Below are positions 1 through 64,000 of a stretch of 64,000 nt of DNA, one piece after another. A program made the position numbers and the translations under genes. The DNA lies in the NCBI GenBank assembly GCA_016192425.1, contig JACPUE010000017.1:1-64000 (forward strand), read 5' to 3'. The notes under the pieces were generated by a model. That model searched no databases. It was not told the origin of the DNA and was given only the letters and a program-made list of their open reading frames with translations. Numbering within the stretch: the first letter of the stretch is position 1; every line of letters begins with the position of its first letter. The stretch is from Burkholderiales bacterium (GTDB lineage Bacteria > Pseudomonadota > Gammaproteobacteria > Burkholderiales > Burkholderiaceae_C).

Positions 1-1350
1 CGCCCCGTGCTGGCGTGTGCGCTGGCCGCTGAGTACCAGGCGTTGCAGGCGGTCCAGCAGCAGGCGCCGGTTGGGCAGGGAGGTCAGGGCGTCGTAGAAC
101 GCCAGGCGTTCGATCTCCTGGGCTGCGCGTTTGCGGTCGGTCACATCAAGCGTGTAGCCGTGCATCAGCACCGCACCATCGGGCTCGGACTGCAGCGCGG
201 CGCTGGTCATGTGCCAGCGCATCGTGCCATCGGCCCCTTGCACGCGGTATTCGCAATGCCAGGGCTGCAGAGTGCGCACTGCACGGTGGATGGCCCGGCG
301 CAGCATGGGCAGGTCTTCGGGCAGCACGTTGCGCTCCAGGGTCTGGATGTCCTGGCGCACGATGTGGTCGGACACGCCCATCATGCCATGCACCGCCTCA
401 CTCACATAGGGCAGGCTGGGCTTGCCGTCGGGCTGGATGCGGCATTGGTAGATGAAGCCCGGAATGTTGCTGGCAATGCGCTGGATGAAGTCGAGCTGCT
501 CGCGCAGTTGATCGGCGGCGCGGTGCTCCTCTGTCACATCCTGCACCACACCCATTTCCATGAGCACGCCATCGAAGCGCGAGGGGCTGTTCACGCGCGA
601 TCGCATCCAGCGCACCTCGCCATCGGGGCGGCGCCAGCGGTATTCGAAATCGCGCCCGTCACCGGCCTTGCTGGCATCCATGAACGTGGCCATGTCCTCG
701 GGCAGGATGCCGCTGAGCGCACGCTCGGTGCTGATCCACTCCTGGCGCTCGAACCCTGCGATGTCGCACAGGCCGCTGGACCACAGCAGCACGGTCTCCC
801 CCTCGTCCCAGATGCGGCGCCAGTGGCCGGTGCGCGCCAGCCCCTCCATGGCGCTGTACACCTCGGTTTGCTCATGCTGCTCGCGCCGCACATCATCGAG
901 CAGGGATTCCGCCTGCTCCTGGCGCGCGCGCAGGGTTTCCTGTTCGGTCAGATCCTGCACGGTGACCAGAATGCTGCCAATGCCTGTGCTGTGCGCATGG
1001 ATCTTCCAGGCCAGCACCAGGCGCCCCTGTTCGCGCAGCACATGGCGACATTCCAGCGGCTCGCCCGTGCGCACTACAGCGGCCAATTGCTCCTGCAGGT
1101 GCGTGCCAGACAGCAGCACCAACACCTTGGCTGCCGAGGCCCCAGGGTTGCGCACCGAGCGCAAGCCCTCCAGGCGGCGCGCTGCAGCATTGGCAGAAAT
1201 CAGGCGCAGCTCCGACCCATGCTGGTGGAACCCCAGCAGCGCCACAGGCACGGCATCAAGCATGGACTGCAGGCTGGACTGCACCGCCAGCAGCGCGGTG
1301 TGATCCGCAGCCGGAGCAAGGGTCTGGAGCACGGACGGGGTAGCGGTCAC
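1..1350 (-). CDS. PAS-domain sensor protein with GGDEF domain, 3' end cut by window
   Basis: The reverse strand is open from a GTG at 1350 to the window edge (450 codons). An in-frame TAG at 1399-1401 lies just upstream, GTG is the first possible start after it, and AGAGG sits 7 nt before it. The first ~400 residues hold PAS-like segments; one ends in VVQDVTEEHRAA and another in GYTLDVTDRKRAA, both typical PAC ends. The GGDEF domain then starts with LAFYDALTSLPNRR (nt ~60-105). The catalytic motif lies outside the window and an EAL domain may follow. The likely role is synthesis and/or breakdown of cyclic-di-GMP under PAS control. No membrane segment is seen, so it is probably cytoplasmic. 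It is divergent from the Crp/Fnr gene. Confidence 0.85.
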   Translation of the reverse strand, partial: MTATPSVLQTLAPAADHTALLAVQSSLQSMLDAVPVALLGFHQHGSELRLISANAAARRLEGLRSVRNPGASAAKVLVLLSGTHLQEQLAAVVRTGEPLECRHVLREQGRLVLAWKIHAHSTGIGSILVTVQDLTEQETLRARQEQAESLLDDVRREQHEQTEVYSAMEGLARTGHWRRIWDEGETVLLWSSGLCDIAGFERQEWISTERALSGILPEDMATFMDASKAGDGRDFEYRWRRPDGEVRWMRSRVNSPSRFDGVLMEMGVVQDVTEEHRAADQLREQLDFIQRIASNIPGFIYQCRIQPDGKPSLPYVSEAVHGMMGVSDHIVRQDIQTLERNVLPEDLPMLRRAIHRAVRTLQPWHCEYRVQGADGTMRWHMTSAALQSEPDGAVLMHGYTLDVTDRKRAAQEIERLAFYDALTSLPNRRLLLDRLQRLVLSGQRTRQHGA

Positions 1351-1600
1351 GCGGTAGCCTCTGGTTGGAGAAAAACGCCCTCGGGTGCAGCGGTAGTCCT
1401 AGTATGACAAAACGTAACCATTTTGCGTGGGCCCTGATACATATTTGGGGTAAACCCGCATGCCAGCGCCCGCATACAGCCAAGACAGCACCGCCGCCAA
1501 AATACCCCGCCATTAGAATGCAGCGCAACGGTAACCCACACCGCCGCCAGGGGCCTTGCCCGCAGGCCGCCACCACGCTTCCGACACTCTGTCAGCGCCC

Positions 1601-2350
1601 ATGCAGCACGGCACCGATCGCAACCCGCAGCAACCCTTTCTGACGCCCGAAGAACGCAACGCCATCGACCGGGGGCGCTGGTTTTCAGCGCTGAGCCCCT
1701 CGCTGCGGCACGACATCTTTCGCCTGGGCACCGTCATGCGCTACGCGCATGGCGAGCTCATCGTGGAGCAAGGCGCGCCCGCGCAGCACTGGTTTGCCTG
1801 CGCCAGCGGGGCCATCCGCTTTCGGCGCACCTCCCTGGCCGGCAAGCTGGTGACCCTGGCCTATGTGGAACCCGGCATCTGGGTGGGTGAGGCCGAGGTG
1901 CTGCACCGCGGCCCCAACACCTACGACGCCCATGCCCACGGGCAGACCACCGTGCTGGGCGTAGCCGAAGCGGTGTTTCGCCAATTGCTGCGCGACCACG
2001 CCGAATTCGGCGAAGCCCTGCTTACCCTGCAGGCACGGCGCATGCGCTTTCTGTACTGGATGATGGAAGACATGGCCACCCTGCCCCTGCGCGCACGGCT
2101 GGCCAAGCACCTGCTGCATCTGATGCGCCGCTTCGGCCCGCGCCATGTGCAGCAGGGCGATGAAATCCCGCTGGGCATCGTGCTGGTGCAGGACGAACTT
2201 GCCCAACTGCTGGGCTGCTCGCGCCAGCGCGTGAATGTGGAACTCAAATCCATGGAACGCGAGGGCGCGATCCGCACAGCCCAGCGCAACATCATCGTGC
2301 GCCAGCGCGAGCAGTTGGAAACCATTGCCCAGCAGGAAGCGCAGGACTGA
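1601..2350 (+). CDS. Crp/Fnr family transcriptional regulator
   Basis: This 249-residue protein has an N-terminal cyclic-nucleotide-binding-type beta barrel (about residues 30-150) and a C-terminal winged helix with the recognition segment [19 protein letters not shown] (about residue 200). This is the usual Crp/Fnr order and length. No Fnr-type N-terminal cysteine cluster is present, so an Fe-S oxygen sensor is unlikely and the ligand is unknown. An in-frame ATG at 1556 would add 15 residues of low-complexity sequence, so the ATG at 1601 is preferred. The stop lies only 8 nt before mutS, so the two genes may share a transcript. It is divergent from the PAS-GGDEF gene. Confidence 0.85.
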
Positions 2351-2358
2351 ACGCCGCC

Positions 2359-4998
2359 ATGACAGACCACACCACGCCACCACTGCCTGTAGGCATTGAG
2401 CACCACACGCCCATGATGCAGCAGTACCTCGCCCTCAAGGCCGGGTACCCGGACACGCTGCTGTTCTACCGCATGGGCGACTTCTATGAGCTGTTCTGGC
2501 ACGACGCCGAGAAGGCCGCGCGCCTGCTGGACATCACGCTCACGCAGCGCGGCCAGTCGGCCGGGCAGCCCGTGGTGATGGCCGGCGTACCCTTCCATGC
2601 GCTGGAGACCTACCTCGCCCGCCTCATCAAACTGGGCGAATCGGTGGCCATTGCAGAGCAGGTGGGCGACGTGGCCACGGCCAAGGGCCCGGTGGAGCGC
2701 AAGGTGGTGCGCGTGGTCACGCCCGGCACGCTGACCGACAGCGAGCTGCTCTCCGACAAGGCCGAGGCGCTGCTGCTGGCGGTGCACCAGGGCACGCGCG
2801 CACGCTGCGGCCTGGCCTGGCTCAGCGTGACGCAGGGGCGCGTGTTCCTGGCCGAATGCGCACTGGACGCGCTGGGCGGCTGGCTGGCGCGCGTGGCGCC
2901 CAGCGAACTGATCTACAGCGCAGGCTGCACGCAGCGCTTTGAACAGCAATTGCAGGCGCTGCGCCAGGCAGGCAGTGTCACCTGCCCCATGGCGCCGCGC
3001 CCCGACTGGCAGTTCGACCCGCCGCTGGGCGAACGCAAGCTGCTGGAGCACCTGGGCGCCGCCACGCTGCAGGCCTGGGACGCACAAGACCTGCCCCTGG
3101 CCCACGCCGCCGCCGCCGCGCTGTTGCAATACGCCGAACACACCCAGGGGCGCCAGCTCTCGCACATCCACAGCGTGCGCGTGCAGCGCGACGACGAACT
3201 CATAGCCCTGCCCGCCAGCACGCGCCGCAACCTCGAACTCGTCAAGACCCTGCGCGGCGAGGACAGCCCCACGCTGCTGTCGCTGCTCGACACCTGCATG
3301 ACCGGCATGGGCAGCCGCCTGCTGCGAACCTGGCTGCTGGAACCCCGGCGCGACCGCCACGAGGCCCGCCAGCGCCTGGCCGCCACCACCGCCCTGCGCG
3401 GCGACGCCAGCGCCACCCAGGCGCCCTGGCAGGCGCTGCGTGAACAGCTCAAGGGCGTGAGCGACGTGGAGCGCATCACCGCCCGCGTGGCCCTGCGCCA
3501 AGTGCGCCCGCGCGAACTGGTGGCGCTGTGCAAAACGCTACAAAAAGCAGAGCTGCTCGCGCATAATGGACGGGCGCCTGAGCCCTATTTGGCTCAAATT
3601 TTCAGCGCCCTGCAGCCCCCCGCCGAATGCACCCATCTGCTGGCCAGAAGCATTGCCGAAGAACCCGCCGCCCTGGTGCGCGACGGCGGCGTGATCGCCA
3701 GCGGCTTCGATGCGGAGCTGGACGAGCTGCGCGCCATCCAGACCCATTGCGACGACTTCCTGCTCGACCTGGAAACGCGCGAGAAGGCGCGCACCGGCAT
3801 TCCCAACCTGCGCGTGCAATTCAACAAGGTGCACGGCTTCTACATCGAGGTCACCGGCAGCCACCTCGACAAGGTGCCCGACGACTACCGCCGCCGCCAG
3901 ACGCTGAAGAACGCCGAGCGCTTCATCACACCCGAGCTCAAGGCTTTCGAGGACAAGGCCCTGTCGGCGCAGGAGCGTGCGCTGCAGCGCGAGAAATGGC
4001 TGTACGAACAGGTGCTCGACCAGCTCCAGCCCCATGTGCCGCAGCTCACCCGCCTGGCCCAGGCCCTGGCAACGCTCGACGTGCTGTGCTGCCTGGCCGA
4101 GCGCTCGCTCACGCTGGGCTGGTGCGCGCCGCAGTTCGTGCCCGAGCCCTGCATCGAGATCGAGGCCGGCCGCCACCCCGTGGTGGAAGCGCGCCTGGCA
4201 GAAACGTCGAGCGGCGCCTTCATCCCCAACCACACGCGCCTGAACGCCAACACGCGCATGCAGCTCATCACCGGCCCCAACATGGGCGGCAAATCGACCT
4301 ACATGCGCCAGGTGGCGCTCATCGTGCTGCTGGCCAGTATGGGCAGCCATGTGCCCGCCACCCATTGCCGCCTCGGGCTCATCGACGCCATCCACACCCG
4401 CATCGGCGCAGCCGACGACCTGGCCAACGCACAGTCCACCTTCATGCTGGAGATGGTGGAGGCCGCGCAGATCCTGCACGCCGCCACGCCGCACAGCCTG
4501 GTGCTGATGGACGAGATCGGCCGGGGCACCAGCACCTTCGACGGCCTGGCGCTGGCCAGCGGCATCGCCACACACCTGCACGACAAGACCAAGGCCTTCA
4601 CGCTGTTCGCCACGCACTACTTCGAGCTGACCGAACTGCCCGCCAAAGCGCGCCACGCCGTCAACATGCACGTGAGCGCGGCCGAGTCCGGGTCGGACAT
4701 CGTCTTCCTGCACGAAATCCAGAGCGGCCCAGCCAGCCGCAGCTACGGCATCCAGGTTGCAAAATTAGCCGGCATGCCCGCCCCCGTGCTGCACCACGCC
4801 CGCCATGCCCTGTCCGCACTGGAAGAACGCGCCGGAGAAGGCGAGCTGCAGGTGGACCTGTTCGCCCCTCCGCCCGAACCCGAAGTGAGCGCCGCCAGCC
4901 CCGTCGAAGCGGCCCTGGCCGCCATCCAGCCCGACCAGCTCAGCCCGCGCGAGGCGCTGGACGCGCTGTACCAGCTCAAGGGCTTGCTCGCGCGTTGA
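2359..4998 (+). CDS. mutS: DNA mismatch repair protein MutS
   Basis: This 879-residue protein is full length for MutS, which recognises base mismatches and starts methyl-directed repair with MutL. The N-terminal mismatch-binding domain has the Phe-X-Glu signature (MGDFYELF, about residues 35-42). The ATPase has the Walker [10 protein letters not shown] (about residue 638) and the Walker B segment [10 protein letters not shown] (about residue 717). The C-terminus ends in [16 protein letters not shown], as in other MutS. Nucleotides 3537-3604, in the core/lever region, carry a copy of the dispersed repeat described separately. It is read through in frame. Confidence 0.98.
3537..3604 (+). repeat. 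Dispersed palindromic repeat, copy inside mutS
   Basis: The segment reads AGCTGCTCGCGC, then ATGGACGGGCGC, then ATTTGGCTCAAATTTT. It matches the ordered blocks seen at 20236, 42282, 44137 and other sites in the window. Here it is in the sense direction of mutS and encodes [19 protein letters not shown]. It does not interrupt the frame. Confidence 0.6.
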
Positions 4999-5145
4999 CG
5001 AACGCATCCGTATTTATTTCATAAGCTGCCACGCCATCACCCAGGACGCGGTGGTAGCGATAGCTGGCCGTTACCGGATGAAGCGTTTCATCCCCTTGCC
5101 TGGCCCCTGAACGCCCCACCACCGGAGAAATCAGCGACAGCCAGG

Positions 5146-5175
5146 CCAGCAGCTACTGTTTTAATAGCATTTTCC
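5146..5175 (+). repeat. Partial copy of the dispersed repeat in the mutS-DGC gap
   Basis: The gap 4999-5246 holds no gene. At 5146-5175 it contains GCAGCTACTGTTTTAATAGC followed by ATTTTC. This matches the AT-rich half of the dispersed repeat seen elsewhere (TTGCTAT-N-TTTNATAGC). A second, weaker resemblance lies around 5030-5075. No clear terminator hairpin was found after mutS. Confidence 0.4.
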
Positions 5176-5246
5176 TCTGATGGACGGCTGGCGTTAACAT
5201 GCGCTGACCCATCTGGCCCACGCCGCACGGCGCGGGGTGTTTCGCC

Positions 5247-6359
5247 ATGTCGCCTTTCAAGCAGTTCATTTTTGGTGCCGCCCAGTTCCAGGAGCGCGAG
5301 GAGCACCTCGAATTCCAGTACCGCTTTCTGATCGTGCTGATCCTGGCCGTGATCGCCGCCGTGGCTTTTTTTCTGGGGGCGCTGCTGTGGGTGGAGGTTG
5401 ATCCTTCGCCCGCGCGCTTTGTGGCGCCCGCGCTCAACATGGCTGTTTCGCTGGCCTTGTGGCTCTGGCTGCGTGGCCACAAGGAGCGGCTGCAGACGGC
5501 GGCCTGGGTGCTGGAGGCAGTGTGCTTTGCGGTCTGCGTGTCTGCCCTGGTGCTGGTGCCCAACGATGCGCTGCGCATCATCTGGCTGTTCATCAACGTG
5601 CCCTGCGTCTATATCCTGCTGGGGCAGAAGGCGGGGGCCATGGTCACGCTCAGTTCCATGCTGCTCTTGCTGGCGGGCAATCCGTTTTTTGTGGCACCCT
5701 ATTCGGGCACCGAGCTGGTCGATGCGGTGATGGGCATGGGCTTGCTGGGCTTTCTGTTCCATGTGTACCGCGCACGCTCCATGTCGGTCTACCACCGGCT
5801 GCAGGACTCCAAGGAGCGCTTGCGCGCCATGGCGTCCACCGACGTGCTGACCGGACTGCTCAACGCCCGCGCCTACTACGAGCGCTGCGACCAGTTTCTG
5901 CTGGCCACGCGGCGCAAGCGCTCGCCGTTTGCGGTGCTGTTCATTGACCTGGACCATTTCAAGGCCATCAACGACCGCCACGGCCATGCAGTGGGCGATG
6001 CGGTGCTGCAATGCGTGGGGCGCCTGGTCGCGCAGGGCATCCGCCAGTCGGACCTGGCTGGGCGCATTGGGGGCGAGGAGTTTTCGGTACTGCTGCCCGA
6101 CACCGACGCCCAGGGCGCCTTGGTGCTGGCCGAGGCGCTGCGCCGCGCCATCGAAGCCGCGCAGCCCGAGGCCAACGGCTTGCGTCTGTCCATCAGTGCC
6201 AGCATTGGCGTAGCCCTTGGGGGCATGGCCGAGCAGACCATGCAGGACATCCAGCACCAGGCTGACCTGGCCATGTACGAGGCCAAGGCTGCGGGGCGCA
6301 ACCGCATCACGCTGTTCCAGCCGCCGCCGCAGGTTACGCCCGCCGCACTGGCAGCCTGA
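5247..6359 (+). CDS. Membrane-bound diguanylate cyclase (GGDEF)
   Basis: The 370-residue protein has about six hydrophobic membrane segments (residues ~28-190). A GGDEF domain follows, opening with STDVLTGLLNARAYY (about residue 197). The active-site motif is GGEEF (about residue 275), a functional variant. An RxxD inhibitory I-site (RQSD) precedes it by exactly five residues, so both catalysis (two GTP to cyclic-di-GMP) and product inhibition are expected. There is no known extracytoplasmic sensor domain, and the membrane region itself is probably the sensor. It is a single gene between mutS and the Anbu gene. Confidence 0.92.
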   Translation: MSPFKQFIFGAAQFQEREEHLEFQYRFLIVLILAVIAAVAFFLGALLWVEVDPSPARFVAPALNMAVSLALWLWLRGHKERLQTAAWVLEAVCFAVCVSALVLVPNDALRIIWLFINVPCVYILLGQKAGAMVTLSSMLLLLAGNPFFVAPYSGTELVDAVMGMGLLGFLFHVYRARSMSVYHRLQDSKERLRAMASTDVLTGLLNARAYYERCDQFLLATRRKRSPFAVLFIDLDHFKAINDRHGHAVGDAVLQCVGRLVAQGIRQSDLAGRIGGEEFSVLLPDTDAQGALVLAEALRRAIEAAQPEANGLRLSISASIGVALGGMAEQTMQDIQHQADLAMYEAKAAGRNRITLFQPPPQVTPAALAA

Positions 6360-6493
6360 TGGGCGATATGCACCCTGGGGCGGATCTGCGTTCAGGCCCA
6401 GGGGCAGCCTGCTGACGCACCCGCGCGCTGCGGCACTGCGGTGCGTGGGGCCGCACTACACTTGCGGGTTTTCCCTCTGCCAATAGTTTTGCC

Positions 6494-7321
6494 ATGACGT
6501 ATTGCGTCGCCATCAAACTCCACGCCGGGCTGGTGTTCCTGTCCGATTCACGCACCAATGCGGGGCTGGACCAGATCAGCTCGTTCCGCAAGATGATGGT
6601 GTATGAGAAGCCGGATGACCGCTTCATGGTGCTGCTGTCAGCGGGCAACCTGAGCATTTCGCAGTCGGTGCGCGAGATTCTGCAGACCACGCAGATCAAG
6701 GACGAGCACGACGGCGAGCCCATCACCATCTGGAACGCCAAGAGCATGTTCGACGCAGCGCGCGTGCTGGGCGCAGCGGTGCGCCATGTGCACGAGCGCG
6801 ATGGCGCGGCGCTCAAGCGCTCGGGGCTGGATTTCAATGTGTCGCTGATCTTTGGCGGCCAGATCCGGGGCGAGGGCATGCGCTTGTTCCAGGTGTATTC
6901 GGCGGGCAACTTCATCGAGGCCACGTCCGAAACGCCCTACTTCCAGGTGGGCGAATCCAAGTACGGCAAGCCCGTGCTGGACCGCGTAATCACGCCCGAC
7001 ACCCCGCTGGACGAGGCCGCCAAGTGCGCACTGGTGTCCATGGACAGCACGCTCAAGTCCAACCTGTCGGTGGGCCTGCCGCTGGATCTGGTGCTGTACG
7101 AGGTGGACCGTTTCACCTCGGACAAGGTCGTGTGCATAGGCACCGACAACCCCTACTTCACCATGCTGCGCGAGCGCTGGGGCGAAAAGCTGCGCCAGGT
7201 GTTCGACAGCATCGAAAGCCCCAACTGGAGCGGCGGCGCCACCGAGGTGCCGATTGTGGTGCCGCACGCGCAGTGCAAGCCGCTCAAGAAGATTTCCACC
7301 CCCCAGGACAAGCTCGTCTGA
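6494..7321 (+). CDS. Anbu-type proteasome-like peptidase
   Basis: The 275-residue protein begins MTYCVAIKLHAGLVFLSDSR. Removal of Met1 would expose a catalytic Thr, as in proteasome beta subunits. Asp17 (SDSRTN) and the Lys in SFRKMM (Lys32 after Met removal) match the Thr/Asp/Lys catalytic set. The SDSRTNAG segment is characteristic of Anbu, the bacterial ancestral beta-subunit homologue, an Ntn hydrolase that assembles without alpha subunits. The usual Anbu partners (ATP-grasp, alpha-E and transglutaminase-like proteins) are not adjacent. The next gene is an alpha/beta hydrolase only 2 nt downstream, so the two are very likely co-transcribed. The substrate is unknown. The HslV class is less likely from length and motifs. 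Confidence 0.85.
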   Translation: MTYCVAIKLHAGLVFLSDSRTNAGLDQISSFRKMMVYEKPDDRFMVLLSAGNLSISQSVREILQTTQIKDEHDGEPITIWNAKSMFDAARVLGAAVRHVHERDGAALKRSGLDFNVSLIFGGQIRGEGMRLFQVYSAGNFIEATSETPYFQVGESKYGKPVLDRVITPDTPLDEAAKCALVSMDSTLKSNLSVGLPLDLVLYEVDRFTSDKVVCIGTDNPYFTMLRERWGEKLRQVFDSIESPNWSGGATEVPIVVPHAQCKPLKKISTPQDKLV

Positions 7322-7323
7322 GC

Positions 7324-8142
7324 ATGAACCGCATCGTTTTTTCCCACGGCAACAGCTTCCCCTCAGGCACCTACAGCGTGTTGTTTGGCCACCTGCGTGC
7401 GCGTGGTTTCGAGGTCAGCGCGGTGGACCGCTTCGGCCACGACCCGCGCTTTCCCGTCACCGACAACTGGCCACACCTGGTCGAGCAACTGGCCGAGTTT
7501 GCCGCCGGGCAGGTGCGCGCATCGGGCGGCCCGGTGTACCTGGTGGGCCATTCGCTGGGCGGCATCCTCAGCGTGATGGCCGCCGCACGCCACCCCGAGC
7601 TGGCGCGCGGCGTGCTGATGCTGGACTCCCCGCTGCTGGGCGGCTGGCGCGCCACCACCGTGAACGCGGCCAAGCGCACCCAGGTGATCGGCGCCATTTC
7701 GCCCGCACGCATCAGCCGCATGCGCCGCAACAGCTGGCACAGCACCGAAGAGGCCTACGAGCATTTCCGCAAGAAAAAGGCCTTTGCCCGCTGGGACCCG
7801 CAGGTGCTGCTCGACTACGTGACCCATGGCCTGTACGACGAGGACGACCGCCGCGTGCTTGCCTTCGACCGGGCCGTGGAAAGCGCCATCTACAACACCA
7901 TGCCGCACCACCTGGGCAGCCTGCTGCGCAAGCACCCGCTGCGCTGCCCGGCCGCCTTCATCGGCGCCCGCGCCTCGGTGGAAATGCGCCAGGCCGGCAT
8001 GGGCCTGACCGAGCGTGTGACCCAGGGCCGCACCATGATGCTCGACGGCACCCACCTCTTCCCCATGGAAAAACCCCTGGTCACCGCCGCCGCCATTGAG
8101 GCGGCGCTGCGCAACCTGGCGTCCATCACCCAGCCGGGATGA
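7324..8142 (+). CDS. Alpha/beta hydrolase
   Basis: The 272-residue protein has the alpha/beta hydrolase fold signatures. SHGNSFPSGTY forms the oxyanion-hole region near the N-terminus and GHSLGG is the nucleophile elbow with Ser at about residue 77. A late His is in DGTHLFPME (about residue 240). There is no signal peptide, so it is cytoplasmic. The start ATG at 7324 follows the Anbu stop by 2 nt, which implies translational coupling. The substrate cannot be told from sequence; an esterase- or lipase-like activity is likely. Confidence 0.85.
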   Translation: MNRIVFSHGNSFPSGTYSVLFGHLRARGFEVSAVDRFGHDPRFPVTDNWPHLVEQLAEFAAGQVRASGGPVYLVGHSLGGILSVMAAARHPELARGVLMLDSPLLGGWRATTVNAAKRTQVIGAISPARISRMRRNSWHSTEEAYEHFRKKKAFARWDPQVLLDYVTHGLYDEDDRRVLAFDRAVESAIYNTMPHHLGSLLRKHPLRCPAAFIGARASVEMRQAGMGLTERVTQGRTMMLDGTHLFPMEKPLVTAAAIEAALRNLASITQPG

Positions 8143-8152
8143 TCACCCCTCA

Positions 8153-8212
8153 GAGGCTGTGAATTTTTCGGCCATGCCCGAAAGGCGCGCATGGGGGAAA
8201 TTTCACAGCCTC
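8153..8212. terminator. Inverted repeat between convergent genes
   Basis: GAGGCTGTGAA (8153-8163) pairs with TTCACAGCCTC (8202-8212), enclosing about 38 nt. It sits between the hydrolase stop and the mipA stop and probably acts as a bidirectional terminator. The right arm abuts the mipA stop codon. The same arm sequence recurs at 63894-63918, next to another stop codon. Confidence 0.6.
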
Positions 8213-9073
8213 TCAACGGCAGCAGCGGTAGGCCAGACCCACCGAAACGCTGTAGTTGTCGGGCTTGACGGCCAGCGGGCTGCGCCGGGCATCGCCGCGC
8301 AGTTGGGTATAGCGCAGGCCGCCAAACACCACCCAGCGGCCACCCACGGCGTGCTTGAGCTCCACGCCCACATCCTGGCCAAAAAGGCCGCCGCCCGGCA
8401 CATAGGCAGGCAGCGGCGTGGTCAGGCCCGAAGCGCTGGCGGGCACGCCCATGTAGCTGTTCATGTAGGTGGCATCGGCCAGGGTGAAGCCCGCCGCAAA
8501 GCTGATTTCGGTGCGCGGGCTGATCTGGATTTCGTAGCGTGCCGAGGTCTGCAAGGTGGCGCCGCCCTTGTGGCCCAGCAGGTCCTGGCTCAGTGTGGAG
8601 CGCAGCGAGGCTTGCTGGCTGAAGTCGTAAATGGCGCTCAGGCGCCCGCGCAGCGTGCGTTTCACATCGGGCAGGCCCTGCAAGACCGGGTCGTCCTCGC
8701 CCTTGCGGCCGCCATCCAGGCGCAGGCCACCGCTGAGGCGGAAGTTCTCCCACTGCAACAGCTTGGCAGTCACGCCGGAGTCGCGGGCGTCCAGGTCGAA
8801 GTCCAGCAGCGAACCACCGCCGCCAGAGCTGAGCGTGTAGCGGCCGATCTCCAGCCCGATGACGGGCCGGATGCCCGTGCCGCGCTCCACGCTGCCGGGA
8901 TACTTGGCGCCGTTGTTGACCGAAGCCCCTACGGCCCAGGTATAGCCGCCGCGTGCCTCGTCAGGGCTGGGCATGCGCAGTTGGGCCAGCGCGGGCCAGG
9001 CGGCGCCCAGGCACAGCGCCACGGGAAGGCATCGGGTGAAGTAGTGCATGGCTGGCATTATTGACCGAGCCAT
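8213..9073 (-). CDS. MipA/OmpV family outer membrane protein
   Basis: The protein is about 286 residues, with a signal peptide ending AAWPALAQ. A beta-rich body of alternating short strands follows (GGYTWAVGASVNN, SARYEIQISPRTEISFAAGF) and ends in SVSVGLAYRCCR. This fits the MipA/OmpV family of outer membrane barrels, which includes a scaffold for murein synthesis in E. coli. The chosen start ATG (9073) overlaps the uppP stop as TGATG and has GGAG 6 nt before it; later ATGs at 9058 and 9049 would shorten only the signal peptide. Coupling to uppP suggests an envelope role. Confidence 0.8.
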   Translation of the reverse strand: MARSIMPAMHYFTRCLPVALCLGAAWPALAQLRMPSPDEARGGYTWAVGASVNNGAKYPGSVERGTGIRPVIGLEIGRYTLSSGGGGSLLDFDLDARDSGVTAKLLQWENFRLSGGLRLDGGRKGEDDPVLQGLPDVKRTLRGRLSAIYDFSQQASLRSTLSQDLLGHKGGATLQTSARYEIQISPRTEISFAAGFTLADATYMNSYMGVPASASGLTTPLPAYVPGGGLFGQDVGVELKHAVGGRWVVFGGLRYTQLRGDARRSPLAVKPDNYSVSVGLAYRCCR

Positions 9074-9897
9074 CAGGCGCTCCAGGAAATCCATCCAGTG
9101 CCTGCGGTCACCAGCACCACGATGCCGAACGCAATGCGGTACCAGGCAAACGGTACAAAGCTGTGCGTGGCGACGTAGCGCAAGAGCCAGCGGATGCACA
9201 GCCACGCGCTGACCAGCGACACCACAAAGCCCACGGCAAAAAGCGGCAGGTCGGCCAGGGACAGCAGCGCACGCTCCTTGTACAGGCTGTACACCGTGGC
9301 CCCCACCAGGGTGGGGATGGCCAGAAAGAACGAGAACTCCGCCGCCGCTTTGCGCGACAGGCCCAGCAGCAGCCCGCCGATGATGGTGGCCCCGCTGCGG
9401 CTGGTGCCCGGAATCATGCCCAGGCACTGCACCAGGCCTACCAGCAGCGCATCCTTGGGGCCCATCTGATCCACCGTTTCGATGCGTACCGGGCCGTGGT
9501 CGCGTTTTTCCACCCACAGGATGATGAGCCCCCCCACGATGAACGCCGCCGCCACCACGGGGGCATTGAACAAATGGGCCTTGATGGCTTTGTACAGGGT
9601 GAACCCGATGACACCTGCCGGCAAAAACCCGATGGTGACGTTGGCCACGAACCGCCGCGCCTGGGCACTGCTGGGCAGATCGCGCAGCGCGCCCCACAGG
9701 CGGCCCCAGTACAACATCACCACGGCCAGGATGGCGCCGCTCTGGATGGCGATGTCAAAGACCTTGGCCCGGTCGTCGTCAAAGTCCAGCAGCGCACCCG
9801 TCAGGATCAGGTGCCCCGTGGAAGAAATGGGAAGAAATTCGGTCAAGCCCTCGACCACGCCCATGATGGCGGCCTTGAGCAGCAAAGCAAAGTCCAC
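9073..9897 (-). CDS. uppP: Undecaprenyl-diphosphatase UppP/BacA
   Basis: This integral membrane enzyme dephosphorylates undecaprenyl diphosphate to recycle the lipid carrier for peptidoglycan and other polymers. The N-terminal signature [15 protein letters not shown] and the later segment [10 protein letters not shown] are the two conserved family motifs carrying the catalytic residues. About eight hydrophobic segments are present. The GTG start at 9897 is preferred because AAGGAAA lies about 7 nt upstream and the protein then begins like other UppP proteins ([10 protein letters not shown]). An ATG at 9948 would add a basic 17-residue extension. The 274-residue length is normal. It is followed by mipA with overlapping stop and start. 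Confidence 0.95.
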
Positions 9898-10090
9898 GCG
9901 TTTTTCCTTTTTCTTTTGAGCCAGCGCCAAGGCCTGCAACGGCGCCAATTATCCCTGCACAGGCTGCCGTTCGCACTCCACCAGCGGCATTTCACGGCAT
10001 GTTCCGGCGTTTCGTCGCAGCGCCCTCGCTTGCGGCCAGGGCGCACTGCACAGTACGTGCCAACGCAACGCATTTCACCGGAGCCCCACC

Positions 10091-10669
10091 ATGATGCTGA
10101 TCGATCTTCTTACCCATCAACCGCAAGCCTTGGGCGCCGTCGTGCGCGCTACGCCCACCTGGGTCTGGGGCCTGCTGGCTGGCCTGGCTGCACTGGGCGC
10201 CTCCCAGTTGCGGAACCGCACCGTATCCCGCCAGCGGGTGCTGGCCATGCCGGTGGCCATGGCCGCGTTCTCGGCCTACGGCGTGGTTTCAGCCTTCGGC
10301 GCGGCAGGAATGGGCGCCTGGGCTGTCGGCAGTTGGGCTGCATCTGCAGCGCTCACCGCCTGGCTGCTGCTGGCCATTGATCCACACGCACCGCAAAACG
10401 CCCGCCTGGATGCCGCCACCGGGCATTTCCACCTGCCCGGCAGTTGGATGCCCCTGCTGTTGATCCTGGCTGTCTTCCTGACCAAGTACACCGTCGGCAT
10501 CGAATTGGCCATGCGCCCGCAAGCGGCATCCACACTGGATTTCGCACTCCCCGTGTGCCTGGCCTATGGGTGCTTTACCGGCGTGTTCGCAGCGCGAGCC
10601 ATACGCCTGCACATGCTCGCCCTGGGCTCGCCGACCGCCATCCCTGGGCCGGTACCCACCATGTCCTGA
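10091..10669 (+). CDS. Uncharacterised multi-pass membrane protein
   Basis: This 192-residue protein has about five hydrophobic segments (WGLLAGLAALGA, VLAMPVAMAAFSAYGVV, AAGMGAWAVGSWAASAAL, LLILAVFLTKYTVG, VCLAYGCFTGVFAAR). It has no signal peptidase site and no recognised catalytic motif. It resembles small membrane proteins of unknown function common in Burkholderiales, and I cannot name a function. It heads a forward cluster of small membrane proteins, a secreted hydrolase and a LytS/LytR pair. Confidence 0.7.
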   Translation: MMLIDLLTHQPQALGAVVRATPTWVWGLLAGLAALGASQLRNRTVSRQRVLAMPVAMAAFSAYGVVSAFGAAGMGAWAVGSWAASAALTAWLLLAIDPHAPQNARLDAATGHFHLPGSWMPLLLILAVFLTKYTVGIELAMRPQAASTLDFALPVCLAYGCFTGVFAARAIRLHMLALGSPTAIPGPVPTMS

Positions 10670-10717
10670 ACCATCGATTCCCTGACCCACGTCTCACACA
10701 CACCTCGGAGCACTGCC

Positions 10718-11029
10718 ATGTCCCACCACACGCCTTCTTCGCTGTCCCCCTGCACCGACCCACTGGAACGCCTGGCCCGCAAGCGCGCCAAGGCCAAGCT
10801 GGGCTGGTTTCTGCACGCAGTAGTTTTCCTGTCGGTCAACCTGCTGCTCTGGGTTCTGGCCTCTGCAGCGGGCAGGCACGGAGCCCTGTTTCCCACGCTG
10901 GGATGGGGCCTGGGCCTGGGCCTGCACGGGCTGGTGGTGCTGTCCCGCACCGCAGGCTGGTACGAGCGCCTTGTGCAGGCCGAGCGCACCCGCCTGCAGC
11001 ATCCAGGGTCAACCCCCTCGGCACACTGA
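10718..11029 (+). CDS. 2TM domain-containing small membrane protein
   Basis: The protein has 103 residues. An Arg/Lys-rich N-terminal helix (ARKRAKAKLGWFLHAVV) leads into two hydrophobic segments separated by a short loop containing FPTLGWGLGLGLHG. This matches the 2TM domain family, often found fused or next to LytTR-type systems. A paralogue with the same pattern lies at 12140-12436, just before the histidine kinase, so the two probably arose by duplication. The function is unknown; a role as a sensor accessory or membrane anchor for the kinase is an inference. Confidence 0.75.
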   Translation: MSHHTPSSLSPCTDPLERLARKRAKAKLGWFLHAVVFLSVNLLLWVLASAAGRHGALFPTLGWGLGLGLHGLVVLSRTAGWYERLVQAERTRLQHPGSTPSAH

Positions 11030-11036
11030 GGCAGCC

Positions 11037-12098
11037 ATGCGCACCCGCCCATTCCCCACTCTGGCAAAGCACGCCTGCAAGGCCCTGCTTGCAGCCTCGA
11101 TGGCCCTGGCCGCCTGCGCTGCCAGCGCAGGCACAGGCCTGACCACGCTGCCCGGCAGCCAGGGCGACGGCCCTGTCACCGTGTTCTATCCCACGGCGGC
11201 AGCCAACCAGGCGGTGCAGCGCGGCCCCTTCTCCCTTCTGCTGGCCCCCGAAGCCCCACCGCAGCGTGGCAATGGCCGTCTGGTGGTGCTCTCGCACGGG
11301 TCGGGTGGCGGCCCCTGGGTACACACCGACCTGGCAAGTGCCTTGGTCGCCGCAGGGTTCGTGGTGGCCATGCCGGAACACCGTGGTGACAACTACCGCG
11401 ACACTTCAGAGCCCGGCCCCGAAAGCTGGAAACGGCGCCCAGCAGAGGTTTCGCGCGCCATCGATGCGGTGGCTGCGTCACCGCAATTTGCACCCTTGCT
11501 GCTGCTCGACAAAGTGGGTGTTGCAGGCCAGTCAGCAGGCGGCCATACGGCCCTGAGCCTGGCGGGCGGTGCCTGGTCGCCAGCGCGCTTTCTTGCGCAT
11601 TGCGAAGCCCATCTGGCAGAGGACTTCAATGCCTGTGTGGGCACCTTCACCCGCCTGACGGGCGGCTGGCTCGACGGCTTGAAGAAGGCTGTTGCCATTG
11701 GTGTGCTGCGCCAGCGCTTTGGCGACACCGAGCCCGTGCTCGCCCACGATCCGCGCATCGCAGTGGCCGTGGCAGGTGTTCCCGCTGCGGCAGACTTCGA
11801 CCTGGAGTCGCTGCGCCAGCCACGCGTTCCGCTGGGCCTGGTCACGGCCGGACAGGACGTCTGGCTCACGCCCCGCTGGCATGGCCAAGCTGTGGCGGCT
11901 GCCTGCGCACCCTGCGAGCACATCGCCCACCAGCCCCAGGCCGGCCACAATGTGATGCTGTCACCCGCACCCCCCTTGGAGCTGCTGGGCGACACCGAGC
12001 GCCGCCTGCTGTCCGATCCAGCAGGTTTTGACCGAGGCACCCTGCCTGCACTGGACCAAGCCATCGTTGCGTTCTTGCAGCGCCACTTGCTGCCTTGA
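11037..12098 (+). CDS. Secreted alpha/beta hydrolase, dienelactone hydrolase-like
   Basis: The 353-residue protein begins with a basic stretch and a hydrophobic signal peptide ending CAASAG. It has SHGSGGGPW (oxyanion region), GQSAGGH (nucleophile Ser at about residue 164) and a late His in QAGHNVML (about residue 302). The body resembles periplasmic dienelactone hydrolase or platelet-activating-factor acetylhydrolase-like proteins. The ATG at 11037 is 7 nt after the 2TM gene stop; an in-frame ATG at 10971 would remove the signal peptide from the N-terminus and is rejected. The substrate is unknown. Confidence 0.8.
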   Translation: MRTRPFPTLAKHACKALLAASMALAACAASAGTGLTTLPGSQGDGPVTVFYPTAAANQAVQRGPFSLLLAPEAPPQRGNGRLVVLSHGSGGGPWVHTDLASALVAAGFVVAMPEHRGDNYRDTSEPGPESWKRRPAEVSRAIDAVAASPQFAPLLLLDKVGVAGQSAGGHTALSLAGGAWSPARFLAHCEAHLAEDFNACVGTFTRLTGGWLDGLKKAVAIGVLRQRFGDTEPVLAHDPRIAVAVAGVPAAADFDLESLRQPRVPLGLVTAGQDVWLTPRWHGQAVAAACAPCEHIAHQPQAGHNVMLSPAPPLELLGDTERRLLSDPAGFDRGTLPALDQAIVAFLQRHLLP

Positions 12099-12139
12099 CA
12101 CTCCTAGAATCGCTGGCAGCACTCTGCAATACCCCCACC

Positions 12140-12436
12140 ATGCCTCAGCCCCTGTCACCCGAAGAACTGGACGCGCTTGCCCGCAAGCGCGCAAACGCCA
12201 AGCTGGGCTGGTACCTGCATGCGCTGGTGTATGTGCTCGTCAATGCCTTGTTGTTTGCGCTGTCGCGCTATGCCTTTGGCACGCGGCCCTGGTCGGTGTA
12301 CCCGCTGCTGGGCTGGGGGCTGGGGCTGGTGCTGCATGGCGTTTCCGTGTTCCTGCTGGGCAGCGGCAGCGGGCTGCGCGAGCGCATGGTCCAGCGCGAG
12401 CGCGAAGCCTTGCAGCGGCGCCAGGAGCGCCCATGA
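12140..12436 (+). CDS. 2TM domain-containing small membrane protein (second copy)
   Basis: The 98-residue protein has the same architecture as the protein at 10718. It starts PEELDALARKRANAKLGWYL, continues with two membrane segments and the loop YPLLGWGLGLVLHG, and ends in a basic tail (REREALQRRQERP). Its TGA overlaps the kinase ATG (ATGA at 12433-12436), which implies translational coupling and a shared role with the LytS/LytR pair. Confidence 0.78.
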   Translation: MPQPLSPEELDALARKRANAKLGWYLHALVYVLVNALLFALSRYAFGTRPWSVYPLLGWGLGLVLHGVSVFLLGSGSGLRERMVQREREALQRRQERP

Positions 12437-13521
12437 CGCTGGTGCGCCCCCTGGACTGGATCGGCAAGCTGCGGCATCTGCTGCAGGTGCTGGCCTTCAC
12501 GCTGGCGGTGGCCACCCTCCAGTACGCCTTCATGCCCGAAAAGCCCTATGGCCCGCCGGTGGTGTATTCGGTGTTGATTGGCCTGATCACCTGGGCCGTC
12601 ATCGATCTCGGGCGCGAGCTCATCCCCTCGGCGGCTGAAACCGGCTGGCCCCATGGCTTTGCGGGCGTGGCGCTGGTGGCCACCGGCATCACCGCGGGGT
12701 ATGTGGCAGGCACCACGCTGGCCGACACCCTGTGCGCCCACTATTTCCATTTCTACCCGCCGGGAAGCGCCGCAACCGGCACAGACCAGCGCACCTCCAT
12801 CCTCATCACGGTGCTGGCGGGCCTGGCAGGCACCTTCTACTTCTACACCGTCAACAAATCCGCGTACCTGGAGCGCAAGATGGGCGAAGCGCGCATGCAT
12901 GCCAGCGAAGCGCGCCTGAAGCTGCTGGAAACCCAGCTGGAGCCGCACATGCTGTTCAACACGCTGGCCAACCTGCGCGTGCTGATCGCCACCGACCCCG
13001 AACGTGCGCAGCACATGCTGGATCGCATGATCGGCTACCTGCGCGCCACCTTGGCAGCTTCGCGCAGCACGCTGCACCCGCTGTCGCTGGAGTTCGAGCG
13101 GCTGCAGGACTACCTGGAGCTGATGGCCGTGCGCATGGGCCCGCGCCTGGCCTACACGCTGGATCTGCCGCCTGCGCTGCACGACGTGGCGGTGCCCCCC
13201 TTGCTGCTGCAGCCCCTGGTGGAAAACGCCATCCGCCACGGGCTAGAGCCCCAGGTGGAAGGCGGCCACATCACCGTGGCAGCCGCTACCGAGCTGCGCG
13301 ATGGAACACCCTGGCTGCTGCTGCAGGTGAGCGATACCGGCGCGGGCCTGCAGCCACCAACGGCCAGCCCCGCCGCGCCGGGGCGCCACTTTGGCCTGGC
13401 CCAGGTGCGGGAGCGGCTGGCAACCTTGCACGGCCCGGCAGGCACTCTCGAAATGAGAGCAATACAACCGCACGGGACCTGCGCCAGCATCGTTTTTCCT
13501 TTACAAGCCCCTGCCGCATGA
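12433..13521 (+). CDS. LytS-type sensor histidine kinase
   Basis: The 362-residue protein has about four membrane segments (residues ~10-145). A short coiled coil and the His_kinase domain follow, with QLEPHMLFNTLANLR (phospho-accepting His at about residue 172). The ATP-binding part has the N-box LVENAIRHGLEP and the G-box VSDTGAGL. This is the LytS/YehU/AlgZ class that pairs with LytTR response regulators. It lies between a 2TM gene (4-nt overlap) and its regulator (4-nt overlap), so the three are co-translated. No periplasmic sensor domain is visible and the signal is unknown. Confidence 0.9.
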   Translation: MTLVRPLDWIGKLRHLLQVLAFTLAVATLQYAFMPEKPYGPPVVYSVLIGLITWAVIDLGRELIPSAAETGWPHGFAGVALVATGITAGYVAGTTLADTLCAHYFHFYPPGSAATGTDQRTSILITVLAGLAGTFYFYTVNKSAYLERKMGEARMHASEARLKLLETQLEPHMLFNTLANLRVLIATDPERAQHMLDRMIGYLRATLAASRSTLHPLSLEFERLQDYLELMAVRMGPRLAYTLDLPPALHDVAVPPLLLQPLVENAIRHGLEPQVEGGHITVAAATELRDGTPWLLLQVSDTGAGLQPPTASPAAPGRHFGLAQVRERLATLHGPAGTLEMRAIQPHGTCASIVFPLQAPAA

Positions 13522-14378
13522 CCGCTGCCGCCCGCGCCCTGATCGCCGAAGACGAACCCCTGCTCGCTGCCGCCCTGGCACATGAGCTGCGCAAGGCCTG
13601 GCCCGCGCTGCAGGTGGCTGCCACCGTGGGCGACGGGCTCTCGGCCGTGCGCCAGGCCCTGGATCTGCGGCCCGACGTGCTTTTTTTCGATATCCGCATG
13701 CCAGGGCTGACCGGCATCGACGCAGCCGCCGAACTGGCCGATGCCTGGCCCCAGGACACACCCTTTCCGGCGCTGGTCTTCGTCACCGCCTATGACCAGT
13801 ACGCCGTGCAGGCTTTCGAGGCACAGGCCGTGGACTACCTGCTCAAGCCCGTGCAGGCCGCACGCCTGGCGCGCACGGTGCACAAGGTGCAAGCCCAGCT
13901 GGCCCAGCGCCGCGCGGCGCTGCCCACCCCCATGCCCAGCGCCGCGGCACTGCACACCGCCATGGACCAATTGCGTGCACTGCTGGCCATGCCGGGCCTG
14001 GGCGCCGAAGCCGCCGCGCCAGGCGCAAGCGCGGCGGCCCCTGGCGCTGCACCCCGGCTCCAGGTGATACAGGCCAGCAGCGGCACCCAGATCCACATGG
14101 TGCCGGTAGCCGATGTGGTGTATTTCGAAGCGGCCGACAAGTACGTGCGCGTGCTCACCGCCGAGCGTGAATACCTGATACGCACGCCGCTCAAGGAACT
14201 GATAGTGCAGTTGGACGCCCAGGAGTTCTGGCAGATCCACCGCAGCACGCTGGTGCGCGCCACCCGCATTGCCAGCGTGCTGCGGGACGAATCGGGCAAG
14301 CAGCATGTGCTGCTGACGGGCCGGCCGGAGCGCCTGCCCGTCAGCCGGCTTTATGCCCACCTGTTCAAGGGCATGTAG
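13518..14378 (+). CDS. LytTR-family response regulator
   Basis: The 286-residue protein has an N-terminal receiver domain with acidic residues (AEDEP), phospho-acceptor Asp58 (FFDIRMPG), the conserved Thr in FVTAYDQ and Lys in LLKPVQ. An Ala/Pro-rich linker (about residues 135-180) leads to a C-terminal LytTR DNA-binding domain with VVYFEAADKYVRVLT and QIHRSTLVR. This is the AlgR/LytR class. The ATG overlaps the kinase stop. Its end abuts the convergent MFS gene by one base, so no terminator space exists between them. Confidence 0.92.
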   Translation: MTAAARALIAEDEPLLAAALAHELRKAWPALQVAATVGDGLSAVRQALDLRPDVLFFDIRMPGLTGIDAAAELADAWPQDTPFPALVFVTAYDQYAVQAFEAQAVDYLLKPVQAARLARTVHKVQAQLAQRRAALPTPMPSAAALHTAMDQLRALLAMPGLGAEAAAPGASAAAPGAAPRLQVIQASSGTQIHMVPVADVVYFEAADKYVRVLTAEREYLIRTPLKELIVQLDAQEFWQIHRSTLVRATRIASVLRDESGKQHVLLTGRPERLPVSRLYAHLFKGM

Positions 14379-15584
14379 TCACCTGCGCCGGGCCAGCCCC
14401 ACCAAGGCCAGCGCACAAAACGCCGCACCGGCATAAAACGTGAACGAAGCGCCCCACCGATCCCACAGCCAACCGGCCAGGGCGCTGGCCACCAGCATGG
14501 CCACGCCGCTGACCAGATTGAAAAACCCGTAGGCAGTGCCCCGCAGATCGGCCGGGGCCGTGTCGGCCACCATGGTGGCCAGGAGCCCCTGCGTCATGCC
14601 CATGTGGATGCCCCACAGCGCCACACCGGCCAGAACCGTGGCCCAATGCGCATCCATGGCCAGCACCAGGTCGGCGGCAATCAACACCGCCAGCCCCCAC
14701 GCCAGCAGCGTGGTGTGGCGCATGCGGTCCGAGAGTTTTCCAAACGGGTAGGCAGACCCGGCATACACCAGGTTCATGGCCACCATGACCAAAGGCACCA
14801 GCGCCACGGCAATGCCGCCCTGCTGCGCGCGCAGCACCAGAAACGCCTCGCTGAAACGGCCCAGCGTGAACACCGCGCCCACACCCACGACCCACCAGTA
14901 ATCAGCCCCCAGCCGCCGCAGGTTGTCGCGCCGGATGGGGTTGCTGCGCTTCTCGGCGCGCTGGACATCGGGCTCGCGCACCCCCAGCAACAGCAGGGCC
15001 ACGGCCAGCAGCCCCGGCACGACGGCCACCCAGAACACCGCGCGGTAGTCATTGGCCCACAAGAGCATGAGCGCCACCCCCAGCAATGGGCCGACAAAGG
15101 CCCCCACCGTATCGAGCGACTGGCGCAGCCCGAATGCCGCACCGCGCAGCTGGGGCGGTACGATGTCGGCCACCAGCGCATCGCGCGGGGCGCCCCGCAC
15201 GCCTTTGCCCACACGGTCGAGCAGGCGCGCCGCCAGCACCACGCCTGTGGTGGGCGCCAGGGCGAACAAGGGCTTGGTCAGTGCCCCCAGGGCATAGCCA
15301 AACGCGGCCAGGGCCTTGCGCTTGCCCAGGTAGTCGCTGAGCACGCCGGAAAACACCTTGACGATCAGGGCCGTGGATTCGGCCAGCCCTTCGATCAGGC
15401 CCACCACCAGGGCACTGGCCCCCAGCGTGCCCACCATGAACAGCGGCAGCAGGCTGTGGATCATTTCGGAGGAAATGTCCATGAGCATGCTCACAAAACC
15501 CAGCACCCAGATCGATAGGGGGATGCGCTGGCGCGCTGCAGCATCGGGCGTGGCTGAATCGGGTGGGGGGCTCGTAGGCTGCAT
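14379..15584 (-). CDS. MFS transporter
   Basis: This protein of about 401 residues has twelve hydrophobic segments. The loop between the second and third includes SDYLGKRKALAAFGY, a form of the MFS motif GxxxDxxGRR. LLDRVGKGVRGAPRDALVAD is the segment seen in drug-resistance MFS proteins of the major facilitator group found in proteobacteria. Substrate specificity cannot be read from the sequence. The ATG at 15584 has GGAAG about 5 nt upstream and is chosen over a TTG at 15614. It lies 73 bp downstream of the RND outer membrane factor on the same strand, so it may be the last gene of the efflux operon. Confidence 0.88.
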   Translation of the reverse strand: MQPTSPPPDSATPDAAARQRIPLSIWVLGFVSMLMDISSEMIHSLLPLFMVGTLGASALVVGLIEGLAESTALIVKVFSGVLSDYLGKRKALAAFGYALGALTKPLFALAPTTGVVLAARLLDRVGKGVRGAPRDALVADIVPPQLRGAAFGLRQSLDTVGAFVGPLLGVALMLLWANDYRAVFWVAVVPGLLAVALLLLGVREPDVQRAEKRSNPIRRDNLRRLGADYWWVVGVGAVFTLGRFSEAFLVLRAQQGGIAVALVPLVMVAMNLVYAGSAYPFGKLSDRMRHTTLLAWGLAVLIAADLVLAMDAHWATVLAGVALWGIHMGMTQGLLATMVADTAPADLRGTAYGFFNLVSGVAMLVASALAGWLWDRWGASFTFYAGAAFCALALVGLARRR

Positions 15585-15657
15585 ATGGTCTTCCTGTGGT
15601 TCGGCGGAGCGCAAAGGCCCCCATTCACTGTGATTGTGACGCCCGCTGCAGGCCAGG

Positions 15658-17088
15658 TTACTCCCAACCCCCGGCCAGGTTCTTGAGCAAGGTGGCCACT
15701 GCCACCAGGCGCCGGTTGCGCAGATCGATCACCGTGCGCCGCGCCGACAGCACGGCGCTTTGCGCACTCAGCACATTGAGGTAGCCCACCGTGCCGGCCT
15801 GGTATTGGTGCAGGGTCACATCCAGCGCACGCTGCGCAGCAGCCACCGCCTCGGTCTGCCATTGGTCCTCGCGCTCCAGCGCGGCGGCGGCGGCCAGTCC
15901 GTCTTCGACTTCCTGCAAGGCGGTGAGCACGGTCTGGCGGTAGGCGGCCTCGGCCTGGGCCTGGGCGGCGCGGGCCGATTCGACAGCGGCACTGCGGGCA
16001 CCGCCATCGAGCAGCGACGCCGCCAGCGCCGGGCCCAGGGACCAGACGCGGTGCGGCGCACTGAGCAGGTCGGCCCACTGCGCGCTGCGATAGCCCGCCG
16101 ATGCCGACAATGTGAGCGCCGGGAAAAAAGCCGCGCGCGCTGCGCCGATTTGTGCATTGGCGGCCTGCACGCGCAACTGCGCTGCGGCAATGTCGGGGCG
16201 GCGCTCCAGCAGTTGTGCAGGCACCTGGGCTGGCAGTGCGGGCGGCCCAGGCAGCTCGGCGCCGGCGTCCAGGCGCAAGGCCGCGGGGGCCTGCCCTGTG
16301 AGTGCGGCCAGTGCGTGCTCCAGTTGGGCGCGGCTGGTCTGCGCCTCCTGGCGCTGCACCTGGGTGCTTTTGTACTGCGCCTCGGCCTGCGCCACGTCGG
16401 CAGCCGACACCACCCCCGCACGGTGGCGGTTGCGCGTGAGTTCCCAACTGCGCGCATAGGCTTGCAGGCTCTCGGCATACAAGCGGTCCTGGGCTTGTGC
16501 TGCACGCAGCGCGAAATAGGTTTGCGCCACACCGGCCTGGACCGACAGGCGCAATGCCGCCAGGTCTGCCGCTGTGGCCTGGGCGTTGGCACGCGCCGCG
16601 TCTTCGGTGGCCGACAGGCGCCCCCACAGGTCGAGTTCCCAGCTCGCATTGAGCGCCAGCGCATGGCTTGAAGTGGCGGCCGCGCCGCCAGACCCGCTGC
16701 TGCCTGCGCCCGTGCGTGTGCTGCTGGCACTGGCGCCCAGGCTGGGCAGGCGCGCTGCGCCAGCGGCATCCAGCGTGGCGCGGGCGGCATGCAGCCGGGC
16801 CAGCGCCTGCGCGATGTTCTGGTTGTCCTGTGCGGCGCGTTCCTGCAAGGCGTCAAGCACCGGGTCGGCGAACAAGGTCCACCAGGCGCCCGGCACCTGG
16901 ATCTGGGGCGTGGCGGTGTGCCACACGGCGCTGCCGGGCGCGGCTTCCTTGTAGGCAGCGGGCAGGCCCAGCGCGGGTGCAGCGGGCGGCGGCGGACTGG
17001 CACAGGCGCCCAGCAGAACCAGGGGCAGCAGCCAGACGTTGCGGCACAGGGCGGCCGGATGGAATCGGGCAGGCAGGGGGGGCATCAT
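15658..17088 (-). CDS. RND efflux outer membrane factor, NodT/OprM-type lipoprotein
   Basis: The 476-residue protein has a lipoprotein signal peptide with lipobox LLGAC (about residue 25). Two homologous OMF repeats follow, rich in Ala-containing coiled coils. Typical features are SWELDLWGRL, the duplicated helices around RAGVVSAADVAQAEAQ and AGTVGYLNVLSAQ, and LERRPDIAAAQ. It forms the trimeric outer membrane channel of the tripartite pump encoded upstream. ATG at 17088 overlaps the permease stop (ATGA), so it is translationally coupled to the permease. Confidence 0.92.
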   Translation of the reverse strand: MMPPLPARFHPAALCRNVWLLPLVLLGACASPPPPAAPALGLPAAYKEAAPGSAVWHTATPQIQVPGAWWTLFADPVLDALQERAAQDNQNIAQALARLHAARATLDAAGAARLPSLGASASSTRTGAGSSGSGGAAATSSHALALNASWELDLWGRLSATEDAARANAQATAADLAALRLSVQAGVAQTYFALRAAQAQDRLYAESLQAYARSWELTRNRHRAGVVSAADVAQAEAQYKSTQVQRQEAQTSRAQLEHALAALTGQAPAALRLDAGAELPGPPALPAQVPAQLLERRPDIAAAQLRVQAANAQIGAARAAFFPALTLSASAGYRSAQWADLLSAPHRVWSLGPALAASLLDGGARSAAVESARAAQAQAEAAYRQTVLTALQEVEDGLAAAAALEREDQWQTEAVAAAQRALDVTLHQYQAGTVGYLNVLSAQSAVLSARRTVIDLRNRRLVAVATLLKNLAGGWE

Positions 17089-20000
17089 TGGTTTCCTTGC
17101 AGCGCCACGGAGCGTGCGGTGCGCCAGCGGGCCTGGAGGTGCTGCAGCCCGGTGTGCAGGCGGTCGAGCACCACATACACCACGGGGGTGGTGTAGAGGG
17201 TGAGCCATTGGCTCACCAGCAGGCCGCCCACGATGGCAATGCCCAGGGGTTGGCGCATTTCGGCCCCGTCACCGCGTCCCAGCGCCAGGGGCAAGGCGCC
17301 AAACAGCGCAGCCACGGTGGTCATGAGGATGGGGCGCAAGCGCAAATGGCAGGCACGGTAGATGGCCTGGGCGGCGCTGGCACGCCCCTCGCGCTGGCGC
17401 GCCAGGGCAAAGTCGATCATGAGGATGGCGTTCTTCTTGACGATGCCGATCAACAGGATCACGCCGATGAGCGCGATGAGCGAGAACTCCGTCTTGAACA
17501 GCATGAGCGCCAGCAGCGCGCCCACGCCCGCCGAGGGCAGCGTGGAAAGGATGGTCAGCGGGTGCAGCAGGTTTTCGTACAGCATGCCCAGCACGATGTA
17601 GATGGTGACGATGGCCGCCAGGATGAGCAGCGGCTGCCCGGCCAGCGCATCGCGGAAGGCGCCCGCCGTGCCGCTGAAGCTGCCGCGCACCGACACCGGC
17701 ACGCCCAGCGTGGCCACGGCGGCGTTGACTGCCGTGGTGGCCTGCGACAGCGACACCCCCGGCGCCAGGCTGAAGCTGATGCTGCTGGCCGGGGTGCCGC
17801 GCTCGTGCGCGACCGACAGCGGCGTGGTGGTCGATTCGAGGCGCGCAAACGCCAGCAGCGGCACCTGCTGCCCTTGCGCATTGACGAAGAAGAACCCGCG
17901 CAGCGTCTCGGGGTTCTGCAGAAAGGCGGGCGCGGCTTCCATGACCACGCGGTACTGGTTGAGCGGGTTGTAGATCACACCGACCTGGCGCTGGCCGAAG
18001 GCGTCGTTCAGCGTGGCGTCGATCTGCGCCATGGCCAGGCCCAGGCGCGCGGCGGCGTCGCGGTCGATCACCAGCGAGGTCTGCAGGCCATAGTCCTGCA
18101 CATCGCTGTTGACGTCCTCCAGTTCGGGCAACTGGCTCATGACCTGGCGGATGCGCGGCTCCCAGGTGCGCAGGTCGCCGATGTCGTCGGCCTGCAGGGT
18201 GTAGTCGTAAGAGGCACTGCTCTGCCGCCCGCCGATGCGCACGTCGCGCTGGGGCACCATGAACAGGCGCGCACCGGGCTCGTTGCGCAGCTTTTCACGC
18301 AGCCGCGCAATCACCTGGTCGGACGACTCCTGCCCCGGCCCGCGCTTGAGGGTCATGTACATCTGCGCCGCATTGCGCTGCCACCCGCCGGTAAAGCCGG
18401 TCACGTGTTCCACCGCCGGGTCCGCCTGCACGATGGCCAGGAATCGCTTGAGCCTTTGCTCCATGGCCTGGAACGAAGTGGCCTGGTCGGCGCGGATGTA
18501 GCCAGAGATGCGGCCCGTGTCCTGCTCGGGCATGAAGCCCTTGTCGATGGCTGCGTACAGGGTCGCGTTGAGCCCCACCACCCCTGCCAGCACCAGCAGC
18601 ACCAGTGGCTGGTGGCGCAGGCTCCAGCCCAGGCTGCGCCGGTAGGCGCGCAGGCCCCAGGCACGCCAGCGGCCTGCCCGGCGCGCCATGCGCGCCCGCC
18701 AGCGCCCATCTGCAGCACCGGCAGATGCGGGCAGCACAGGCCGCAGCAGCGCCGCGCACATCATGGGGGTGGTGGTGAGCGAGACCGCCATGGACACCAG
18801 GATGGCCGAGGACATGACGATGGCAAACTCGCGGAAGAACCGCCCCACGATGCCGCCCATGAACAGGATGGGCACGAACACGGCAATGAGCGACAGGCTC
18901 ATCGAGACCACGGTGAAGCCGATCTCGCGCGCACCGTCGAGCGCGGCCTGCAGCGCCGACTTGCCGCGCTCCATGTGGCGCATGGTGTTTTCGAGCACGA
19001 CGATGGCGTCGTCCACCACAAAGCCGGTGGCCACCGTCAGGGCCATGAGCGAGAGGTTGTCCAGCGTGTACCCCGCCAGGTACATCACGCCGAAGGTGCC
19101 TGCCAGCGACACCGGCACGGCCACGCTGGGGATCAGCGCAGCCCGGCCATTGCGCAGAAACAGGAACACCACCAGAACCACCAGCCCCACGGCGATAGCA
19201 AGCGCGCGTTCCACCTCGCGCACCGAGGCGCGCAGCGTGGGCGTGCGGTCGGAGACGATCTCGACGTCGATGGCCGACGGGATGGAAGCCTTGAGCTGCG
19301 GCAGCAGCGCACGCACGCGGTCCACGGCCTCCAGAATGTTGGCGCCCGGCTGCTTGTACACCTGCAGCAGGATGGCGGGCTTGCCGTTGGCCACGCCGTA
19401 GTTGCGCACGTCCTGCACCGAATCGACCACTTCGGCCACGTCCTGCAGGCGCACGGCCTGGCCGTTCTTCCAGCGCAGCACCAGGGGGGCGTAGTCGGCC
19501 GCCATGCGGGCCTGGTCGTTGGTGCCCACCTGCCAGTAGTGTTCTTCGCGCTCGACCGCCCCCAGAGGGCGGTTGGCGTTGGTGGTGGTGATGGCCGTGC
19601 GCACCTGCTCCAGCGAAATGCCGTTGGCCGCCAGGCGCACCGGATCGAGCTCCACACGCACGGCCGGCAAGGCCCCGCCGCTCACCGTGGCCTGGCCCAC
19701 GCCCTCCACCTGGGACAGCTTTTGCGCCAGTACGGTGGAGGCGGCGTCGTACATCTGCCCCCGGGTGAGCCGGTCCGAGGTGAGCGCCAGGATCATGATG
19801 GGCGAATCGGCCGGGTTGACCTTGCGGTACGTCGGGTTGCTGGGCATGCCGGTGGGCAGCAGCGTGCGCGCAGCGTTGATGGCCGCCTGCACGTCGCGGG
19901 CAGCACTGTCCACGCTGCGGCCCAGGTCGAACTGCAAGGTGATGCGCGTGCTGCCCAGAATGGAGGACGAGGTGATTTCATTGACGCCCGCAATGGCGCC

Positions 20001-20213
20001 GAGCGAGCGCTCCAGCGGCGTGGCCACCGTGGCGGCAATGGTGTCGGGGCTGGCGCCGGGCAGGCTGGCGGAGACGGAGATGGTCGGATAGTCCACCTGC
20101 GGCAGCGGCGCCACCGGCAGCAGGAAAAACGACACCGCCCCTGCCAGCGCCAGCCCCAGGGTGAGCAGCAGGGTGCCGATGGGACGGTGGATGAAAGGGG
20201 TGGAGAGGCTCAT
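17085..20213 (-). CDS. mdtC: RND multidrug efflux permease, MdtC-like
   Basis: The protein has about 1042 residues and twelve membrane segments. Two large periplasmic loops are in HAE1 RND order. The N-terminus (LPVAPLPQVDYPTISVSASL, then PLERSLGAIAGVNEITSSS) closely resembles MdtC, a subunit of the heterotrimeric MdtBC drug/bile salt pump. [15 protein letters not shown] carries the proton-relay aspartates of the fourth membrane segment. The start ATG at 20213 is preferred over a distal codon at 20228. It follows mdtB in the same orientation, separated by 102 bp that contain a copy of the dispersed repeat. Confidence 0.93.
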   Translation of the reverse strand: MSLSTPFIHRPIGTLLLTLGLALAGAVSFFLLPVAPLPQVDYPTISVSASLPGASPDTIAATVATPLERSLGAIAGVNEITSSSILGSTRITLQFDLGRSVDSAARDVQAAINAARTLLPTGMPSNPTYRKVNPADSPIMILALTSDRLTRGQMYDAASTVLAQKLSQVEGVGQATVSGGALPAVRVELDPVRLAANGISLEQVRTAITTTNANRPLGAVEREEHYWQVGTNDQARMAADYAPLVLRWKNGQAVRLQDVAEVVDSVQDVRNYGVANGKPAILLQVYKQPGANILEAVDRVRALLPQLKASIPSAIDVEIVSDRTPTLRASVREVERALAIAVGLVVLVVFLFLRNGRAALIPSVAVPVSLAGTFGVMYLAGYTLDNLSLMALTVATGFVVDDAIVVLENTMRHMERGKSALQAALDGAREIGFTVVSMSLSLIAVFVPILFMGGIVGRFFREFAIVMSSAILVSMAVSLTTTPMMCAALLRPVLPASAGAADGRWRARMARRAGRWRAWGLRAYRRSLGWSLRHQPLVLLVLAGVVGLNATLYAAIDKGFMPEQDTGRISGYIRADQATSFQAMEQRLKRFLAIVQADPAVEHVTGFTGGWQRNAAQMYMTLKRGPGQESSDQVIARLREKLRNEPGARLFMVPQRDVRIGGRQSSASYDYTLQADDIGDLRTWEPRIRQVMSQLPELEDVNSDVQDYGLQTSLVIDRDAAARLGLAMAQIDATLNDAFGQRQVGVIYNPLNQYRVVMEAAPAFLQNPETLRGFFFVNAQGQQVPLLAFARLESTTTPLSVAHERGTPASSISFSLAPGVSLSQATTAVNAAVATLGVPVSVRGSFSGTAGAFRDALAGQPLLILAAIVTIYIVLGMLYENLLHPLTILSTLPSAGVGALLALMLFKTEFSLIALIGVILLIGIVKKNAILMIDFALARQREGRASAAQAIYRACHLRLRPILMTTVAALFGALPLALGRGDGAEMRQPLGIAIVGGLLVSQWLTLYTTPVVYVVLDRLHTGLQHLQARWRTARSVALQGNQ

Positions 20214-20235
20214 GGACGCAGCCCACAAAGTTCAT

Positions 20236-20302
20236 GGCATTTTTTGGCCACAGCGCCCATGCATACTGCGCAAGCAGCTATCATTTCAGGAGCAAAATAA
20301 CT
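20236..20302 (-). repeat. Dispersed palindromic repeat between mdtB and mdtC
   Basis: On the reverse strand it reads TGATAGCTGCTTGCGC, then GCATGGGCGCTGTGGCCAAAA, preceded by TTTTGCTCC. The block order is the same as in the copy at 44137. It fills most of the gap between the two permease genes without an evident terminator T-run. Confidence 0.6.
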
Positions 20303-20315
20303 CCCAAGCCGCCGC

Positions 20316-23300
20316 TCAGCCATGGACCACCCCGGTAGCACGCCAGCGCTGCGCCCAGCCCTCGAACGTGAGGTAGATCACCGGCGTGGTGAACAGTGTG
20401 AGCAACTGGCTGAGCACCAGCCCCCCCACCATGGTCACCCCCAGCGGATGGCGCAGCTCGCTGCCCACGCCCGTGCCCAGCATCAGCGGCAGCGCACCCA
20501 GCAGCGCTGCCAGCGTGGTCATGAGAATCGGCCGAAAGCGCAGCAGGCAGGCCTGGTAGATCGCCTCGCGCGCGCCCAGCCCCTGCTCGCGCTGCGCCTC
20601 CAGGGCGAAGTCGATCATCATGATCGCGTTCTTCTTGACGATGCCGATCAGCAGCACGATGCCGATGATGGCCACGATGTCCAGCTCCAGCCCCCCCGCC
20701 ATCAAGGCCAGCAAGGCGCCCACGCCCGCTGAAGGCAGGGTGGACAGGATGGTGACCGGGTGGATGAAGCTCTCATACAGCACCCCCAGCACGATGTACA
20801 TGGTGACCACCGCCGCCAGTATGAGGAGCAGCGTGGCAGGCAGCGATGCCTGGAACGCCAGCGCCGCGCCCTGGAAACTGGTGTCCACCGACAGCGCAAG
20901 GCGACCCGCCTCCCGAGCCTGCGCCTTGGCGCGTTCAATGGCCGCCACCGCCTGGCCCAGGGACACGCCCGGCGCCGTGTTGAACGACAGTGTGGCCGCA
21001 GGCATCTGGCCCACATGGTTCACAGCCAGGGGCATGGCGCGCTCCTGCACGCGCGCCACGGCCGACAAGGGCACCGGCGCACCCAGGCTGGACGGCACAT
21101 GCAGCGACTGCAAGGCCTCGGGCCCCAGCTTGAACTGCGGCGCCACCTCCAGCACCACCCGGTACTGGTTGGACTGGGTGAAGATGGTGGAAATCAGGCG
21201 TTGCCCAAAGGCGTTGTACAACGCAGCGTCGATGCCCGCCACCGTCACCCCCAGGCGGCTGGCCTGGGCCCGGTCGATCTCCACATAGGCCTGGCGACCC
21301 CGTTGCTGCAGATCGCTGGCCACATCGGTCAACTCGGGCAAGGCGCGCAGGCGCTCCACCAGGTCGTCGGCGCTGGCCTGCAGTTGGTCGCGGTCGGGCG
21401 AGGACAGCAGCCACTGGTACTGGGTGCGCGCCACGCGGTCTTCGATGGTGAGATCCTGCACCGGCTGCGCATACAGGCGGATGCCCGGCACCTCCTGCGA
21501 CGCCTCGGCCAGGCGGTTCAGCACCACGCTGGCGCGGTCGCGCTCGGCATGGGGCTGCAGGTCGATCAGCAGCCGCCCGGTATTGAGCGTGGTGTTGGTG
21601 CCGTCCACGCCGATGAAGGACGACACGCTGCGCACCGCCGGATCGCGCAGCAGCCGCTCGGCCAGTTGCTGCTGCAGCTGCGCCATGGCGGCGAAGGAAA
21701 TGCCCTGGTCGGCCTCGGTCGTGGCCTGCAGGGTGCCCGTGTCCTGCATCGGGAAAAAGCCCTTGGGCACCGCCAGATACAGCACCACGGTGAGCGCCAG
21801 CGTGCCCAGGAAGACCGCCCAGGTGAGCGCCCGGTGGTCCAGCACGCGGGCCAGCAAACGCCCATAGGCGGCAATGGTGCGGTCGAAAAAACGCCCCGTC
21901 GCGTGGTACAGCCGACCATGGCCCTGGCGTGCCGTGTGGCGCAGCAGCCGGGCGCAAAGCATGGGCGTGAGCGTGAGCGAGACCAGCGCCGAAATCAGGA
22001 TGGACACCGCCAGCGTGATGGCGAATTCGTGGAACAGCCGCCCCACCACATCGCCCATGAAGAGCAGCGGGATCAGCACCGCAATCAGCGAAATGGTGAG
22101 CGAGAGAATGGTGAACCCGATCTGCCGTGCGCCCCGAAGCGCGGCCTCCAGCGGTGTGGCCCGGGGCGCAGCCGCTTCGCCGGGCGGGCCCTGCCCCTCC
22201 AGGTGCCGGGCGATGTTCTCGATCATGACGATGGCGTCATCGACCACGAAGCCGGTGGAGATGGTCAGCGCCATCAGCGTGAGGTTGTTGATGGAAAAAC
22301 CCGCCAGGTACATCACCCCGAAGGTTCCCACCAGCGACAGCGGCACCGCCAGCGCCGGTATCAGCGTGGCCGATGGGCTGCGCAGGAAAACGAAGATCAC
22401 CGCCACCACCAGGGCCACGGCCATGCCCAGCTCGGCCTGCATGTCCCGCACCGAAGCACGCACGGTCACGGTGCGGTCGGTCAGCACCTGCACGTCCAGC
22501 GAGGCGGGCAGCGTGGCCTGCAGCTGCGGCAGCAGGGCCTTGATGCGGTCCACCGTCTCGATCACGTTCGCCCCCGGCTGGCGGCGGATGTTCAGGATCA
22601 CACCGGCGCGGCTGCCGGTCTGCGGCGTTCCGGCCCAGGCGGCCAGGCGTGCGTTCTCGGCATCGTCCACGGTCTGCGCCACATCGGCCAGCCGCACCGG
22701 GCGGCCGTTGCGGTAGGCCAGGATCAGGTCGCGGTAATCCTTGGCAGACTGCAACTGGTCGTTGGCGTCGATGGTGGACGCACGGGCCGGGCCGTCAAAG
22801 CCGCCCTTGGCCTGCTTGACGTTGGCTGCGGCGATGGACAGGCGCACATCCTCCAGCGTCATGCCCAGCCCGGCCAGTGCCGCAGGGTTGGCCTGTATGC
22901 GCACCGCCGGCCGGCGCCCGCCGGCAATGGCCACCAGGCCCACGCCCTGCACCTGCGAAATCTTGGGTGCCAGGCGGTTTTCCACCAGGTCATTGACGCG
23001 GATCACCGGCAGCGAGGGCGACGTGATGGCCAGCGCAAGAATGGGCGCATCCGCCGGGTTGACCTTGCTGTAGAGCGGCGGCATGGGCAAGTCGTTGGGC
23101 AGCAGGTTGCTGCCAGCATTGATGGCCGCCTGCACCTGCTGCTCGGCCACGTCCAGCGCCATGCCCAACGCAAAGCGCAGCGTGATCACCGAGGCCCCGC
23201 CCGAGCTGGTGGACGACATCTGCTCCAGCCCCGGCATCTGGCCGAACTGCCGCTCCAGCGGCGCGGTGACGTTGGAGGTCATCACATCGGGGCTGGCGCC

Positions 23301-23456
23301 GGGGTAGAGCGTGGTGACCTGGATGGTGGGGTAGTCCACCTCGGGCAAGGCCGAAATCGGCAGTAGCCGGTAGGCCATGAGCCCCGCCAGAAGAATGGCC
23401 ACCATCATCAGCGACGTGGCAATGGGGCGCAGGATGAAAATGCGCGAGAGGTTCAT
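20316..23456 (-). CDS. mdtB: RND multidrug efflux permease, MdtB-like
   Basis: The protein has about 1046 residues with the HAE1 RND architecture. The N-terminus reads [22 protein letters not shown], followed by [16 protein letters not shown] and [17 protein letters not shown]. These are the residues that distinguish MdtB from Mdt[20 protein letters not shown] carries the proton-relay aspartates. It is expected to assemble with MdtC as a mixed trimer in the inner membrane and to work with the adaptor encoded 31 bp upstream. The start ATG at 23456 is set by homology; upstream sequence in the same frame lacks family similarity. Confidence 0.93.
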
Positions 23457-23487
23457 GGAAAGCCAGCCCAGAGCGATCGCCGATGGT

Positions 23488-24885
23488 TCAGCGTGATGCG
23501 GGCGCACTGGCGGCAGGCTCCCCCGCCCCTTGCTGCTGCGCACGGCGGGCACGGAAGAACGCACGCCGCTCTTCGGGCGACATGGCTGCCAGCTTGTCAC
23601 GCTCTTGCGGGCTGAGGCTGCGCAACAACGCTGCGCGGCGCCCTGCCGCATCCTGCGCGGCCTCGTCTGCCTTGGCGGCGTTGGCTGCGGTGTCGATCAC
23701 CGAAATCCTCGCCCCTTCGCGCAGGCGGTCCAGTCCGTCGGTCACCACCTGGTCGCCTTCCTTCAGGTCTGCGGTGATACCGACACGGTCTCCATCCGCC
23801 ACACCCACGCGCACACGGCGCTGCGTCACGGTGCCGTCGGCCTGCACAAGGTAAACGGCGTTGTTCTGCACCGCGGACACCGGCACCGTCAACAAGTCCT
23901 TGTGCTGCTGGATTTGCAGCCGCACATTGACAAACTGGTTGGGGAACAAGGCGCCGTCATCGTTGGCGAATGCGGCCTTGGCCTTGATCGTGCCCGTGGC
24001 CACGTCAATGGCGTTGTCCAGCGCCGTCAAATGTCCGCGTGCCATCAAGCGCTTGAATTCCCTGTCCCACAGCTCCACCGGCAGGCGCTCGCCGTCGGCC
24101 AGGCGCTGGTTGATTTGCGCCACGTACACCTCGGGCACGGAAAAGACAGCATCGATCGGCCGGACCTGGTTGATGGCCACGATGCCGTTGGCATCCGTCG
24201 GCCCGACCAGGTTGCCCCGGTCAGCCAGCCGTATGCCCAGGCGCCCCGCAAAGGGCGCCACGATCCGGGTGTAGCCCCATTGCAGCCGCGCAGAATCCAC
24301 CTGCGCCTTATCGGCCACCACCGTGCCCTCCAGCTGGCGCACCAGCGCCGCCTGGGTATCCACCTGCTGGCTGGCAATGGAGTCCTGCGCCAGCAAGCCC
24401 TGGTAGCGCTGCAGGTCGATGCGTGCGTTGTGCAGCAAAGCCTGGTCACGCTGCAGGTTGCCCTGCGCCTGGTCCAGGGCCGCCTGGTAGCTGCGGGGGT
24501 CGATCTCGGCCAGCAATTGCCCGGCACGCACCTCATCGCCTTCGCGGAAATGCAGTGCCAGCAACTCGCCACTGACGCGGGCGCGCACCACTGCGGTAGC
24601 ACGCGCATTCATGGTGCCAATGGCGCTGATCTGTTCGCGCAGGTCGCGGCGCTGCACCTCCCCGGCCGATACCGGCTGCGCTTGCCCGCCCCCGCCCATG
24701 CGCCCAGGCTTGCGGCCCGCCGCGCCTGGGGTGCCGGCCTCGCCACCCGCAGGCCGCTGCCACCACCAGGTCCCCGCCCCTCCCAGCAAGGCCAGCACCA
24801 GCAGCACAAGCAAGGCCCAGCGCACCCGGCCACGGGCAAGTTGCAAGGTTCGGAATTGCCGCAGGGGCTGGCGCTGGGGGGTCAT
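23488..24885 (-). CDS. mdtA: RND periplasmic adaptor subunit, MdtA-like
   Basis: The 465-residue protein has an N-terminal membrane anchor ([20 protein letters not shown]), a Gly-rich linker, a lipoyl-like half ([20 protein letters not shown]), a coiled-coil hairpin, and the matching barrel part ([20 protein letters not shown]). The beta-barrel and membrane-proximal domains end near [20 protein letters not shown]. The C-terminal ~60 residues are an unusual Ala/Arg-rich tail with [20 protein letters not shown]. The protein bridges the MdtBC pump and the outer membrane channel. The Shine-Dalgarno match is weak; ATG at 24885 is chosen because the membrane anchor follows it. Confidence 0.92.
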
Positions 24886-24961
24886 AAAGGGTGCTTGAGC
24901 TTCGATCGGCCAGTGCGTATGGTAGCCACCGGCACCGCAGGCCCAGGCCCTGTCACAGGGA

Positions 24962-24977
24962 TTTACCCAGGGTTTAC
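24962..24977. promoter_or_regulatory. Direct repeat upstream of mdtA, possible response-regulator site
   Basis: TTTAC occurs at 24962-24966 and 24973-24977, an 11-bp period, within the 148-bp gap between mdtA and the gene at 25034. Direct repeats of one helical turn are the usual binding pattern of OmpR/PhoB-family regulators, which control many RND operons. No two-component genes lie next to this operon, so the cognate regulator is unknown. This is suggestive only. Confidence 0.3.
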
Positions 24978-25033
24978 GTGAGCCCTGCAGCGCCAGCCCC
25001 TGCGTCCAGGGCAGACCTGTGATGTGGGCGCAC

Positions 25034-25585
25034 TCATATGTGTGTCGACTGATTGCGCCTGGGCTGAGATTGAAAGAACAAAACAAGATCGCGCACTGTT
25101 TCGACCTTGCCGAAATAGGGGTTCTCGCCGGTACGGCCAAGGCTTCTTCCTGAACGTTGTTCAATCTCGGAGGCTATGTCCATGTCCAGGTCGTCATCGT
25201 CAAGATGAAGATCCTGCTTCAGCCGGTCTGATGCCCGCACGGGGAAAGCGGGGTGAGCGCAGCGAAGATGACTTTGCAGTTGCTCGTAGACGGCTCGGAT
25301 GATCCAGGTGTCAATCGATCTGGCGTCGAAGTCTCGTGCGAACTCACAAATGCTTTGGCCTTCTCGCGTTTCAGCCAATCTGCGAAGTTGGTCTTCCTCC
25401 CGTTTGGTGCTGGCTGCGGCCAGCAGCAACGCACAGGACAGGGCCGTCAGGACAACCAGGGCGGCCTTGGGCTCTGACCAGGCTGCAAAGACCATTCCAG
25501 TGGCAAGCACCGCCAGCGCAAGCCATGCCCATGGGCCAGCCTTGCGGTGAACGAACTTCGGCATTTGGCGTGAAGGGACGCGCAT
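25034..25585 (-). CDS. Hypothetical protein with membrane anchor and carrier-protein-like domain
   Basis: The 183-residue protein has two hydrophobic segments near the N-terminus (WAWLALAVLATGMVFAAW and LVVLTALSCALLLAAA). A soluble region of about 120 residues follows. Its end (DRLKQDLHLDDDDLDMDIAS, then GKVETVRDLVLFF) resembles the acyl-carrier-like DUF1493 fold in spacing. The Ser that would carry phosphopantetheine is not evident in the usual DS(L/I) context, so it is probably not a true carrier protein. It is on the same strand as mdtA, 148 bp upstream. The function is unknown. Confidence 0.65.
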   Translation of the reverse strand: MRVPSRQMPKFVHRKAGPWAWLALAVLATGMVFAAWSEPKAALVVLTALSCALLLAAASTKREEDQLRRLAETREGQSICEFARDFDARSIDTWIIRAVYEQLQSHLRCAHPAFPVRASDRLKQDLHLDDDDLDMDIASEIEQRSGRSLGRTGENPYFGKVETVRDLVLFFQSQPRRNQSTHI

Positions 25586-25805
25586 GGGCTTGTGTTATGT
25601 ATCTCGCAGAACCTGCGGGACAAGCTGGACGGTGCGGGACATGCTGAACACTCATTCCTCCTGGAAGCAGCTTACCGCCGGGCTTGCAACCATCTCGCTG
25701 TGCAAGCACCGATGTATCAAAATCCCCTGAAACCCGGCAACCCGGCAGGCAGGTGCCGGGAACACTATAGCCTGCGAAGCAGTGGAGTTTCAGCGGCCCC
25801 ATGGG
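25586..25805. other. Intergenic region upstream of the antiporter promoter
   Basis: No convincing gene is seen. A 7-bp hairpin CCCGGCA/TGCCGGG lies at 25741-25760, without a T-run. The region separates the divergent genes at 25585 and 25896 and contains the promoter of the antiporter at its right end. Confidence 0.5.
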
Positions 25806-25811
25806 TAGAAT
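25806..25811 (+). promoter_or_regulatory. Candidate -10 box of antiporter gene
   Basis: TAGAAT lies about 8-10 nt before the first base of the structured leader (25819). A transcription start near 25818-25820 would make the leader about 77 nt long and begin exactly with its first stem. A -35 box is not clear. Confidence 0.45.
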
Positions 25812-25818
25812 CCTGGCC

Positions 25819-25895
25819 GGGTGTACGCGCCATGCGGGCGCGACAGGTTCATGCGCTGGTCGGGCCGCCACGCGGCTTACCTACGACTGGAACCC
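25819..25895 (+). promoter_or_regulatory. Structured 5' leader, candidate cation riboswitch (nhaA-I-like)
   Basis: The 77-nt leader ends directly at the start codon of the Na+/H+ antiporter gene. Seen helices: CGCGCC (25826-25831) with GGCGCG (25837-25842); GTCG (25859-25862) with CGAC (25884-25887), enclosing GCCGC (25864-25868) with GCGGC (25872-25876) over a 3-nt loop. GGTTC (25846-25850) can pair with GAACC (25890-25894) as a pseudoknot next to the start codon. GGGT (25819-25822) can also pair with ACCC (25892-25895). The two pairings compete and could form a switch. Compactness, pseudoknot and an antiporter target fit the nhaA-I/II (Li+) riboswitch classes as I recall them; class assignment is unverified. 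Confidence 0.5.
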
Positions 25896-27158
25896 ATGGA
25901 ACCCACCACCCTGCACTGGATCGCCGCTGCCCTGTTCGGCATCGCGCTGCTCCACACCTTCTCCACCAAGCAGTTCGAGCGGCTCTCACACCGCTTTCCG
26001 CGCCACGCGGGCCTGTTCCACCTGCTGGGCGAGGTGGAGGTGGTGTTCGGCTTCTGGGCCATGGTGCTCATCGTCGCCATGGCCCTGGTGGGCGACGGCG
26101 CGCAGGCGCTGCAGTACGCCGAATCGCGCAACTACACCGAGCCGCTGTTCGTCTTTGTGGTGATGGTCATCGCCGCCTCGCGGCCCGTGCTGCGCACCGT
26201 GGTGGCCCTGGTGGACACCACGGCACGCTGGATGCCCCTGCCCACCCCCATGGCCACCGCCTGGCTGGGGCTGGCTGCCGTACCGCTGCTGGGCTCGCTC
26301 ATCACCGAACCAGCCGCCATGACCATCGCCGCCCTCATGCTGGCGCCGCAGATTTTCCGCGCCGGGGTGCCCGAGCGGCTCAAGTATCTGGCGCTGGGCG
26401 TGCTGTTCGTCAACGTGTCCATCGGCGGCACGCTCACCTCGTATGCCGCGCCGCCCGTGCTCATGGTGGCAAGCACCTGGCAGTGGGACAGCGCCTTCAT
26501 GCTCGCCACCTTCGGCTGGAAGGCCGCCGTGGCCGTGTTGGTCAATGCCACCGCCTGCACGTTTGTGCTGCGCAGGCACCTGCCGCACGCCAGCGCACTG
26601 GAGGCGGGCCGTCAGGCCCAGCCCCCGGTGCCCGCCGCCGTAGCGTGCGTGCACATCCTGCTGCTGGCCGGGGTGGTGCTGTTTGCGCACCATCCGGTGG
26701 TGTTCCTCGGCCTGTTCCTGATGTTCCTGGGTTTTGCCCAGGCCTACGATCGCCACCAAAGCCCGCTGATCCTGAAGGAGGCGCTGCTTGTGGGCTTCTT
26801 CCTGGCCGGGCTGGTGGTGCTGGGCGGCATGCAGCAATGGTGGCTGCAGCCCATCGTCTCGGGCCTGGAGCCGCTGGCACTGTTTGCCGGTGCGCTGGGC
26901 CTCACGGCCATCACCGACAACGCGGCGCTGACCTACCTGGGCTCACTCATCGAAGGCATCTCGGATCCCGCCAAATACATGCTGGTGGCCGGTGCAGTGG
27001 CCGGCGGCGGCCTCACGGTGATTGCAAATGCGCCCAACCCTGCGGGCGTGGCGCTGCTCAAGCGCGGCTTCGCCGACGAAACCATTGGCGCGGGCAGCCT
27101 GCTGCTGGGCGCGCTGGGGCCCACGGCGGTGGCAGCTGCGGCCTTCCTGCTGCTCTGA
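25896..27158 (+). CDS. Putative Na+/H+ antiporter
   Basis: The 420-residue protein has about twelve hydrophobic segments. It resembles the 'putative Na+/H+ antiporter' family (PF07399). Repeated sequence features are two motif-bearing halves: [14 protein letters not shown] with [20 protein letters not shown], and [16 protein letters not shown] with [19 protein letters not shown]. Such inverted-repeat halves with broken helices are typical of ion transporters. The start ATG at 25896 follows the structured leader directly; an upstream in-frame codon at 25821 would run through that leader and is rejected. The transported ion is inferred from the family only. Confidence 0.85.
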
Positions 27159-27199
27159 AGGCGGACCCCACCGCCGCCGTATTTCCCAATGTTGAGCCT

Positions 27200-27455
27200 G
27201 GAGGTGGCTGCAAGCGTATTCCGACAACGACCGGGCTTGAAACTGGTCCCGCACCGGCACCACCGGCACACTCAAGCAAAACTCTGCCCCCCGCCTGCGC
27301 GGTTGGCCGCGCTCAAGGTGGCCGTGTTGTTCCACCAGTCCGTAGCTGATGGACAGGCTCAGCCCGGTGCCCTTGCCCACCTCCTTGGTGGTGAAGAAGG
27401 GGTCGAAGATGCGGCCCAGGTGTTCGGGGGCGGGCGCATGCAGTTCGCTATCCAA
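27200..27455 (-). pseudogene. C-terminal fragment of a sensor histidine kinase
   Basis: Reverse-strand sequence encodes [18 protein letters not shown], then [13 protein letters not shown] and [10 protein letters not shown]. These are the F-box, G2-box and final strand of a histidine kinase ATPase domain. The H-box, N-box and G1-box are absent. The first Gly of the usual GLGLS motif is changed (GLSLS), and a residue seems lost in the usual HGG. The fragment ends 25 bp from the MITE at 27481. It is probably a decayed gene whose 5' part was lost or displaced. Confidence 0.7.
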
Positions 27456-27480
27456 AGCCGTGCACTGAAGGGTGCCTGCC

Positions 27481-27641
27481 AGTGTAGTGTTTCGCTCTAA
27501 TTGGCACTTTCAGAGCCCCGAAAAGGCTGCCCGGCTAGGCGCAGCGCGCAAGCAATGGCGGCGCCCTTGCCAAGCGCTGCAACGACGCTGGGCGGCCTTT
27601 TCGGGGCTCTGAAAGTGCCAATTAGAGCGAAACACTACACT
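27481..27641. mobile_element. MITE-like element 1 with 47-bp terminal inverted repeats
   Basis: The left arm 27481-27527 begins AGTGTAGTGTTTCGCTCTAA. It is a perfect inverted copy of 27595-27641. The two arms flank a 67-bp GC-rich core that can fold further. There is no coding capacity. The arms could form a very long hairpin in RNA. No clear target duplication is visible, because the right end is shared with the second element. It separates the kinase fragment from the island to the right. Confidence 0.75.
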
Positions 27642-27912
27642 AGGGCGTGTCATCATTCAATTCCCCCACGCGAAAGCCAGCCAAGCCGTGCAGTGCTAGG
27701 CGCCCTGAGTGCCGTGCAGCCCCGCTGCACAAGCGAAGGGCAACGACGCAATGCGCGGCCTGGCTGGCTTTCCCTTCGGGCTGGCCCCGCAATGCTGCGT
27801 CTGCTTTGTCGGGCGGCTTGCCCATGGATAACCATGGGCTGCGCCACCCTTCGCGCATCCATCCGCATTGCGGGGCCAGCGCGTGGGGGAATTGAATGAT
27901 GACACGCCCTAG
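27640..27912. mobile_element. MITE-like element 2 with nested palindromes and CTAG ends
   Basis: CTAGGGCGTGTCATCATTCA at 27640 and its inverted copy ending at 27912 form perfect terminal repeats of about 33 bp. CTAG lies at both outer ends. Two internal inverted repeats exist: GAAAGCCAGCC (27672-27682) with GGCTGGCTTTC (27762-27772), and GCTGGCCCCGCAATG (27780-27794) with its complement (27866-27880). The left CTAG overlaps the last two bases of element 1, so it probably inserted at that junction. Small open frames inside are palindrome artefacts. The CTAG ends fit a 4-bp target duplication as made by some IS5-type transposases (inference). Confidence 0.75.
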
Positions 27913-27984
27913 CCGTTGATCCAACGATCACTGCCGCAGACGACACAAAGCCATGGATTGCTGAGCCAGCACCAAGGCAAAGCG

Positions 27985-28602
27985 TCAGTCGTCATGTTGC
28001 TCGTCGGGCTCCAGCATCGCTTTCTTTCTAGCCCTGAATTCCGCCACCTTATGCCGATTCCCACAAATCGCTGCGCTACAAAATCGACGCCGTCGACCGT
28101 GGGTATGATCAACGAACCATAGAATACAACTCTTGTTTTCGCACGACTTGATAGCTGCAGGATCGACATGGGCAAGCAGATCGGCAATCGACTCCGCAAT
28201 TGGCGCAAGTAATTGATTCGGATTTTCGATTCGCCAAGAATCAAGCAGGCTGATATGCCCTTCGCAACATTCAATCTTCCGATACAACGTACCCACCGCC
28301 AGGATACGGTTCAGCACGGTAATCAACCGCCTTGGTGGTTTCTCGGAAAATTGGAAAGAAAGCGCATGACGCAACTCATTGCGCAGTGCCCGAGCCTTTG
28401 TGGCTATCTCATCGAGTTGGTCGACCGGCCATCTCTTGCTGGCGCGAGCAATCGCTGGCGAAATTAACTTGGCCCGAAGCATCCATTGCAACAACGCCAA
28501 GCCATCGGGAATGAAATCTACAGGCACACCCTGCGGCGCCGCGAGCGTATTGACGAAATCCAATGCAGGATGCCCGGCAAGAAAATACCCCTCAGAAGCC
28601 AC
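27985..28602 (-). CDS. CGNR zinc finger / ABATE domain protein
   Basis: The 205-residue protein begins with FLAGHPALDFVNTLA, the start of the ABATE (DUF1470) domain. It ends with a CGNR zinc finger: CENKSCILWFVDHTHGRRRR and then FCSAAICGNRHKVAEFRARK, with four cysteines spaced for zinc binding. Proteins of this family are thought to be DNA-binding stress regulators. The GTG start at 28602 has AAGGA about 4 nt upstream. It lies 53 bp after the PPOX-like gene and is likely the last gene of the aldehyde dehydrogenase operon, possibly its autoregulator. Confidence 0.85.
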   Translation of the reverse strand: MASEGYFLAGHPALDFVNTLAAPQGVPVDFIPDGLALLQWMLRAKLISPAIARASKRWPVDQLDEIATKARALRNELRHALSFQFSEKPPRRLITVLNRILAVGTLYRKIECCEGHISLLDSWRIENPNQLLAPIAESIADLLAHVDPAAIKSCENKSCILWFVDHTHGRRRRFCSAAICGNRHKVAEFRARKKAMLEPDEQHDD

Positions 28603-28655
28603 GTGATCCTTTCGCCCCTGTCAATGCCATTGCCCATGCGGCAACTGCTGCACCT

Positions 28656-29210
28656 TCATTCTATCTGCGCCTCCATCCTGATCACACGCTTCGTACAATT
28701 TGGATAGGCTTGATGCACATCGACTTCGACGACGACGCATGATGGCGGCCATACTCCGGCGTAACGTGAATCGCATTTCGGCAATGTCCTCGCTCGTCCG
28801 TTGATCCGATATCTTGCACCGTTGCGTAAGAAATCGATAAATAACAGGCCGACGCTCCATTCAGCACCTGACGAGATTACCGCACTGATGTTCCCATGCG
28901 GAATCAGCGCAAAAGACAAGGACTTCCCGCCATCGGTCACTTGCAGTAGTGGTAACGCCGCAAATGCTGAATCCCGCAGGCGTTCAACGATATCACATAC
29001 AACAAGCGCTCCGTCGGCTGCCGCCGCTGTAAGAAAAAAGAAAGGCATCGACTCGACAAGCCGTCGTGGCCCCACCCCGATCCGGTCAAGGATAAGTTCA
29101 CTCATTTCCTGGGCTTCGTCCAGGACGCCGATGCGCTGTTGCGCTTCAAGCTCACCGCTGTGAAACACACGGTGAGTAGAGGACGCGAAGGAATTCAACA
29201 GATCACCCAT
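28656..29210 (-). CDS. Pyridoxamine 5'-phosphate oxidase-like FMN-binding protein (1)
   Basis: The 184-residue protein begins near FHSGELEAQQRIGVLDEAQE. It continues with the split-barrel segments FFFLTAAAADGALVV, SFALIPHGN and VGLLFIDFLRNGARYRINGR, and ends in AYPNCTKRVIRMEA. The last segment corresponds to the xNCPKYIQxR end of PPOX-class proteins that bind FMN or another flavin at a dimer interface. The true substrate is unknown, and such proteins often reduce or oxidise small molecules. No strong Shine-Dalgarno is seen. It lies 57 bp after the aldehyde dehydrogenase gene. A paralogue lies at 32977-33498. Confidence 0.75.
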   Translation of the reverse strand: MGDLLNSFASSTHRVFHSGELEAQQRIGVLDEAQEMSELILDRIGVGPRRLVESMPFFFLTAAAADGALVVCDIVERLRDSAFAALPLLQVTDGGKSLSFALIPHGNISAVISSGAEWSVGLLFIDFLRNGARYRINGRARTLPKCDSRYAGVWPPSCVVVEVDVHQAYPNCTKRVIRMEAQIE

Positions 29211-29267
29211 AAAAGTTGTGCGCGGGGGGCGGCAATGCCGCCCCCACTCTGGGCGCTTCAGGATTGA

Positions 29268-30797
29268 TCAGAAGAAGCCAAGCGCGTCAGCGCTGTAGCT
29301 CACCAAGAGGCATTTCGTCTGCTGATAGGCCGAAAGTGCCATCTTATGGTTCTCCCGGCCGATACCTGACTGCTTGTAGCCCCCGAACGCAGCGTGTGCC
29401 GGATAGAGGTTGTAGCAATTGGTCCACACACGGCCCGCCTCAATTTCGCGGCCCATGCGGTACGCCATGGTTCCATTTCGCGTCCAAACGCCTGCACCCA
29501 AGCCGTAATATGTGTCGTTGGCGATGGAGATCGCCTCATCTACGTCCTTAAACGTCATGACCGAGGCCACCGGTCCAAAGATCTCCTCCTGGAACACCCT
29601 CATCTTGTTGTGCCCCTCAAGAAGGGTCGGGCGCACGTAGAAGCCCTCACTCAGATCCTTCGTTGGCGCAACACGAGTGCCACCGGTCAGGCACTTCGCA
29701 CCCTCCTGCTTACCGATGTCGATGTACGAGAGAATCTTCTCTAGTTGCTGCTGAGATGCCTGCGCGCCGATCATTGTGGACTTGTCGAGCGGGTTGCCGG
29801 CCTGAATCGCCTCAACCCGAGCAACCGCCTTCTCAATGAATCGATCGTAGATCGACTCTTGGATCAAAATGCGCGACGGACACGTGCAAACCTCCCCTTG
29901 ATTGAGGGCAAACATCGCGAGTCCCTCCAACGCCTTGTTGAGGAACGCATCATCGCGATCCATGACATCGGCAAAGAAGATGTTCGGGCTCTTGCCTCCG
30001 AGTTCCACGGTCGTCGGGATAAGGTTGTCCGCCGAAGTCCGCAGAATGCTCTTACCTGTGGGAGTAGAGCCTGTGAAGGCCAGCTTTGCGATGCGTCGAC
30101 TTGATGCCAGGGCTTGCCCCGCTTCCTTCCCAAAGCCATTGACGATATTGATGACACCGGGTGGAAACAGGTCACCGCACAGCTCCATCAGAAGCATGAT
30201 CGAAGCGGGCGTCTGCTCTGCCGGCTTCATGACTACGCAGTTCCCGGCTGCCAGGGCTGGCGCCAACTTCCAAGCAGCCATAAGGAGCGGGAAGTTCCAA
30301 GGAATGATTTGCCCAACGACACCATACGGCTCATGGAAGTGGTATGCGACCGTGTCGTCATCTATTTCGGAAATGCCGCCCTCCTGTGCTCGAATGCATC
30401 CAGCGAAATAGCGCAAGTGGTCAATCGCAAGCGGCAGGTCTGCGGCTAGCGTTTCGCGAAGCGGCTTACCGTTGTCAATCGTCTCGGCCACGCTCAACAG
30501 CGTAAGGTTCTTCTCCATGCGATCGGCCATCTTCCACAGCAGATTTGCACGATCGGTCGTTGATGTCTTTCCCCACTTTCTCCGCGCAGCATGCGCCGCA
30601 TCGAGCGCAAGCTCCACGTCGGCGGCTTGCGAACGCGCAACCCTGCAGAAGGGCTTGCCATTGATTGGCGAAACGTTGTCAAAATACTGGCCGTCTATGG
30701 GCGGCACCCACTTTCCTCCGATGTAGTTGTCATACTGCTTCTTGCGATAGGGAAACTCGATATCGAGGCCACTCTTTTTCAGGTCGGAAAGATCCAC
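29268..30797 (-). CDS. NAD-dependent (acet)aldehyde dehydrogenase, AcoD/ExaC-like
   Basis: The 509-residue protein is full length. It has [20 protein letters not shown], the catalytic Glu motif VELGGKSPN, and the catalytic Cys segment [11 protein letters not shown], all typical of the ALDH superfamily. The closest relatives by sequence are the acetaldehyde dehydrogenases AcoD and ExaC. The GTG start at 30797 is set by AGGAG 7 nt upstream; an upstream codon at 30884 has no such site. A near-perfect sigma54 promoter lies at 30859-30874, and the activator gene is next upstream. It probably oxidises aldehydes produced from alcohol or acetoin breakdown. Confidence 0.9.
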
Positions 30798-30858
30798 AAC
30801 ATATCTCCTAAGTGTTGAAGTGATTCGCGGCAGCATGCGTGTGCCGCGTATCTCTTTA

Positions 30859-30874
30859 TGCAACCCTCGTGCCA
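30859..30874 (-). promoter_or_regulatory. Sigma54 (-24/-12) promoter of the aldehyde dehydrogenase operon
   Basis: The reverse strand reads TGGCACGAGGGTTGCA, an exact match to the consensus TGGCACG-N4-TTGCA with GG and GC elements correctly spaced. It lies about 62 nt before the GTG start. The activator encoded at 31052 has the GAFTGA sigma54-contact motif, which supports the call. Confidence 0.9.
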
Positions 30875-30953
30875 CTTCCACCACTTCGCCTCAATGCACT
30901 GCGCCCACTCCCGGAATCGGCTCATTTCGACAATGACGACGATCAGGCACGAG

Positions 30954-31011
30954 TGTCGCGTCGCGCTTCGCTACCGCTGTCGCGCGACACTCGCGACAGC
31001 GATGCGCGACA
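30954..31011. promoter_or_regulatory. Upstream activating sequences for the sigma54 activator
   Basis: TGTCGCG at 30954-30960, the palindrome TGTCGCGCGACA at 30978-30989, and CGCGACA again at 30992-30998 and 31005-31011. The cluster sits about 80-140 bp upstream of the sigma54 promoter, the usual place for enhancer sites. The half-sites are alike, so they probably bind the Fis-type domain of the AcoR-like regulator. Confidence 0.75.
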
Positions 31012-31051
31012 GTCCTGATGCACCGAGCTGAGCACACCAAGCCCTCGGTAG

Positions 31052-32980
31052 CTACGCACCAACTGCGCCACCCACAGCCGTCTGGTCCAGTCCTTCATGC
31101 GCCATTCGCCGATAGAAGGTGCTGCGGTGGATACCCAAGCGTGCGGCGGCGCGGGTGATGTTGCCCTCGGTATGCTGCAGGGCACAAACCAGCGATTCAT
31201 GTGTCAATGGGGCCTTGCGTACTCGCGGGAGGACGGCACTGCTTCCAGCAGTTGAAGCCCCCTGGTCAATCGAGACCGCGAGCAAGATGTCTTCGGGAAT
31301 ATGCGCAGCCCGGACAACTCCTCCAGCCGGAGCGAACAGAACCAGAACACGCAATACGGCTTGTAATTCCCGATAGTTTCCTGGCCAGCGATGGTGAACC
31401 AAGACATCCAGCGCATCGTTACCAAGCGATGGCGCTGGCGACAACTCAGAGAGTCGGGTGAACTCTGAACGTATGAAATCCCTCAGATCTGGACGACTTC
31501 GAAGTGCAGGCAACGTCAATGTGTAATCGTGCAGGCGATAAAAGAGGTCGGCACGAAAATACCCCTCATTGACCAACCGATGAAGATCACGATTTGTAGC
31601 GCAAACGAGCCCAAAGGATATCGGCACCAGCCGATCAGAGCCCAGCGGCTGAATTGCCCGCTCCTGAAGAGCGCGTAACAAGCGCACTTGCGCCGAAGGT
31701 GACATATCACCGATCTCATCCAGAAATAGAACACCGCCATTGGCCTCGCGCATCCGTCCATTCGTCCCGCCACGGCGCGCACCTGTGAATGCACCGTGGG
31801 CATAGCCAAACAACTCAGCTTCGATCAGGCTCTCTGGGATCGCCGCACAATTGACTGCAACGATCGGACCGGCCGCCCAACGACTGCGCGCATGCAGGTG
31901 CCGGGCACATACCTCCTTTCCCGTTCCTGTCTCACCAAGGAGCATCACCGACAAGTCAGCATTGATGGCCAGTGCAGCGCGGGAGACACGGTCATCGACA
32001 TCCGGTGCCAAAGGCGGAACCGTAGATGGCCGTGGCGTGGTAGTTGGCCCCGTCTTGGGGCTGGATCCGGATTTGGGACTTGACTGCCACGGCGCACTCT
32101 TGGTGCCGGCCGAGGCCTGACCCGACAGGCGCGAAGCCCGAACCTCACGGCCGCCGATTCCCATCAGCAAAGTGGGCTCTGCAGCCACGCTCGCCCAGCC
32201 ATCAAGCAACTCACTCGCAGGGCGGCCTATCAGATGCTTCCACGAGGTTTGCAACAGCTCCGTAGCGATTTCATTGGCACCGACAAGACAGCCGTCCTCG
32301 ATCAGGATCAACCCCCTTTCATCCTCCTGCGCAGGCGCCTCGCCGCCGTACAGCTCAAGGCAGAGTCTGCCCCTCGCGGCTTGCGCAATCATTCTGTTCG
32401 AGATTTGACGGGCATGTCCCTGCGCCAATGTCAGTGCATGTGGATGAAACCGGCTGGCATCGTTCGAGATGTTGAGCACCCCAATCAACGCCCCTTGCGA
32501 AGATCGGATTGGCACCGCATGGCAGCTCAGCGCTTTATTGCAGTCAAGAAAGTGCTCTATTCCATGAATTCGGACAGGCCGTCCTTCCACAATCGAGGTG
32601 CCAATCGCGTTAGTGCCTCGGACTGACTCTGCCCAGCTAACTCCAGCCTGGAGCGCATATTTCTGGGCTCGATGTAAAAAATCATCACATCCGGCCACTT
32701 GAAGGATCACCCCGTGGTGATCCGCCAGAAGAACAATGCCAGATGCGCGACCGACGGAGCGCGCCAAATCCGCAATATTTGCATGGGCTGCAGCAATCAA
32801 TGGCTCGCACATCCCGACATGCTCATCCAATTCGCCCGGACTCAAATTTACGAGATCCACGCGCTGGTCTGACGCAAGGGTCTTACTGCTGCGCTGCCAA
32901 GACCGCTCGACGCAGTGGTCCGCCGCTCCTGGCGATCTGGCTGTGATCGCCCCCATCGTGTGCTCTGGGGTGCCGTTCAT
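31052..32980 (-). CDS. Sigma54-dependent transcriptional activator, AcoR-like
   Basis: The 642-residue protein has an N-terminal GAF-like sensor region with [20 protein letters not shown] (about residues 140-160). A Pro/Ser-rich linker follows. The AAA+ domain has Walker A GETGTGKE (about residue 350), the sigma54 contact motif GAFTGA (about residue 398) and LFLDEIGDM (Walker B). The C-terminal Fis-type helix-turn-helix is [20 protein letters not shown]. This is the AcoR/MimR/BoxR-type group that answers to acetoin, alcohols or aldehydes. ATG at 32980 has GGAGG 5 nt upstream and overlaps the stop of the PPOX-like gene upstream (ATGA). Confidence 0.9.
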
Positions 32981-33498
32981 AGGCACCTCCCGACCGCATG
33001 AGATACATAGCGCATCCGCGGCAACTCTCTCCGTGGCATTGCGCGCACATCCGCAATATTGACCCTGATGATCGACTGTGCACCCGACCAAACTTGCCGC
33101 CACTCGTCGGAAACCGTGAATTCCACCTGTGCATTGCCGCTGACGCAAACACTCGCGCCACGCTCAAAGTCAACAAACAGCAAACTAACCGCCCCATTGC
33201 ACAGCAAGTTCCCAATGGAGTTGTACATGTTGTTGCCCGAAAAATCGGGAAAGACCAGCGTCCTTTCATCAACGACACACAGCAGCGGATCCCATGCACC
33301 TGCCAAGTCCGGCTCACGCCCTCGATAAGAGCAATCTGCATCAGCCCCCTCGCGGGCCGTTCCGAGAATGAAAAACGGCTGGCTCAAGATGAAATGAGCC
33401 ACTTCTGTGCCAAGGCCTGGCACCTCCCTCCCAATGCATGCCGGTATCGGCACCATTGATTTGAGCGTGTCACCAGGGTTGCTGCTTTCGACTGGCAT
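32977..33498 (-). CDS. Pyridoxamine 5'-phosphate oxidase-like FMN-binding protein (2)
   Basis: The 173-residue protein has PPOX split-barrel segments ([48 protein letters not shown]). It is a diverged paralogue of the protein at 28656. Its C-terminus lacks the clear NCPKYIQ end seen in the other. The ATG at 33498 has GGAGG 8-9 nt upstream. The stop overlaps the start of the sigma54 activator, so the activator is translationally coupled to it. It may help sense or handle the same signal (inference). Confidence 0.7.
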
Positions 33499-33553
33499 GT
33501 TTGCGCGCCTCCAAGGATTCCGTACAGCGGAATACGAATCTCGCCGCACTCAA

Positions 33554-33586
33554 TGTAACCATCAAAATTGATTTTGATAGGTTACA
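33554..33586. promoter_or_regulatory. Imperfect palindrome upstream of the PPOX-regulator operon
   Basis: TGTAACC (33554-33560) and GGTTACA (33580-33586) flank an AT-rich centre, ATCAAAATTGATTTTGATA, that is itself nearly palindromic. It lies about 56 bp upstream of the ATG at 33498 and 145 bp before epd. It is probably an operator for one of the divergent transcripts. The binding protein is unknown. Confidence 0.5.
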
Positions 33587-33731
33587 GCGGCTGGTATCAA
33601 GGCGTCAAGCGATCTGGCAGCAAGCACCCTCCTCAACCCTGCTCTCTTGCGAGTACCCAGTTCGCGAAATACCCCACACGCGCATCCAGCCTGTGCTACC
33701 CTGCCCGCTTCTTTTTTTGCATGCTTGCACC

Positions 33732-34739
33732 ATGCCCCCCGTCCGTATTGCCATCAATGGTCTTGGCCGCATCGGCCGCTGCATCCTGCGCACCCTGGTC
33801 GAGTCCGGTCGCCAAAATGAGTTTGAGCTTGTTGCCATCAACGAACTTGCCCCGGCCGAATCCATAGAGCACCTGCTGCGCTTTGACAGCAGCCATGGCC
33901 GCTTTCCCGGAACACTGGAGCGCACGAACGGCTACTTGCTCGTCAATGGCCGCCGCGTGCACCTGCTGTCGCAGGCCAATCCGACCCTGCTGCCATGGCG
34001 CGAACTCATGGTGGACGTGGTACTCGAGTGCACAGGCACCATGCAATCTGCCGCCCAGCTCAACCAACACCTATCCGCGGGCGCCAAGAAGGTGCTGCTC
34101 AGCCAACCTGGCGCCCATGACCTGGACTACACCTGTGTCTTCGGTACCAACCACCAAGGACTGCTACCCACGCACACCCGCGTGTCGAACGGCTCATGCA
34201 CCAGCAACTGCGTGGTACCCGTCATCGATGTGCTGGACCGCTATTTCGGTGTGGAGTCCGGCGCGGTGACAACCATGCACGCATCCATGAACGACCAGTC
34301 CGTCGTCGACACCTACCACCCCGACCTTCGCCGCGCCCGTGCCGCTAACGTATCCATCATCCCGGTGGATACCAAATTGGCCGCCGGTATTCAGCGCCTG
34401 CTGCCGCAACTCGAAGGCCGTTTCGAAGCCATCGCCGTGCGTGTGCCGACCATCAACGTCACCGCCATGGACTTGGCGCTGACCCTGCGCACCGACGTGG
34501 CAGCGCAGGACATCAACCGCGTGCTCAATGACGCCGCCAACGCCGACCTGCAAGGCATACTGGGCTACACCGAGGCCCCGCTGGTCTCCATCGACTTCAA
34601 TCACGACCCTCGCTCGGTGGTAGTCGATGGTTCCCTGACCCGTGTAGCCCACAAACGCCTGGTCAAGGCGCTGCTGTGGTGCGATAACGAATGGGGTTTT
34701 GCGAACCGGATGCTGGATACGGCGGGGAGGATGAGGTAA
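33732..34739 (+). CDS. epd: D-erythrose-4-phosphate dehydrogenase
   Basis: The 335-residue protein has the NAD-binding start [21 protein letters not shown] and the catalytic Cys motif SNGSCTSNC. The segments [19 protein letters not shown] and [18 protein letters not shown] match Epd rather than glycolytic GAPDH, which has a different loop at these places. The enzyme oxidises erythrose-4-phosphate toward pyridoxal 5'-phosphate synthesis. That function is notable because PPOX-like genes lie next door. The start is the ATG at 33732, in line with the family; upstream sequence is non-homologous. It lies at the right border of the lower-GC island. Confidence 0.9.
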
Positions 34740-34953
34740 CAGGCAAACAGCCGATTTTCAAGGGCATCGATTGTTTCGATAAACGGAACAGTCAGTTTGA
34801 TACCGAGCGGTTTTTCTTTGAACGATGCAGGCGTACAGTTCATCCCATCGATGAGCCACCAGCCAGGCGACTCACCGAAGGCGGATACACCCCAGGCCCA
34901 CGGGCCGGGACGCATCCGGTGACTCACCCAACGTTGTTTTCAAGGAAACCATC

Positions 34954-35238
34954 ATGACTTTCGCTCGCATCCTCTCCGTCGCTGCTGTTGCTGTTTTCGC
35001 TTCTGTGGGTGTCCAGGCCGGCGATCTGTACGGCGCAGGCTTTGACACCCAGGCCCCCTCGACCCTGAGCCGCGCCGAAGTGCATGCCCAGGCTGTCCAG
35101 GCGGTCGCACAGTTCAAGAACTACGAAGCCGTCGACGCCGACATGGCAACGCCTTCGACCCTGGTTCGCTCTGAAGTGCGCAGCCAGGCCGTGGCCGCCA
35201 ACCGCGCAGGCGCCATTGCCACGGGCGACCGCAGCTGA
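34954..35238 (+). CDS. Small secreted protein, DUF4148-like
   Basis: The 94-residue protein has a signal peptide (MTFARILSVAAVAVFASVGV) ending AGVQAG-like. The body contains two copies of a similar motif: STLSRAEVHAQAVQAV and STLVRSEVRSQAVAANR. Such small duplicated-motif proteins are common in Burkholderiales and are exported to the periplasm. The function is unknown. A terminator follows immediately. Confidence 0.75.
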   Translation: MTFARILSVAAVAVFASVGVQAGDLYGAGFDTQAPSTLSRAEVHAQAVQAVAQFKNYEAVDADMATPSTLVRSEVRSQAVAANRAGAIATGDRS

Positions 35239-35259
35239 TCGCCCCTCGCGCCCTCCTGC

Positions 35260-35291
35260 AGCCCGCACAGCCCTGGCCCTGCGGGCTTTTT
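35260..35291 (+). terminator. Rho-independent terminator
   Basis: GCCCGCA (35261-35267) pairs with TGCGGGC (35280-35286), followed by TTTTT. It lies 22 bp after the small secreted protein gene. Confidence 0.85.
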
Positions 35292-35326
35292 GCTGCGCGC
35301 ACAACACTTGGAGCACCGGGCTGCGC

Positions 35327-36790
35327 ATGACAGAATCGGCCCTCATGCCCGCCCCTACGGACTTCTCCCACACCCAGCAGCCCGCGCCTTCTGCCGAGAG
35401 CGCCATGGGCACGCTCTACCGCGCCGCGCTCGGCCCCATCCGGCCCGAAAGCTACCTGCCGCGCTTTGAACGTTTTGACGCCCTGGGCCGCACCCAGCCC
35501 GGATGGAACTGGGCTGCCAGCCTGTGCACGCTGAACTGGATGGCCCTGCGCCACCTGTGGACCCCCGCCCTCATCTACGTGGCCGCCGCCGAAGGGCTGG
35601 GGCTGCTGCTGTTTGGCGCCATCCGCGCCCTGCTCCCCTGGCCCGAACCCGTGCAATGGGGCCTGGTGGGCGCATTTGCCTTGCTGGCCTTTGCCCTGCC
35701 GGGCCTGTACGGCGACGCCATCCTGCACACCGAAATCCGCAAGCGCATCGCCCGCGCCCTGGCCAGCACCCGCAACCTGCCCGATGCCTGTGCGCAACTT
35801 GAACAACAGGCCGCCACCCCACGCCGGCTGGCGGGCCTGGCGGCGCTGAACGCGGCACTGCTGGCCGCAGCCGCGCTGGCATTCTGGTTCTTGCCCCAGA
35901 CCTCCCCGGCCGACGCGCCTGCGCAGCCGCCCAGCGCGCCCACCGCAGCTGGCAACGTTGCCGTCGGCACAGCCAGTGCGCCAGAAATCCATCCCATTGC
36001 CGCGCCACCCGCCCCCCCTGCCAGTGCCCCCGCCAGCACGCCAACCAGCACCGCATCGGACGCTGAACCAACACCTCTGCACGCCCCCGCACCGCCTGCA
36101 GCCACCCCACCGGCCAGCGCCCCTGTCCAGCAAACCGCCGCAGCAAGCACCCCGGCCCCAAAGGCCAGCGCACCGGCTCCAAAGGCCAGCACAGCCGCAC
36201 CCAAGGCCAGTGCACCACCCACCATGACCCGCACACCAGCAGCATCCTCGGCCAAGCCCCCGGGGCCTGCCGCACCTGCGGCAACACGCCGTGCCGCTTC
36301 GGCACCTGCGCCTGCTGCATCTGCGGCCCCACGGCCCACACCCGCCACCACGCCCCGCAAGCCAGCCTCCCCCGCTGCAGCGCCAGCCTCCAGCCCGGCC
36401 CAAAGCAGCAGCGAGAGCGTCCCCGCGCCTCCAGACGGCGCCAGCGCCCCAGCCGTCAGCGCGCCTGCCGCCAGCGCATCGGACAGCACCGCCCATGCGC
36501 CAGCGCCCAGCGCCAGCAACGCCCCCCCCCCTGCGGTTGGCAGAACTCCGGGCTACTACATCAACGTGGGCCTGTTCGCCGAAGAGGCCAATGCCCGCAA
36601 GGCCCAGGCGAAACTCCTCAACGCAGGCCTGCCCGCCTTCCGCCAAAGCCTGGACACGCCCAAGGGCCAACGCATCCGCGTGCGCGTGGGCCCCTACCCC
36701 AGCGCGGCACAGGCCCAGGCGGCGGTGCGCAGCATCAAAGCCCTGCAGCTCGATGCCGTGGTGTTCCAGCAATCCACCTCCCCTGAGTAA
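35327..36790 (+). CDS. SPOR domain-containing membrane protein
   Basis: The protein is about 487 residues. The first ~200 residues contain membrane segments (LIYVAAAEGLGLLLFGAI, LVGAFALLAFALPGLYG, ALNAALLAAAALAFWFLP). A very long Ala/Pro/Ser-rich linker (about residues 205-405) follows. The C-terminal SPOR domain has YYINVGLFAEEANARKAQAK and RIRVRVGPYPSAAQAQAA and would bind denuded peptidoglycan at septa. The long linker could span the periplasm. The start at 35327 is not certain; ATG at 35345 is an alternative. The linker is rich in KAS repeats (PAPKASAPAPKASTAAPKAS). Confidence 0.82.
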   Translation: MTESALMPAPTDFSHTQQPAPSAESAMGTLYRAALGPIRPESYLPRFERFDALGRTQPGWNWAASLCTLNWMALRHLWTPALIYVAAAEGLGLLLFGAIRALLPWPEPVQWGLVGAFALLAFALPGLYGDAILHTEIRKRIARALASTRNLPDACAQLEQQAATPRRLAGLAALNAALLAAAALAFWFLPQTSPADAPAQPPSAPTAAGNVAVGTASAPEIHPIAAPPAPPASAPASTPTSTASDAEPTPLHAPAPPAATPPASAPVQQTAAASTPAPKASAPAPKASTAAPKASAPPTMTRTPAASSAKPPGPAAPAATRRAASAPAPAASAAPRPTPATTPRKPASPAAAPASSPAQSSSESVPAPPDGASAPAVSAPAASASDSTAHAPAPSASNAPPPAVGRTPGYYINVGLFAEEANARKAQAKLLNAGLPAFRQSLDTPKGQRIRVRVGPYPSAAQAQAAVRSIKALQLDAVVFQQSTSPE

Positions 36791-36793
36791 ACA

Positions 36794-37264
36794 ATGGCTC
36801 CAACAGCTCGCATCCACATTCGGCAAGCAGTGGTCGGTGATCTCGACGCACTCACCCCACTGTTCGACGCCTACCGCGTTTTTTATGGCAAGCCCAGCGA
36901 CCCAGCGCTGGCGCGCAGCTTTTTGCACGAACGGTTTGCGCACCGCCAGTCCGTTGTATTCCTGGCGCAGTCCGAGGAAGGTGCGGTCATTGGCTTCACC
37001 CAGCTCTACCCCAGCTTTTCATCGGTATCCGCTGCGCCCATCTACATCCTCAACGACCTGTACGTCAGCCCGGCTGCACGCCGCTGCGGTGCGGCAGCCC
37101 AACTGCTGGACGCTGCCGCCGCTTTTGGAAAGTCCGTCGGCGCGGTGCGCCTGTCGCTCTCTACCGCCGCCACCAACCACCCCGCCCAGGCCCTGTACGC
37201 TGCCCATGGCTGGGTGCGGGACGACGTCTTTTGGCATTACCAGCTTGCGCTGCCCAGCGCATAG
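36794..37264 (+). CDS. GNAT family N-acetyltransferase
   Basis: The 156-residue protein has the GNAT motif A region (LNDLYVSPAARRCGAAAQLL), in which the acetyl-CoA pyrophosphate loop is R-R-x-G-x-A, and a conserved Tyr/His end (ALYAAHGWVRD). The substrate is unknown. It starts 3 nt after the SPOR-domain gene, so the two probably share a transcript. Confidence 0.85.
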   Translation: MAPTARIHIRQAVVGDLDALTPLFDAYRVFYGKPSDPALARSFLHERFAHRQSVVFLAQSEEGAVIGFTQLYPSFSSVSAAPIYILNDLYVSPAARRCGAAAQLLDAAAAFGKSVGAVRLSLSTAATNHPAQALYAAHGWVRDDVFWHYQLALPSA

Positions 37265-37433
37265 CAGACTGCACCGCATCTCCTGGCACGATCAACCCGC
37301 CTATCGGCGGATCATCAACCAGCCTTCCAACGCATCAAGATACGACACACATGCCGTTTGCTGAGACAGTCTTCCAGACCGATGAGCAAACCGCACATCA
37401 CTCCACCGTCACGCTTGTGGCGAGGCACAGACT

Positions 37434-37696
37434 TGTGCCGCCACATCACTTCGCTGCGCGAAATGAGTGGCGTCCAAGCCCAGAAACCTCGCGCCTACGG
37501 CGCCGACGCTGCGCATCGGCCAAGAGCGCGCCGGTCATTCGACCGTCACACTCTTGGCAATAAGACAGGTTGTGCCGCCACATCACTTCGCTGCGCGAAA
37601 TGAGTGGCGTCCAAGCCCAGAAACCTCGCGCCTACGGCGCCGACGCTGCGCATCGGCCAAGAGCGCGCCGGTCATTCGACCGTCACGCTCTTGGCG
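37434..37696. repeat. Tandem direct repeat duplicating the 3' end of glmS
   Basis: Two copies of ~126 bp, 37434-37559 and 37571-37696, have a 137-bp period and a single mismatch (CACACTCTT against CACGCTCTT). The right copy ends within glmS, so the last codons of glmS and its 3' flank have been duplicated into the intergenic space. A third, degenerate piece (CCGTCACGCTTGTGGCGAGG) lies near 37406. Each unit also contains AAGCCCAGAAACCTCGC, which is an inverted copy of the last part of glmS (GCGAGGTTTCTGGGCTT), so RNA could fold into a long hairpin at the glmS stop. No gene is seen in 37265-37671. Confidence 0.8.
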
Positions 37697-39594
37697 AGGT
37701 TTCTGGGCTTGTCCACGTCCGTCCCGCGTGCGCAGGCCGTGTGGTAGGCCAGCAGTTGCAGCGGCAGCACGTGCAGGATGGGCGAGAGGGCGCCGTAGTG
37801 CTCGGGCATGCGGATGACGTGGATGCCCTCGCTGCTGTCGATGCGGGTGTCGGCGTCGGCCAGCACGTAGAGCACGCCGCCGCGCGCGCGCACTTCCTGC
37901 AGGTTGCTCTTGAGCTTTTCCAGCAGCGCGTCGTTGGGCGCCACCGTGACTACGGGCATGCTGCTGGTCACCAGGGCCAGGGGGCCGTGCTTGAGTTCGC
38001 CCGCCGGGTAGGCCTCGGCGTGGATGTAGCTGATTTCCTTGAGCTTGAGCGCGCCTTCCAGCGCGATGGGGTAGTGCAGGCCCCGGCCCAGGAACAGGGC
38101 GTTTTCCATGCGGGCAAAGACTTCGGCCCAGCCGATGATTTGCGGCTCCAGCGCCAGCACGGCCTGCAGGGCCACGGGCAGGTGGCGCATGGCCTGGAGG
38201 TGGGCTGCCTCCTGCTCCTCAGTCAAGCGGCCGCGTGACTGTGCCAATACCAGCGTCAGCAGGAACAGGCCCGCAAGCTGGGTGGTAAAGGCCTTGGTGC
38301 TGGCCACGCCGATCTCCACGCCCGCCCGGGTGATGTAGGCCAGCGCGCATTCACGCACCATGGCGCTGGTGGCCACATTGCAGATGGTGAGGGTGTGGCG
38401 CATGCCCAAAGACTGCGCGTGGCGCAGGGCGGCCAGGGTGTCGGCCGTCTCGCCGCTCTGGCTGATGGTGACGACCAGGGTGCGCGGGTCTGGCACGCTT
38501 TGCCGGTAGCGGTATTCGCTGGCGACCTCCACCTGGGTGGGGATGCCTGCGATGTCTTCCAGCCAGTACTTGGCCGTGCAGCCGCTGTAGTAGCTGGTGC
38601 CGCAGGCGAGGATGAGCACGCGGTCAATCTCCTGGAACACGCGCCACGCGGCGGTGCGCGGCTTGCCGTCCTGTGCCACGCCGTCGAACAGTTCGGGCAC
38701 GATGCCTTGCACGCCTTCGAGCGTGTCGGCAATGGCGCGCGGCTGCTCGAAGATTTCCTTTTGCATGTAGTGCCGGTACGGCCCCAGTTCGGCCGCGCCG
38801 CTGAAGGCCTGCACGGTGCGCACCGGGCGCTGCGCGCCCGCCAGGGCCTGGCCGTCTGCGCCCACGATCCAGTAGCGGCCCAGTTGCAGGTCCACCAGGT
38901 CGCCTTCTTCCAGGTACACGATCTGGTCGGTCACACCGGCCAGGGCCATGGCGTCGCTGGCGAGGAAGTGTTCGGCCCCGTCCTGGCCCACGCCCAGGAT
39001 GAGCGGCGAGCCCGCGCGCGCGCCTACCACGCGGTGCGGCTCGTCCTTGTGCAGCACGGCAATGGCGTAGGCGCCGCGCAGTTCGCGCACTGCGGCCCGC
39101 ACGGCCTGGAACAGGTCGCCGTCGTAGTGGCTGTCCACCAGGTGGGCGATGACTTCGGTGTCCGTCTGGCTGGCAAAGGCATAGCCGCGTGCCTGCAGGG
39201 CGGCGCGCAGTTCCTCGTGGTTTTCGATGATGCCGTTGTGCACCAGCGCCACGCGGCCGGGGCGCTGCGCACCGTCAGCCGCTGCACCAGCGCCAGGGCC
39301 AAAGCTGAAATGCGGGTGGGCGTTGTGCACCGCCGGGGCGCCGTGCGTGGCCCAGCGGGTGTGGGCAATGCCGGTGGCGCCTTCGATGTGCTCGGTCTGC
39401 ACCTGCGCCAGCAGTTCGGCCACGCGGGCCGTGCTGCGTGCCCGCTGCAGGCCTGCCGTGGGGGCCGCGCCCAGGCTGGCGGCATGCACGGCCAGGCCGC
39501 AGGAGTCGTAGCCCCGGTATTCCAGCCGCTGCAGGCCCTGCACAAGGATGGGGACGATATTGCGCCGGGATACCGCGCCAACGATGCCGCACAT
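37672..39594 (-). CDS. glmS: Glutamine-fructose-6-phosphate aminotransferase
   Basis: The 640-residue protein starts [20 protein letters not shown], with catalytic Cys2 in the glutaminase (Ntn) domain. Two SIS domains follow ([10 protein letters not shown] and [12 protein letters not shown]). It ends [11 protein letters not shown]. It makes glucosamine-6-phosphate, the first step of UDP-GlcNAc synthesis for cell wall and LPS. GGAGA lies 6 nt before the ATG. The genomic order includes glmU 1.5 kb away. No glmS ribozyme is expected in this phylum and none is seen. Confidence 0.97.
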
Positions 39595-39677
39595 GGGTGT
39601 TCTCCTGCCTGGTTGCCAACAATGGCGTGATGGTAGGCAAGGAGATGCAGAATTTCAGATTAATTTTTGAGTGAATT

Positions 39678-39727
39678 TGAAATTACATTTCACACAATCG
39701 CATGAATGGAATTTTGGATCAAATTCC
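39678..39727. promoter_or_regulatory. Two palindromes between glmS and the Lrp-type gene
   Basis: TGAAAT-TAC-ATTTCA (39678-39692) and GGAATTT-TGGATC-AAATTCC (39708-39727) are perfect inverted repeats in an AT-rich stretch, unusual in this GC-rich genome. They lie between the divergent genes glmS and the Lrp/AsnC regulator and are probable operators of the latter. Confidence 0.6.
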
Positions 39728-39735
39728 GCACGAAT

Positions 39736-40236
39736 ATGGAACAAATCACCCTGGATGCGGTGGACCTGAAGCTGCTCGATCTGCTGCAGGACGACGCCGC
39801 ACGCAGCAACCAGTGGCTGGCCGAGCAGGTGCATGTGTCGCCCCCCACCTGCCTGCGGCGCGTGCGGCGCCTGCACGAGTGCGGGCTGATCGAGCGGCAG
39901 GTGGCCATCGTCCAGCCCGACCGGCTGGCCGCCGTGCAAGGGCATGGGCTGGCATGCATCGCCGAGGTGTCGCTGGACCGCCAGGGCGCCGAGTGGCTGG
40001 ACGCCTTCGAGGCCCGCGCCGTGCAGGAGCCCTGCGTGCAGCAGTGCTGGCGCGTGTCGCCGGGGCCGGACTTTGTGCTGGTGGTGCACACGCACGACAT
40101 GCCCGCCTACCTGGCGCTGGCGCAGCGCCTGTTCACGGGCGATGCCAACGTGCGCAACGTGAAGGCCTTTTTTGCCACCAAGCGGGCAAAATTTATGCCA
40201 AAAGTGGCTGTAGCGCCCGTCAAACAAGCGCTATAG
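39736..40236 (+). CDS. Lrp/AsnC family transcriptional regulator
   Basis: The 166-residue protein has an N-terminal winged helix (LDAVDLKLLDLLQDDAARSN, recognition helix VSPPTCLRRVRRLHECGLI) and an AsnC-type RAM domain with the usual strands (GHGLACIAEVSLD, CWRVSPGPDFVLVVHTHDM). The ATG at 39736 is chosen over 39706 because a perfect palindrome (39708-39727) lies between them and is more likely an operator than coding sequence. It is divergent from glmS, so amino-sugar control is possible. The last codons (ending VKQAL) and stop lie inside a copy of the dispersed repeat. Confidence 0.9.
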   Translation: MEQITLDAVDLKLLDLLQDDAARSNQWLAEQVHVSPPTCLRRVRRLHECGLIERQVAIVQPDRLAAVQGHGLACIAEVSLDRQGAEWLDAFEARAVQEPCVQQCWRVSPGPDFVLVVHTHDMPAYLALAQRLFTGDANVRNVKAFFATKRAKFMPKVAVAPVKQAL

Positions 40237-40258
40237 GCTATTATTTTTATAGCATTTT
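40207..40258. repeat. Dispersed repeat between convergent Lrp and kinase genes
   Basis: The blocks GGCTGTAGCGCCCGTC, AAGCGCTATAGG and CTATTATTTTTATAGCATTTT follow the repeat order in reverse. The stop codons of both convergent genes lie inside it. The element probably also serves as a terminator. Confidence 0.6.
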
Positions 40259-41080
40259 GGCAGGCCAGCACACGCTGACCGTGCAGCCCGCACCGGGCGC
40301 CGCCTGCGCGCTCACGCTGCCGCCGTGGCGCTGGGCAATGGCGCGCACTGCCGCCAGGCCGCAGCCCACGCCGTCGAACTCGCTCTCGCGGTGCAGGCGC
40401 TGGAAGATGCCGAACAGCGCCTGCGCGCGGGCGGGGTCGAAGCCCACGCCGTTGTCCTGCACGCGCAGGGTGCACTGCCCGTGCGCCCCGCGCTCGGCCT
40501 GCACGCCGATGCGCGCCGGGCTGCACCCTTGGCTGAACTTGAGGGCGTTGCCCAGCAGCTCGGCCAGCATCTGGCGCAGCAGGGCGGCGTCGCCCTGCAC
40601 GGCGGGCCAGGGGCCCTCCACCTGCCACTGCAGGGCGCGGCCCTCGCAGCGCGGCGCCAGGGCCTCGCGCACTTCGTGCACCAGGGCGCCCAGGTCCACG
40701 GCCTGCGGCGTGAAGGGCGCGCGCGCAATGCGTGCCAGTTGCAGCAGGCCGTCAAACATGCGGCCCATGCGGCGGGCGGATTGGTCCATGGTGGCCAGGA
40801 AGTCCAGCGCCTCCTGGCGGGTGGCGGCGTCCAGGCCGGGGGCATCCTGCAGCAGTTCGCGCACCAGCGGGCCGAAGGAGGTGATGTGGCGTAGCGGCGC
40901 GCGCAGGTCGTGCGAGACGGCGTGCGTCCACGCCTGCAGCGCGGCGCTTTGTTCGGCCAGTTGCTGCTCACGCTGCGCCAGCAGGGCGCGCAGCGCGGGG
41001 GCGTCCAGTGCCTCGTGCCGGTCCGCCCCCGGCTCGGGGCACCCGGAGGATTCCGAAGGGGCCGACGGGACGCCGCTCAT
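40247..41080 (-). CDS. Sensor histidine kinase, soluble
   Basis: The 277-residue protein has no membrane segment. A short coiled coil precedes the H-box (HAVSHDLRAPLRHITSFG, phospho-accepting His at about residue 53). The ATPase domain then has the N-box LAELLGNALKFSQG, G1 VQDNGVGFDPA and VGCGLAAVRAIAQRHGG. No response regulator gene is adjacent, so it is an orphan kinase. The ATG overlaps the glmU stop (ATGA), so it is translationally coupled to glmU. This is an unusual link between a kinase and amino-sugar synthesis. Confidence 0.88.
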   Translation of the reverse strand: MSGVPSAPSESSGCPEPGADRHEALDAPALRALLAQREQQLAEQSAALQAWTHAVSHDLRAPLRHITSFGPLVRELLQDAPGLDAATRQEALDFLATMDQSARRMGRMFDGLLQLARIARAPFTPQAVDLGALVHEVREALAPRCEGRALQWQVEGPWPAVQGDAALLRQMLAELLGNALKFSQGCSPARIGVQAERGAHGQCTLRVQDNGVGFDPARAQALFGIFQRLHRESEFDGVGCGLAAVRAIAQRHGGSVSAQAAPGAGCTVSVCWPAKML

Positions 41081-42516
41081 GGCTTGGGCTGCTTGGTGGG
41101 ACGTTGCCAATTCGCAATGGCCACCTGCTTGCCACGCGCCACGGCCAGCGCGCCTGCGGGCACGTCCTTGGTGATGGTGGAGCCGCCGCCCACCGTGGCG
41201 CCCGCCCCCAGGGTCACCGGGGCTACCAGCACGCAGTTGCTGCCCACGTGCACGTCGGCCTCGATCACGGTGCGGTGCTTGTTGGCGCCGTCGTAGTTGG
41301 CGGTGATGCTGCCTGCGCCGTAGTTCACGCGCTCGCCCACGCTGGCATCGCCCAGGTAGGCCAGGTGGTTGGCCTTGGCGCCGTCGGCAAGCTGGGAATT
41401 CTTCACTTCGACGAAGTTGCCGATGTGCACCTCGCGCCCCAGCACGGCACCGGGGCGCAGGCGCGCAAACGGGCCGACGAGCGCGCCCGCGCCCACGCTG
41501 GCGCCGAGCTTTTCGCCGTCGATATGGGTATAGGGGTGGATGACGGCGCCCGCCGCAATGCGCGCATTGGCAATGCAGCAGTGCGCGCCCACCTGCACGC
41601 CTTCGCCCAGCTCCACGTGGCCGGTGAAGATGCAGCCCACGTCGATCTCCACGTCCTGCCCACACAGCAGTTGGCCGCGCACGCCGGTGCGCGTATCGTC
41701 GCGCAGATCAAATCGGGCGGGGTCCAGCAGGCGCACGCCCTGCTCCATGAGCGCATGGGCCTGGCGCCGTTGGTGGGCGCGCTCCAGCTCGGCCAGTTGC
41801 AGGGGGCTGTTCACGCCGGCCACCTGCAGGGCGTCGTCGATGCGGTGGGCCGCCACGCTCCCGCCATCGGCCACGGCCATGGCGACGATGTCGGTCAGGT
41901 AGTACTCGCCCTGGGCGTTGTGGTTGGTCAGGCGCGCGAGCCAGGGTTTGAGCAGGCGCGCAGGCACGGCCATGATGCCGCTGTAGATTTCATCGATGGC
42001 GCGCTGGGCGTCGCTGGCGTCCTTGTGCTCGACGATGCCCGCCACCTGTCCTGCGCCATCGCGCAGGATGCGGCCGTAGCCCGTGGGGTCGGGCAGGCGC
42101 ACGGTCAGCAGCGCCAGCTGCCCGCCGGGCACGGCCTGCGAGGCCGCCACCAGCGCGCGCAGCGTGGCCGCCTGCGTCAGCGGCACGTCGCCCGAGAGCA
42201 CGACCACCGTGCCGTCGTCCGCCAGGCAGGGCACGGCCTGCTGCACGGCGTGGCCGGTGCCCAGTTGCGGCTCCTGGCGCACAAATTTCAGATCAAATTG
42301 GCCTGCAACGCCTGCCAATCCTGCGGTAGCTGCTTCTACTTCTGTAGCGCCGTGGCCGGTGATGACGATGGCGCTGCGCGCCTGCAGGTGCGCTGCCTGG
42401 TCCAGCACATGGTGCAGCAGCGGGCGGCCTGCGAGGCGCTGCAAGACCTTGGGCGTGCGGCTTTTCATGCGCGTGCCCTTGCCGGCCGCCATGATGAGGA
42501 TGTCGATGGGTGTCAT
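41077..42516 (-). CDS. glmU: Bifunctional GlmU (UDP-GlcNAc pyrophosphorylase/acetyltransferase)
   Basis: The 479-residue protein is full length. The N-terminal uridyltransferase has MAAGKGTRMKSRTPKVLQRL, and the C-terminal acetyltransferase has left-handed beta-helix repeats (HIGNFVEVKNSQLADGAKAN). It catalyses the last two steps of UDP-GlcNAc synthesis. Nucleotides 42282-42347 include a copy of the dispersed repeat within the uridyltransferase part (encoding AATAGLAGVAGQFDLKFV), where E. coli GlmU is a few residues shorter. It is followed by the orphan kinase with a 4-nt overlap. Confidence 0.97.
   Translation of the reverse strand: MTPIDILIMAAGKGTRMKSRTPKVLQRLAGRPLLHHVLDQAAHLQARSAIVITGHGATEVEAATAGLAGVAGQFDLKFVRQEPQLGTGHAVQQAVPCLADDGTVVVLSGDVPLTQAATLRALVAASQAVPGGQLALLTVRLPDPTGYGRILRDGAGQVAGIVEHKDASDAQRAIDEIYSGIMAVPARLLKPWLARLTNHNAQGEYYLTDIVAMAVADGGSVAAHRIDDALQVAGVNSPLQLAELERAHQRRQAHALMEQGVRLLDPARFDLRDDTRTGVRGQLLCGQDVEIDVGCIFTGHVELGEGVQVGAHCCIANARIAAGAVIHPYTHIDGEKLGASVGAGALVGPFARLRPGAVLGREVHIGNFVEVKNSQLADGAKANHLAYLGDASVGERVNYGAGSITANYDGANKHRTVIEADVHVGSNCVLVAPVTLGAGATVGGGSTITKDVPAGALAVARGKQVAIANWQRPTKQPKP
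42282..42347 (-). repeat. Dispersed palindromic repeat, copy inside glmU
   Basis: On the reverse strand it reads AGCAGCTACCGC, GGCAGGCGTTGCAGGCCAAT and TTGATCTGAAATTTG. It follows the repeat order and lies in the sense direction of glmU. The frame is kept. Confidence 0.55.
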
Positions 42517-42542
42517 GGATGGTGTGGATGCGGTGGCCTGGA

Positions 42543-43046
42543 TTATCCGCTGCGCAGTCCCCAGGCCGCGCTGCGGGCGGCACCCCGGTCGGCGCGCCAG
42601 GCCGCCCAGGGGCGCACCAGCGCCCAGGCCGCCAGCCCCAGCAAGCCCCTGGCCAACCGCCCTGCGGCCTGCAGCCAGGCCCGCCCGGCCAGGCCCAGGT
42701 CACGCGCCGGGGCTGCCACGGCCTGCCGCCAATCGAGCGGCGCCACGGCCGCCGCGGGCAGCGCCGCCCATTGCCAGGCCAGCACGGGTGCGCCACCGGG
42801 CTGCGGCCAGGCTTCGAGCACGGCGTGGCTGCGGACTGGCAGCACTACGCCCTCCCCTGCGTGCAGCACCATGTCGGTGGATGCCTGCCCGGCCGCAGAC
42901 ACCGTCAGCCAGGCCCGCCCCTGGACGAGGGTCAAGCGGCCACGGCTGCGCGGCTGCAAGGACAGCGCCCGGCCGGGCAGCAGGCCCCAGCTTCCTGCGG
43001 GCCGTGCCAGGCCAGGGGCCGATGGGGGGAAGATCACGTCGTGCAT
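42543..43046 (-). CDS. DUF2917 domain-containing protein
   Basis: The 167-residue protein begins MHDVIFPPSAPG. Its N-terminal half resembles DUF2917 (cupin-like small beta domain; LTLVQGRAWLTVSAAG, HAGEGVVLPVRSHAVLEAW). The C-terminal half is Ala/Arg-rich. The ATG at 43046 has AGGAG 5 nt upstream. It is divergent from a LysR gene (intergenic 106 bp), an arrangement common in this family and suggesting the LysR protein controls it. The function is unknown. Confidence 0.7.
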   Translation of the reverse strand: MHDVIFPPSAPGLARPAGSWGLLPGRALSLQPRSRGRLTLVQGRAWLTVSAAGQASTDMVLHAGEGVVLPVRSHAVLEAWPQPGGAPVLAWQWAALPAAAVAPLDWRQAVAAPARDLGLAGRAWLQAAGRLARGLLGLAAWALVRPWAAWRADRGAARSAAWGLRSG

Positions 43047-43152
43047 GGCAGCTCCTTTGCGCATCAATGAAGCGCCATGATCCTTCGCCGGGGCTTGGCC
43101 GTCCAATGAAAAGACGCTAGGCTATTAATTCCATCGTCGCATCAATCCCCGT

Positions 43153-44145
43153 ATGAGCACCCATCCATCGACCAGCCCTGCGCTGCGCACCCGCGCAGTG
43201 GGCGTGGGCCATTGGCGCGCCTTTGTCAGCGTGGCGCGGCACCTGAACTTTCGCGCAGCAGCCGAGGAACTGGCGCTCACCCAGTCGGCGGTGAGCCGCC
43301 AGATCCAGGCCCTGGAGGACGAGGTGGGCATCGCCCTGTTCCTGCGCCACACGCGCGCGGTGGAGCTGACCGGCGCGGGCGCGCAGTTGCTGCGCACCGT
43401 GGGGCCCGCCATCGAGCGCATGGACGCCGCCGTGCGCCTGGTGCGCCAGACGGCGGGGCGCAAGAGCGTGGCCATCACCACCTGGTCGAGCTTTGCGTCG
43501 ATGTGGCTCATTCCGCGCATGGAGGCGTTCCAGCAGGCGCACCCGGACATCGACATCCGCATCGACGCCAGCGACAGCCACACCGACCTGGACACCGCCG
43601 ACCTGGACCTGGCGCTGCGCTACAGCGTGCCCGGCGCCCGCGTGCACGGCGGCGAGCGCTTGTTTGGCGAGCAACTGGCCGTGGTGGCCAGCCCCTGGCT
43701 GCTGAAAAGCGCGGCGCCGGTGCGCCAAAGCAGCGACCTGGAGCGCTTCACCCTGATCGAGGCCGGAGACGCGCACCGCAGCACGCACCTGCAATGGCTG
43801 TCGTGGCGGCGCTGGTTCGACGCGCAAGGCTGCCCGCTGCTGCAGCCCCAGCGCTGGCTGTACTTCAACTACGCGCACCAGATCGTGCAGGCCGCCCTGG
43901 CGGGCCAGGGCCTGGCCCTGGCGCGGCTTCCGCTGGTGGCCGATGCGCTGGCCAGTGGCGACCTGGCGGAGGTGCTGCCCGGCACGCGGCTGGATTCGCC
44001 GCTGGCCTACTGGCTGCTGCTGGGCCCGCGCAGCCTGCAGCGCCCCGAGGCGCAGGCCTTCACCGCCTGGCTGCGCAAGGAGGCTGCGGCCACGAGGCAA
44101 CTGTTGGGCGAAGGCACCGAGGGCGAGCCTCCACAGATGCTATGA
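43153..44145 (+). CDS. LysR family transcriptional regulator
   Basis: The 330-residue protein has the N-terminal helix-turn-helix NFRAAAEELALTQSAVSRQI and the substrate-binding domain with WSSFASMWLIPRMEAFQQAH and DLDTADLDLALRYS. It is most like the GcvA group. The divergent DUF2917 gene is the likely target. Its last three codons (QML) and stop lie in a copy of the dispersed repeat. Confidence 0.92.
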   Translation: MSTHPSTSPALRTRAVGVGHWRAFVSVARHLNFRAAAEELALTQSAVSRQIQALEDEVGIALFLRHTRAVELTGAGAQLLRTVGPAIERMDAAVRLVRQTAGRKSVAITTWSSFASMWLIPRMEAFQQAHPDIDIRIDASDSHTDLDTADLDLALRYSVPGARVHGGERLFGEQLAVVASPWLLKSAAPVRQSSDLERFTLIEAGDAHRSTHLQWLSWRRWFDAQGCPLLQPQRWLYFNYAHQIVQAALAGQGLALARLPLVADALASGDLAEVLPGTRLDSPLAYWLLLGPRSLQRPEAQAFTAWLRKEAAATRQLLGEGTEGEPPQML

Positions 44146-44192
44146 TTTTTATAGCTGCCAGCGCTTGATTCATGGGCGCTAGAGTCCAAAAC
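44137..44192. repeat. Dispersed repeat between convergent lysR and tyrS
   Basis: ATGCTATGATTTTTATAGCT, GCCAGCGCTTGATTCATGGG and CGCTAGAGTCCAAAAC is the clearest copy. It fills the whole 48-bp gap and supplies the lysR stop codon. It may terminate both genes. Confidence 0.65.
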
Positions 44193-44193
44193 T

Positions 44194-45423
44194 TTACGAA
44201 ACCAGCACGCGCGCAAACTTGCGCTTGCCCACCTGCACCACGTAGCTGCCAGCACCCAGCTTCAGGCCCTTGTCGCTGACCACGCTGCCATCAACGCGCA
44301 CGCCGCCGCCGTCGATCAGGCGGTTGGCCTCGCTGGTGGAGGGTGCCAGGCTGGCCTGCTTGAGCAGGGCGCCAATACCCAGCGGCGCACCCGAAAGCGC
44401 CACCTCGGGGATGTCGTCGGGAATGCCGCCCTTGCTGCGGTTCTGGAAGTCGGCCTCGGCGGCCTCTGCAGCGGCGGCGCTGTGAAAGCGCGTGGTGATT
44501 TCCTTGGCCAGCATCACCTTGGCGTCCTTGGGGTTGCGCCCGGCGGCCACCTCGGCCTTGAGCGCAGCGATCTCGGCCAGGCTCTTGAAGGACAGCAGCG
44601 TGTACCAGTCCCACATCAGCGCGTCGGAAATCGACAGCACCTTGGCGAACATGGTGTTGGCGTCTTCGGTGATGCCGATGTAGTTGTTCTTGGACTTGGA
44701 CATCTTGTCCACACCGTCCAGGCCCACGAGCAGCGGCATCGTCAAAATGCACTGCGGCTCCTGGCCGTATTCCTGCTGCAGGTGGCGGCCCATCAGCAGG
44801 TTGAACTTCTGGTCGGTGCCGCCCAGTTCCAGGTCGCTCTTGAGCGCCACCGAGTCGTAGCCTTGCATCAGCGGGTAGAGGAACTCATGCACGCTGATCG
44901 AGTTGCCGGCCGTGAAGCGCTCGTGAAAGTCGTTGCGCTCCATCATGCGCGCCACGGTGTACTTGGCGGCCAGTTGGATCATGCCGGCCGCGCCCAGGGG
45001 CTCGCTCCACTCGCTGTTGTAGCGGATCTCGGTCCGTGCCGGGTCCAGCACCAGGCTGGCCTGGCGGTAGTAGGTCTCGGCATTGAGCTTGATCTGCTCG
45101 GGCGTGAGCGGCGGGCGCGTGCTGTTGCGGCCCGAGGGATCGCCGATCAGGCTGGTGAAATCGCCGATCAGGAAGATCACCTGGTGGCCCAGATCCTGCA
45201 GCTGGCGCATCTTGTTCAGCACCACCGTGTGGCCGATATGGATGTCGGGCGCCGTCGGATCCAGGCCCAGCTTGATGCGCAGCGGCGCGCCGGTAGCCTC
45301 GGAGCGCTGGAGCTTCTTCACCCATTCGTCACGGGGCAGCAGTTCCTCCACGCCGCGCAGCGAGACTTCAAGCGCCCGGGCCACGCCCTCGGACAGCGGT
45401 GTGTTTTCAGCAGATGGGTTCAT
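44194..45423 (-). CDS. tyrS: Tyrosyl-tRNA synthetase
   Basis: The 409-residue protein has the class I signatures [13 protein letters not shown] (HIGH) and DKMSKSKNN (KMSKS). The C-terminal S4 RNA-binding domain ends [17 protein letters not shown]. It charges tRNA-Tyr. The start is the ATG at 45423, with the usual N-terminal length of the TyrZ/long TyrS group. It is divergent from the M23 peptidase gene. Confidence 0.97.
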
Positions 45424-45614
45424 AGGGTTTTCTAGGGTGTGCTCTCAAATCGCTTCGCTATACTTGCGCGCACATTGCAGGAGCGGGGATTTTACGTGCC
45501 CGCCCAGCGCCGCCCGCCGGCACAGCCTGCAGCCTGACATTCTCTGGCGCGCCCGCGCCGCCCGGCCCTGCCGGTGCCGCACGCGGGCAGCCTCACAGAC
45601 CTGGGGATCGACTT

Positions 45615-46976
45615 TTGACACACGGCCTGACCTTTGCCCGCGCCGCCTTGCTGGAGCGACTTGCCCAAGGCATTCAAAAACACCCCCGCCGCATCACCGC
45701 CCTTGTCGCTGCCGTCTTGTTGACCGGCGGCGGCGGCGCCTTTGCCGTGGCCTCGCTGGGGCCGGACCCGGCCGACCTGCCGGTGCGCATGCTCGAACTG
45801 CCCGTGCAGTCGCTGGCATCGGACGTGGCCATCGATGCGCTGACAGGGCACGACAGCTTCTCGCTCTTCCGAACCGAGCAGGTTCGCAGCACCGACACGG
45901 CCGAATCCCTGCTGCAACGCCTGGGCGTGGCCGACCCGCAGGCTGCCGCGTTTTTGCGGCGAGACACCCTGGTGCAACGCAACCTGCTGGGGCGCGCCGG
46001 ACGCCTGGCCTCGGTCGAAACCAGCGACGACCAGCACCTGGTGCGCCTGACCGCGCGCTGGACGCCGGACGACAGCGGCAGCTTCAAGCGCCTGGTGGTC
46101 GAGAAGACCGCCCAGGGCTTTGCATCGCGCATCGAAACCGCCCCACTGGCCGCCTCCACCCGCCTTGCGGGCGGAACCATCCAGAGCTCGCTGTTTGCCG
46201 CCACCGACGCCTCCAACATCCCCGACAGCGTGGCCGTGCAATTGGCAGAACTATTCTCGGCCGACATCGACTTTCGCCGCGCCCTGCGCAAGGGCGACCG
46301 TTTCTCGGTCGTGTACGAAACCCTGGAGGCCGACGGCGAGCCGCTGCGCGCGGGCCGCGTGCTCAGCGCTGAATTCGTCAACAACGGCAAGGCCCATCAG
46401 GCGGTATGGTTCCAGCAGCCCGGTGCCGACAAGGGCGCCTATTACACGCTGGACGGCCAGAGCAAGCGCCGCGCCTACCTGGCCTCACCGCTGGAGTTCT
46501 CGCGCGTGACCAGCGGCTTTGCCATGCGCTTTCACCCCATACTGCAAAAGTGGCGCGCCCACCTGGGCACCGACTTTGCCGCCCCCACCGGCACCCCTGT
46601 GCGCACCGTGGGCGACGGCGTGGTCGATTTTGCCGGGGTGCAGAACGGCTTTGGCAACGTGGTGTTCGTCAAGCACCGCAACCAGCACGTCACCGTCTAT
46701 GCGCACCTGAGCCGCATCGACGTGAAGAAGGGCCAGTCCGTGGCACAAGGCCAGACCGTCGGGGCCGTCGGCGCCACCGGCTGGGCCACGGGGCCGCACC
46801 TGCACTTCGAATTCCGCGTGGATGGCAAGCAGCAAGACCCCATGACCATTGCCCGCCAGAGCGAAGCCGCAGCCCCCGTGGCCGCTGCAGCCCGCCCGGT
46901 GTTCGACAAGCTGGCCAGCACCATGCGGCTGGAACTCTCCTCGGCAGCACTGGTGACCCAGGCCAGCGCGCAATAG
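45615..46976 (+). CDS. M23 family metallopeptidase (cell-wall hydrolase)
   Basis: The 453-residue protein starts at a TTG (45615) with GGGGA 7 nt upstream; no ATG occurs before the membrane anchor. The N-terminal anchor is ITALVAAVLLTGGGGAFAVA. The middle is an OapA-like part. The peptidase domain has GFAMRFHPILQKWRAHLGTDFAAP-like zinc residues: His in FHPI, HLGTD and HLHFEF. These form the LytM active site (H-x-H with D). It probably cuts peptidoglycan cross-bridges. It lies directly before anmK (35 bp), a wall-recycling gene. Confidence 0.88.
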   Translation: MTHGLTFARAALLERLAQGIQKHPRRITALVAAVLLTGGGGAFAVASLGPDPADLPVRMLELPVQSLASDVAIDALTGHDSFSLFRTEQVRSTDTAESLLQRLGVADPQAAAFLRRDTLVQRNLLGRAGRLASVETSDDQHLVRLTARWTPDDSGSFKRLVVEKTAQGFASRIETAPLAASTRLAGGTIQSSLFAATDASNIPDSVAVQLAELFSADIDFRRALRKGDRFSVVYETLEADGEPLRAGRVLSAEFVNNGKAHQAVWFQQPGADKGAYYTLDGQSKRRAYLASPLEFSRVTSGFAMRFHPILQKWRAHLGTDFAAPTGTPVRTVGDGVVDFAGVQNGFGNVVFVKHRNQHVTVYAHLSRIDVKKGQSVAQGQTVGAVGATGWATGPHLHFEFRVDGKQQDPMTIARQSEAAAPVAAAARPVFDKLASTMRLELSSAALVTQASAQ

Positions 46977-47011
46977 CCCCCGCTGCGGCGGGACAGGCAG
47001 GCGACCCCTCC

Positions 47012-48121
47012 ATGCCGGATCTGTATATCGGCCTCATGTCGGGCACCTCGCTCGACGGGGTGGATGCCGTGCTGGCAGATTTTTCCGGGCCCCGCTGCCA
47101 GGTGCTGCAGCACCACGCGGCAGGGTTCGAGCCCGGCCTGCGCGCCGAACTGCTGGCGCTCAACACCAATGGCGCCAACGAACTGCACCGCGCCGCGCTT
47201 GCCGCCAACGCCCTGGCGCACAGCTACGCACAGGCCGTGCAGGCGCTGCTGCAAGCGTCCGGCATCCCCGCCAGCGCCGTGCGCGCCATTGGCGCCCACG
47301 GCCAGACCGTGCGCCACCAGCCCGGCGCCTTTGACGGCACGGGCTACACCTTGCAGCTCAACAACCCGGCCTTGCTGGCCGAGCGCACCGGCATCAGCGT
47401 GGTGGCCGACCTGCGCAGCCGCGACGTGGCCGCTGGCGGCCAGGGCGCGCCGCTGGTGCCTGCCTTCCACCAGTTCCAGTTCGGGCAAGCAGGGCAGGAT
47501 GCACTGGTGCTGAACATCGGCGGCATCGCCAACCTGAGCGTGCTGCGCGCCGACGGCAGCGTGCTGGGCTTTGACTGCGGGCCCGGCAACGCCCTCATGG
47601 ATCACTGGTGCCAACGGCACCGGGGCGAGCCCTTTGACCGCAATGGCGCCTGGGCGGCCAGCGGCCAGGTGGCGCCTGCGCTGCTGCAGCGCCTGCAGGC
47701 CGAGCCCTACCTGCACCAAAGCCCCCCCAAAAGCACGGGGCGCGACTTGTTCAACCCCCCGTGGCTGGAACAGCACCTGCGCCAATGCCTGCCCCTGCCT
47801 GCCGCCGACGTGCAGGCGACTTTGCTCGAATTGACCGCCAGCGCTTGCGCAGAAAGCGCGATACGCTATAAAAACAATAGCAAATTGCTGGCCGTGTGCG
47901 GCGGCGGCGCCTTCAATGGCCGCCTGATGGAACGCCTGCAGGCGCTGCTGCCCGGCCTGCGTGTGGAACCCACCGACACACTGGGCCTGCCCGCGCAGCA
48001 GGTGGAAGCCGCCGCTTTTGCCTGGCTGGCGCGCCAGTGCCTGCGGGGCCTGCCCGGCAACCTGCCCAGCGCAACGGGCGCCCAGGGCGCCCGTGTGCTC
48101 GGGGCGATTTACCCCGCGTGA
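47012..48121 (+). CDS. anmK: Anhydro-N-acetylmuramic acid kinase
   Basis: The 369-residue protein begins YIGLMSGTSLDGVDAVL, the AnmK N-terminal signature, and has GAHGQTVRH, VLNIGGIANLSVL and FDCGPGNALMD. It phosphorylates and hydrolyses anhydro-MurNAc from wall recycling to MurNAc-6-P. A copy of the dispersed repeat (47821-47885) lies in a variable region and encodes ACAESAIRYKNNSKL in frame. It probably shares a transcript with the M23 peptidase gene. Confidence 0.94.
   Translation: MPDLYIGLMSGTSLDGVDAVLADFSGPRCQVLQHHAAGFEPGLRAELLALNTNGANELHRAALAANALAHSYAQAVQALLQASGIPASAVRAIGAHGQTVRHQPGAFDGTGYTLQLNNPALLAERTGISVVADLRSRDVAAGGQGAPLVPAFHQFQFGQAGQDALVLNIGGIANLSVLRADGSVLGFDCGPGNALMDHWCQRHRGEPFDRNGAWAASGQVAPALLQRLQAEPYLHQSPPKSTGRDLFNPPWLEQHLRQCLPLPAADVQATLLELTASACAESAIRYKNNSKLLAVCGGGAFNGRLMERLQALLPGLRVEPTDTLGLPAQQVEAAAFAWLARQCLRGLPGNLPSATGAQGARVLGAIYPA
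47821..47885 (-). repeat. Dispersed palindromic repeat, copy inside anmK
   Basis: On the reverse strand it reads TTTGCTATTGTTTTTATAGC, then GCGCTTTCTGCGCAAGCGCT, then GGTCAATTCGAGCAAA. This is antisense to anmK. The frame is kept. Confidence 0.6.
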
Positions 48122-48155
48122 TGCGGCCGACACCGATGGCCGGCAGCGGTTTTCT

Positions 48156-48524
48156 TCAGGTCGAGAAGCTGGAGCCGCAACCGCAGGTGGACGCCGCGCC
48201 GGGGTTTTTGATCACGAACTGCGCACCCTGCAGGTCTTCCTTGTAGTCGATTTCAGCGCCCACCAGGTACTGGTAGCTCATGGCGTCGATCAGCAGGGAC
48301 ACGCCGTTCTTGGTCATCACCGTATCGTCTTCGTTGATGATTTCATCGAAGGTAAAGCCGTACTGGAAACCCGAGCAGCCGCCGCCCTGCACAAACACAC
48401 GCAGCTTGAGATCGGGGTTGCCTTCTTCAGCGATCAGGTCGGCCACCTTGGCAGCCGCGCTCTCGGTGAAGAGGATGGGGTCGGGCATGACTTCTTCGGG
48501 GGTGTCTTGGACTGCGGCACTCAT
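48156..48524 (-). CDS. erpA: Iron-sulfur cluster insertion protein ErpA-type
   Basis: The 122-residue protein has an A-type carrier domain with [17 protein letters not shown] and three cluster-binding cysteines ([21 protein letters not shown]). It donates Fe-S clusters to apoproteins. The ATG at 48524 has GGAG about 9 nt upstream; a farther start at 48581 is less likely. The end is convergent with anmK. Confidence 0.93.
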
Positions 48525-48587
48525 GGCGGGGCTCCGGGATAGGTATTTGGGCCGCAATGCTACAGCAAAGCGCCCATACATTCATTC

Positions 48588-48986
48588 TCAAGGATTGTTT
48601 GCCGCCAGCTTCAGTGTGGGCTTTTCTTCGAGCACCACATCTGCTGGGAACATCTTTCCCGAGATGGTGGCGCCCTGGTGCATTTCCAGTGTCTTGTAGT
48701 GCACATCGCCCGCAATGCGGGCCTTGGGCTGCAGTTCCAGCATGGTGCCCGCATGCACCGGGCCGTGGATCTGGCCGTTGACGATGACATGGTCGGCATG
48801 CACCGCCCCTTCCACCTTGGCCGTGGCCGAGATCACCAGCAGGCCCGGCGCACCCGCCCCTGCGCGCACATCGCCCACCACCTCGCCGTCGATGCGCAGG
48901 CCGTCGGTGAACTGCACATTGCCCTCGATGCGGCTGCCCTCGGCAATCAGGCTTTTGATGGGGGGCTGTTTGTTGCGGGAAAACAT
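48588..48986 (-). CDS. Bactofilin
   Basis: The 132-residue protein is a bactofilin (DUF583). It contains repeated short beta-helix turns (GSRIEGNVQFTDGLRIDGEV, HADHVIVNGQIHGPVHAGT). The N-terminal tail reads MFSRNKQPPIKS. Bactofilins polymerise without nucleotide and organise wall enzymes, often near M23 peptidases. An M23 gene lies 1.6 kb away. It forms a reverse-strand set with the coiled-coil protein upstream and erpA downstream. Confidence 0.92.
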   Translation of the reverse strand: MFSRNKQPPIKSLIAEGSRIEGNVQFTDGLRIDGEVVGDVRAGAGAPGLLVISATAKVEGAVHADHVIVNGQIHGPVHAGTMLELQPKARIAGDVHYKTLEMHQGATISGKMFPADVVLEEKPTLKLAANNP

Positions 48987-49033
48987 GGTGGTACTCCGTG
49001 GACGGACTCAAAGACAAGACGGGCACGCGTGGA

Positions 49034-49768
49034 TCAGCGGCGGGTGGAGGGCGCCTCTTCCAGCGCCATGGTCTGGGTGGCGCGGGCGGCGCCGCCTTCC
49101 AGCACCCGCGCGGTCACGGTTTTTACCACGGTCTGCGGCGGCAGGTCGATCACCCCCTCCATGCGCCGGTACTGGCGCAACTGCAGGTTTTGGCCCTGTC
49201 CCGCAACGGTGTGCGTCCAGGGCTTCCCTTCGCGTGTGCCCATGAGCACGATTTCGAGGGCACCCTTGAACTCGGCCGCGTTCTTCACAGTGCGCATCAC
49301 CAGGGCCTGCCACCGCAAATGGACACCCGCCACCACTTCCGCCTGCAGGCCCCTGATGGCGACGCCGCTGCCCTCCCCAGACGCGGGGATGAGCTTTTCA
49401 AACAGGCCCAGATCCTCGCGCAGCGAGCGGTTTTCCGCCTCGGCCTGGCGCAAACGGGCCGTCAGTTGCTCCAGCGCCGTGCGCTCGGCCAGCAAAAGGC
49501 TGCCCGAAGTGTTGGCAATCGACTGCTGCTGCTGGCTTTCGTCGTGCAGGCGCTGCACCTCGGCGCGCAGTTGCTTGAGTTCTTCCCGGCTGCCAGCATC
49601 CAGTCCGGCAATGGAGCGCCCAAATTCAAAAGCCCACAAGGCCACCGCTGCAGAGAACCCCAGCATCAGCGCCAACAGAAACCAGCGCAAGGGCCAGGGC
49701 AGCGCACTGCGCACGGCCATGCGCGGGGCGCTGACGGTCAGGCGGCGGCGCAACAGGCGAAAACGCAT
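49034..49768 (-). CDS. Membrane-anchored coiled-coil protein, DUF6776-like
   Basis: The 244-residue protein has one membrane segment (WFLLALMLGFSAAVALWAF, about residue 25-50), then a coiled coil with heptads (LRAEVQRLHDESQQQQ, LEQLTARLRQAEAENRSLRE). A beta-rich C-terminal domain follows (QYRRMEGVIDLPPQTVVKTV). It resembles DUF6776 proteins. The topology suggests an envelope role. It lies 47 bp before the bactofilin gene on the same strand, and a role in bactofilin placement is an inference. ATG 49768 is preferred over 49837. Confidence 0.72.
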   Translation of the reverse strand: MRFRLLRRRLTVSAPRMAVRSALPWPLRWFLLALMLGFSAAVALWAFEFGRSIAGLDAGSREELKQLRAEVQRLHDESQQQQSIANTSGSLLLAERTALEQLTARLRQAEAENRSLREDLGLFEKLIPASGEGSGVAIRGLQAEVVAGVHLRWQALVMRTVKNAAEFKGALEIVLMGTREGKPWTHTVAGQGQNLQLRQYRRMEGVIDLPPQTVVKTVTARVLEGGAARATQTMALEEAPSTRR

Positions 49769-49826
49769 GGGAATCGGTCTCCTTTGCGGTCGAAGGCCCG
49801 GACTATACCTTCTTGGAGCAGGCGCC

Positions 49827-49870
49827 CCAAAAAACAAAACCGCCAGCGGCTTGCACCGTGGCGGTTTTGT
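49827..49870 (-). terminator. Rho-independent terminator after rpsI
   Basis: On the reverse strand, ACAAAACCGCCA pairs with TGGCGGTTTTGT (12 bp), followed by a T-run. It ends the rplM-rpsI transcript before the DUF6776-like gene. Confidence 0.85.
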
Positions 49871-49894
49871 TGAAGGGCTTGCAGTCGCAGCGGA

Positions 49895-50287
49895 TCAGCG
49901 CTTGGAGAACTGCTTTGCGCGGCGGGCGCCACGCAGACCGACCTTCTTGCGCTCGACTTCGCGCGCATCGCGCGTCACGAAACCGGCCTGGCTCAGCACG
50001 GGCTTGAGCGTGGCGTCGTAGTCGATCAGCGCACGGGTGATGCCGTGGCGGGTAGCGCCGGCCTGGCCGGATTCGCCGCCGCCATTGACGTTGACCTGCA
50101 CATCGAAGGCTTCGAGGTTGTTGGTCAGCGCCAGGGGTTGCTTGGCGATCATGATCGAGGTTTCACGGCCGAAGTAGGACTGGATGTCCTTGCCGTTGAT
50201 CGTGATCTTGCCAGAGCCTTTTTTCAGAAACACGCGGGCGACGCTGGATTTGCGACGGCCGGTGCCATTGTTCCAATCACCAATCAT
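49895..50287 (-). CDS. rpsI: 30S ribosomal protein S9
   Basis: The 130-residue protein is full length. It starts [20 protein letters not shown] and ends in the basic tail [14 protein letters not shown], which reaches the ribosomal P site. It follows rplM by 11 bp as in most bacteria. Confidence 0.98.
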
Positions 50288-50298
50288 CTCAAGGCTCC

Positions 50299-50727
50299 TT
50301 ACAGTTCCAGCACTTTGGGCTGTTGGGCGGTGTGGGGATGCTCTGCACCACCGTACACCTTGAGTTTCTTGATCATGGCGTAGCCCAGCGGGCCCTTGGG
50401 CAGCATGCCCTTGACGGCCTTCTCCAGCGCGCGGCCGGGGTGCTTGGCTTGCATGTCGCGGAAGTTCGTGGCCGTGATGCCGCCGGGGTAACCCGAATGG
50501 CGGTAGTACACCTTGTCGAGCGACTTGGTGCCGGTGACCTTGAGCTTGGATGCGTTGATGATGACGATGAAGTCACCCGTATCGACGTGAGGCGTGTAAA
50601 TGGCTTTGTGTTTGCCGCGCAGACGGAGGGCAACTTCGCTGGCTACCCGGCCGAGCACCTTGTCGGTGGCGTCAATCACAAACCACTCGTGCACCACCTC
50701 AGCGGGTTTTGCGCTGAATGTAGACAT
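50299..50727 (-). CDS. rplM: 50S ribosomal protein L13
   Basis: The 142-residue protein has [19 protein letters not shown] near its start and [17 protein letters not shown]. It is full length. It heads the rplM-rpsI operon. Confidence 0.98.
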
Positions 50728-50917
50728 GAGAGTTCTCTTTCGAGGGTTTGACCGGCCAAAAATAGGGGCCGGTGTCCTGCGGGCTCTTTTCCACGGTCGG
50801 TGTTTCTCTCAGGCGGAAACCTCTTAGGTGGTGCTTGGGCGCGCTTTTCGCCATGGTCAATGACGGGCGCACCCCTTCGCCGCGGAGCACCAATTCGCTG
50901 CGAAGCCGATCATTATA
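50728..50917 (-). promoter_or_regulatory. rplM promoter and long leader with hairpin
   Basis: TATAAT lies at 50912-50917 (reverse strand). A start near 50904 would leave a leader of about 175 nt. The leader holds a perfect 7-bp stem ACCGGCC/GGCCGGT (50751-50757 and 50767-50773), 24 nt before the start codon. Such a position allows autoregulation by a ribosomal protein, but this is not shown. Confidence 0.5.
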
Positions 50918-50965
50918 CAAAACCTGCGCCGTCAGTGCCATGGCGATTGCCCCCGTGGCTCCGGG

Positions 50966-52876
50966 TCAGTTTGCAAGCTGGCGGTTTTCCAGCGGCTCCA
51001 TCTGGCGGCGGAACTCCACGCAGGCGGGCAAGGCTGCATTGCCCGCCTTGCGGCACTGCGCGCGCAGGCACATGCTGCGGGTGAAGAACGACTCCCCTTC
51101 GCACAGCCGCACCGGTGGAGCGGGCTTGGGCGGCGGGGGCGGCGGCGCAGGTTCGGGCGCTGGCGGTGGCGGTGCGGGTTCTGGCGCAGGGAGCGGCGCA
51201 ACCACTGCCGCCGCATCCTTTTTGCGCTTGGCCACGCGCGAGGCCGCGCGCGGGTCAGAGGCCGCCACAAAGGCGGGGGCGGGGCCCGACGCAGCATCGG
51301 CAGCCGGTACCGACGCCGCGCTCACTGTCTCGGAGGCAGCGGGCACCGCCGCCACTGCGATGGCATCGGAAGCAGCCGCCGAGGCAGGGGCCGATGCGGG
51401 CTCCGCCAGTTCGGTGATGATGTCGTCCCTGGGCGGTAATGCCTTGGCGGCCACATGGCTGCGCCACCCGTAGGCCCCGCCCGCCATCACGAGGAGTGCT
51501 GCCGCGCCGATGGCCCACCAGGCGACTCCGGCACTACCTGCAGGTTTGCGCACTGCCGTTCTGGCCGCGCCTTTGTGCAGGGGCGCCGGGCGCGAGGACC
51601 GCCCGTGCGCGGACTCCAGCCCATAGCGCGTCGTGCCCGGCGGCATCTGCGGCTGGGCAGCCTCCACGGCGTCGAGGATGGAGCTGTCAGCCACATCTTC
51701 CATCAGCACGGTATCGCCAGCATCCAGGGCCACCGTGTCTTGTGCGTCCAGCGGCGCAGGAGGGGGATCTGCCGGTTTTGCTGCGGGTGCGGGCGGCACC
51801 GGCTTCTTGAGCTTGCCCATGGCCTCGGACGTGAGATCCACCGTGGGCACCACAATGCCCGGCCCCGGCTGGTCGGTGGGTTCGACCCACAAATCGCCCA
51901 GTTCGGCACGAAAGTCGAACAGTTCCAGCCCGGCGGGTGCAGTGGTCATCTCCATCAGTTGCAGGAACTCGTCGATGCTCTGCGGCCGGTCTTTGGGCTG
52001 CAAGGACAAGGCCTTGGTGATGGCATCGACAAACGCCGGGGAGTATTCCTGCCCGAACTGCTTGCGCACTGTCTTGGCCACCCTGGCGAACGGCACCATG
52101 CGATCGCGGATGGCGCGCAGGGAGGACGGCAGGGGTGTGTCGTTGCACAGGCAGCCGTGCACGACGGCGGCAAGGGAGTACAGATCGCTCCACGGCCCCT
52201 GGACCAGATCCGGGTCACCGTCGGAATACTGTTCGATGGGCGCGTAATTGACCTTGAGCACGGCCGTGTGCTTGCGGTCCCGGTCGTTGATCGCATGGCG
52301 CGCAGCACCCAGGTCCAGCAATACCGGCGGGCCGAAGTCCTGCAGAAAGATGTTGTCGGGAGAGATGTCGCGGTGCAGCGTCTGCCCACCGTGCAGTACG
52401 CGCAGCGCCCCCAGCACACACCACAGCACCTTGCGCAGCCAGGCCTCTGGGGGCGGCGTGCGCATCTGGGCGCGTGCCTGCTTGAACGTCATGCCGCTGT
52501 ACAAAGGCATGACCATGTAAGCCGTGTGGTTGTCTTCCCAGAAGCGGAACACCTTGACCAGAGAGGGATGGTCGAACTGCGCCAGCAGGCGCGCTTCCCC
52601 CATGAAAGACTTCAGGCCCGCATGGAACGCCGGGAGGTCTGCGGGCGAACGCGGCACCAGCACGCCATCTGCCCCCCTGGTGGCCAGGGCGGTCGGCATG
52701 AACTCCTTGATGGCCACGGCGCGGTGCAGGGAATGGTCAAACGCCTTGTACACCATGCCAAAGCCACCCACCCCCAGAAGGGCCAGGATTTCGAATTCCC
52801 CCAGGCGCGTGCCCACCGGCAAGGCATCGACATGCATTGCCGCTGGGAGAGGTGTCTCGGTAGCGAGGTCGGTCAT
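50966..52876 (-). CDS. Serine/threonine protein kinase, membrane-anchored
   Basis: The 636-residue protein has a Hanks-type kinase domain (residues ~25-310): Gly-loop LLGVGGFGMVYKA, VAIKEF (Lys), catalytic loop HRDISPDNIF (about residue 167), and DLGAAR in place of DFG. A Pro/Ala linker leads to one membrane segment (AIGAAALLVMAGGAYGW, about residues 452-470). The periplasmic C-terminus is Pro-rich and ends with a short domain carrying four cysteines (LCEGESFF, MCLRAQC, PACVEF). It may sense through that domain. The target is unknown. It is divergent from rlmJ and upstream of rplM on the same strand. Confidence 0.88.
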   Translation of the reverse strand: MTDLATETPLPAAMHVDALPVGTRLGEFEILALLGVGGFGMVYKAFDHSLHRAVAIKEFMPTALATRGADGVLVPRSPADLPAFHAGLKSFMGEARLLAQFDHPSLVKVFRFWEDNHTAYMVMPLYSGMTFKQARAQMRTPPPEAWLRKVLWCVLGALRVLHGGQTLHRDISPDNIFLQDFGPPVLLDLGAARHAINDRDRKHTAVLKVNYAPIEQYSDGDPDLVQGPWSDLYSLAAVVHGCLCNDTPLPSSLRAIRDRMVPFARVAKTVRKQFGQEYSPAFVDAITKALSLQPKDRPQSIDEFLQLMEMTTAPAGLELFDFRAELGDLWVEPTDQPGPGIVVPTVDLTSEAMGKLKKPVPPAPAAKPADPPPAPLDAQDTVALDAGDTVLMEDVADSSILDAVEAAQPQMPPGTTRYGLESAHGRSSRPAPLHKGAARTAVRKPAGSAGVAWWAIGAAALLVMAGGAYGWRSHVAAKALPPRDDIITELAEPASAPASAAASDAIAVAAVPAASETVSAASVPAADAASGPAPAFVAASDPRAASRVAKRKKDAAAVVAPLPAPEPAPPPPAPEPAPPPPPPKPAPPVRLCEGESFFTRSMCLRAQCRKAGNAALPACVEFRRQMEPLENRQLAN

Positions 52877-53118
52877 GGTGACAAATCCAGAATGCCAAAC
52901 CTGCGGGCAAGTCCACGCGGGTTCGGAGCCACAAGGCTGCAGGCGCCATCATCGCCGCTGTGCCGTGCCCCACCCACAACAAAACGTATCTGGTGAGACA
53001 AAAAAACACACCGCCTGCCAAATTTTCCTGCGATTGTGCCTGCTCTGAAGGCTTGTACAACCGGGGCTGGCACCATGGCGGGCGCCAACGCGCAGGACAC
53101 GGGGGTTACCATTGCCGC

Positions 53119-53994
53119 ATGTTCAGTTACCGCCACGCCTTCCATGCAGGCAACCATGCCGACGTGCTCAAGCACGCCATCCTGGTTGCCACCCTGCAGC
53201 ACCTGACCGCGAAGGACACCGCCCTGATGGCGCTGGACACGCACGCTGGCGCCGGTCTGTACCGGCTCGACGGCGACTACGCACGCACCAGCGCCGAGGC
53301 CGAAGAAGGCGTATTGAAGCTGGCCGCCGCCGCCAGCCAGGCCCAGGGAACGCCGCTTCCGGCACTGTTGCAGAACTATCTGGCACTGGTGCGCAGCTTC
53401 AACCAGGGGCCGGACATCAGGGTTTACCCAGGCTCCCCTTTCATCTTGCAGCATTTGTTGCGCGAGCACGACAAATTGAAACTCTTCGAGCTGCACCCGA
53501 CAGATTTGCGTGCCCTGGCTGGCAACGTCGCGCAGCTCAAAGCCGGGCGCCAGGTCGCCGTACTGCAGGAAGACGGTTTTGAAGGGGTGCGCCGCTTCCT
53601 GCCGCCGCCTTCGCGCCGGGCGCTGGTGCTGTGCGACCCCAGCTACGAACTCAAGAGCGATTACGCCCGCGTGCCCGAGATGCTGCAGGACGCCCTCAAG
53701 CGCTTTGCCACCGGAACCTACGCCGTGTGGTACCCCATCATCCCCCGCCCTGAGGCGCACGACCTGCCCCGGCGCCTGAAATCCGCCGCCGCCAAGGCGG
53801 GCAAAAGCTGGCTGCATGCAAGCCTGACCGTGAAATCAGGCGCGGGCGCACGCCCCGGCCTGGGAGCCAGCGGCATGTTCCTGGTCAACCCGCCCCACCC
53901 CTTGCAAGCCGCCTTGCGCGAGGCCCTGCCCCGCATGGTGGAACTGCTGGGCCAGGATCGCAACGCCAGCCACCAGTTGGAGTCAGGCAGCTGA
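53119..53994 (+). CDS. rlmJ: 23S rRNA (adenine2030-N6)-methyltransferase RlmJ
   Basis: The 291-residue protein begins MFSYRHAFHAGNHADVLKHA, the RlmJ signature. It has ALDTHAGAGLY (SAM motif I) and the catalytic CDPSYELKSDY (DPPY-type). It methylates A2030 of 23S rRNA. The ATG at 53119 agrees with the family; an upstream in-frame ATG at 52960 is rejected. It is convergent with a DUF4124-like gene. Confidence 0.96.
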   Translation: MFSYRHAFHAGNHADVLKHAILVATLQHLTAKDTALMALDTHAGAGLYRLDGDYARTSAEAEEGVLKLAAAASQAQGTPLPALLQNYLALVRSFNQGPDIRVYPGSPFILQHLLREHDKLKLFELHPTDLRALAGNVAQLKAGRQVAVLQEDGFEGVRRFLPPPSRRALVLCDPSYELKSDYARVPEMLQDALKRFATGTYAVWYPIIPRPEAHDLPRRLKSAAAKAGKSWLHASLTVKSGAGARPGLGASGMFLVNPPHPLQAALREALPRMVELLGQDRNASHQLESGS

Positions 53995-53997
53995 AAA

Positions 53998-54612
53998 CTA
54001 GCGCTTGCAGCGCGCGATGAAGTTCTCTTCGAACCGGCGCAGATCGGCCTTTTCACCTTCGCTCAGGTCGGTGCGCGCCTGCTTGGCCTGGAGAATGCGG
54101 CGCGACTCCGCGCACTGCTGCAGGAAGCGATCTTCACGGTCGCGCGAGGCCTGGTCTGCCAGGCGTGTCGCTTTTTCCTCCTCGCGCTGCTCCTTCTTGC
54201 GGTTGTAGCGGTCGGTCGAGAGCCTGGTGTAGGCAGACTCCTCCTCCTCGCTGCACTCCCTTTTGTACTCCCGGCGCAGGTCTTCGATGGCGTCGTACTT
54301 CAGCCCCCGGCTGCTGGCCGTACGCATGGCCTGGTACAGGGAGCGGCAGCGCCCGCCCATGTACTGCAGGTGCTCGGGCTCGTCCCCCGTAGAGCGGGAG
54401 GACGGCCGATAGCTGCCAGAAGACGATGAGTAGCTGGATGATGGCGCCGGCCCGCCCACCACCGCCGTGGTCCGCATGTCCGACGGACAGGGACGTGCAA
54501 GCACGAAATTGCTGCCATTGGAGTCCCGGCAGTGGTAGGTCATCTGTGCACTGGCGGCACCCGCCCACAAACTGCCCCCCACCAAAGCCATGCAGACCCA
54601 AACCGATTTCAT
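53998..54612 (-). CDS. DUF4124-like periplasmic protein
   Basis: The 204-residue protein has a signal peptide (VCMALVGGSLWAGAASAQ). A short DUF4124-like N-terminus follows (MTYHCRDSNGSNFVLARPCP) with cysteines. A Ser/Tyr-rich stretch (about residues 55-80) leads to a charged helical C-terminal half with several Cys (EQREEEKATRLADQASRDRE). The function is unknown. It lies 29 bp after metF on the opposite end of that operon, and could be co-transcribed with it. Confidence 0.7.
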   Translation of the reverse strand: MKSVWVCMALVGGSLWAGAASAQMTYHCRDSNGSNFVLARPCPSDMRTTAVVGGPAPSSSYSSSSGSYRPSSRSTGDEPEHLQYMGGRCRSLYQAMRTASSRGLKYDAIEDLRREYKRECSEEEESAYTRLSTDRYNRKKEQREEEKATRLADQASRDREDRFLQQCAESRRILQAKQARTDLSEGEKADLRRFEENFIARCKR

Positions 54613-54641
54613 GGTGTGCCCTCAACCCAAAAAACGAAATG

Positions 54642-55511
54642 TTACCGCGCGTAAGCGCCTGCCAGCCCCAAGCGGCGGCAAATTTCCAGCGCAGCAGTGC
54701 TTTGGTTCATCGTATAGAAGTGCAGGCCCGGCGCCCCTGCCGCCAGCAGTTGTTCGCACAGGCGGGTGACCACGTCCAGGCCGAACGCGCGGATGCCCGC
54801 CGCATCGTCGCCCAGGCTCTGCAGGCGCAGGCGGATCCAGCGCGGTACTTCGGCGCCGCAGCTGTCGGCAAAGCGCAGCAGGCCGCTGGCGTTGATGATG
54901 GGCATGATGCCGGGCACCACCGGCACGTCGGCGCCCAGCCTGCGCGCCTCGTCTACAAAGCGGAAATAGGCGTCGGTGTTGAAGAAGAACTGTGTGATCG
55001 CCGAGTTGGCACCCGCCTTGACCTTGGCCGCATATGCCTGCAGGTCTGCCTCGGGGGATCGGGACTGCGGGTGCGTTTCGGGGTAGGCCGCCACTTCCAG
55101 GTGGAAGTGGCCCCCCGTCTCGGCGCGGATGAAGGCCACCAGATCGGCCGCGTAGCGGAATTCGCCCATGCTGCCGTAGCCGCTGGGCAGATCGCCACGC
55201 AGCGCCACCAGCCTGCGCACACCCATGGACTGGAACAGCGCCAGCTTCTCGCGCACCGAAGCGCGCGACGCACCGACGCAGGTGAAATGCGAAGCCCCCT
55301 GCTGCCCTTCGTCCAGGATGGACTGCACGGTCTGCAGGGTGCCGTCCTGCGTAGAGCCCCCTGCGCCATAGGTCACCGAGCAAAACTGGGGCTGCAAGGC
55401 ATAGAGCTGCTGGCGCACGGCGCGCAGTTTGTCGGCGCCCTCGGGCGTCTTGGGCGGAAAAAATTCGAAACTGACCGGCACACTGGCCGGTGCGGCGTTG
55501 GCTGCGTTCAT
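54642..55511 (-). CDS. metF: Methylenetetrahydrofolate reductase
   Basis: The 289-residue protein has VSFEFFPPKTPEGADKL (FAD-binding start), FCSVTYGAGGSTQDGT, RRLVALRGDLPSGYG and FFFNTDAYFRFVDE. It reduces methylene-THF to methyl-THF for methionine synthesis. The ATG overlaps the tlyA stop by 4 nt. With ahcY upstream the operon serves the methyl cycle, under the SAH riboswitch. Confidence 0.96.
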   Translation of the reverse strand: MNAANAAPASVPVSFEFFPPKTPEGADKLRAVRQQLYALQPQFCSVTYGAGGSTQDGTLQTVQSILDEGQQGASHFTCVGASRASVREKLALFQSMGVRRLVALRGDLPSGYGSMGEFRYAADLVAFIRAETGGHFHLEVAAYPETHPQSRSPEADLQAYAAKVKAGANSAITQFFFNTDAYFRFVDEARRLGADVPVVPGIMPIINASGLLRFADSCGAEVPRWIRLRLQSLGDDAAGIRAFGLDVVTRLCEQLLAAGAPGLHFYTMNQSTAALEICRRLGLAGAYAR

Positions 55512-56503
55512 GCGGGCCTCCTCGCAAAGACAAAAAATTCTCGGTTGCCGTCACCGCCGCTGATGGGGCTGTCCATCCACGCGCACACCGCCAGCCCCAG
55601 GCTGGCGCAGCAGTCGCGGATGCGCTGCTCGACCACGGGGTAGAGCGATGCATCGCGCACGATGCCGCCCTTGCCCACCTGGCCGGGCTGCAGCTCGAAC
55701 TGCGGCTTGACCAGCATCAGCAGGTGGCCGCCCGGCGCCAGCAGCGGCACCAGCGCAGGCAGCACCAGCGTGAGCGAGATGAACGACAAGTCACCCGTGA
55801 CCAGGTCGAACACCGGCGCGGTGCTCTCGCCCGCCCAGGCCTTGAGACGGCGGCGGGTGGCGGGCTCCGCGGGCGCTGCGGCGCCCTCGCGCTCGCGCGC
55901 CAGGTCGGCCTCCACGTCGTCGTCGCTCACGTCGTCGCTGTCGTCGTAGTCGGTCACCTCGCCGTCGCTGCTCATCCAGCGGTACGGGCTCTCGGGCTCG
56001 GCATCGTCCTCCACGGCTGCAGCGGCGGGCTCGGACCAGGCGTCCTCCCAGGCCATCTGCAGCACCTCGGGCGTCAGCGCACGGGCGTTGAGGCTTTCAA
56101 GGCAGACCACACGCGGGTCCTGGCGCAACTGCGCGTGCAGTTGGCCGTGGCCCACGTCCACGCCCACCACGCGGCGCGCGCCGCGCTCCAGCAGGCAGTG
56201 TGTGAAGCCGCCGGTGGACTGGCCCACGTCCAGGCACTGCAGCCCCTGCACCGCCAGGCCCAGGGATTCCAGCGCGCCGTCAAGCTTGAGGCCGCCGCGC
56301 GAGACAAAGCGCGCCTCGGCCGCGTCCTGCAGTTGCAATTCGGCCTGGGCGGGGATTTCTTCGCCGTTCTTGGCGACCCGGTTCCAGGGGCCGTGCGCGC
56401 CCAGGCGCCACTGCACCCCGCTGGCAATCAGCCGCTGGGCCTGCGAGCGGGTGATTGCCAGCCCCTTTTCCACCAGAAGAACGTCGGCACGCTGGATTTT
56501 CAT
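55508..56503 (-). CDS. tlyA: TlyA family rRNA (cytidine-2'-O)-methyltransferase with acidic insertion
   Basis: The 331-residue protein has an N-terminal S4 domain (LAITRSQAQRLIASGVQW) and a FtsJ-type methyltransferase domain (CLDVGQSTGGFTHCLLERGA, DLVTGDLSFISLTLVLPAL). Between them a stretch of ~75 residues (about 148-222) is inserted. It is rich in Asp/Glu (DYDDSDDVSDDDVEAD) and absent from typical TlyA of 250-280 residues. ATG at 56503 is chosen over a TTG at 56509. It probably methylates rRNA and uses SAM, which fits the operon. Confidence 0.9.
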   Translation of the reverse strand: MKIQRADVLLVEKGLAITRSQAQRLIASGVQWRLGAHGPWNRVAKNGEEIPAQAELQLQDAAEARFVSRGGLKLDGALESLGLAVQGLQCLDVGQSTGGFTHCLLERGARRVVGVDVGHGQLHAQLRQDPRVVCLESLNARALTPEVLQMAWEDAWSEPAAAAVEDDAEPESPYRWMSSDGEVTDYDDSDDVSDDDVEADLAREREGAAAPAEPATRRRLKAWAGESTAPVFDLVTGDLSFISLTLVLPALVPLLAPGGHLLMLVKPQFELQPGQVGKGGIVRDASLYPVVEQRIRDCCASLGLAVCAWMDSPISGGDGNREFFVFARRPA

Positions 56504-56513
56504 AAGCAAAATA

Positions 56514-56566
56514 TGGCTACAGCGCCCTGTTTACGGGCGCTAGAAGCTATCAATTTAATAGCAAAC
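56514..56566. repeat. Dispersed repeat between ahcY and tlyA
   Basis: GGCTACAGCGCCCTGTTTAC, GGGCGCTAGAAG and CTATCAATTTAATAGCAAAC form the repeat in one orientation. It lies between codirectional genes of one operon, so it is probably not a strong terminator. Confidence 0.6.
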
Positions 56567-56569
56567 GGA

Positions 56570-58003
56570 TCAATAGCGGTAAGTGTCGGGCTTGTACGGG
56601 CCCTGCTTGGGCACGCCGATGTAGGCGGCCTGCTCGTCGCTCAGCTCGGTCAGCATGGCGCCCACCTTCTTCAGGTGCAGGCGCGCCACCTTTTCGTCCA
56701 GGTGCTTGGGCAGCACGTAGACCTTGCCCACGTCGTAGCCTTCGGGGTGGGTGAACAGCTCGATCTGCGCGATGGTCTGGTTGGCGAACGAGTTGGACAT
56801 CACGAAGCTCGGGTGGCCCGTGCCGCAGCCCAGGTTCACCAGGCGGCCCTTGGCCAGCAGGATGATGCGCTTGCCGTCCGGGAAGATCACATGGTCCACC
56901 TGGGGCTTGATCTCTTCCCACTGGCAATGCGCTTCCAGCTTGGCGACCTGGATCTCGTTGTCGAAGTGGCCAATGTTGCAGACGATGGTCTGGTCCTTCA
57001 TCGCCTTCATGTGCTCGAAGGTGATGACGTCGCGGTTGCCCGTGGTGGTGACGAAGATGTCGGCCTTGTCGGCGGCGTATTCCATGGTCACGACCTTGAA
57101 GCCTTCCATGGCGGCCTGCAGGGCGTTGATGGGGTCGATCTCGGTTACCCACACCTGGGCGCTGAGGGCGCGTAGCGCCTGGGCCGAGCCCTTGCCCACG
57201 TCGCCGTAGCCCGCCACGCAGGCCACCTTGCCGGCGATCATCACATCGGTGGCGCGCTTGATGCCGTCCACCAGCGACTCGCGGCAGCCGTACAGGTTGT
57301 CGAACTTGCTCTTGGTCACCGAATCGTTCACGTTGATGGCGCGGAACAGCAACGTGCCCTTGGCCGACATTTCCTTGAGGCGGTGCACACCCGTGGTGGT
57401 CTCTTCGGTCACGCCGAGGATCTGGGCGCTCTTGCGGCTGTACCAGGTGCTGTCCTCGGCCAGCTTGGCCTTGATGGCGGCGTACAGGATGCGCTCTTCC
57501 TCGCTGCCGGGGTTGGCCAGCACGGAGGCGTCCTTTTCAGCGCGCTTGCCCAGGTGCATCAGCAGCGTGGCGTCGCCGCCGTCGTCCAGGATCATGTTCG
57601 GGCCTTCGCCCTCGCTGCCCTTGGGGCCGAAGTCGAAGATGCGGTGCGTGTAGTCCCAGTAGTCCACCAGGGTCTCGCCCTTGATGGCGAACACCGGCGT
57701 GCCCGTGGCGGCAATGGCGGCGGCGGCATGGTCCTGCGTGGAGAAGATATTGCACGAGGCCCAGCGCACATCGGCGCCCAGGGCCTTGAGCGTCTCGATC
57801 AGCACGGCCGTCTGGATGGTCATGTGCAGCGAGCCGGTGATGCGCGCGCCCTTCAGGGGCTGCTTGGCTGCGAATTCCTCGCGGATGGCCATCAGGCCGG
57901 GCATCTCGGTTTCGGCGATGCGGATTTCCTTGCGGCCCCAGTCGGCCAGGCCGATGTCGGCGATGGCAGAGTCGGCAGAGGGGGCGTTGACGCGTGCGTT
58001 CAT
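56570..58003 (-). CDS. ahcY: S-adenosylhomocysteinase
   Basis: The 477-residue protein is full length. It has [35 protein letters not shown], the NAD-binding motif [18 protein letters not shown] (about residue 262) and ends YKPDTYRY. It hydrolyses SAH to adenosine and homocysteine. The ATG at 58003 has GGAG 6 nt upstream. An SAH riboswitch lies 69 bp upstream. It is first of an ahcY-tlyA-metF operon. Confidence 0.98.
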
Positions 58004-58071
58004 GGTTTGCTCCAAAGCATGTTTGAAAAAACCACTCGCCGGGGAAAGGGAAAAAGCTCACCACGCGGAAA

Positions 58072-58148
58072 GTGGATGAGCGTCGTTGCGAAACAGATCC
58101 GAGCCTCACGCCCCGCCAGTGCTGGGGGCGCTGCAACGCTCCTCGGAT
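58072..58148 (-). promoter_or_regulatory. SAH riboswitch
   Basis: On the reverse strand ATCCGAGGAGCGTTGCAG starts the element. P1 is TCCGAG paired with CTCGGA. The conserved core GAGGAGCG-N-TGCA, then GAGGCTCGGAT, then GCAACGACGCTCATCC follows. It matches the SAH riboswitch consensus of betaproteobacteria upstream of ahcY. SAH binding should raise ahcY expression. Confidence 0.93.
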
Positions 58149-58156
58149 AGGCGCCG

Positions 58157-58162
58157 ATTATA
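58157..58162 (-). promoter_or_regulatory. -10 box of the ahcY operon
   Basis: TATAAT on the reverse strand, about 9 nt before the riboswitch begins. A clear -35 is not seen. Confidence 0.7.
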
Positions 58163-58289
58163 AAGGCAAAGCCCCGCAAGCGCCGCCTGTCCCACGGACA
58201 GGCCTGGCAACGCCTGCCCGGTAAAATTGCCGTTTTCGCACGCCTGCCGGGGCGTCCTGTCCCCTGCGCACTCCCTTCTGGAATTCCTT

Positions 58290-59918
58290 GTGTCCTACGC
58301 CCCCGAAACCCGGCGCCGCCGCACCTTTGCCATCATTTCCCACCCCGACGCGGGCAAAACGACGCTGACGGAAAAGCTGCTGCTGTTCTCGGGCGCAATC
58401 CAGATCGCCGGCGCCGTCAAGGGCCGCAAGGCCAGCCGCCACGCCACATCCGACTGGATGGAGATCGAGAAGCAGCGCGGCATCTCGGTAGCCTCGTCGG
58501 TGATGCAGATGCAGTACCGCGACCACGTCATCAACCTGCTCGACACCCCCGGCCACAAGGATTTTTCCGAAGACACCTACCGCGTGCTCACGGCCGTGGA
58601 CTCGGCCCTGATGGTGATCGACGCCGCCAACGGCGTGGAAGCGCAGACGCGCCGCCTGATCGAGGTCTGCCGCCAGCGCGACACGCCCATCATCACCTTC
58701 GTCAACAAGATGGACCGCGAGGTGCGCGACCCGCTCGACATCCTCGACGAGGTGGAGCGCGAACTCGGCATGCCCTGCTGCCCCATGACCTGGCCGGTGG
58801 GCCAGGGCAAGTCGTTCGGCGGCATCATCGACCTGCGCACGCAGAGCATGACGGTGTTCGAGCCCGGCAGCGAGAAGCGCCCGCAGGACTTCGAGACCAT
58901 CCCCCTGAGCGACCAGGACCGGCTGCGCGCGCGCTTCGGCCAGGCCTTCGACGACGCCCTGGAGAGCATGGAGCTGGCCGTGGGCGCCTCCACCGCGTGG
59001 AGCCACGAGCAGTTCCTCGCGGCCAAGCTCACGCCGGTGTTCTTCGGCTCGGGCGTGAACAACTTCGGTGTCATGGAAGTGCTCAACGCCGTGGTGGACA
59101 TGTCGCCCCCGCCGGGCCCGCGCATCGCCTACCAAGAGGTGAACCGCCAGCGCGAGGCAAAGACCATCCAGCCCGAGGACGAAGGCTTCTCGGGCGTGGT
59201 CTTCAAGGTGCAGGCCAACATGGACAGCAACCACCGCGACCGCATCGCCTTCGTGCGCGTGGCCTCGGGCAAGTTCACCCCCGGCATGAAGATGCGCGTG
59301 CAACGCACGGCCAAGGAGTTGCGCCCCACCAGCGTGGTCACCTTCATGAGCCAGCGCCGCGAAGCGGTGGACGAAGCCTACGCGGGCGACATCATCGGCT
59401 TCACCACGCACGGCGGCGTGCAGCTGGGCGACACCATCACCGACGGCCCGGCGCTGCAGTTCACCGGCCTGCCCTTCTTCGCACCCGAGATGTTCATGAC
59501 CGTGGTGCTGAAGAACCCGCTGCGCTCCAAGCAATTGCAGCAGGGCCTGATGGAACTGGGCGAGGAAGGCGCCATCCAGGTCTTCAAGCCCGACGCGGGC
59601 GGCAACATGCTGCTGGGCGCCGTGGGCCAGTTGCAGTTCGAAGTGGTGCAGCACCGCCTGAAGACCGAGTACGACTGCGACGTGCGCCTGGAAGGCTGCC
59701 AGTACACCGGCGCCCGCTGGATCACCGCCGACACCCCGGCCGAGCTGCGCGAGTTCGAGCACGCCTACCCGCTGCGCCTGGCGCACGACGCGGCCAACAC
59801 CCTGGCCTACCTGTGCACCAGCCCGTACGACGTGCGCCTGGCGCAGGAACGCTTTCCCAAGATCCACTTCCACCCGCTGCGCGAGCATGCGGGGCTGTCG
59901 CTGCAGAGCGCGGGCTGA
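58290..59918 (+). CDS. prfC: Peptide chain release factor 3
   Basis: The 542-residue protein has the GTPase G1 motif ISHPDAGKTTLTEKLL, DTPGHKDFSEDTYR and NKMDREVRDP. Its length is normal for RF3. It recycles RF1/RF2 from the ribosome with GTP. The GTG start at 58290 gives VSYAPETRRRRTFAI, as in relatives, with GGA 7 nt upstream; the earlier TTG at 58227 is less likely. It is divergent from the ahcY operon. Confidence 0.96.
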   Translation: MSYAPETRRRRTFAIISHPDAGKTTLTEKLLLFSGAIQIAGAVKGRKASRHATSDWMEIEKQRGISVASSVMQMQYRDHVINLLDTPGHKDFSEDTYRVLTAVDSALMVIDAANGVEAQTRRLIEVCRQRDTPIITFVNKMDREVRDPLDILDEVERELGMPCCPMTWPVGQGKSFGGIIDLRTQSMTVFEPGSEKRPQDFETIPLSDQDRLRARFGQAFDDALESMELAVGASTAWSHEQFLAAKLTPVFFGSGVNNFGVMEVLNAVVDMSPPPGPRIAYQEVNRQREAKTIQPEDEGFSGVVFKVQANMDSNHRDRIAFVRVASGKFTPGMKMRVQRTAKELRPTSVVTFMSQRREAVDEAYAGDIIGFTTHGGVQLGDTITDGPALQFTGLPFFAPEMFMTVVLKNPLRSKQLQQGLMELGEEGAIQVFKPDAGGNMLLGAVGQLQFEVVQHRLKTEYDCDVRLEGCQYTGARWITADTPAELREFEHAYPLRLAHDAANTLAYLCTSPYDVRLAQERFPKIHFHPLREHAGLSLQSAG

Positions 59919-59924
59919 GCAGGC

Positions 59925-60536
59925 TCAAGCGCGCGGCGCAGGCGCCTTGGCCGCGTTGCGCAGGCGGCTGAAGTTCACCGGCGTCATGCCCAGGTAGCTG
60001 GCGATCATGCGGTGCGGCACCCGGCCTTCCAGGCCGGGGCAGTCGGCGCGCAACTGCTGCAGGCGCTGCGCGCCGGTCCACGCGGCCAGGGCCCATTCGC
60101 GCTGGGCCATGCGCAGCAGTTCGTGCCGCAGCACGGCGTCGCCCCACGCGCGCACCGGCGCATGGGCCACCATGGCCTGAACGAGGGTTTCAGGGTCGAA
60201 CAAGGCCACGCGGCTGGCCTCCAGGGCGACGCAGTCCACGCGGGAGCGGTCCTGCATGCTGCGGGTGATGGCCGGCGGCAGGGCGCAGGGGCCGGCATGA
60301 AAGCCCAGCGTGACCTCGCGCCCCTGGGCATCGGCGACGCTGCTGCGCAGCAGCCCGTGCAGCACGAAGCACTCCTGCGGCCGGGCCTGCCCCATGTGGA
60401 ACAGCGCCTGGCCGGGCGCCAGATCCTCGCAGCGCAACCCTTGCAGCACGGGCGCGAAGTCGGCCGCTGCCAGCGGCGCGAACATCTGCGCGATCTGCAG
60501 GGCCTGCGCCCGGTCTGCGGGGGTGGTCGATAACAT
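59925..60536 (-). CDS. Crp/Fnr family transcriptional regulator
   Basis: The 203-residue protein has a cyclic-nucleotide-binding-type domain (LAPGQALFHMGQARPQECFV) and a degenerate C-terminal HTH (VPHRMIASYLGMTPVNFSRL). This kind resembles the short Crp group whose ligand is often unknown. ATG at 60536 is preferred to a more distal start at 60608. It is divergent from a lipoprotein hydrolase, which it may control. The end is convergent with prfC. Confidence 0.86.
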   Translation of the reverse strand: MLSTTPADRAQALQIAQMFAPLAAADFAPVLQGLRCEDLAPGQALFHMGQARPQECFVLHGLLRSSVADAQGREVTLGFHAGPCALPPAITRSMQDRSRVDCVALEASRVALFDPETLVQAMVAHAPVRAWGDAVLRHELLRMAQREWALAAWTGAQRLQQLRADCPGLEGRVPHRMIASYLGMTPVNFSRLRNAAKAPAPRA

Positions 60537-60601
60537 TTGTTGTTGCTGCGGTGCGGGCGCGTCTGCACCATTCTGGCATGTCCGATTCACTTCACACCCC
60601 C

Positions 60602-61588
60602 ATGCCACTGCGTTCCTTGCACGCCCTGCTCCTGCGCGGCCTCGCGGCGTTCATCTGCCTGCTCACCGGCTGCAGCACCGGCGCCGACCTGCCGCATACC
60701 GCCGAGCACGACGCCACCGTACCCACCATCACGCTGCAAGGCTACCGCTTCCATGCGCAGACCTTCGGCCAGGCCGACAAGCCTGCGCTGATCGTGCTGC
60801 ACGGCGGCCCGGGCGCCGACTACCGCTACCTGCTGGGCCTGCAGGCCCTGGCCGACGACTACCTGGTGCTGTTCTACGACCAGCGCGGCAGCGGCCTCTC
60901 GCCGCGCGTGCCGGCGCAGGAGATTTCGCTGGACAGCTACCTGGCCGACCTGGACGCCTTCGTGGACCACATCGGCCAGGGGCGCGCCGTGCACCTGCTG
61001 GGGCACTCCTGGGGCGCCATGCTGGCCTCGGCCTATACCGGCAGGCACCCCGGCAAGGTGCGGCGCCTGGTGCTGGCCGAGCCCGGCTTTCTCGACAGCG
61101 CCTCGCTGGCCCACCTGCCGCAGGGCGGCTGGCCGGGCTGGACCGTCGCCTGGGGCATGGCCCGCGCCTGGCTGCAGCAGTGGGCCGTGGAGGCCGAGGG
61201 CGACCCCTATGCGCGGCGCGATTTCCTGCTGGGCGCGATGATGCCGCTCTTCCAGGTGCCCAACACCTGCGACGGCGCCGTGCCGCAGGTGGATGGCTGG
61301 CGCGCTGGCAGCCCGGCCTTTGACGCCACCGTCGGCCGCATGATGTCCGATGCCGCCTATGCCGCGTCGCTGGATTTCCGCGCTGGCGTGGACCGCTTCG
61401 ACGGCCCGGTGCTGTTCCTGGCCGGGCAGTGCAGCACCACCATGGGCGAGGCCCAGCAGCGGCGCCACATGGCGCATTTCCGCCACGCCCGCCTGGTGAC
61501 CGTGGCGCAGGCTGGCCATTTCCTGTTCAATGAACAGCCCAAGGCATCCATGGAGATCGTGCGCTCTTTCCTCGGCGAACCGGACTGA
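60602..61588 (+). CDS. Alpha/beta hydrolase lipoprotein, proline iminopeptidase-like
   Basis: The 328-residue protein has a lipoprotein signal peptide with lipobox LLTGC (about residue 22). It has LHGGPGADYRYL (HGGPG), FYDQRGSGLS, GHSWGAMLA (nucleophile Ser) and a late His in AQAGHFLF. These are features of the prolyl aminopeptidase family (S33). The ATG at 60602 gives a compact signal; an ATG at 60578 is an alternative. It is outside the cytoplasm if the lipobox works. The substrate is unknown. Confidence 0.85.
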   Translation: MPLRSLHALLLRGLAAFICLLTGCSTGADLPHTAEHDATVPTITLQGYRFHAQTFGQADKPALIVLHGGPGADYRYLLGLQALADDYLVLFYDQRGSGLSPRVPAQEISLDSYLADLDAFVDHIGQGRAVHLLGHSWGAMLASAYTGRHPGKVRRLVLAEPGFLDSASLAHLPQGGWPGWTVAWGMARAWLQQWAVEAEGDPYARRDFLLGAMMPLFQVPNTCDGAVPQVDGWRAGSPAFDATVGRMMSDAAYAASLDFRAGVDRFDGPVLFLAGQCSTTMGEAQQRRHMAHFRHARLVTVAQAGHFLFNEQPKASMEIVRSFLGEPD

Positions 61589-61630
61589 GCGCGGCCCGCG
61601 CGGTGCAACAATACGCGCTTTGCCTGCCCC

Positions 61631-62485
61631 ATGGCGCTGCTCCGCTCCTTCCTGTGCCCCCTGTCCGACTGGCCCCTGGGCGCCCGCCAGGGCCTGGTGG
61701 GCGTGCTCACCGACATCGACGACACACTCACCACCGAGGGCGCCATCACCCCCGATGCGCTGCAAGCGCTGGAGCAGCTGCGTGCGGCGGGCCTGCATGT
61801 GGTGGCCATCACGGGCAGGCCGGTGGGCTGGAGCGAACCGTTTGCGCAGACCTGGCCGCTGGACGCCATCGTGGCCGAGAACGGTGCCGTGGCGCTGGTG
61901 CCAGCGCCTGAAGAAAATTCAGACCCAATCAGCCTGCAGCGCCCGTATTCAGGGCGCAAGGCGCTATCAAAAATATATCAACAGGACGCCGCCACCAGGG
62001 CGCACAACTTTGCGCGCATGCAGCAGGTGCTGGCCCAGATCGAGCGCGAGGTGCCCGGCGCACGCCGTGCCGCCGATTCTGCGGGCCGCGAAACCGACAT
62101 TGCCATAGACCACAGCGAGTTCACGCACCTGCCCCAGGACGCCATCGACCAGGCCGTGCGCACCATGCACGCCGCGGGCATGAACGCCACGATCAGCAGC
62201 ATCCACATCAACGGCTGGTTCGGGGCGCACAACAAGCTGGAAGGCGCGCGCTGGATCGTGCGCGAACTGCTGGGGCGTTCGCTGGACGCCGAGATCGACC
62301 GCTGGGTCTATGTGGGCGACTCGACCAACGACCAGGTGATGTTCGAGCGCTTTGCGCTCAGCGTGGGCGTGGCCAACGTTGCGCGCTTTGTGCCGCAACT
62401 GCACCACCTGCCGCGCTATGTGACGCAGGCCGAGCGCGGCGCTGGCTTTGCCGAGCTGGCGCGGGCACTGCTGGCAGGGCGCTGA
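61631..62485 (+). CDS. HAD superfamily hydrolase, type IIB
   Basis: The 284-residue protein has the HAD motif I TDIDDTLT (about residues 27-34), motif II AITGRP and the acidic motif WVYVGDSTNDQVMF. The cap fits the IIB type (mannosyl-3-phosphoglycerate phosphatase-like). Nucleotides 61912-61982 carry a copy of the dispersed repeat, read in frame as DPISLQRPYSGRKALSKIYQ. The substrate is unknown. Confidence 0.88.
   Translation: MALLRSFLCPLSDWPLGARQGLVGVLTDIDDTLTTEGAITPDALQALEQLRAAGLHVVAITGRPVGWSEPFAQTWPLDAIVAENGAVALVPAPEENSDPISLQRPYSGRKALSKIYQQDAATRAHNFARMQQVLAQIEREVPGARRAADSAGRETDIAIDHSEFTHLPQDAIDQAVRTMHAAGMNATISSIHINGWFGAHNKLEGARWIVRELLGRSLDAEIDRWVYVGDSTNDQVMFERFALSVGVANVARFVPQLHHLPRYVTQAERGAGFAELARALLAGR
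61912..61982 (-). repeat. Dispersed palindromic repeat, copy inside the HAD gene
   Basis: On the reverse strand it reads TTGATATATTTTTGATAGCG, then GCGCCCTGAATACGGGCGCT and TGATTGGGTCTGAATTTTC. This is antisense to the gene. The frame is kept. Confidence 0.55.
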
Positions 62486-62503
62486 CTTCAAGATTTCAAG
62501 GCT

Positions 62504-63808
62504 TCAAGCGCCCTGGTCCCTGGGCGCAAAGGCACCCCCCTGGTAGTGTTGCACCTGCCCGTCGGGCAGCGCCAGCATCACGCGGTTGCGGCCGGTCTGC
62601 TTGCCTGCGTACAAGGCATGGTCGGCGCGCTGCAGCAGGGTTTCGAGCTGGTCTTCGTGGGGCTGCAGTTCGGCCACCCCGGCGGTGGCCTGAACGCGCA
62701 GGCGCAGCCCTTCAAAGGCAATGTCGGTGTCCGCCAGCACCTGCAGAAAACGCCGCGCCACCTCGCCCGCCTCACGCAGCGCCGTGTAGGGCATGAGCAC
62801 CACAAACTCCTCGCCCCCCAGGCGCCCGGCAATGTCCACCTCGCGGAAGTTCTCGCGGCACAGTTGCGCCACGCGGCGCAGCACCTCGTCGCCCGCTGCG
62901 TGGCCGTGGTCGTCGTTGATGTGCTTGAAATGGTCCAGATCCAGCATCACCAGCGACATGGCGCGCCCCTCGCGCCGGGCACGGGCCATTTCGTGGGTAA
63001 AGAGCTTTTCGTACTCGCGCCGGTTGTTCAGGCCCGTGAGCGGGTCGATGCTGGCCTGGATGCGCAGCGCCTCCTGCAGCGCGCGGCGCTGCTCCACTTC
63101 CTGGCGCAACTGGTCGTTGCTGGCCCGCGCCGCCATCAGCAGCGCATACTGCTGGCGCTGCAGCATCTGCACGCGCCAGGCGCTCACATAGCCGATCACG
63201 ATGGGCAGCGCCAGCACCAGGCTCAGCACCGCCAGTTCCTGTGTCTGCATCATGTGGCTCTGGTTGAGCATGGCCAGCGTAAACAACGCGCCAGCAATGG
63301 ATACCGCCAAGGCATTGCACAGGCGGTTGGGTACAAAGACAAACAGCATGACCAGCATCAGCAGCGTCAGCGCATAGGTCCACATGGCAATGTCGGGCCG
63401 CAGCACGTACACCAGCATGAAGCTGGCCAGGCCGATCAACTCGACCACGGTGGTCCACAGGCCCCGGGTGGCCAACAGCGGGTTGCGCAGCACGGCGCGT
63501 ATCAGGGCCAGCACGCACAGCGCCACCACCACGCGCATGGCCAGCAAGCCCTGGAACGGGGCCGACCAGCCCATGGCCAGGTAGTCTGGAATGGCAAACA
63601 ACAGAATCAGCACCACCCAGGTGCCCAGGGCCAGCAAGAGCTGGCGCGCCGTGAAATGCTGGCAATGCTGCTGGTAGCCCGCCTCGGTGTGCGGGTCGCT
63701 GAACTCTGCGCACCAGTCGCTGATGCGCCACTGCGCGCTAGAGGCGAGTTGCTCCATGCCCTCCAGCGCGTCTGGAAGGCCCAGCAGGGATTTCAGGCGG
63801 TTCCGCAT
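62504..63808 (-). CDS. Membrane-bound diguanylate cyclase (GGDEF)
   Basis: The 434-residue protein has about six to seven hydrophobic segments (residues ~55-205) and a coiled-coil link (NDQLRQEVEQRRALQEALR). The GGDEF domain has SIDPLTGLNNRREYEKLF and the active-site GGEEF (about residue 331). An RxxD I-site (REVD) lies five residues before it, so product inhibition is expected. It makes cyclic-di-GMP. Confidence 0.92.
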   Translation of the reverse strand: MRNRLKSLLGLPDALEGMEQLASSAQWRISDWCAEFSDPHTEAGYQQHCQHFTARQLLLALGTWVVLILLFAIPDYLAMGWSAPFQGLLAMRVVVALCVLALIRAVLRNPLLATRGLWTTVVELIGLASFMLVYVLRPDIAMWTYALTLLMLVMLFVFVPNRLCNALAVSIAGALFTLAMLNQSHMMQTQELAVLSLVLALPIVIGYVSAWRVQMLQRQQYALLMAARASNDQLRQEVEQRRALQEALRIQASIDPLTGLNNRREYEKLFTHEMARARREGRAMSLVMLDLDHFKHINDDHGHAAGDEVLRRVAQLCRENFREVDIAGRLGGEEFVVLMPYTALREAGEVARRFLQVLADTDIAFEGLRLRVQATAGVAELQPHEDQLETLLQRADHALYAGKQTGRNRVMLALPDGQVQHYQGGAFAPRDQGA

Positions 63809-63893
63809 AGGCGTAGGAATGCTCTCATGCCATTGTGCCCGCAGCCCGGCCGTTGCGGGGTTCTTTGCGCCTCAAGCCGGGGGGCTTTGGGGC

Positions 63894-63918
63894 GGGTATG
63901 GGGGAAGATTTCACAGCC
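63894..63918. repeat. Stop-proximal short repeat (second copy)
   Basis: GGTATGGGGGAAGATTTCAC followed by AGCCT matches 8189-8212 (CATGGGGGAAATTTCACAGCCTC). Both lie directly next to a reverse-strand stop codon. No left arm is obvious here. Confidence 0.5.
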
Positions 63919-64000
63919 TCACGCCTTGTACGTGGACAGCAGGATGCTGGTTTCGGTGTTGGCGATGCCCGGCGTGAGGCGGATGCGGCCCAGCGCCGCG
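63919..64000 (-). CDS. Lrp/AsnC family regulator, 3' end only
   Basis: The last 26 codons read AALGRIRLTPGIANTETSIL, then LSTYKA and a TGA at 63919. This matches the end of an Lrp/AsnC RAM domain (PGV-x-x-T-x-T-x-I-V-L). The gene starts outside the window. Confidence 0.75.
   Translation of the reverse strand, partial: AALGRIRLTPGIANTETSILLSTYKA

Follow-up and report, generated by a model that had tools for sequence, protein, structure and literature searches.

The 77-nt leader that precedes a putative Na+/H+ antiporter gene in the window (the whole stretch of 64,000 nucleotides analysed here, from a Burkholderiales bacterium) raises the question of whether it is an ion-sensing riboswitch, of which class, and how it might act on the gene. 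The leader (25819-25895, plus strand) is flanked by a -10-like box, TAGAAT (25806-25811, plus strand), and by the ATG of a 420 amino acid PF07399 protein. The preliminary description had expected an Rfam match to nhaA-I, nhaA-II or a Na+ class, and cmscan against Rfam release 15 returned nhaA-I (RF03057) at 25819-25872 on the plus strand, with 50.8 bits against a gathering score of 37 and an E-value of 2e-9 on 301 nt. The match spans the full model (1-55 of 55), it is the sole above-threshold RNA match in the leader, and it was the only RF03057 match in the genome scan. A permissive scan of 25700-26000 gave no match up to E 1 for nhaA-II or DUF1646, and the only other match was to a microRNA family, sub-threshold and outside the leader. 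The leader begins exactly where the match begins and ends at the ATG at 25896; the gene starts 23 nt past the end of the match. The leader is thus a real signal, and it belongs to an already known riboswitch class, nhaA-I or Li+-I.

The Rfam alignment places two hairpins in the aptamer (both on the plus strand): P1 at 25823-25844 (its 5' arm covers 25823-25830, its 3' arm reaches 25844 and A25825 is left unpaired) and P2 at 25853-25873, which contains GGUCGGGCCGCC (25858-25869). Covariation among homologous leaders, which the preliminary description had named as a check, was found: in a MAFFT alignment of 63 leaders, which as relatives are not independent, P1 and P2 together had a covariation score of 0.367 compared with 0.125 in shuffles, none of 500 shuffles reached this score, and it fell between 0.045 and 0.112 when the pairing was slid. 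In the same alignment the named P1 and P2 pairs were standard in 89.5% of the cells (76.0% in shuffles), and 106 cells were changed on both sides (36.1 in shuffles). Two coarser measures were less clear than the covariation score: 7 of 12 pairs had both-side changes, against 6.0 for shuffled sequence (matched or exceeded in 15 of 500 shuffles), and further pair types numbered 25 compared with 21.6 (20 of 500 as high). The covariation is carried mostly by P1, where five of the six pairs counted had changed on both sides among the 63 relatives; in P2 it comes from essentially one pair, which is A-U in 37, C-G in 8, U-A in 7 and unpaired in 11 of the 63 leaders. The sequence GGTCGGGC[CT]GCC was invariant, partly by construction, since the motif regex required it, and it was also present in all 80 loci taken from the RNA-model scans. 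The 57-nt aptamer alone had an unremarkable folding energy (z +0.89; 163 of 200 shuffles did as well), and P1 and P2 were missing from the minimum-energy structure predicted for it. The structure thus rests on the family match and the covariation, not on the energy model.

A chance or coding origin of the leader is rejected by the Rfam score, by the covariation and by the aptamer-start distances, which fall into each of the three reading frames (33, 32 and 25 of 90). A reading frame is nevertheless open through the window aptamer, from a GTG at 25821, and in 73 of 90 relatives it stays open over the stretch that begins 40 nt upstream of GGTC and ends at the start; we attribute this to the GC-rich DNA. 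Annotation could wrongly place the gene start at GTG 25821.

The gene itself (25896-27158, plus strand) matches PF07399 with an E-value of 1.5e-188 over residues 6-420 (profile positions 2-419 of 419); Na+/H+ antiporter is Pfam's label for this family, qualified there as 'putative'. The relatives of the protein are mostly from Burkholderiales among the 80 matches listed, where the nearest named one is from Simplicispira lacusdiani (90% identical); the host is presumably a Comamonadaceae species. RNA-model scans, which used stricter filters that can lose weak matches, found RF03057 in 4 of 26 genomes of the genus, 94 of 399 of the family, 7 of 369 of the class and 16 of 398 of the phylum, these samples overlapping. 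PF07399 was present in six of the 26 genus genomes. Four copies in genus genomes (L176, L177, L178 and L181) had no Rfam match; their identity to the window protein is 59-62% and, as judged by eye, they lie directly 3' of another gene's coding sequence. Since a riboswitch-bearing copy (L003/L182), with 62% identity, is no closer to the window protein than the switchless copies, protein similarity alone does not account for which copies carry the switch.

The preliminary description had taken the PF07399 target for a departure from the known class. This did not hold: White et al. (2022; PMC9646797) write in their text of 'NhaA proteins (pfam06965, pfam07399 and COG3004)', and a PF07399-like gene was present in 62 and absent in 18 of 80 loci from the same-genus and same-family RNA-model scans, a subset of the matches in which better-scoring ones were taken first. 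The motif regex applied to 160 loci gave 122 instances, 115 of them distinct; 96 of the 115 were followed by a PF07399-like gene, a figure that is biased, half of the 160 loci having been chosen by protein similarity. The motif was present in 42 of these 80 similarity-chosen loci. Twenty other ORFs, drawn from RNA-model scans including those of the class and phylum, comprised 18 PF06965 (NhaA) proteins, one PF00361/PF00662 protein and one without a match (L152), probably read in the wrong frame. At four loci (L068, L076, L089 and L072) the nhaA-I motif and the PF07399 gene were not adjacent, the motif lying approximately 260-1900 nt further upstream.

The window contains further elements outside the leader. 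An SAH riboswitch (RF01057, 64.5 bits; 58071-58150, minus strand) is located upstream of a minus-strand ORF (56570-58015) that presumably encodes S-adenosylhomocysteinase. A 273-bp repeat (27640-27912) with perfect 33-nt terminal inverted repeats is present elsewhere in the genome as four more near-full copies (95-99% identity), of which one is truncated at a contig end, and as many partial copies, several of them likewise at contig ends; it looks like a small non-autonomous transposable element. It is abutted by a second, palindromic repeat (27481-27641) with 55-nt arms that are 96% complementary, of which three further partial copies of approximately 130 bp (93-95% identity) occur elsewhere in the genome.

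The text of White et al. establishes nhaA-I RNAs as Li+-I riboswitches that activate expression. Li+ binding or activation was demonstrated by in-line probing for the P. monteilii and R. eutropha RNAs and with a lacZ translational fusion for A. caulinodans, the most noticeable Li+ effects were in the P1-P2 linker, and the authors speculate that most nhaA-I RNAs act on the ribosome binding site. The window RNA shares with these the sequence core, P1, P2, the linker, the antiporter target and, as far as that text goes, the lack of a terminator-like site; apart from the unpaired A25825 in P1, nothing sets it apart. A full-length match above the gathering score, compensatory changes in P1 and P2 and a position in the leader of a cation transporter gene were all found, so that the Rfam match, the covariation and the gene association agree with the early proposal of an ion riboswitch of the nhaA-I (Li+) class before a PF07399 antiporter. 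According to the same text nhaA-II (Li+-II) has the same ligand and typical target gene, but the RNA is unrelated; for DUF1646 (Na+-I) the consensus model is described as similar, but, as with nhaA-II, no Rfam match appeared here in the permissive scan.

This RNA is very probably a Li+-I riboswitch that turns on translation of the PF07399 antiporter as cellular Li+ rises. The predicted transcript start (approximately 25818-25819) falls at the first base of the aptamer, and bases 13 to 9 before the aptamer GGGT are A/T-rich in 89 relatives (0.39-0.65 bits). A consensus scan listed no plus-strand promoter at TAGAAT, so any -35 element would be weak. No terminator-like site was found between 25819 and the ATG, and no SD-like site in the window leader (12 of 90 PF07399 leaders have one); 'ribosome binding site' therefore means here the start region. 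The A/T-rich -10 region, the 77-nt leader and the lack of terminator-like and SD-like sites, taken together with the text of White et al., make Li+-induced translation of a cation exporter likely. The transcript would start at or next to the aptamer. When Li+ is scarce, the start-codon region would fold back on aptamer bases, P2 would be broken and ribosomes would be kept off; Li+ binding would stabilise P1, the linker and P2 and free the approximately 22 nt between P2 and the AUG, allowing the exporter to be made. Family membership, P1/P2 covariation, the target gene and the lack of a terminator-like site before the ATG were observed at this locus. Li+ binding and activation would be shared by analogy with the members described in PMC9646797, and we infer control at the level of translation. 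As the bases of the off state, CGACU/GGUCG would be the first candidate and GAACC/GGUUC the second.

For the leader with its first codons (95 nt) the folding energy was -43.6 kcal/mol, a value equalled or bettered by 5 of 200 shuffles (z -2.40); the structure predicted for it joins the 5' GGGUG to a CACCC within the coding sequence. Forcing P2 to form raised the energy to -34.0 kcal/mol, in a calculation that leaves out Li+ and tertiary contacts. The energy model lends switching no support. The window P2 had a probability of 0.0000 within the leader and of 0.125 in the isolated aptamer; as it is not favoured even in the latter, its apparent breaking without Li+ may reflect a weakness of the energy model. 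Over 89 leaders, native downstream sequence broke P2 no more than shuffled sequence of the same single-base composition did (mean P2 probability 0.245 and 0.220, respectively, compared with 0.542 in the aptamer alone, the relatives not being independent).

Which bases near the start codon could pair with the aptamer was examined in the leaders of 90 PF07399 genes. An element with the consensus YGNCC (CGACT in the window, 25884-25888, plus strand) lies outside the 55-position Rfam model and is complementary to the invariant GGUCG of P2 (GGTCG at 25858-25862; columns 0-4). Its spacing is fixed: across the 90 leaders it occupies columns 26-30 after the GGTC of P2, and in P2-anchored columns these and columns 16-17 (GG) stand out against columns 18-25 (0.06-0.46 bits). 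The prevailing bases are C (83%), G (83%), A (46%), C (76%) and C (65%) in columns 26 to 30. At least four of the five positions pair in register in 66 of the 90 leaders, compared with 0-27 leaders at sixteen other offsets (66-90 leaders each). The exact complement of GGUCG occurred before the ATG in 24 of 90 leaders (2.6 expected, z 13.5), whereas the overlapping control 5-mers TCGGG and GGGCC had complements in two each (2.8 and 3.1 expected), the shuffles here and in the other complement tests keeping single-base composition only and the relatives not being independent. The contrast was smaller when the first 15 coding bases were included and one G-U was allowed: 50 (20.2 expected) for GGUCG, 25 (20.6) for TCGGG and 3 (13.7) for GGGCC. 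The element is also found before other genes. Among 14 with short leaders, nine pair at four or more of the five positions in the same register, compared with 0-3 at thirteen other offsets; 11 of the 14 are confirmed PF06965 (nhaA) genes (L124, L141 and L174 fall outside this confirmation), and six of the 11 have the element. None of nine long or odd leaders paired with GGUCG at this level. We regard the YGNCC element itself as real. Mutual information revealed no covarying partner for its columns beyond the neighbouring column, as expected if the partner never varies (5' columns were anchored approximately 16 nt early in some rows). The running text of the literature consulted gave no description of the element; we do not claim that it is unpublished.

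The preliminary description had proposed two other pairings. The arms of the first, GGTTC in the P1-P2 linker (25846-25850, plus strand) and GAACC directly before the start codon (25890-25894, plus strand), both exist and are predicted to pair (p 0.81-0.83; ViennaRNA, ligand-free 95-mer), but the pairing is exact in only five of 90 relatives. It had been read as a pseudoknot, which the topology rejects: GGTTC lies 5' and GAACC 3' of P2, so that the helix encloses P2 and is nested. The second, a GGGT/ACCC switch, is nested too. Its complements were above chance, the exact complement of GGGT occurring before the ATG in 25 of 89 leaders (13.2 expected, z 3.8) and in 47 of 89 when the first 15 coding bases were included (30.7 expected, z 4.0), an excess that may reflect just the C-rich bases right before the ATG. 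In a 5-mer scan of the whole aptamer z was 3.5 at -15 (mostly GCAGG) and 3.3 at -11 (mostly GTTCA), compared with 9.9 for GGTCG. Among the nine long or odd leaders, four from a single genus (L014, L140, L145 and L152; three are confirmed nhaA, the frame of L152 being ambiguous) contain, close to the ATG, a stretch that can pair over 12-13 bp (G-U counted) with the P1 3' strand and linker (GCAGGU...); in this test of 23 leaders each of the four had p 0.005-0.03. The complementary stretches differ in sequence between the members, and this pairing is a candidate alternative off-switch.

If the RNA is a Li+-I switch, its off state could be formed in more than one way. The best candidate, put forward as a hypothesis that folding energies do not clearly support, is that YGNCC, 26-30 nt after the GGUC of P2, pairs with GGUCG when Li+ is absent and thereby blocks initiation on an SD-less mRNA. 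That this is a platform common to short Li+-I leaders, serving both PF07399 and PF06965 genes, we suggest only tentatively. The same riboswitch might use the GGUUC/GAACC helix next to the AUG, which seems somewhat doubtful. The helix has a probability of approximately 0.82 in the ligand-free fold and involves the linker, where White et al. report the most noticeable Li+ effects. Linker 5-mer complements before the ATG exceeded expectation when at most one G-U was allowed (13 of 90, 6.8 expected, z 2.5). Counting the first 15 coding bases as well gave 13 exact complements (4.7 expected) and 30 when up to one G-U was permitted (15.5 expected, z 4.2); for the linker 4-mer the figures were 12 exact (8.0 expected) and 47 when up to one G-U was permitted (27.4 expected, z 4.8). 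The 12-13 bp complements of L014, L140, L145 and L152 point the same way, these four being among the five of 23 other leaders with p <0.05 in the linker complement test. However, the exact 5-mer complement occurred in only the five leaders mentioned (1.7 expected, z 2.6), far fewer than for GGUCG; the longest-helix test on the 90 PF07399 leaders was at chance level (five with p <0.05); and in the 98% relative L007, by eye, the helix survives only if a G-U is accepted (GGACC). The linker complements thus exceed chance, yet they show much less regularity than the YGNCC element.

It is likewise rather unlikely that YGNCC belongs to the ion-bound aptamer or is a feature of the start site. Such a role would suit the nearly free middle base, the centre pair of GGUCG/YGNCC being unpaired in 43% of the 90 leaders, and the weakness of the GG-U-CG/YG-N-CC helix, whose mean predicted probability was 0.10 (0.02 with shuffled downstream sequence) and exceeded 0.5 in 9 of 89 leaders. 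It fits less well with the position of the element, which is tied to P2 and not to the ATG (the start codon floats at columns 29-47), and with its outer bases, which obey G-C/G-U rules: column 26 is C in 75, T in 13, A in 2 and G in none of the 90 leaders. Finally, the fold could be a Na+-sensing variant of nhaA-I (Na+-II type) in place of a Li+ sensor. The text of White et al. describes nhaA-I RNAs that respond to Na+ and a C54U change that widened the range of one of them to Li+, Na+ and NH4+, and the target here is by Pfam's label a putative Na+/H+ antiporter. According to that text, however, the terminator-bearing Na+-II variants are confined to Deltaproteobacteria, where they precede genes for proteins of unknown function. 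A further mark of the Na+-II variant would be C in place of U at the specificity position. No terminator-like site was found before the ATG in the window leader, its core as a whole matches the nhaA-I consensus, and the named relatives of its protein among the matches listed are mostly from Burkholderiales; we consider a Na+ sensor highly improbable.

The window RNA is therefore a further member of a known, already explained class, and a clean example of a lithium riboswitch before a PF07399 antiporter. Although the class is named after nhaA, PF07399 was the commonest target among the 80 RNA-model-scan loci examined. What may be new is limited to one detail, the YGNCC element just past the known motif. 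Should it prove to be the off-switch, the expression platform usual in the Li+-I class, on which White et al. only speculated, would become testable.
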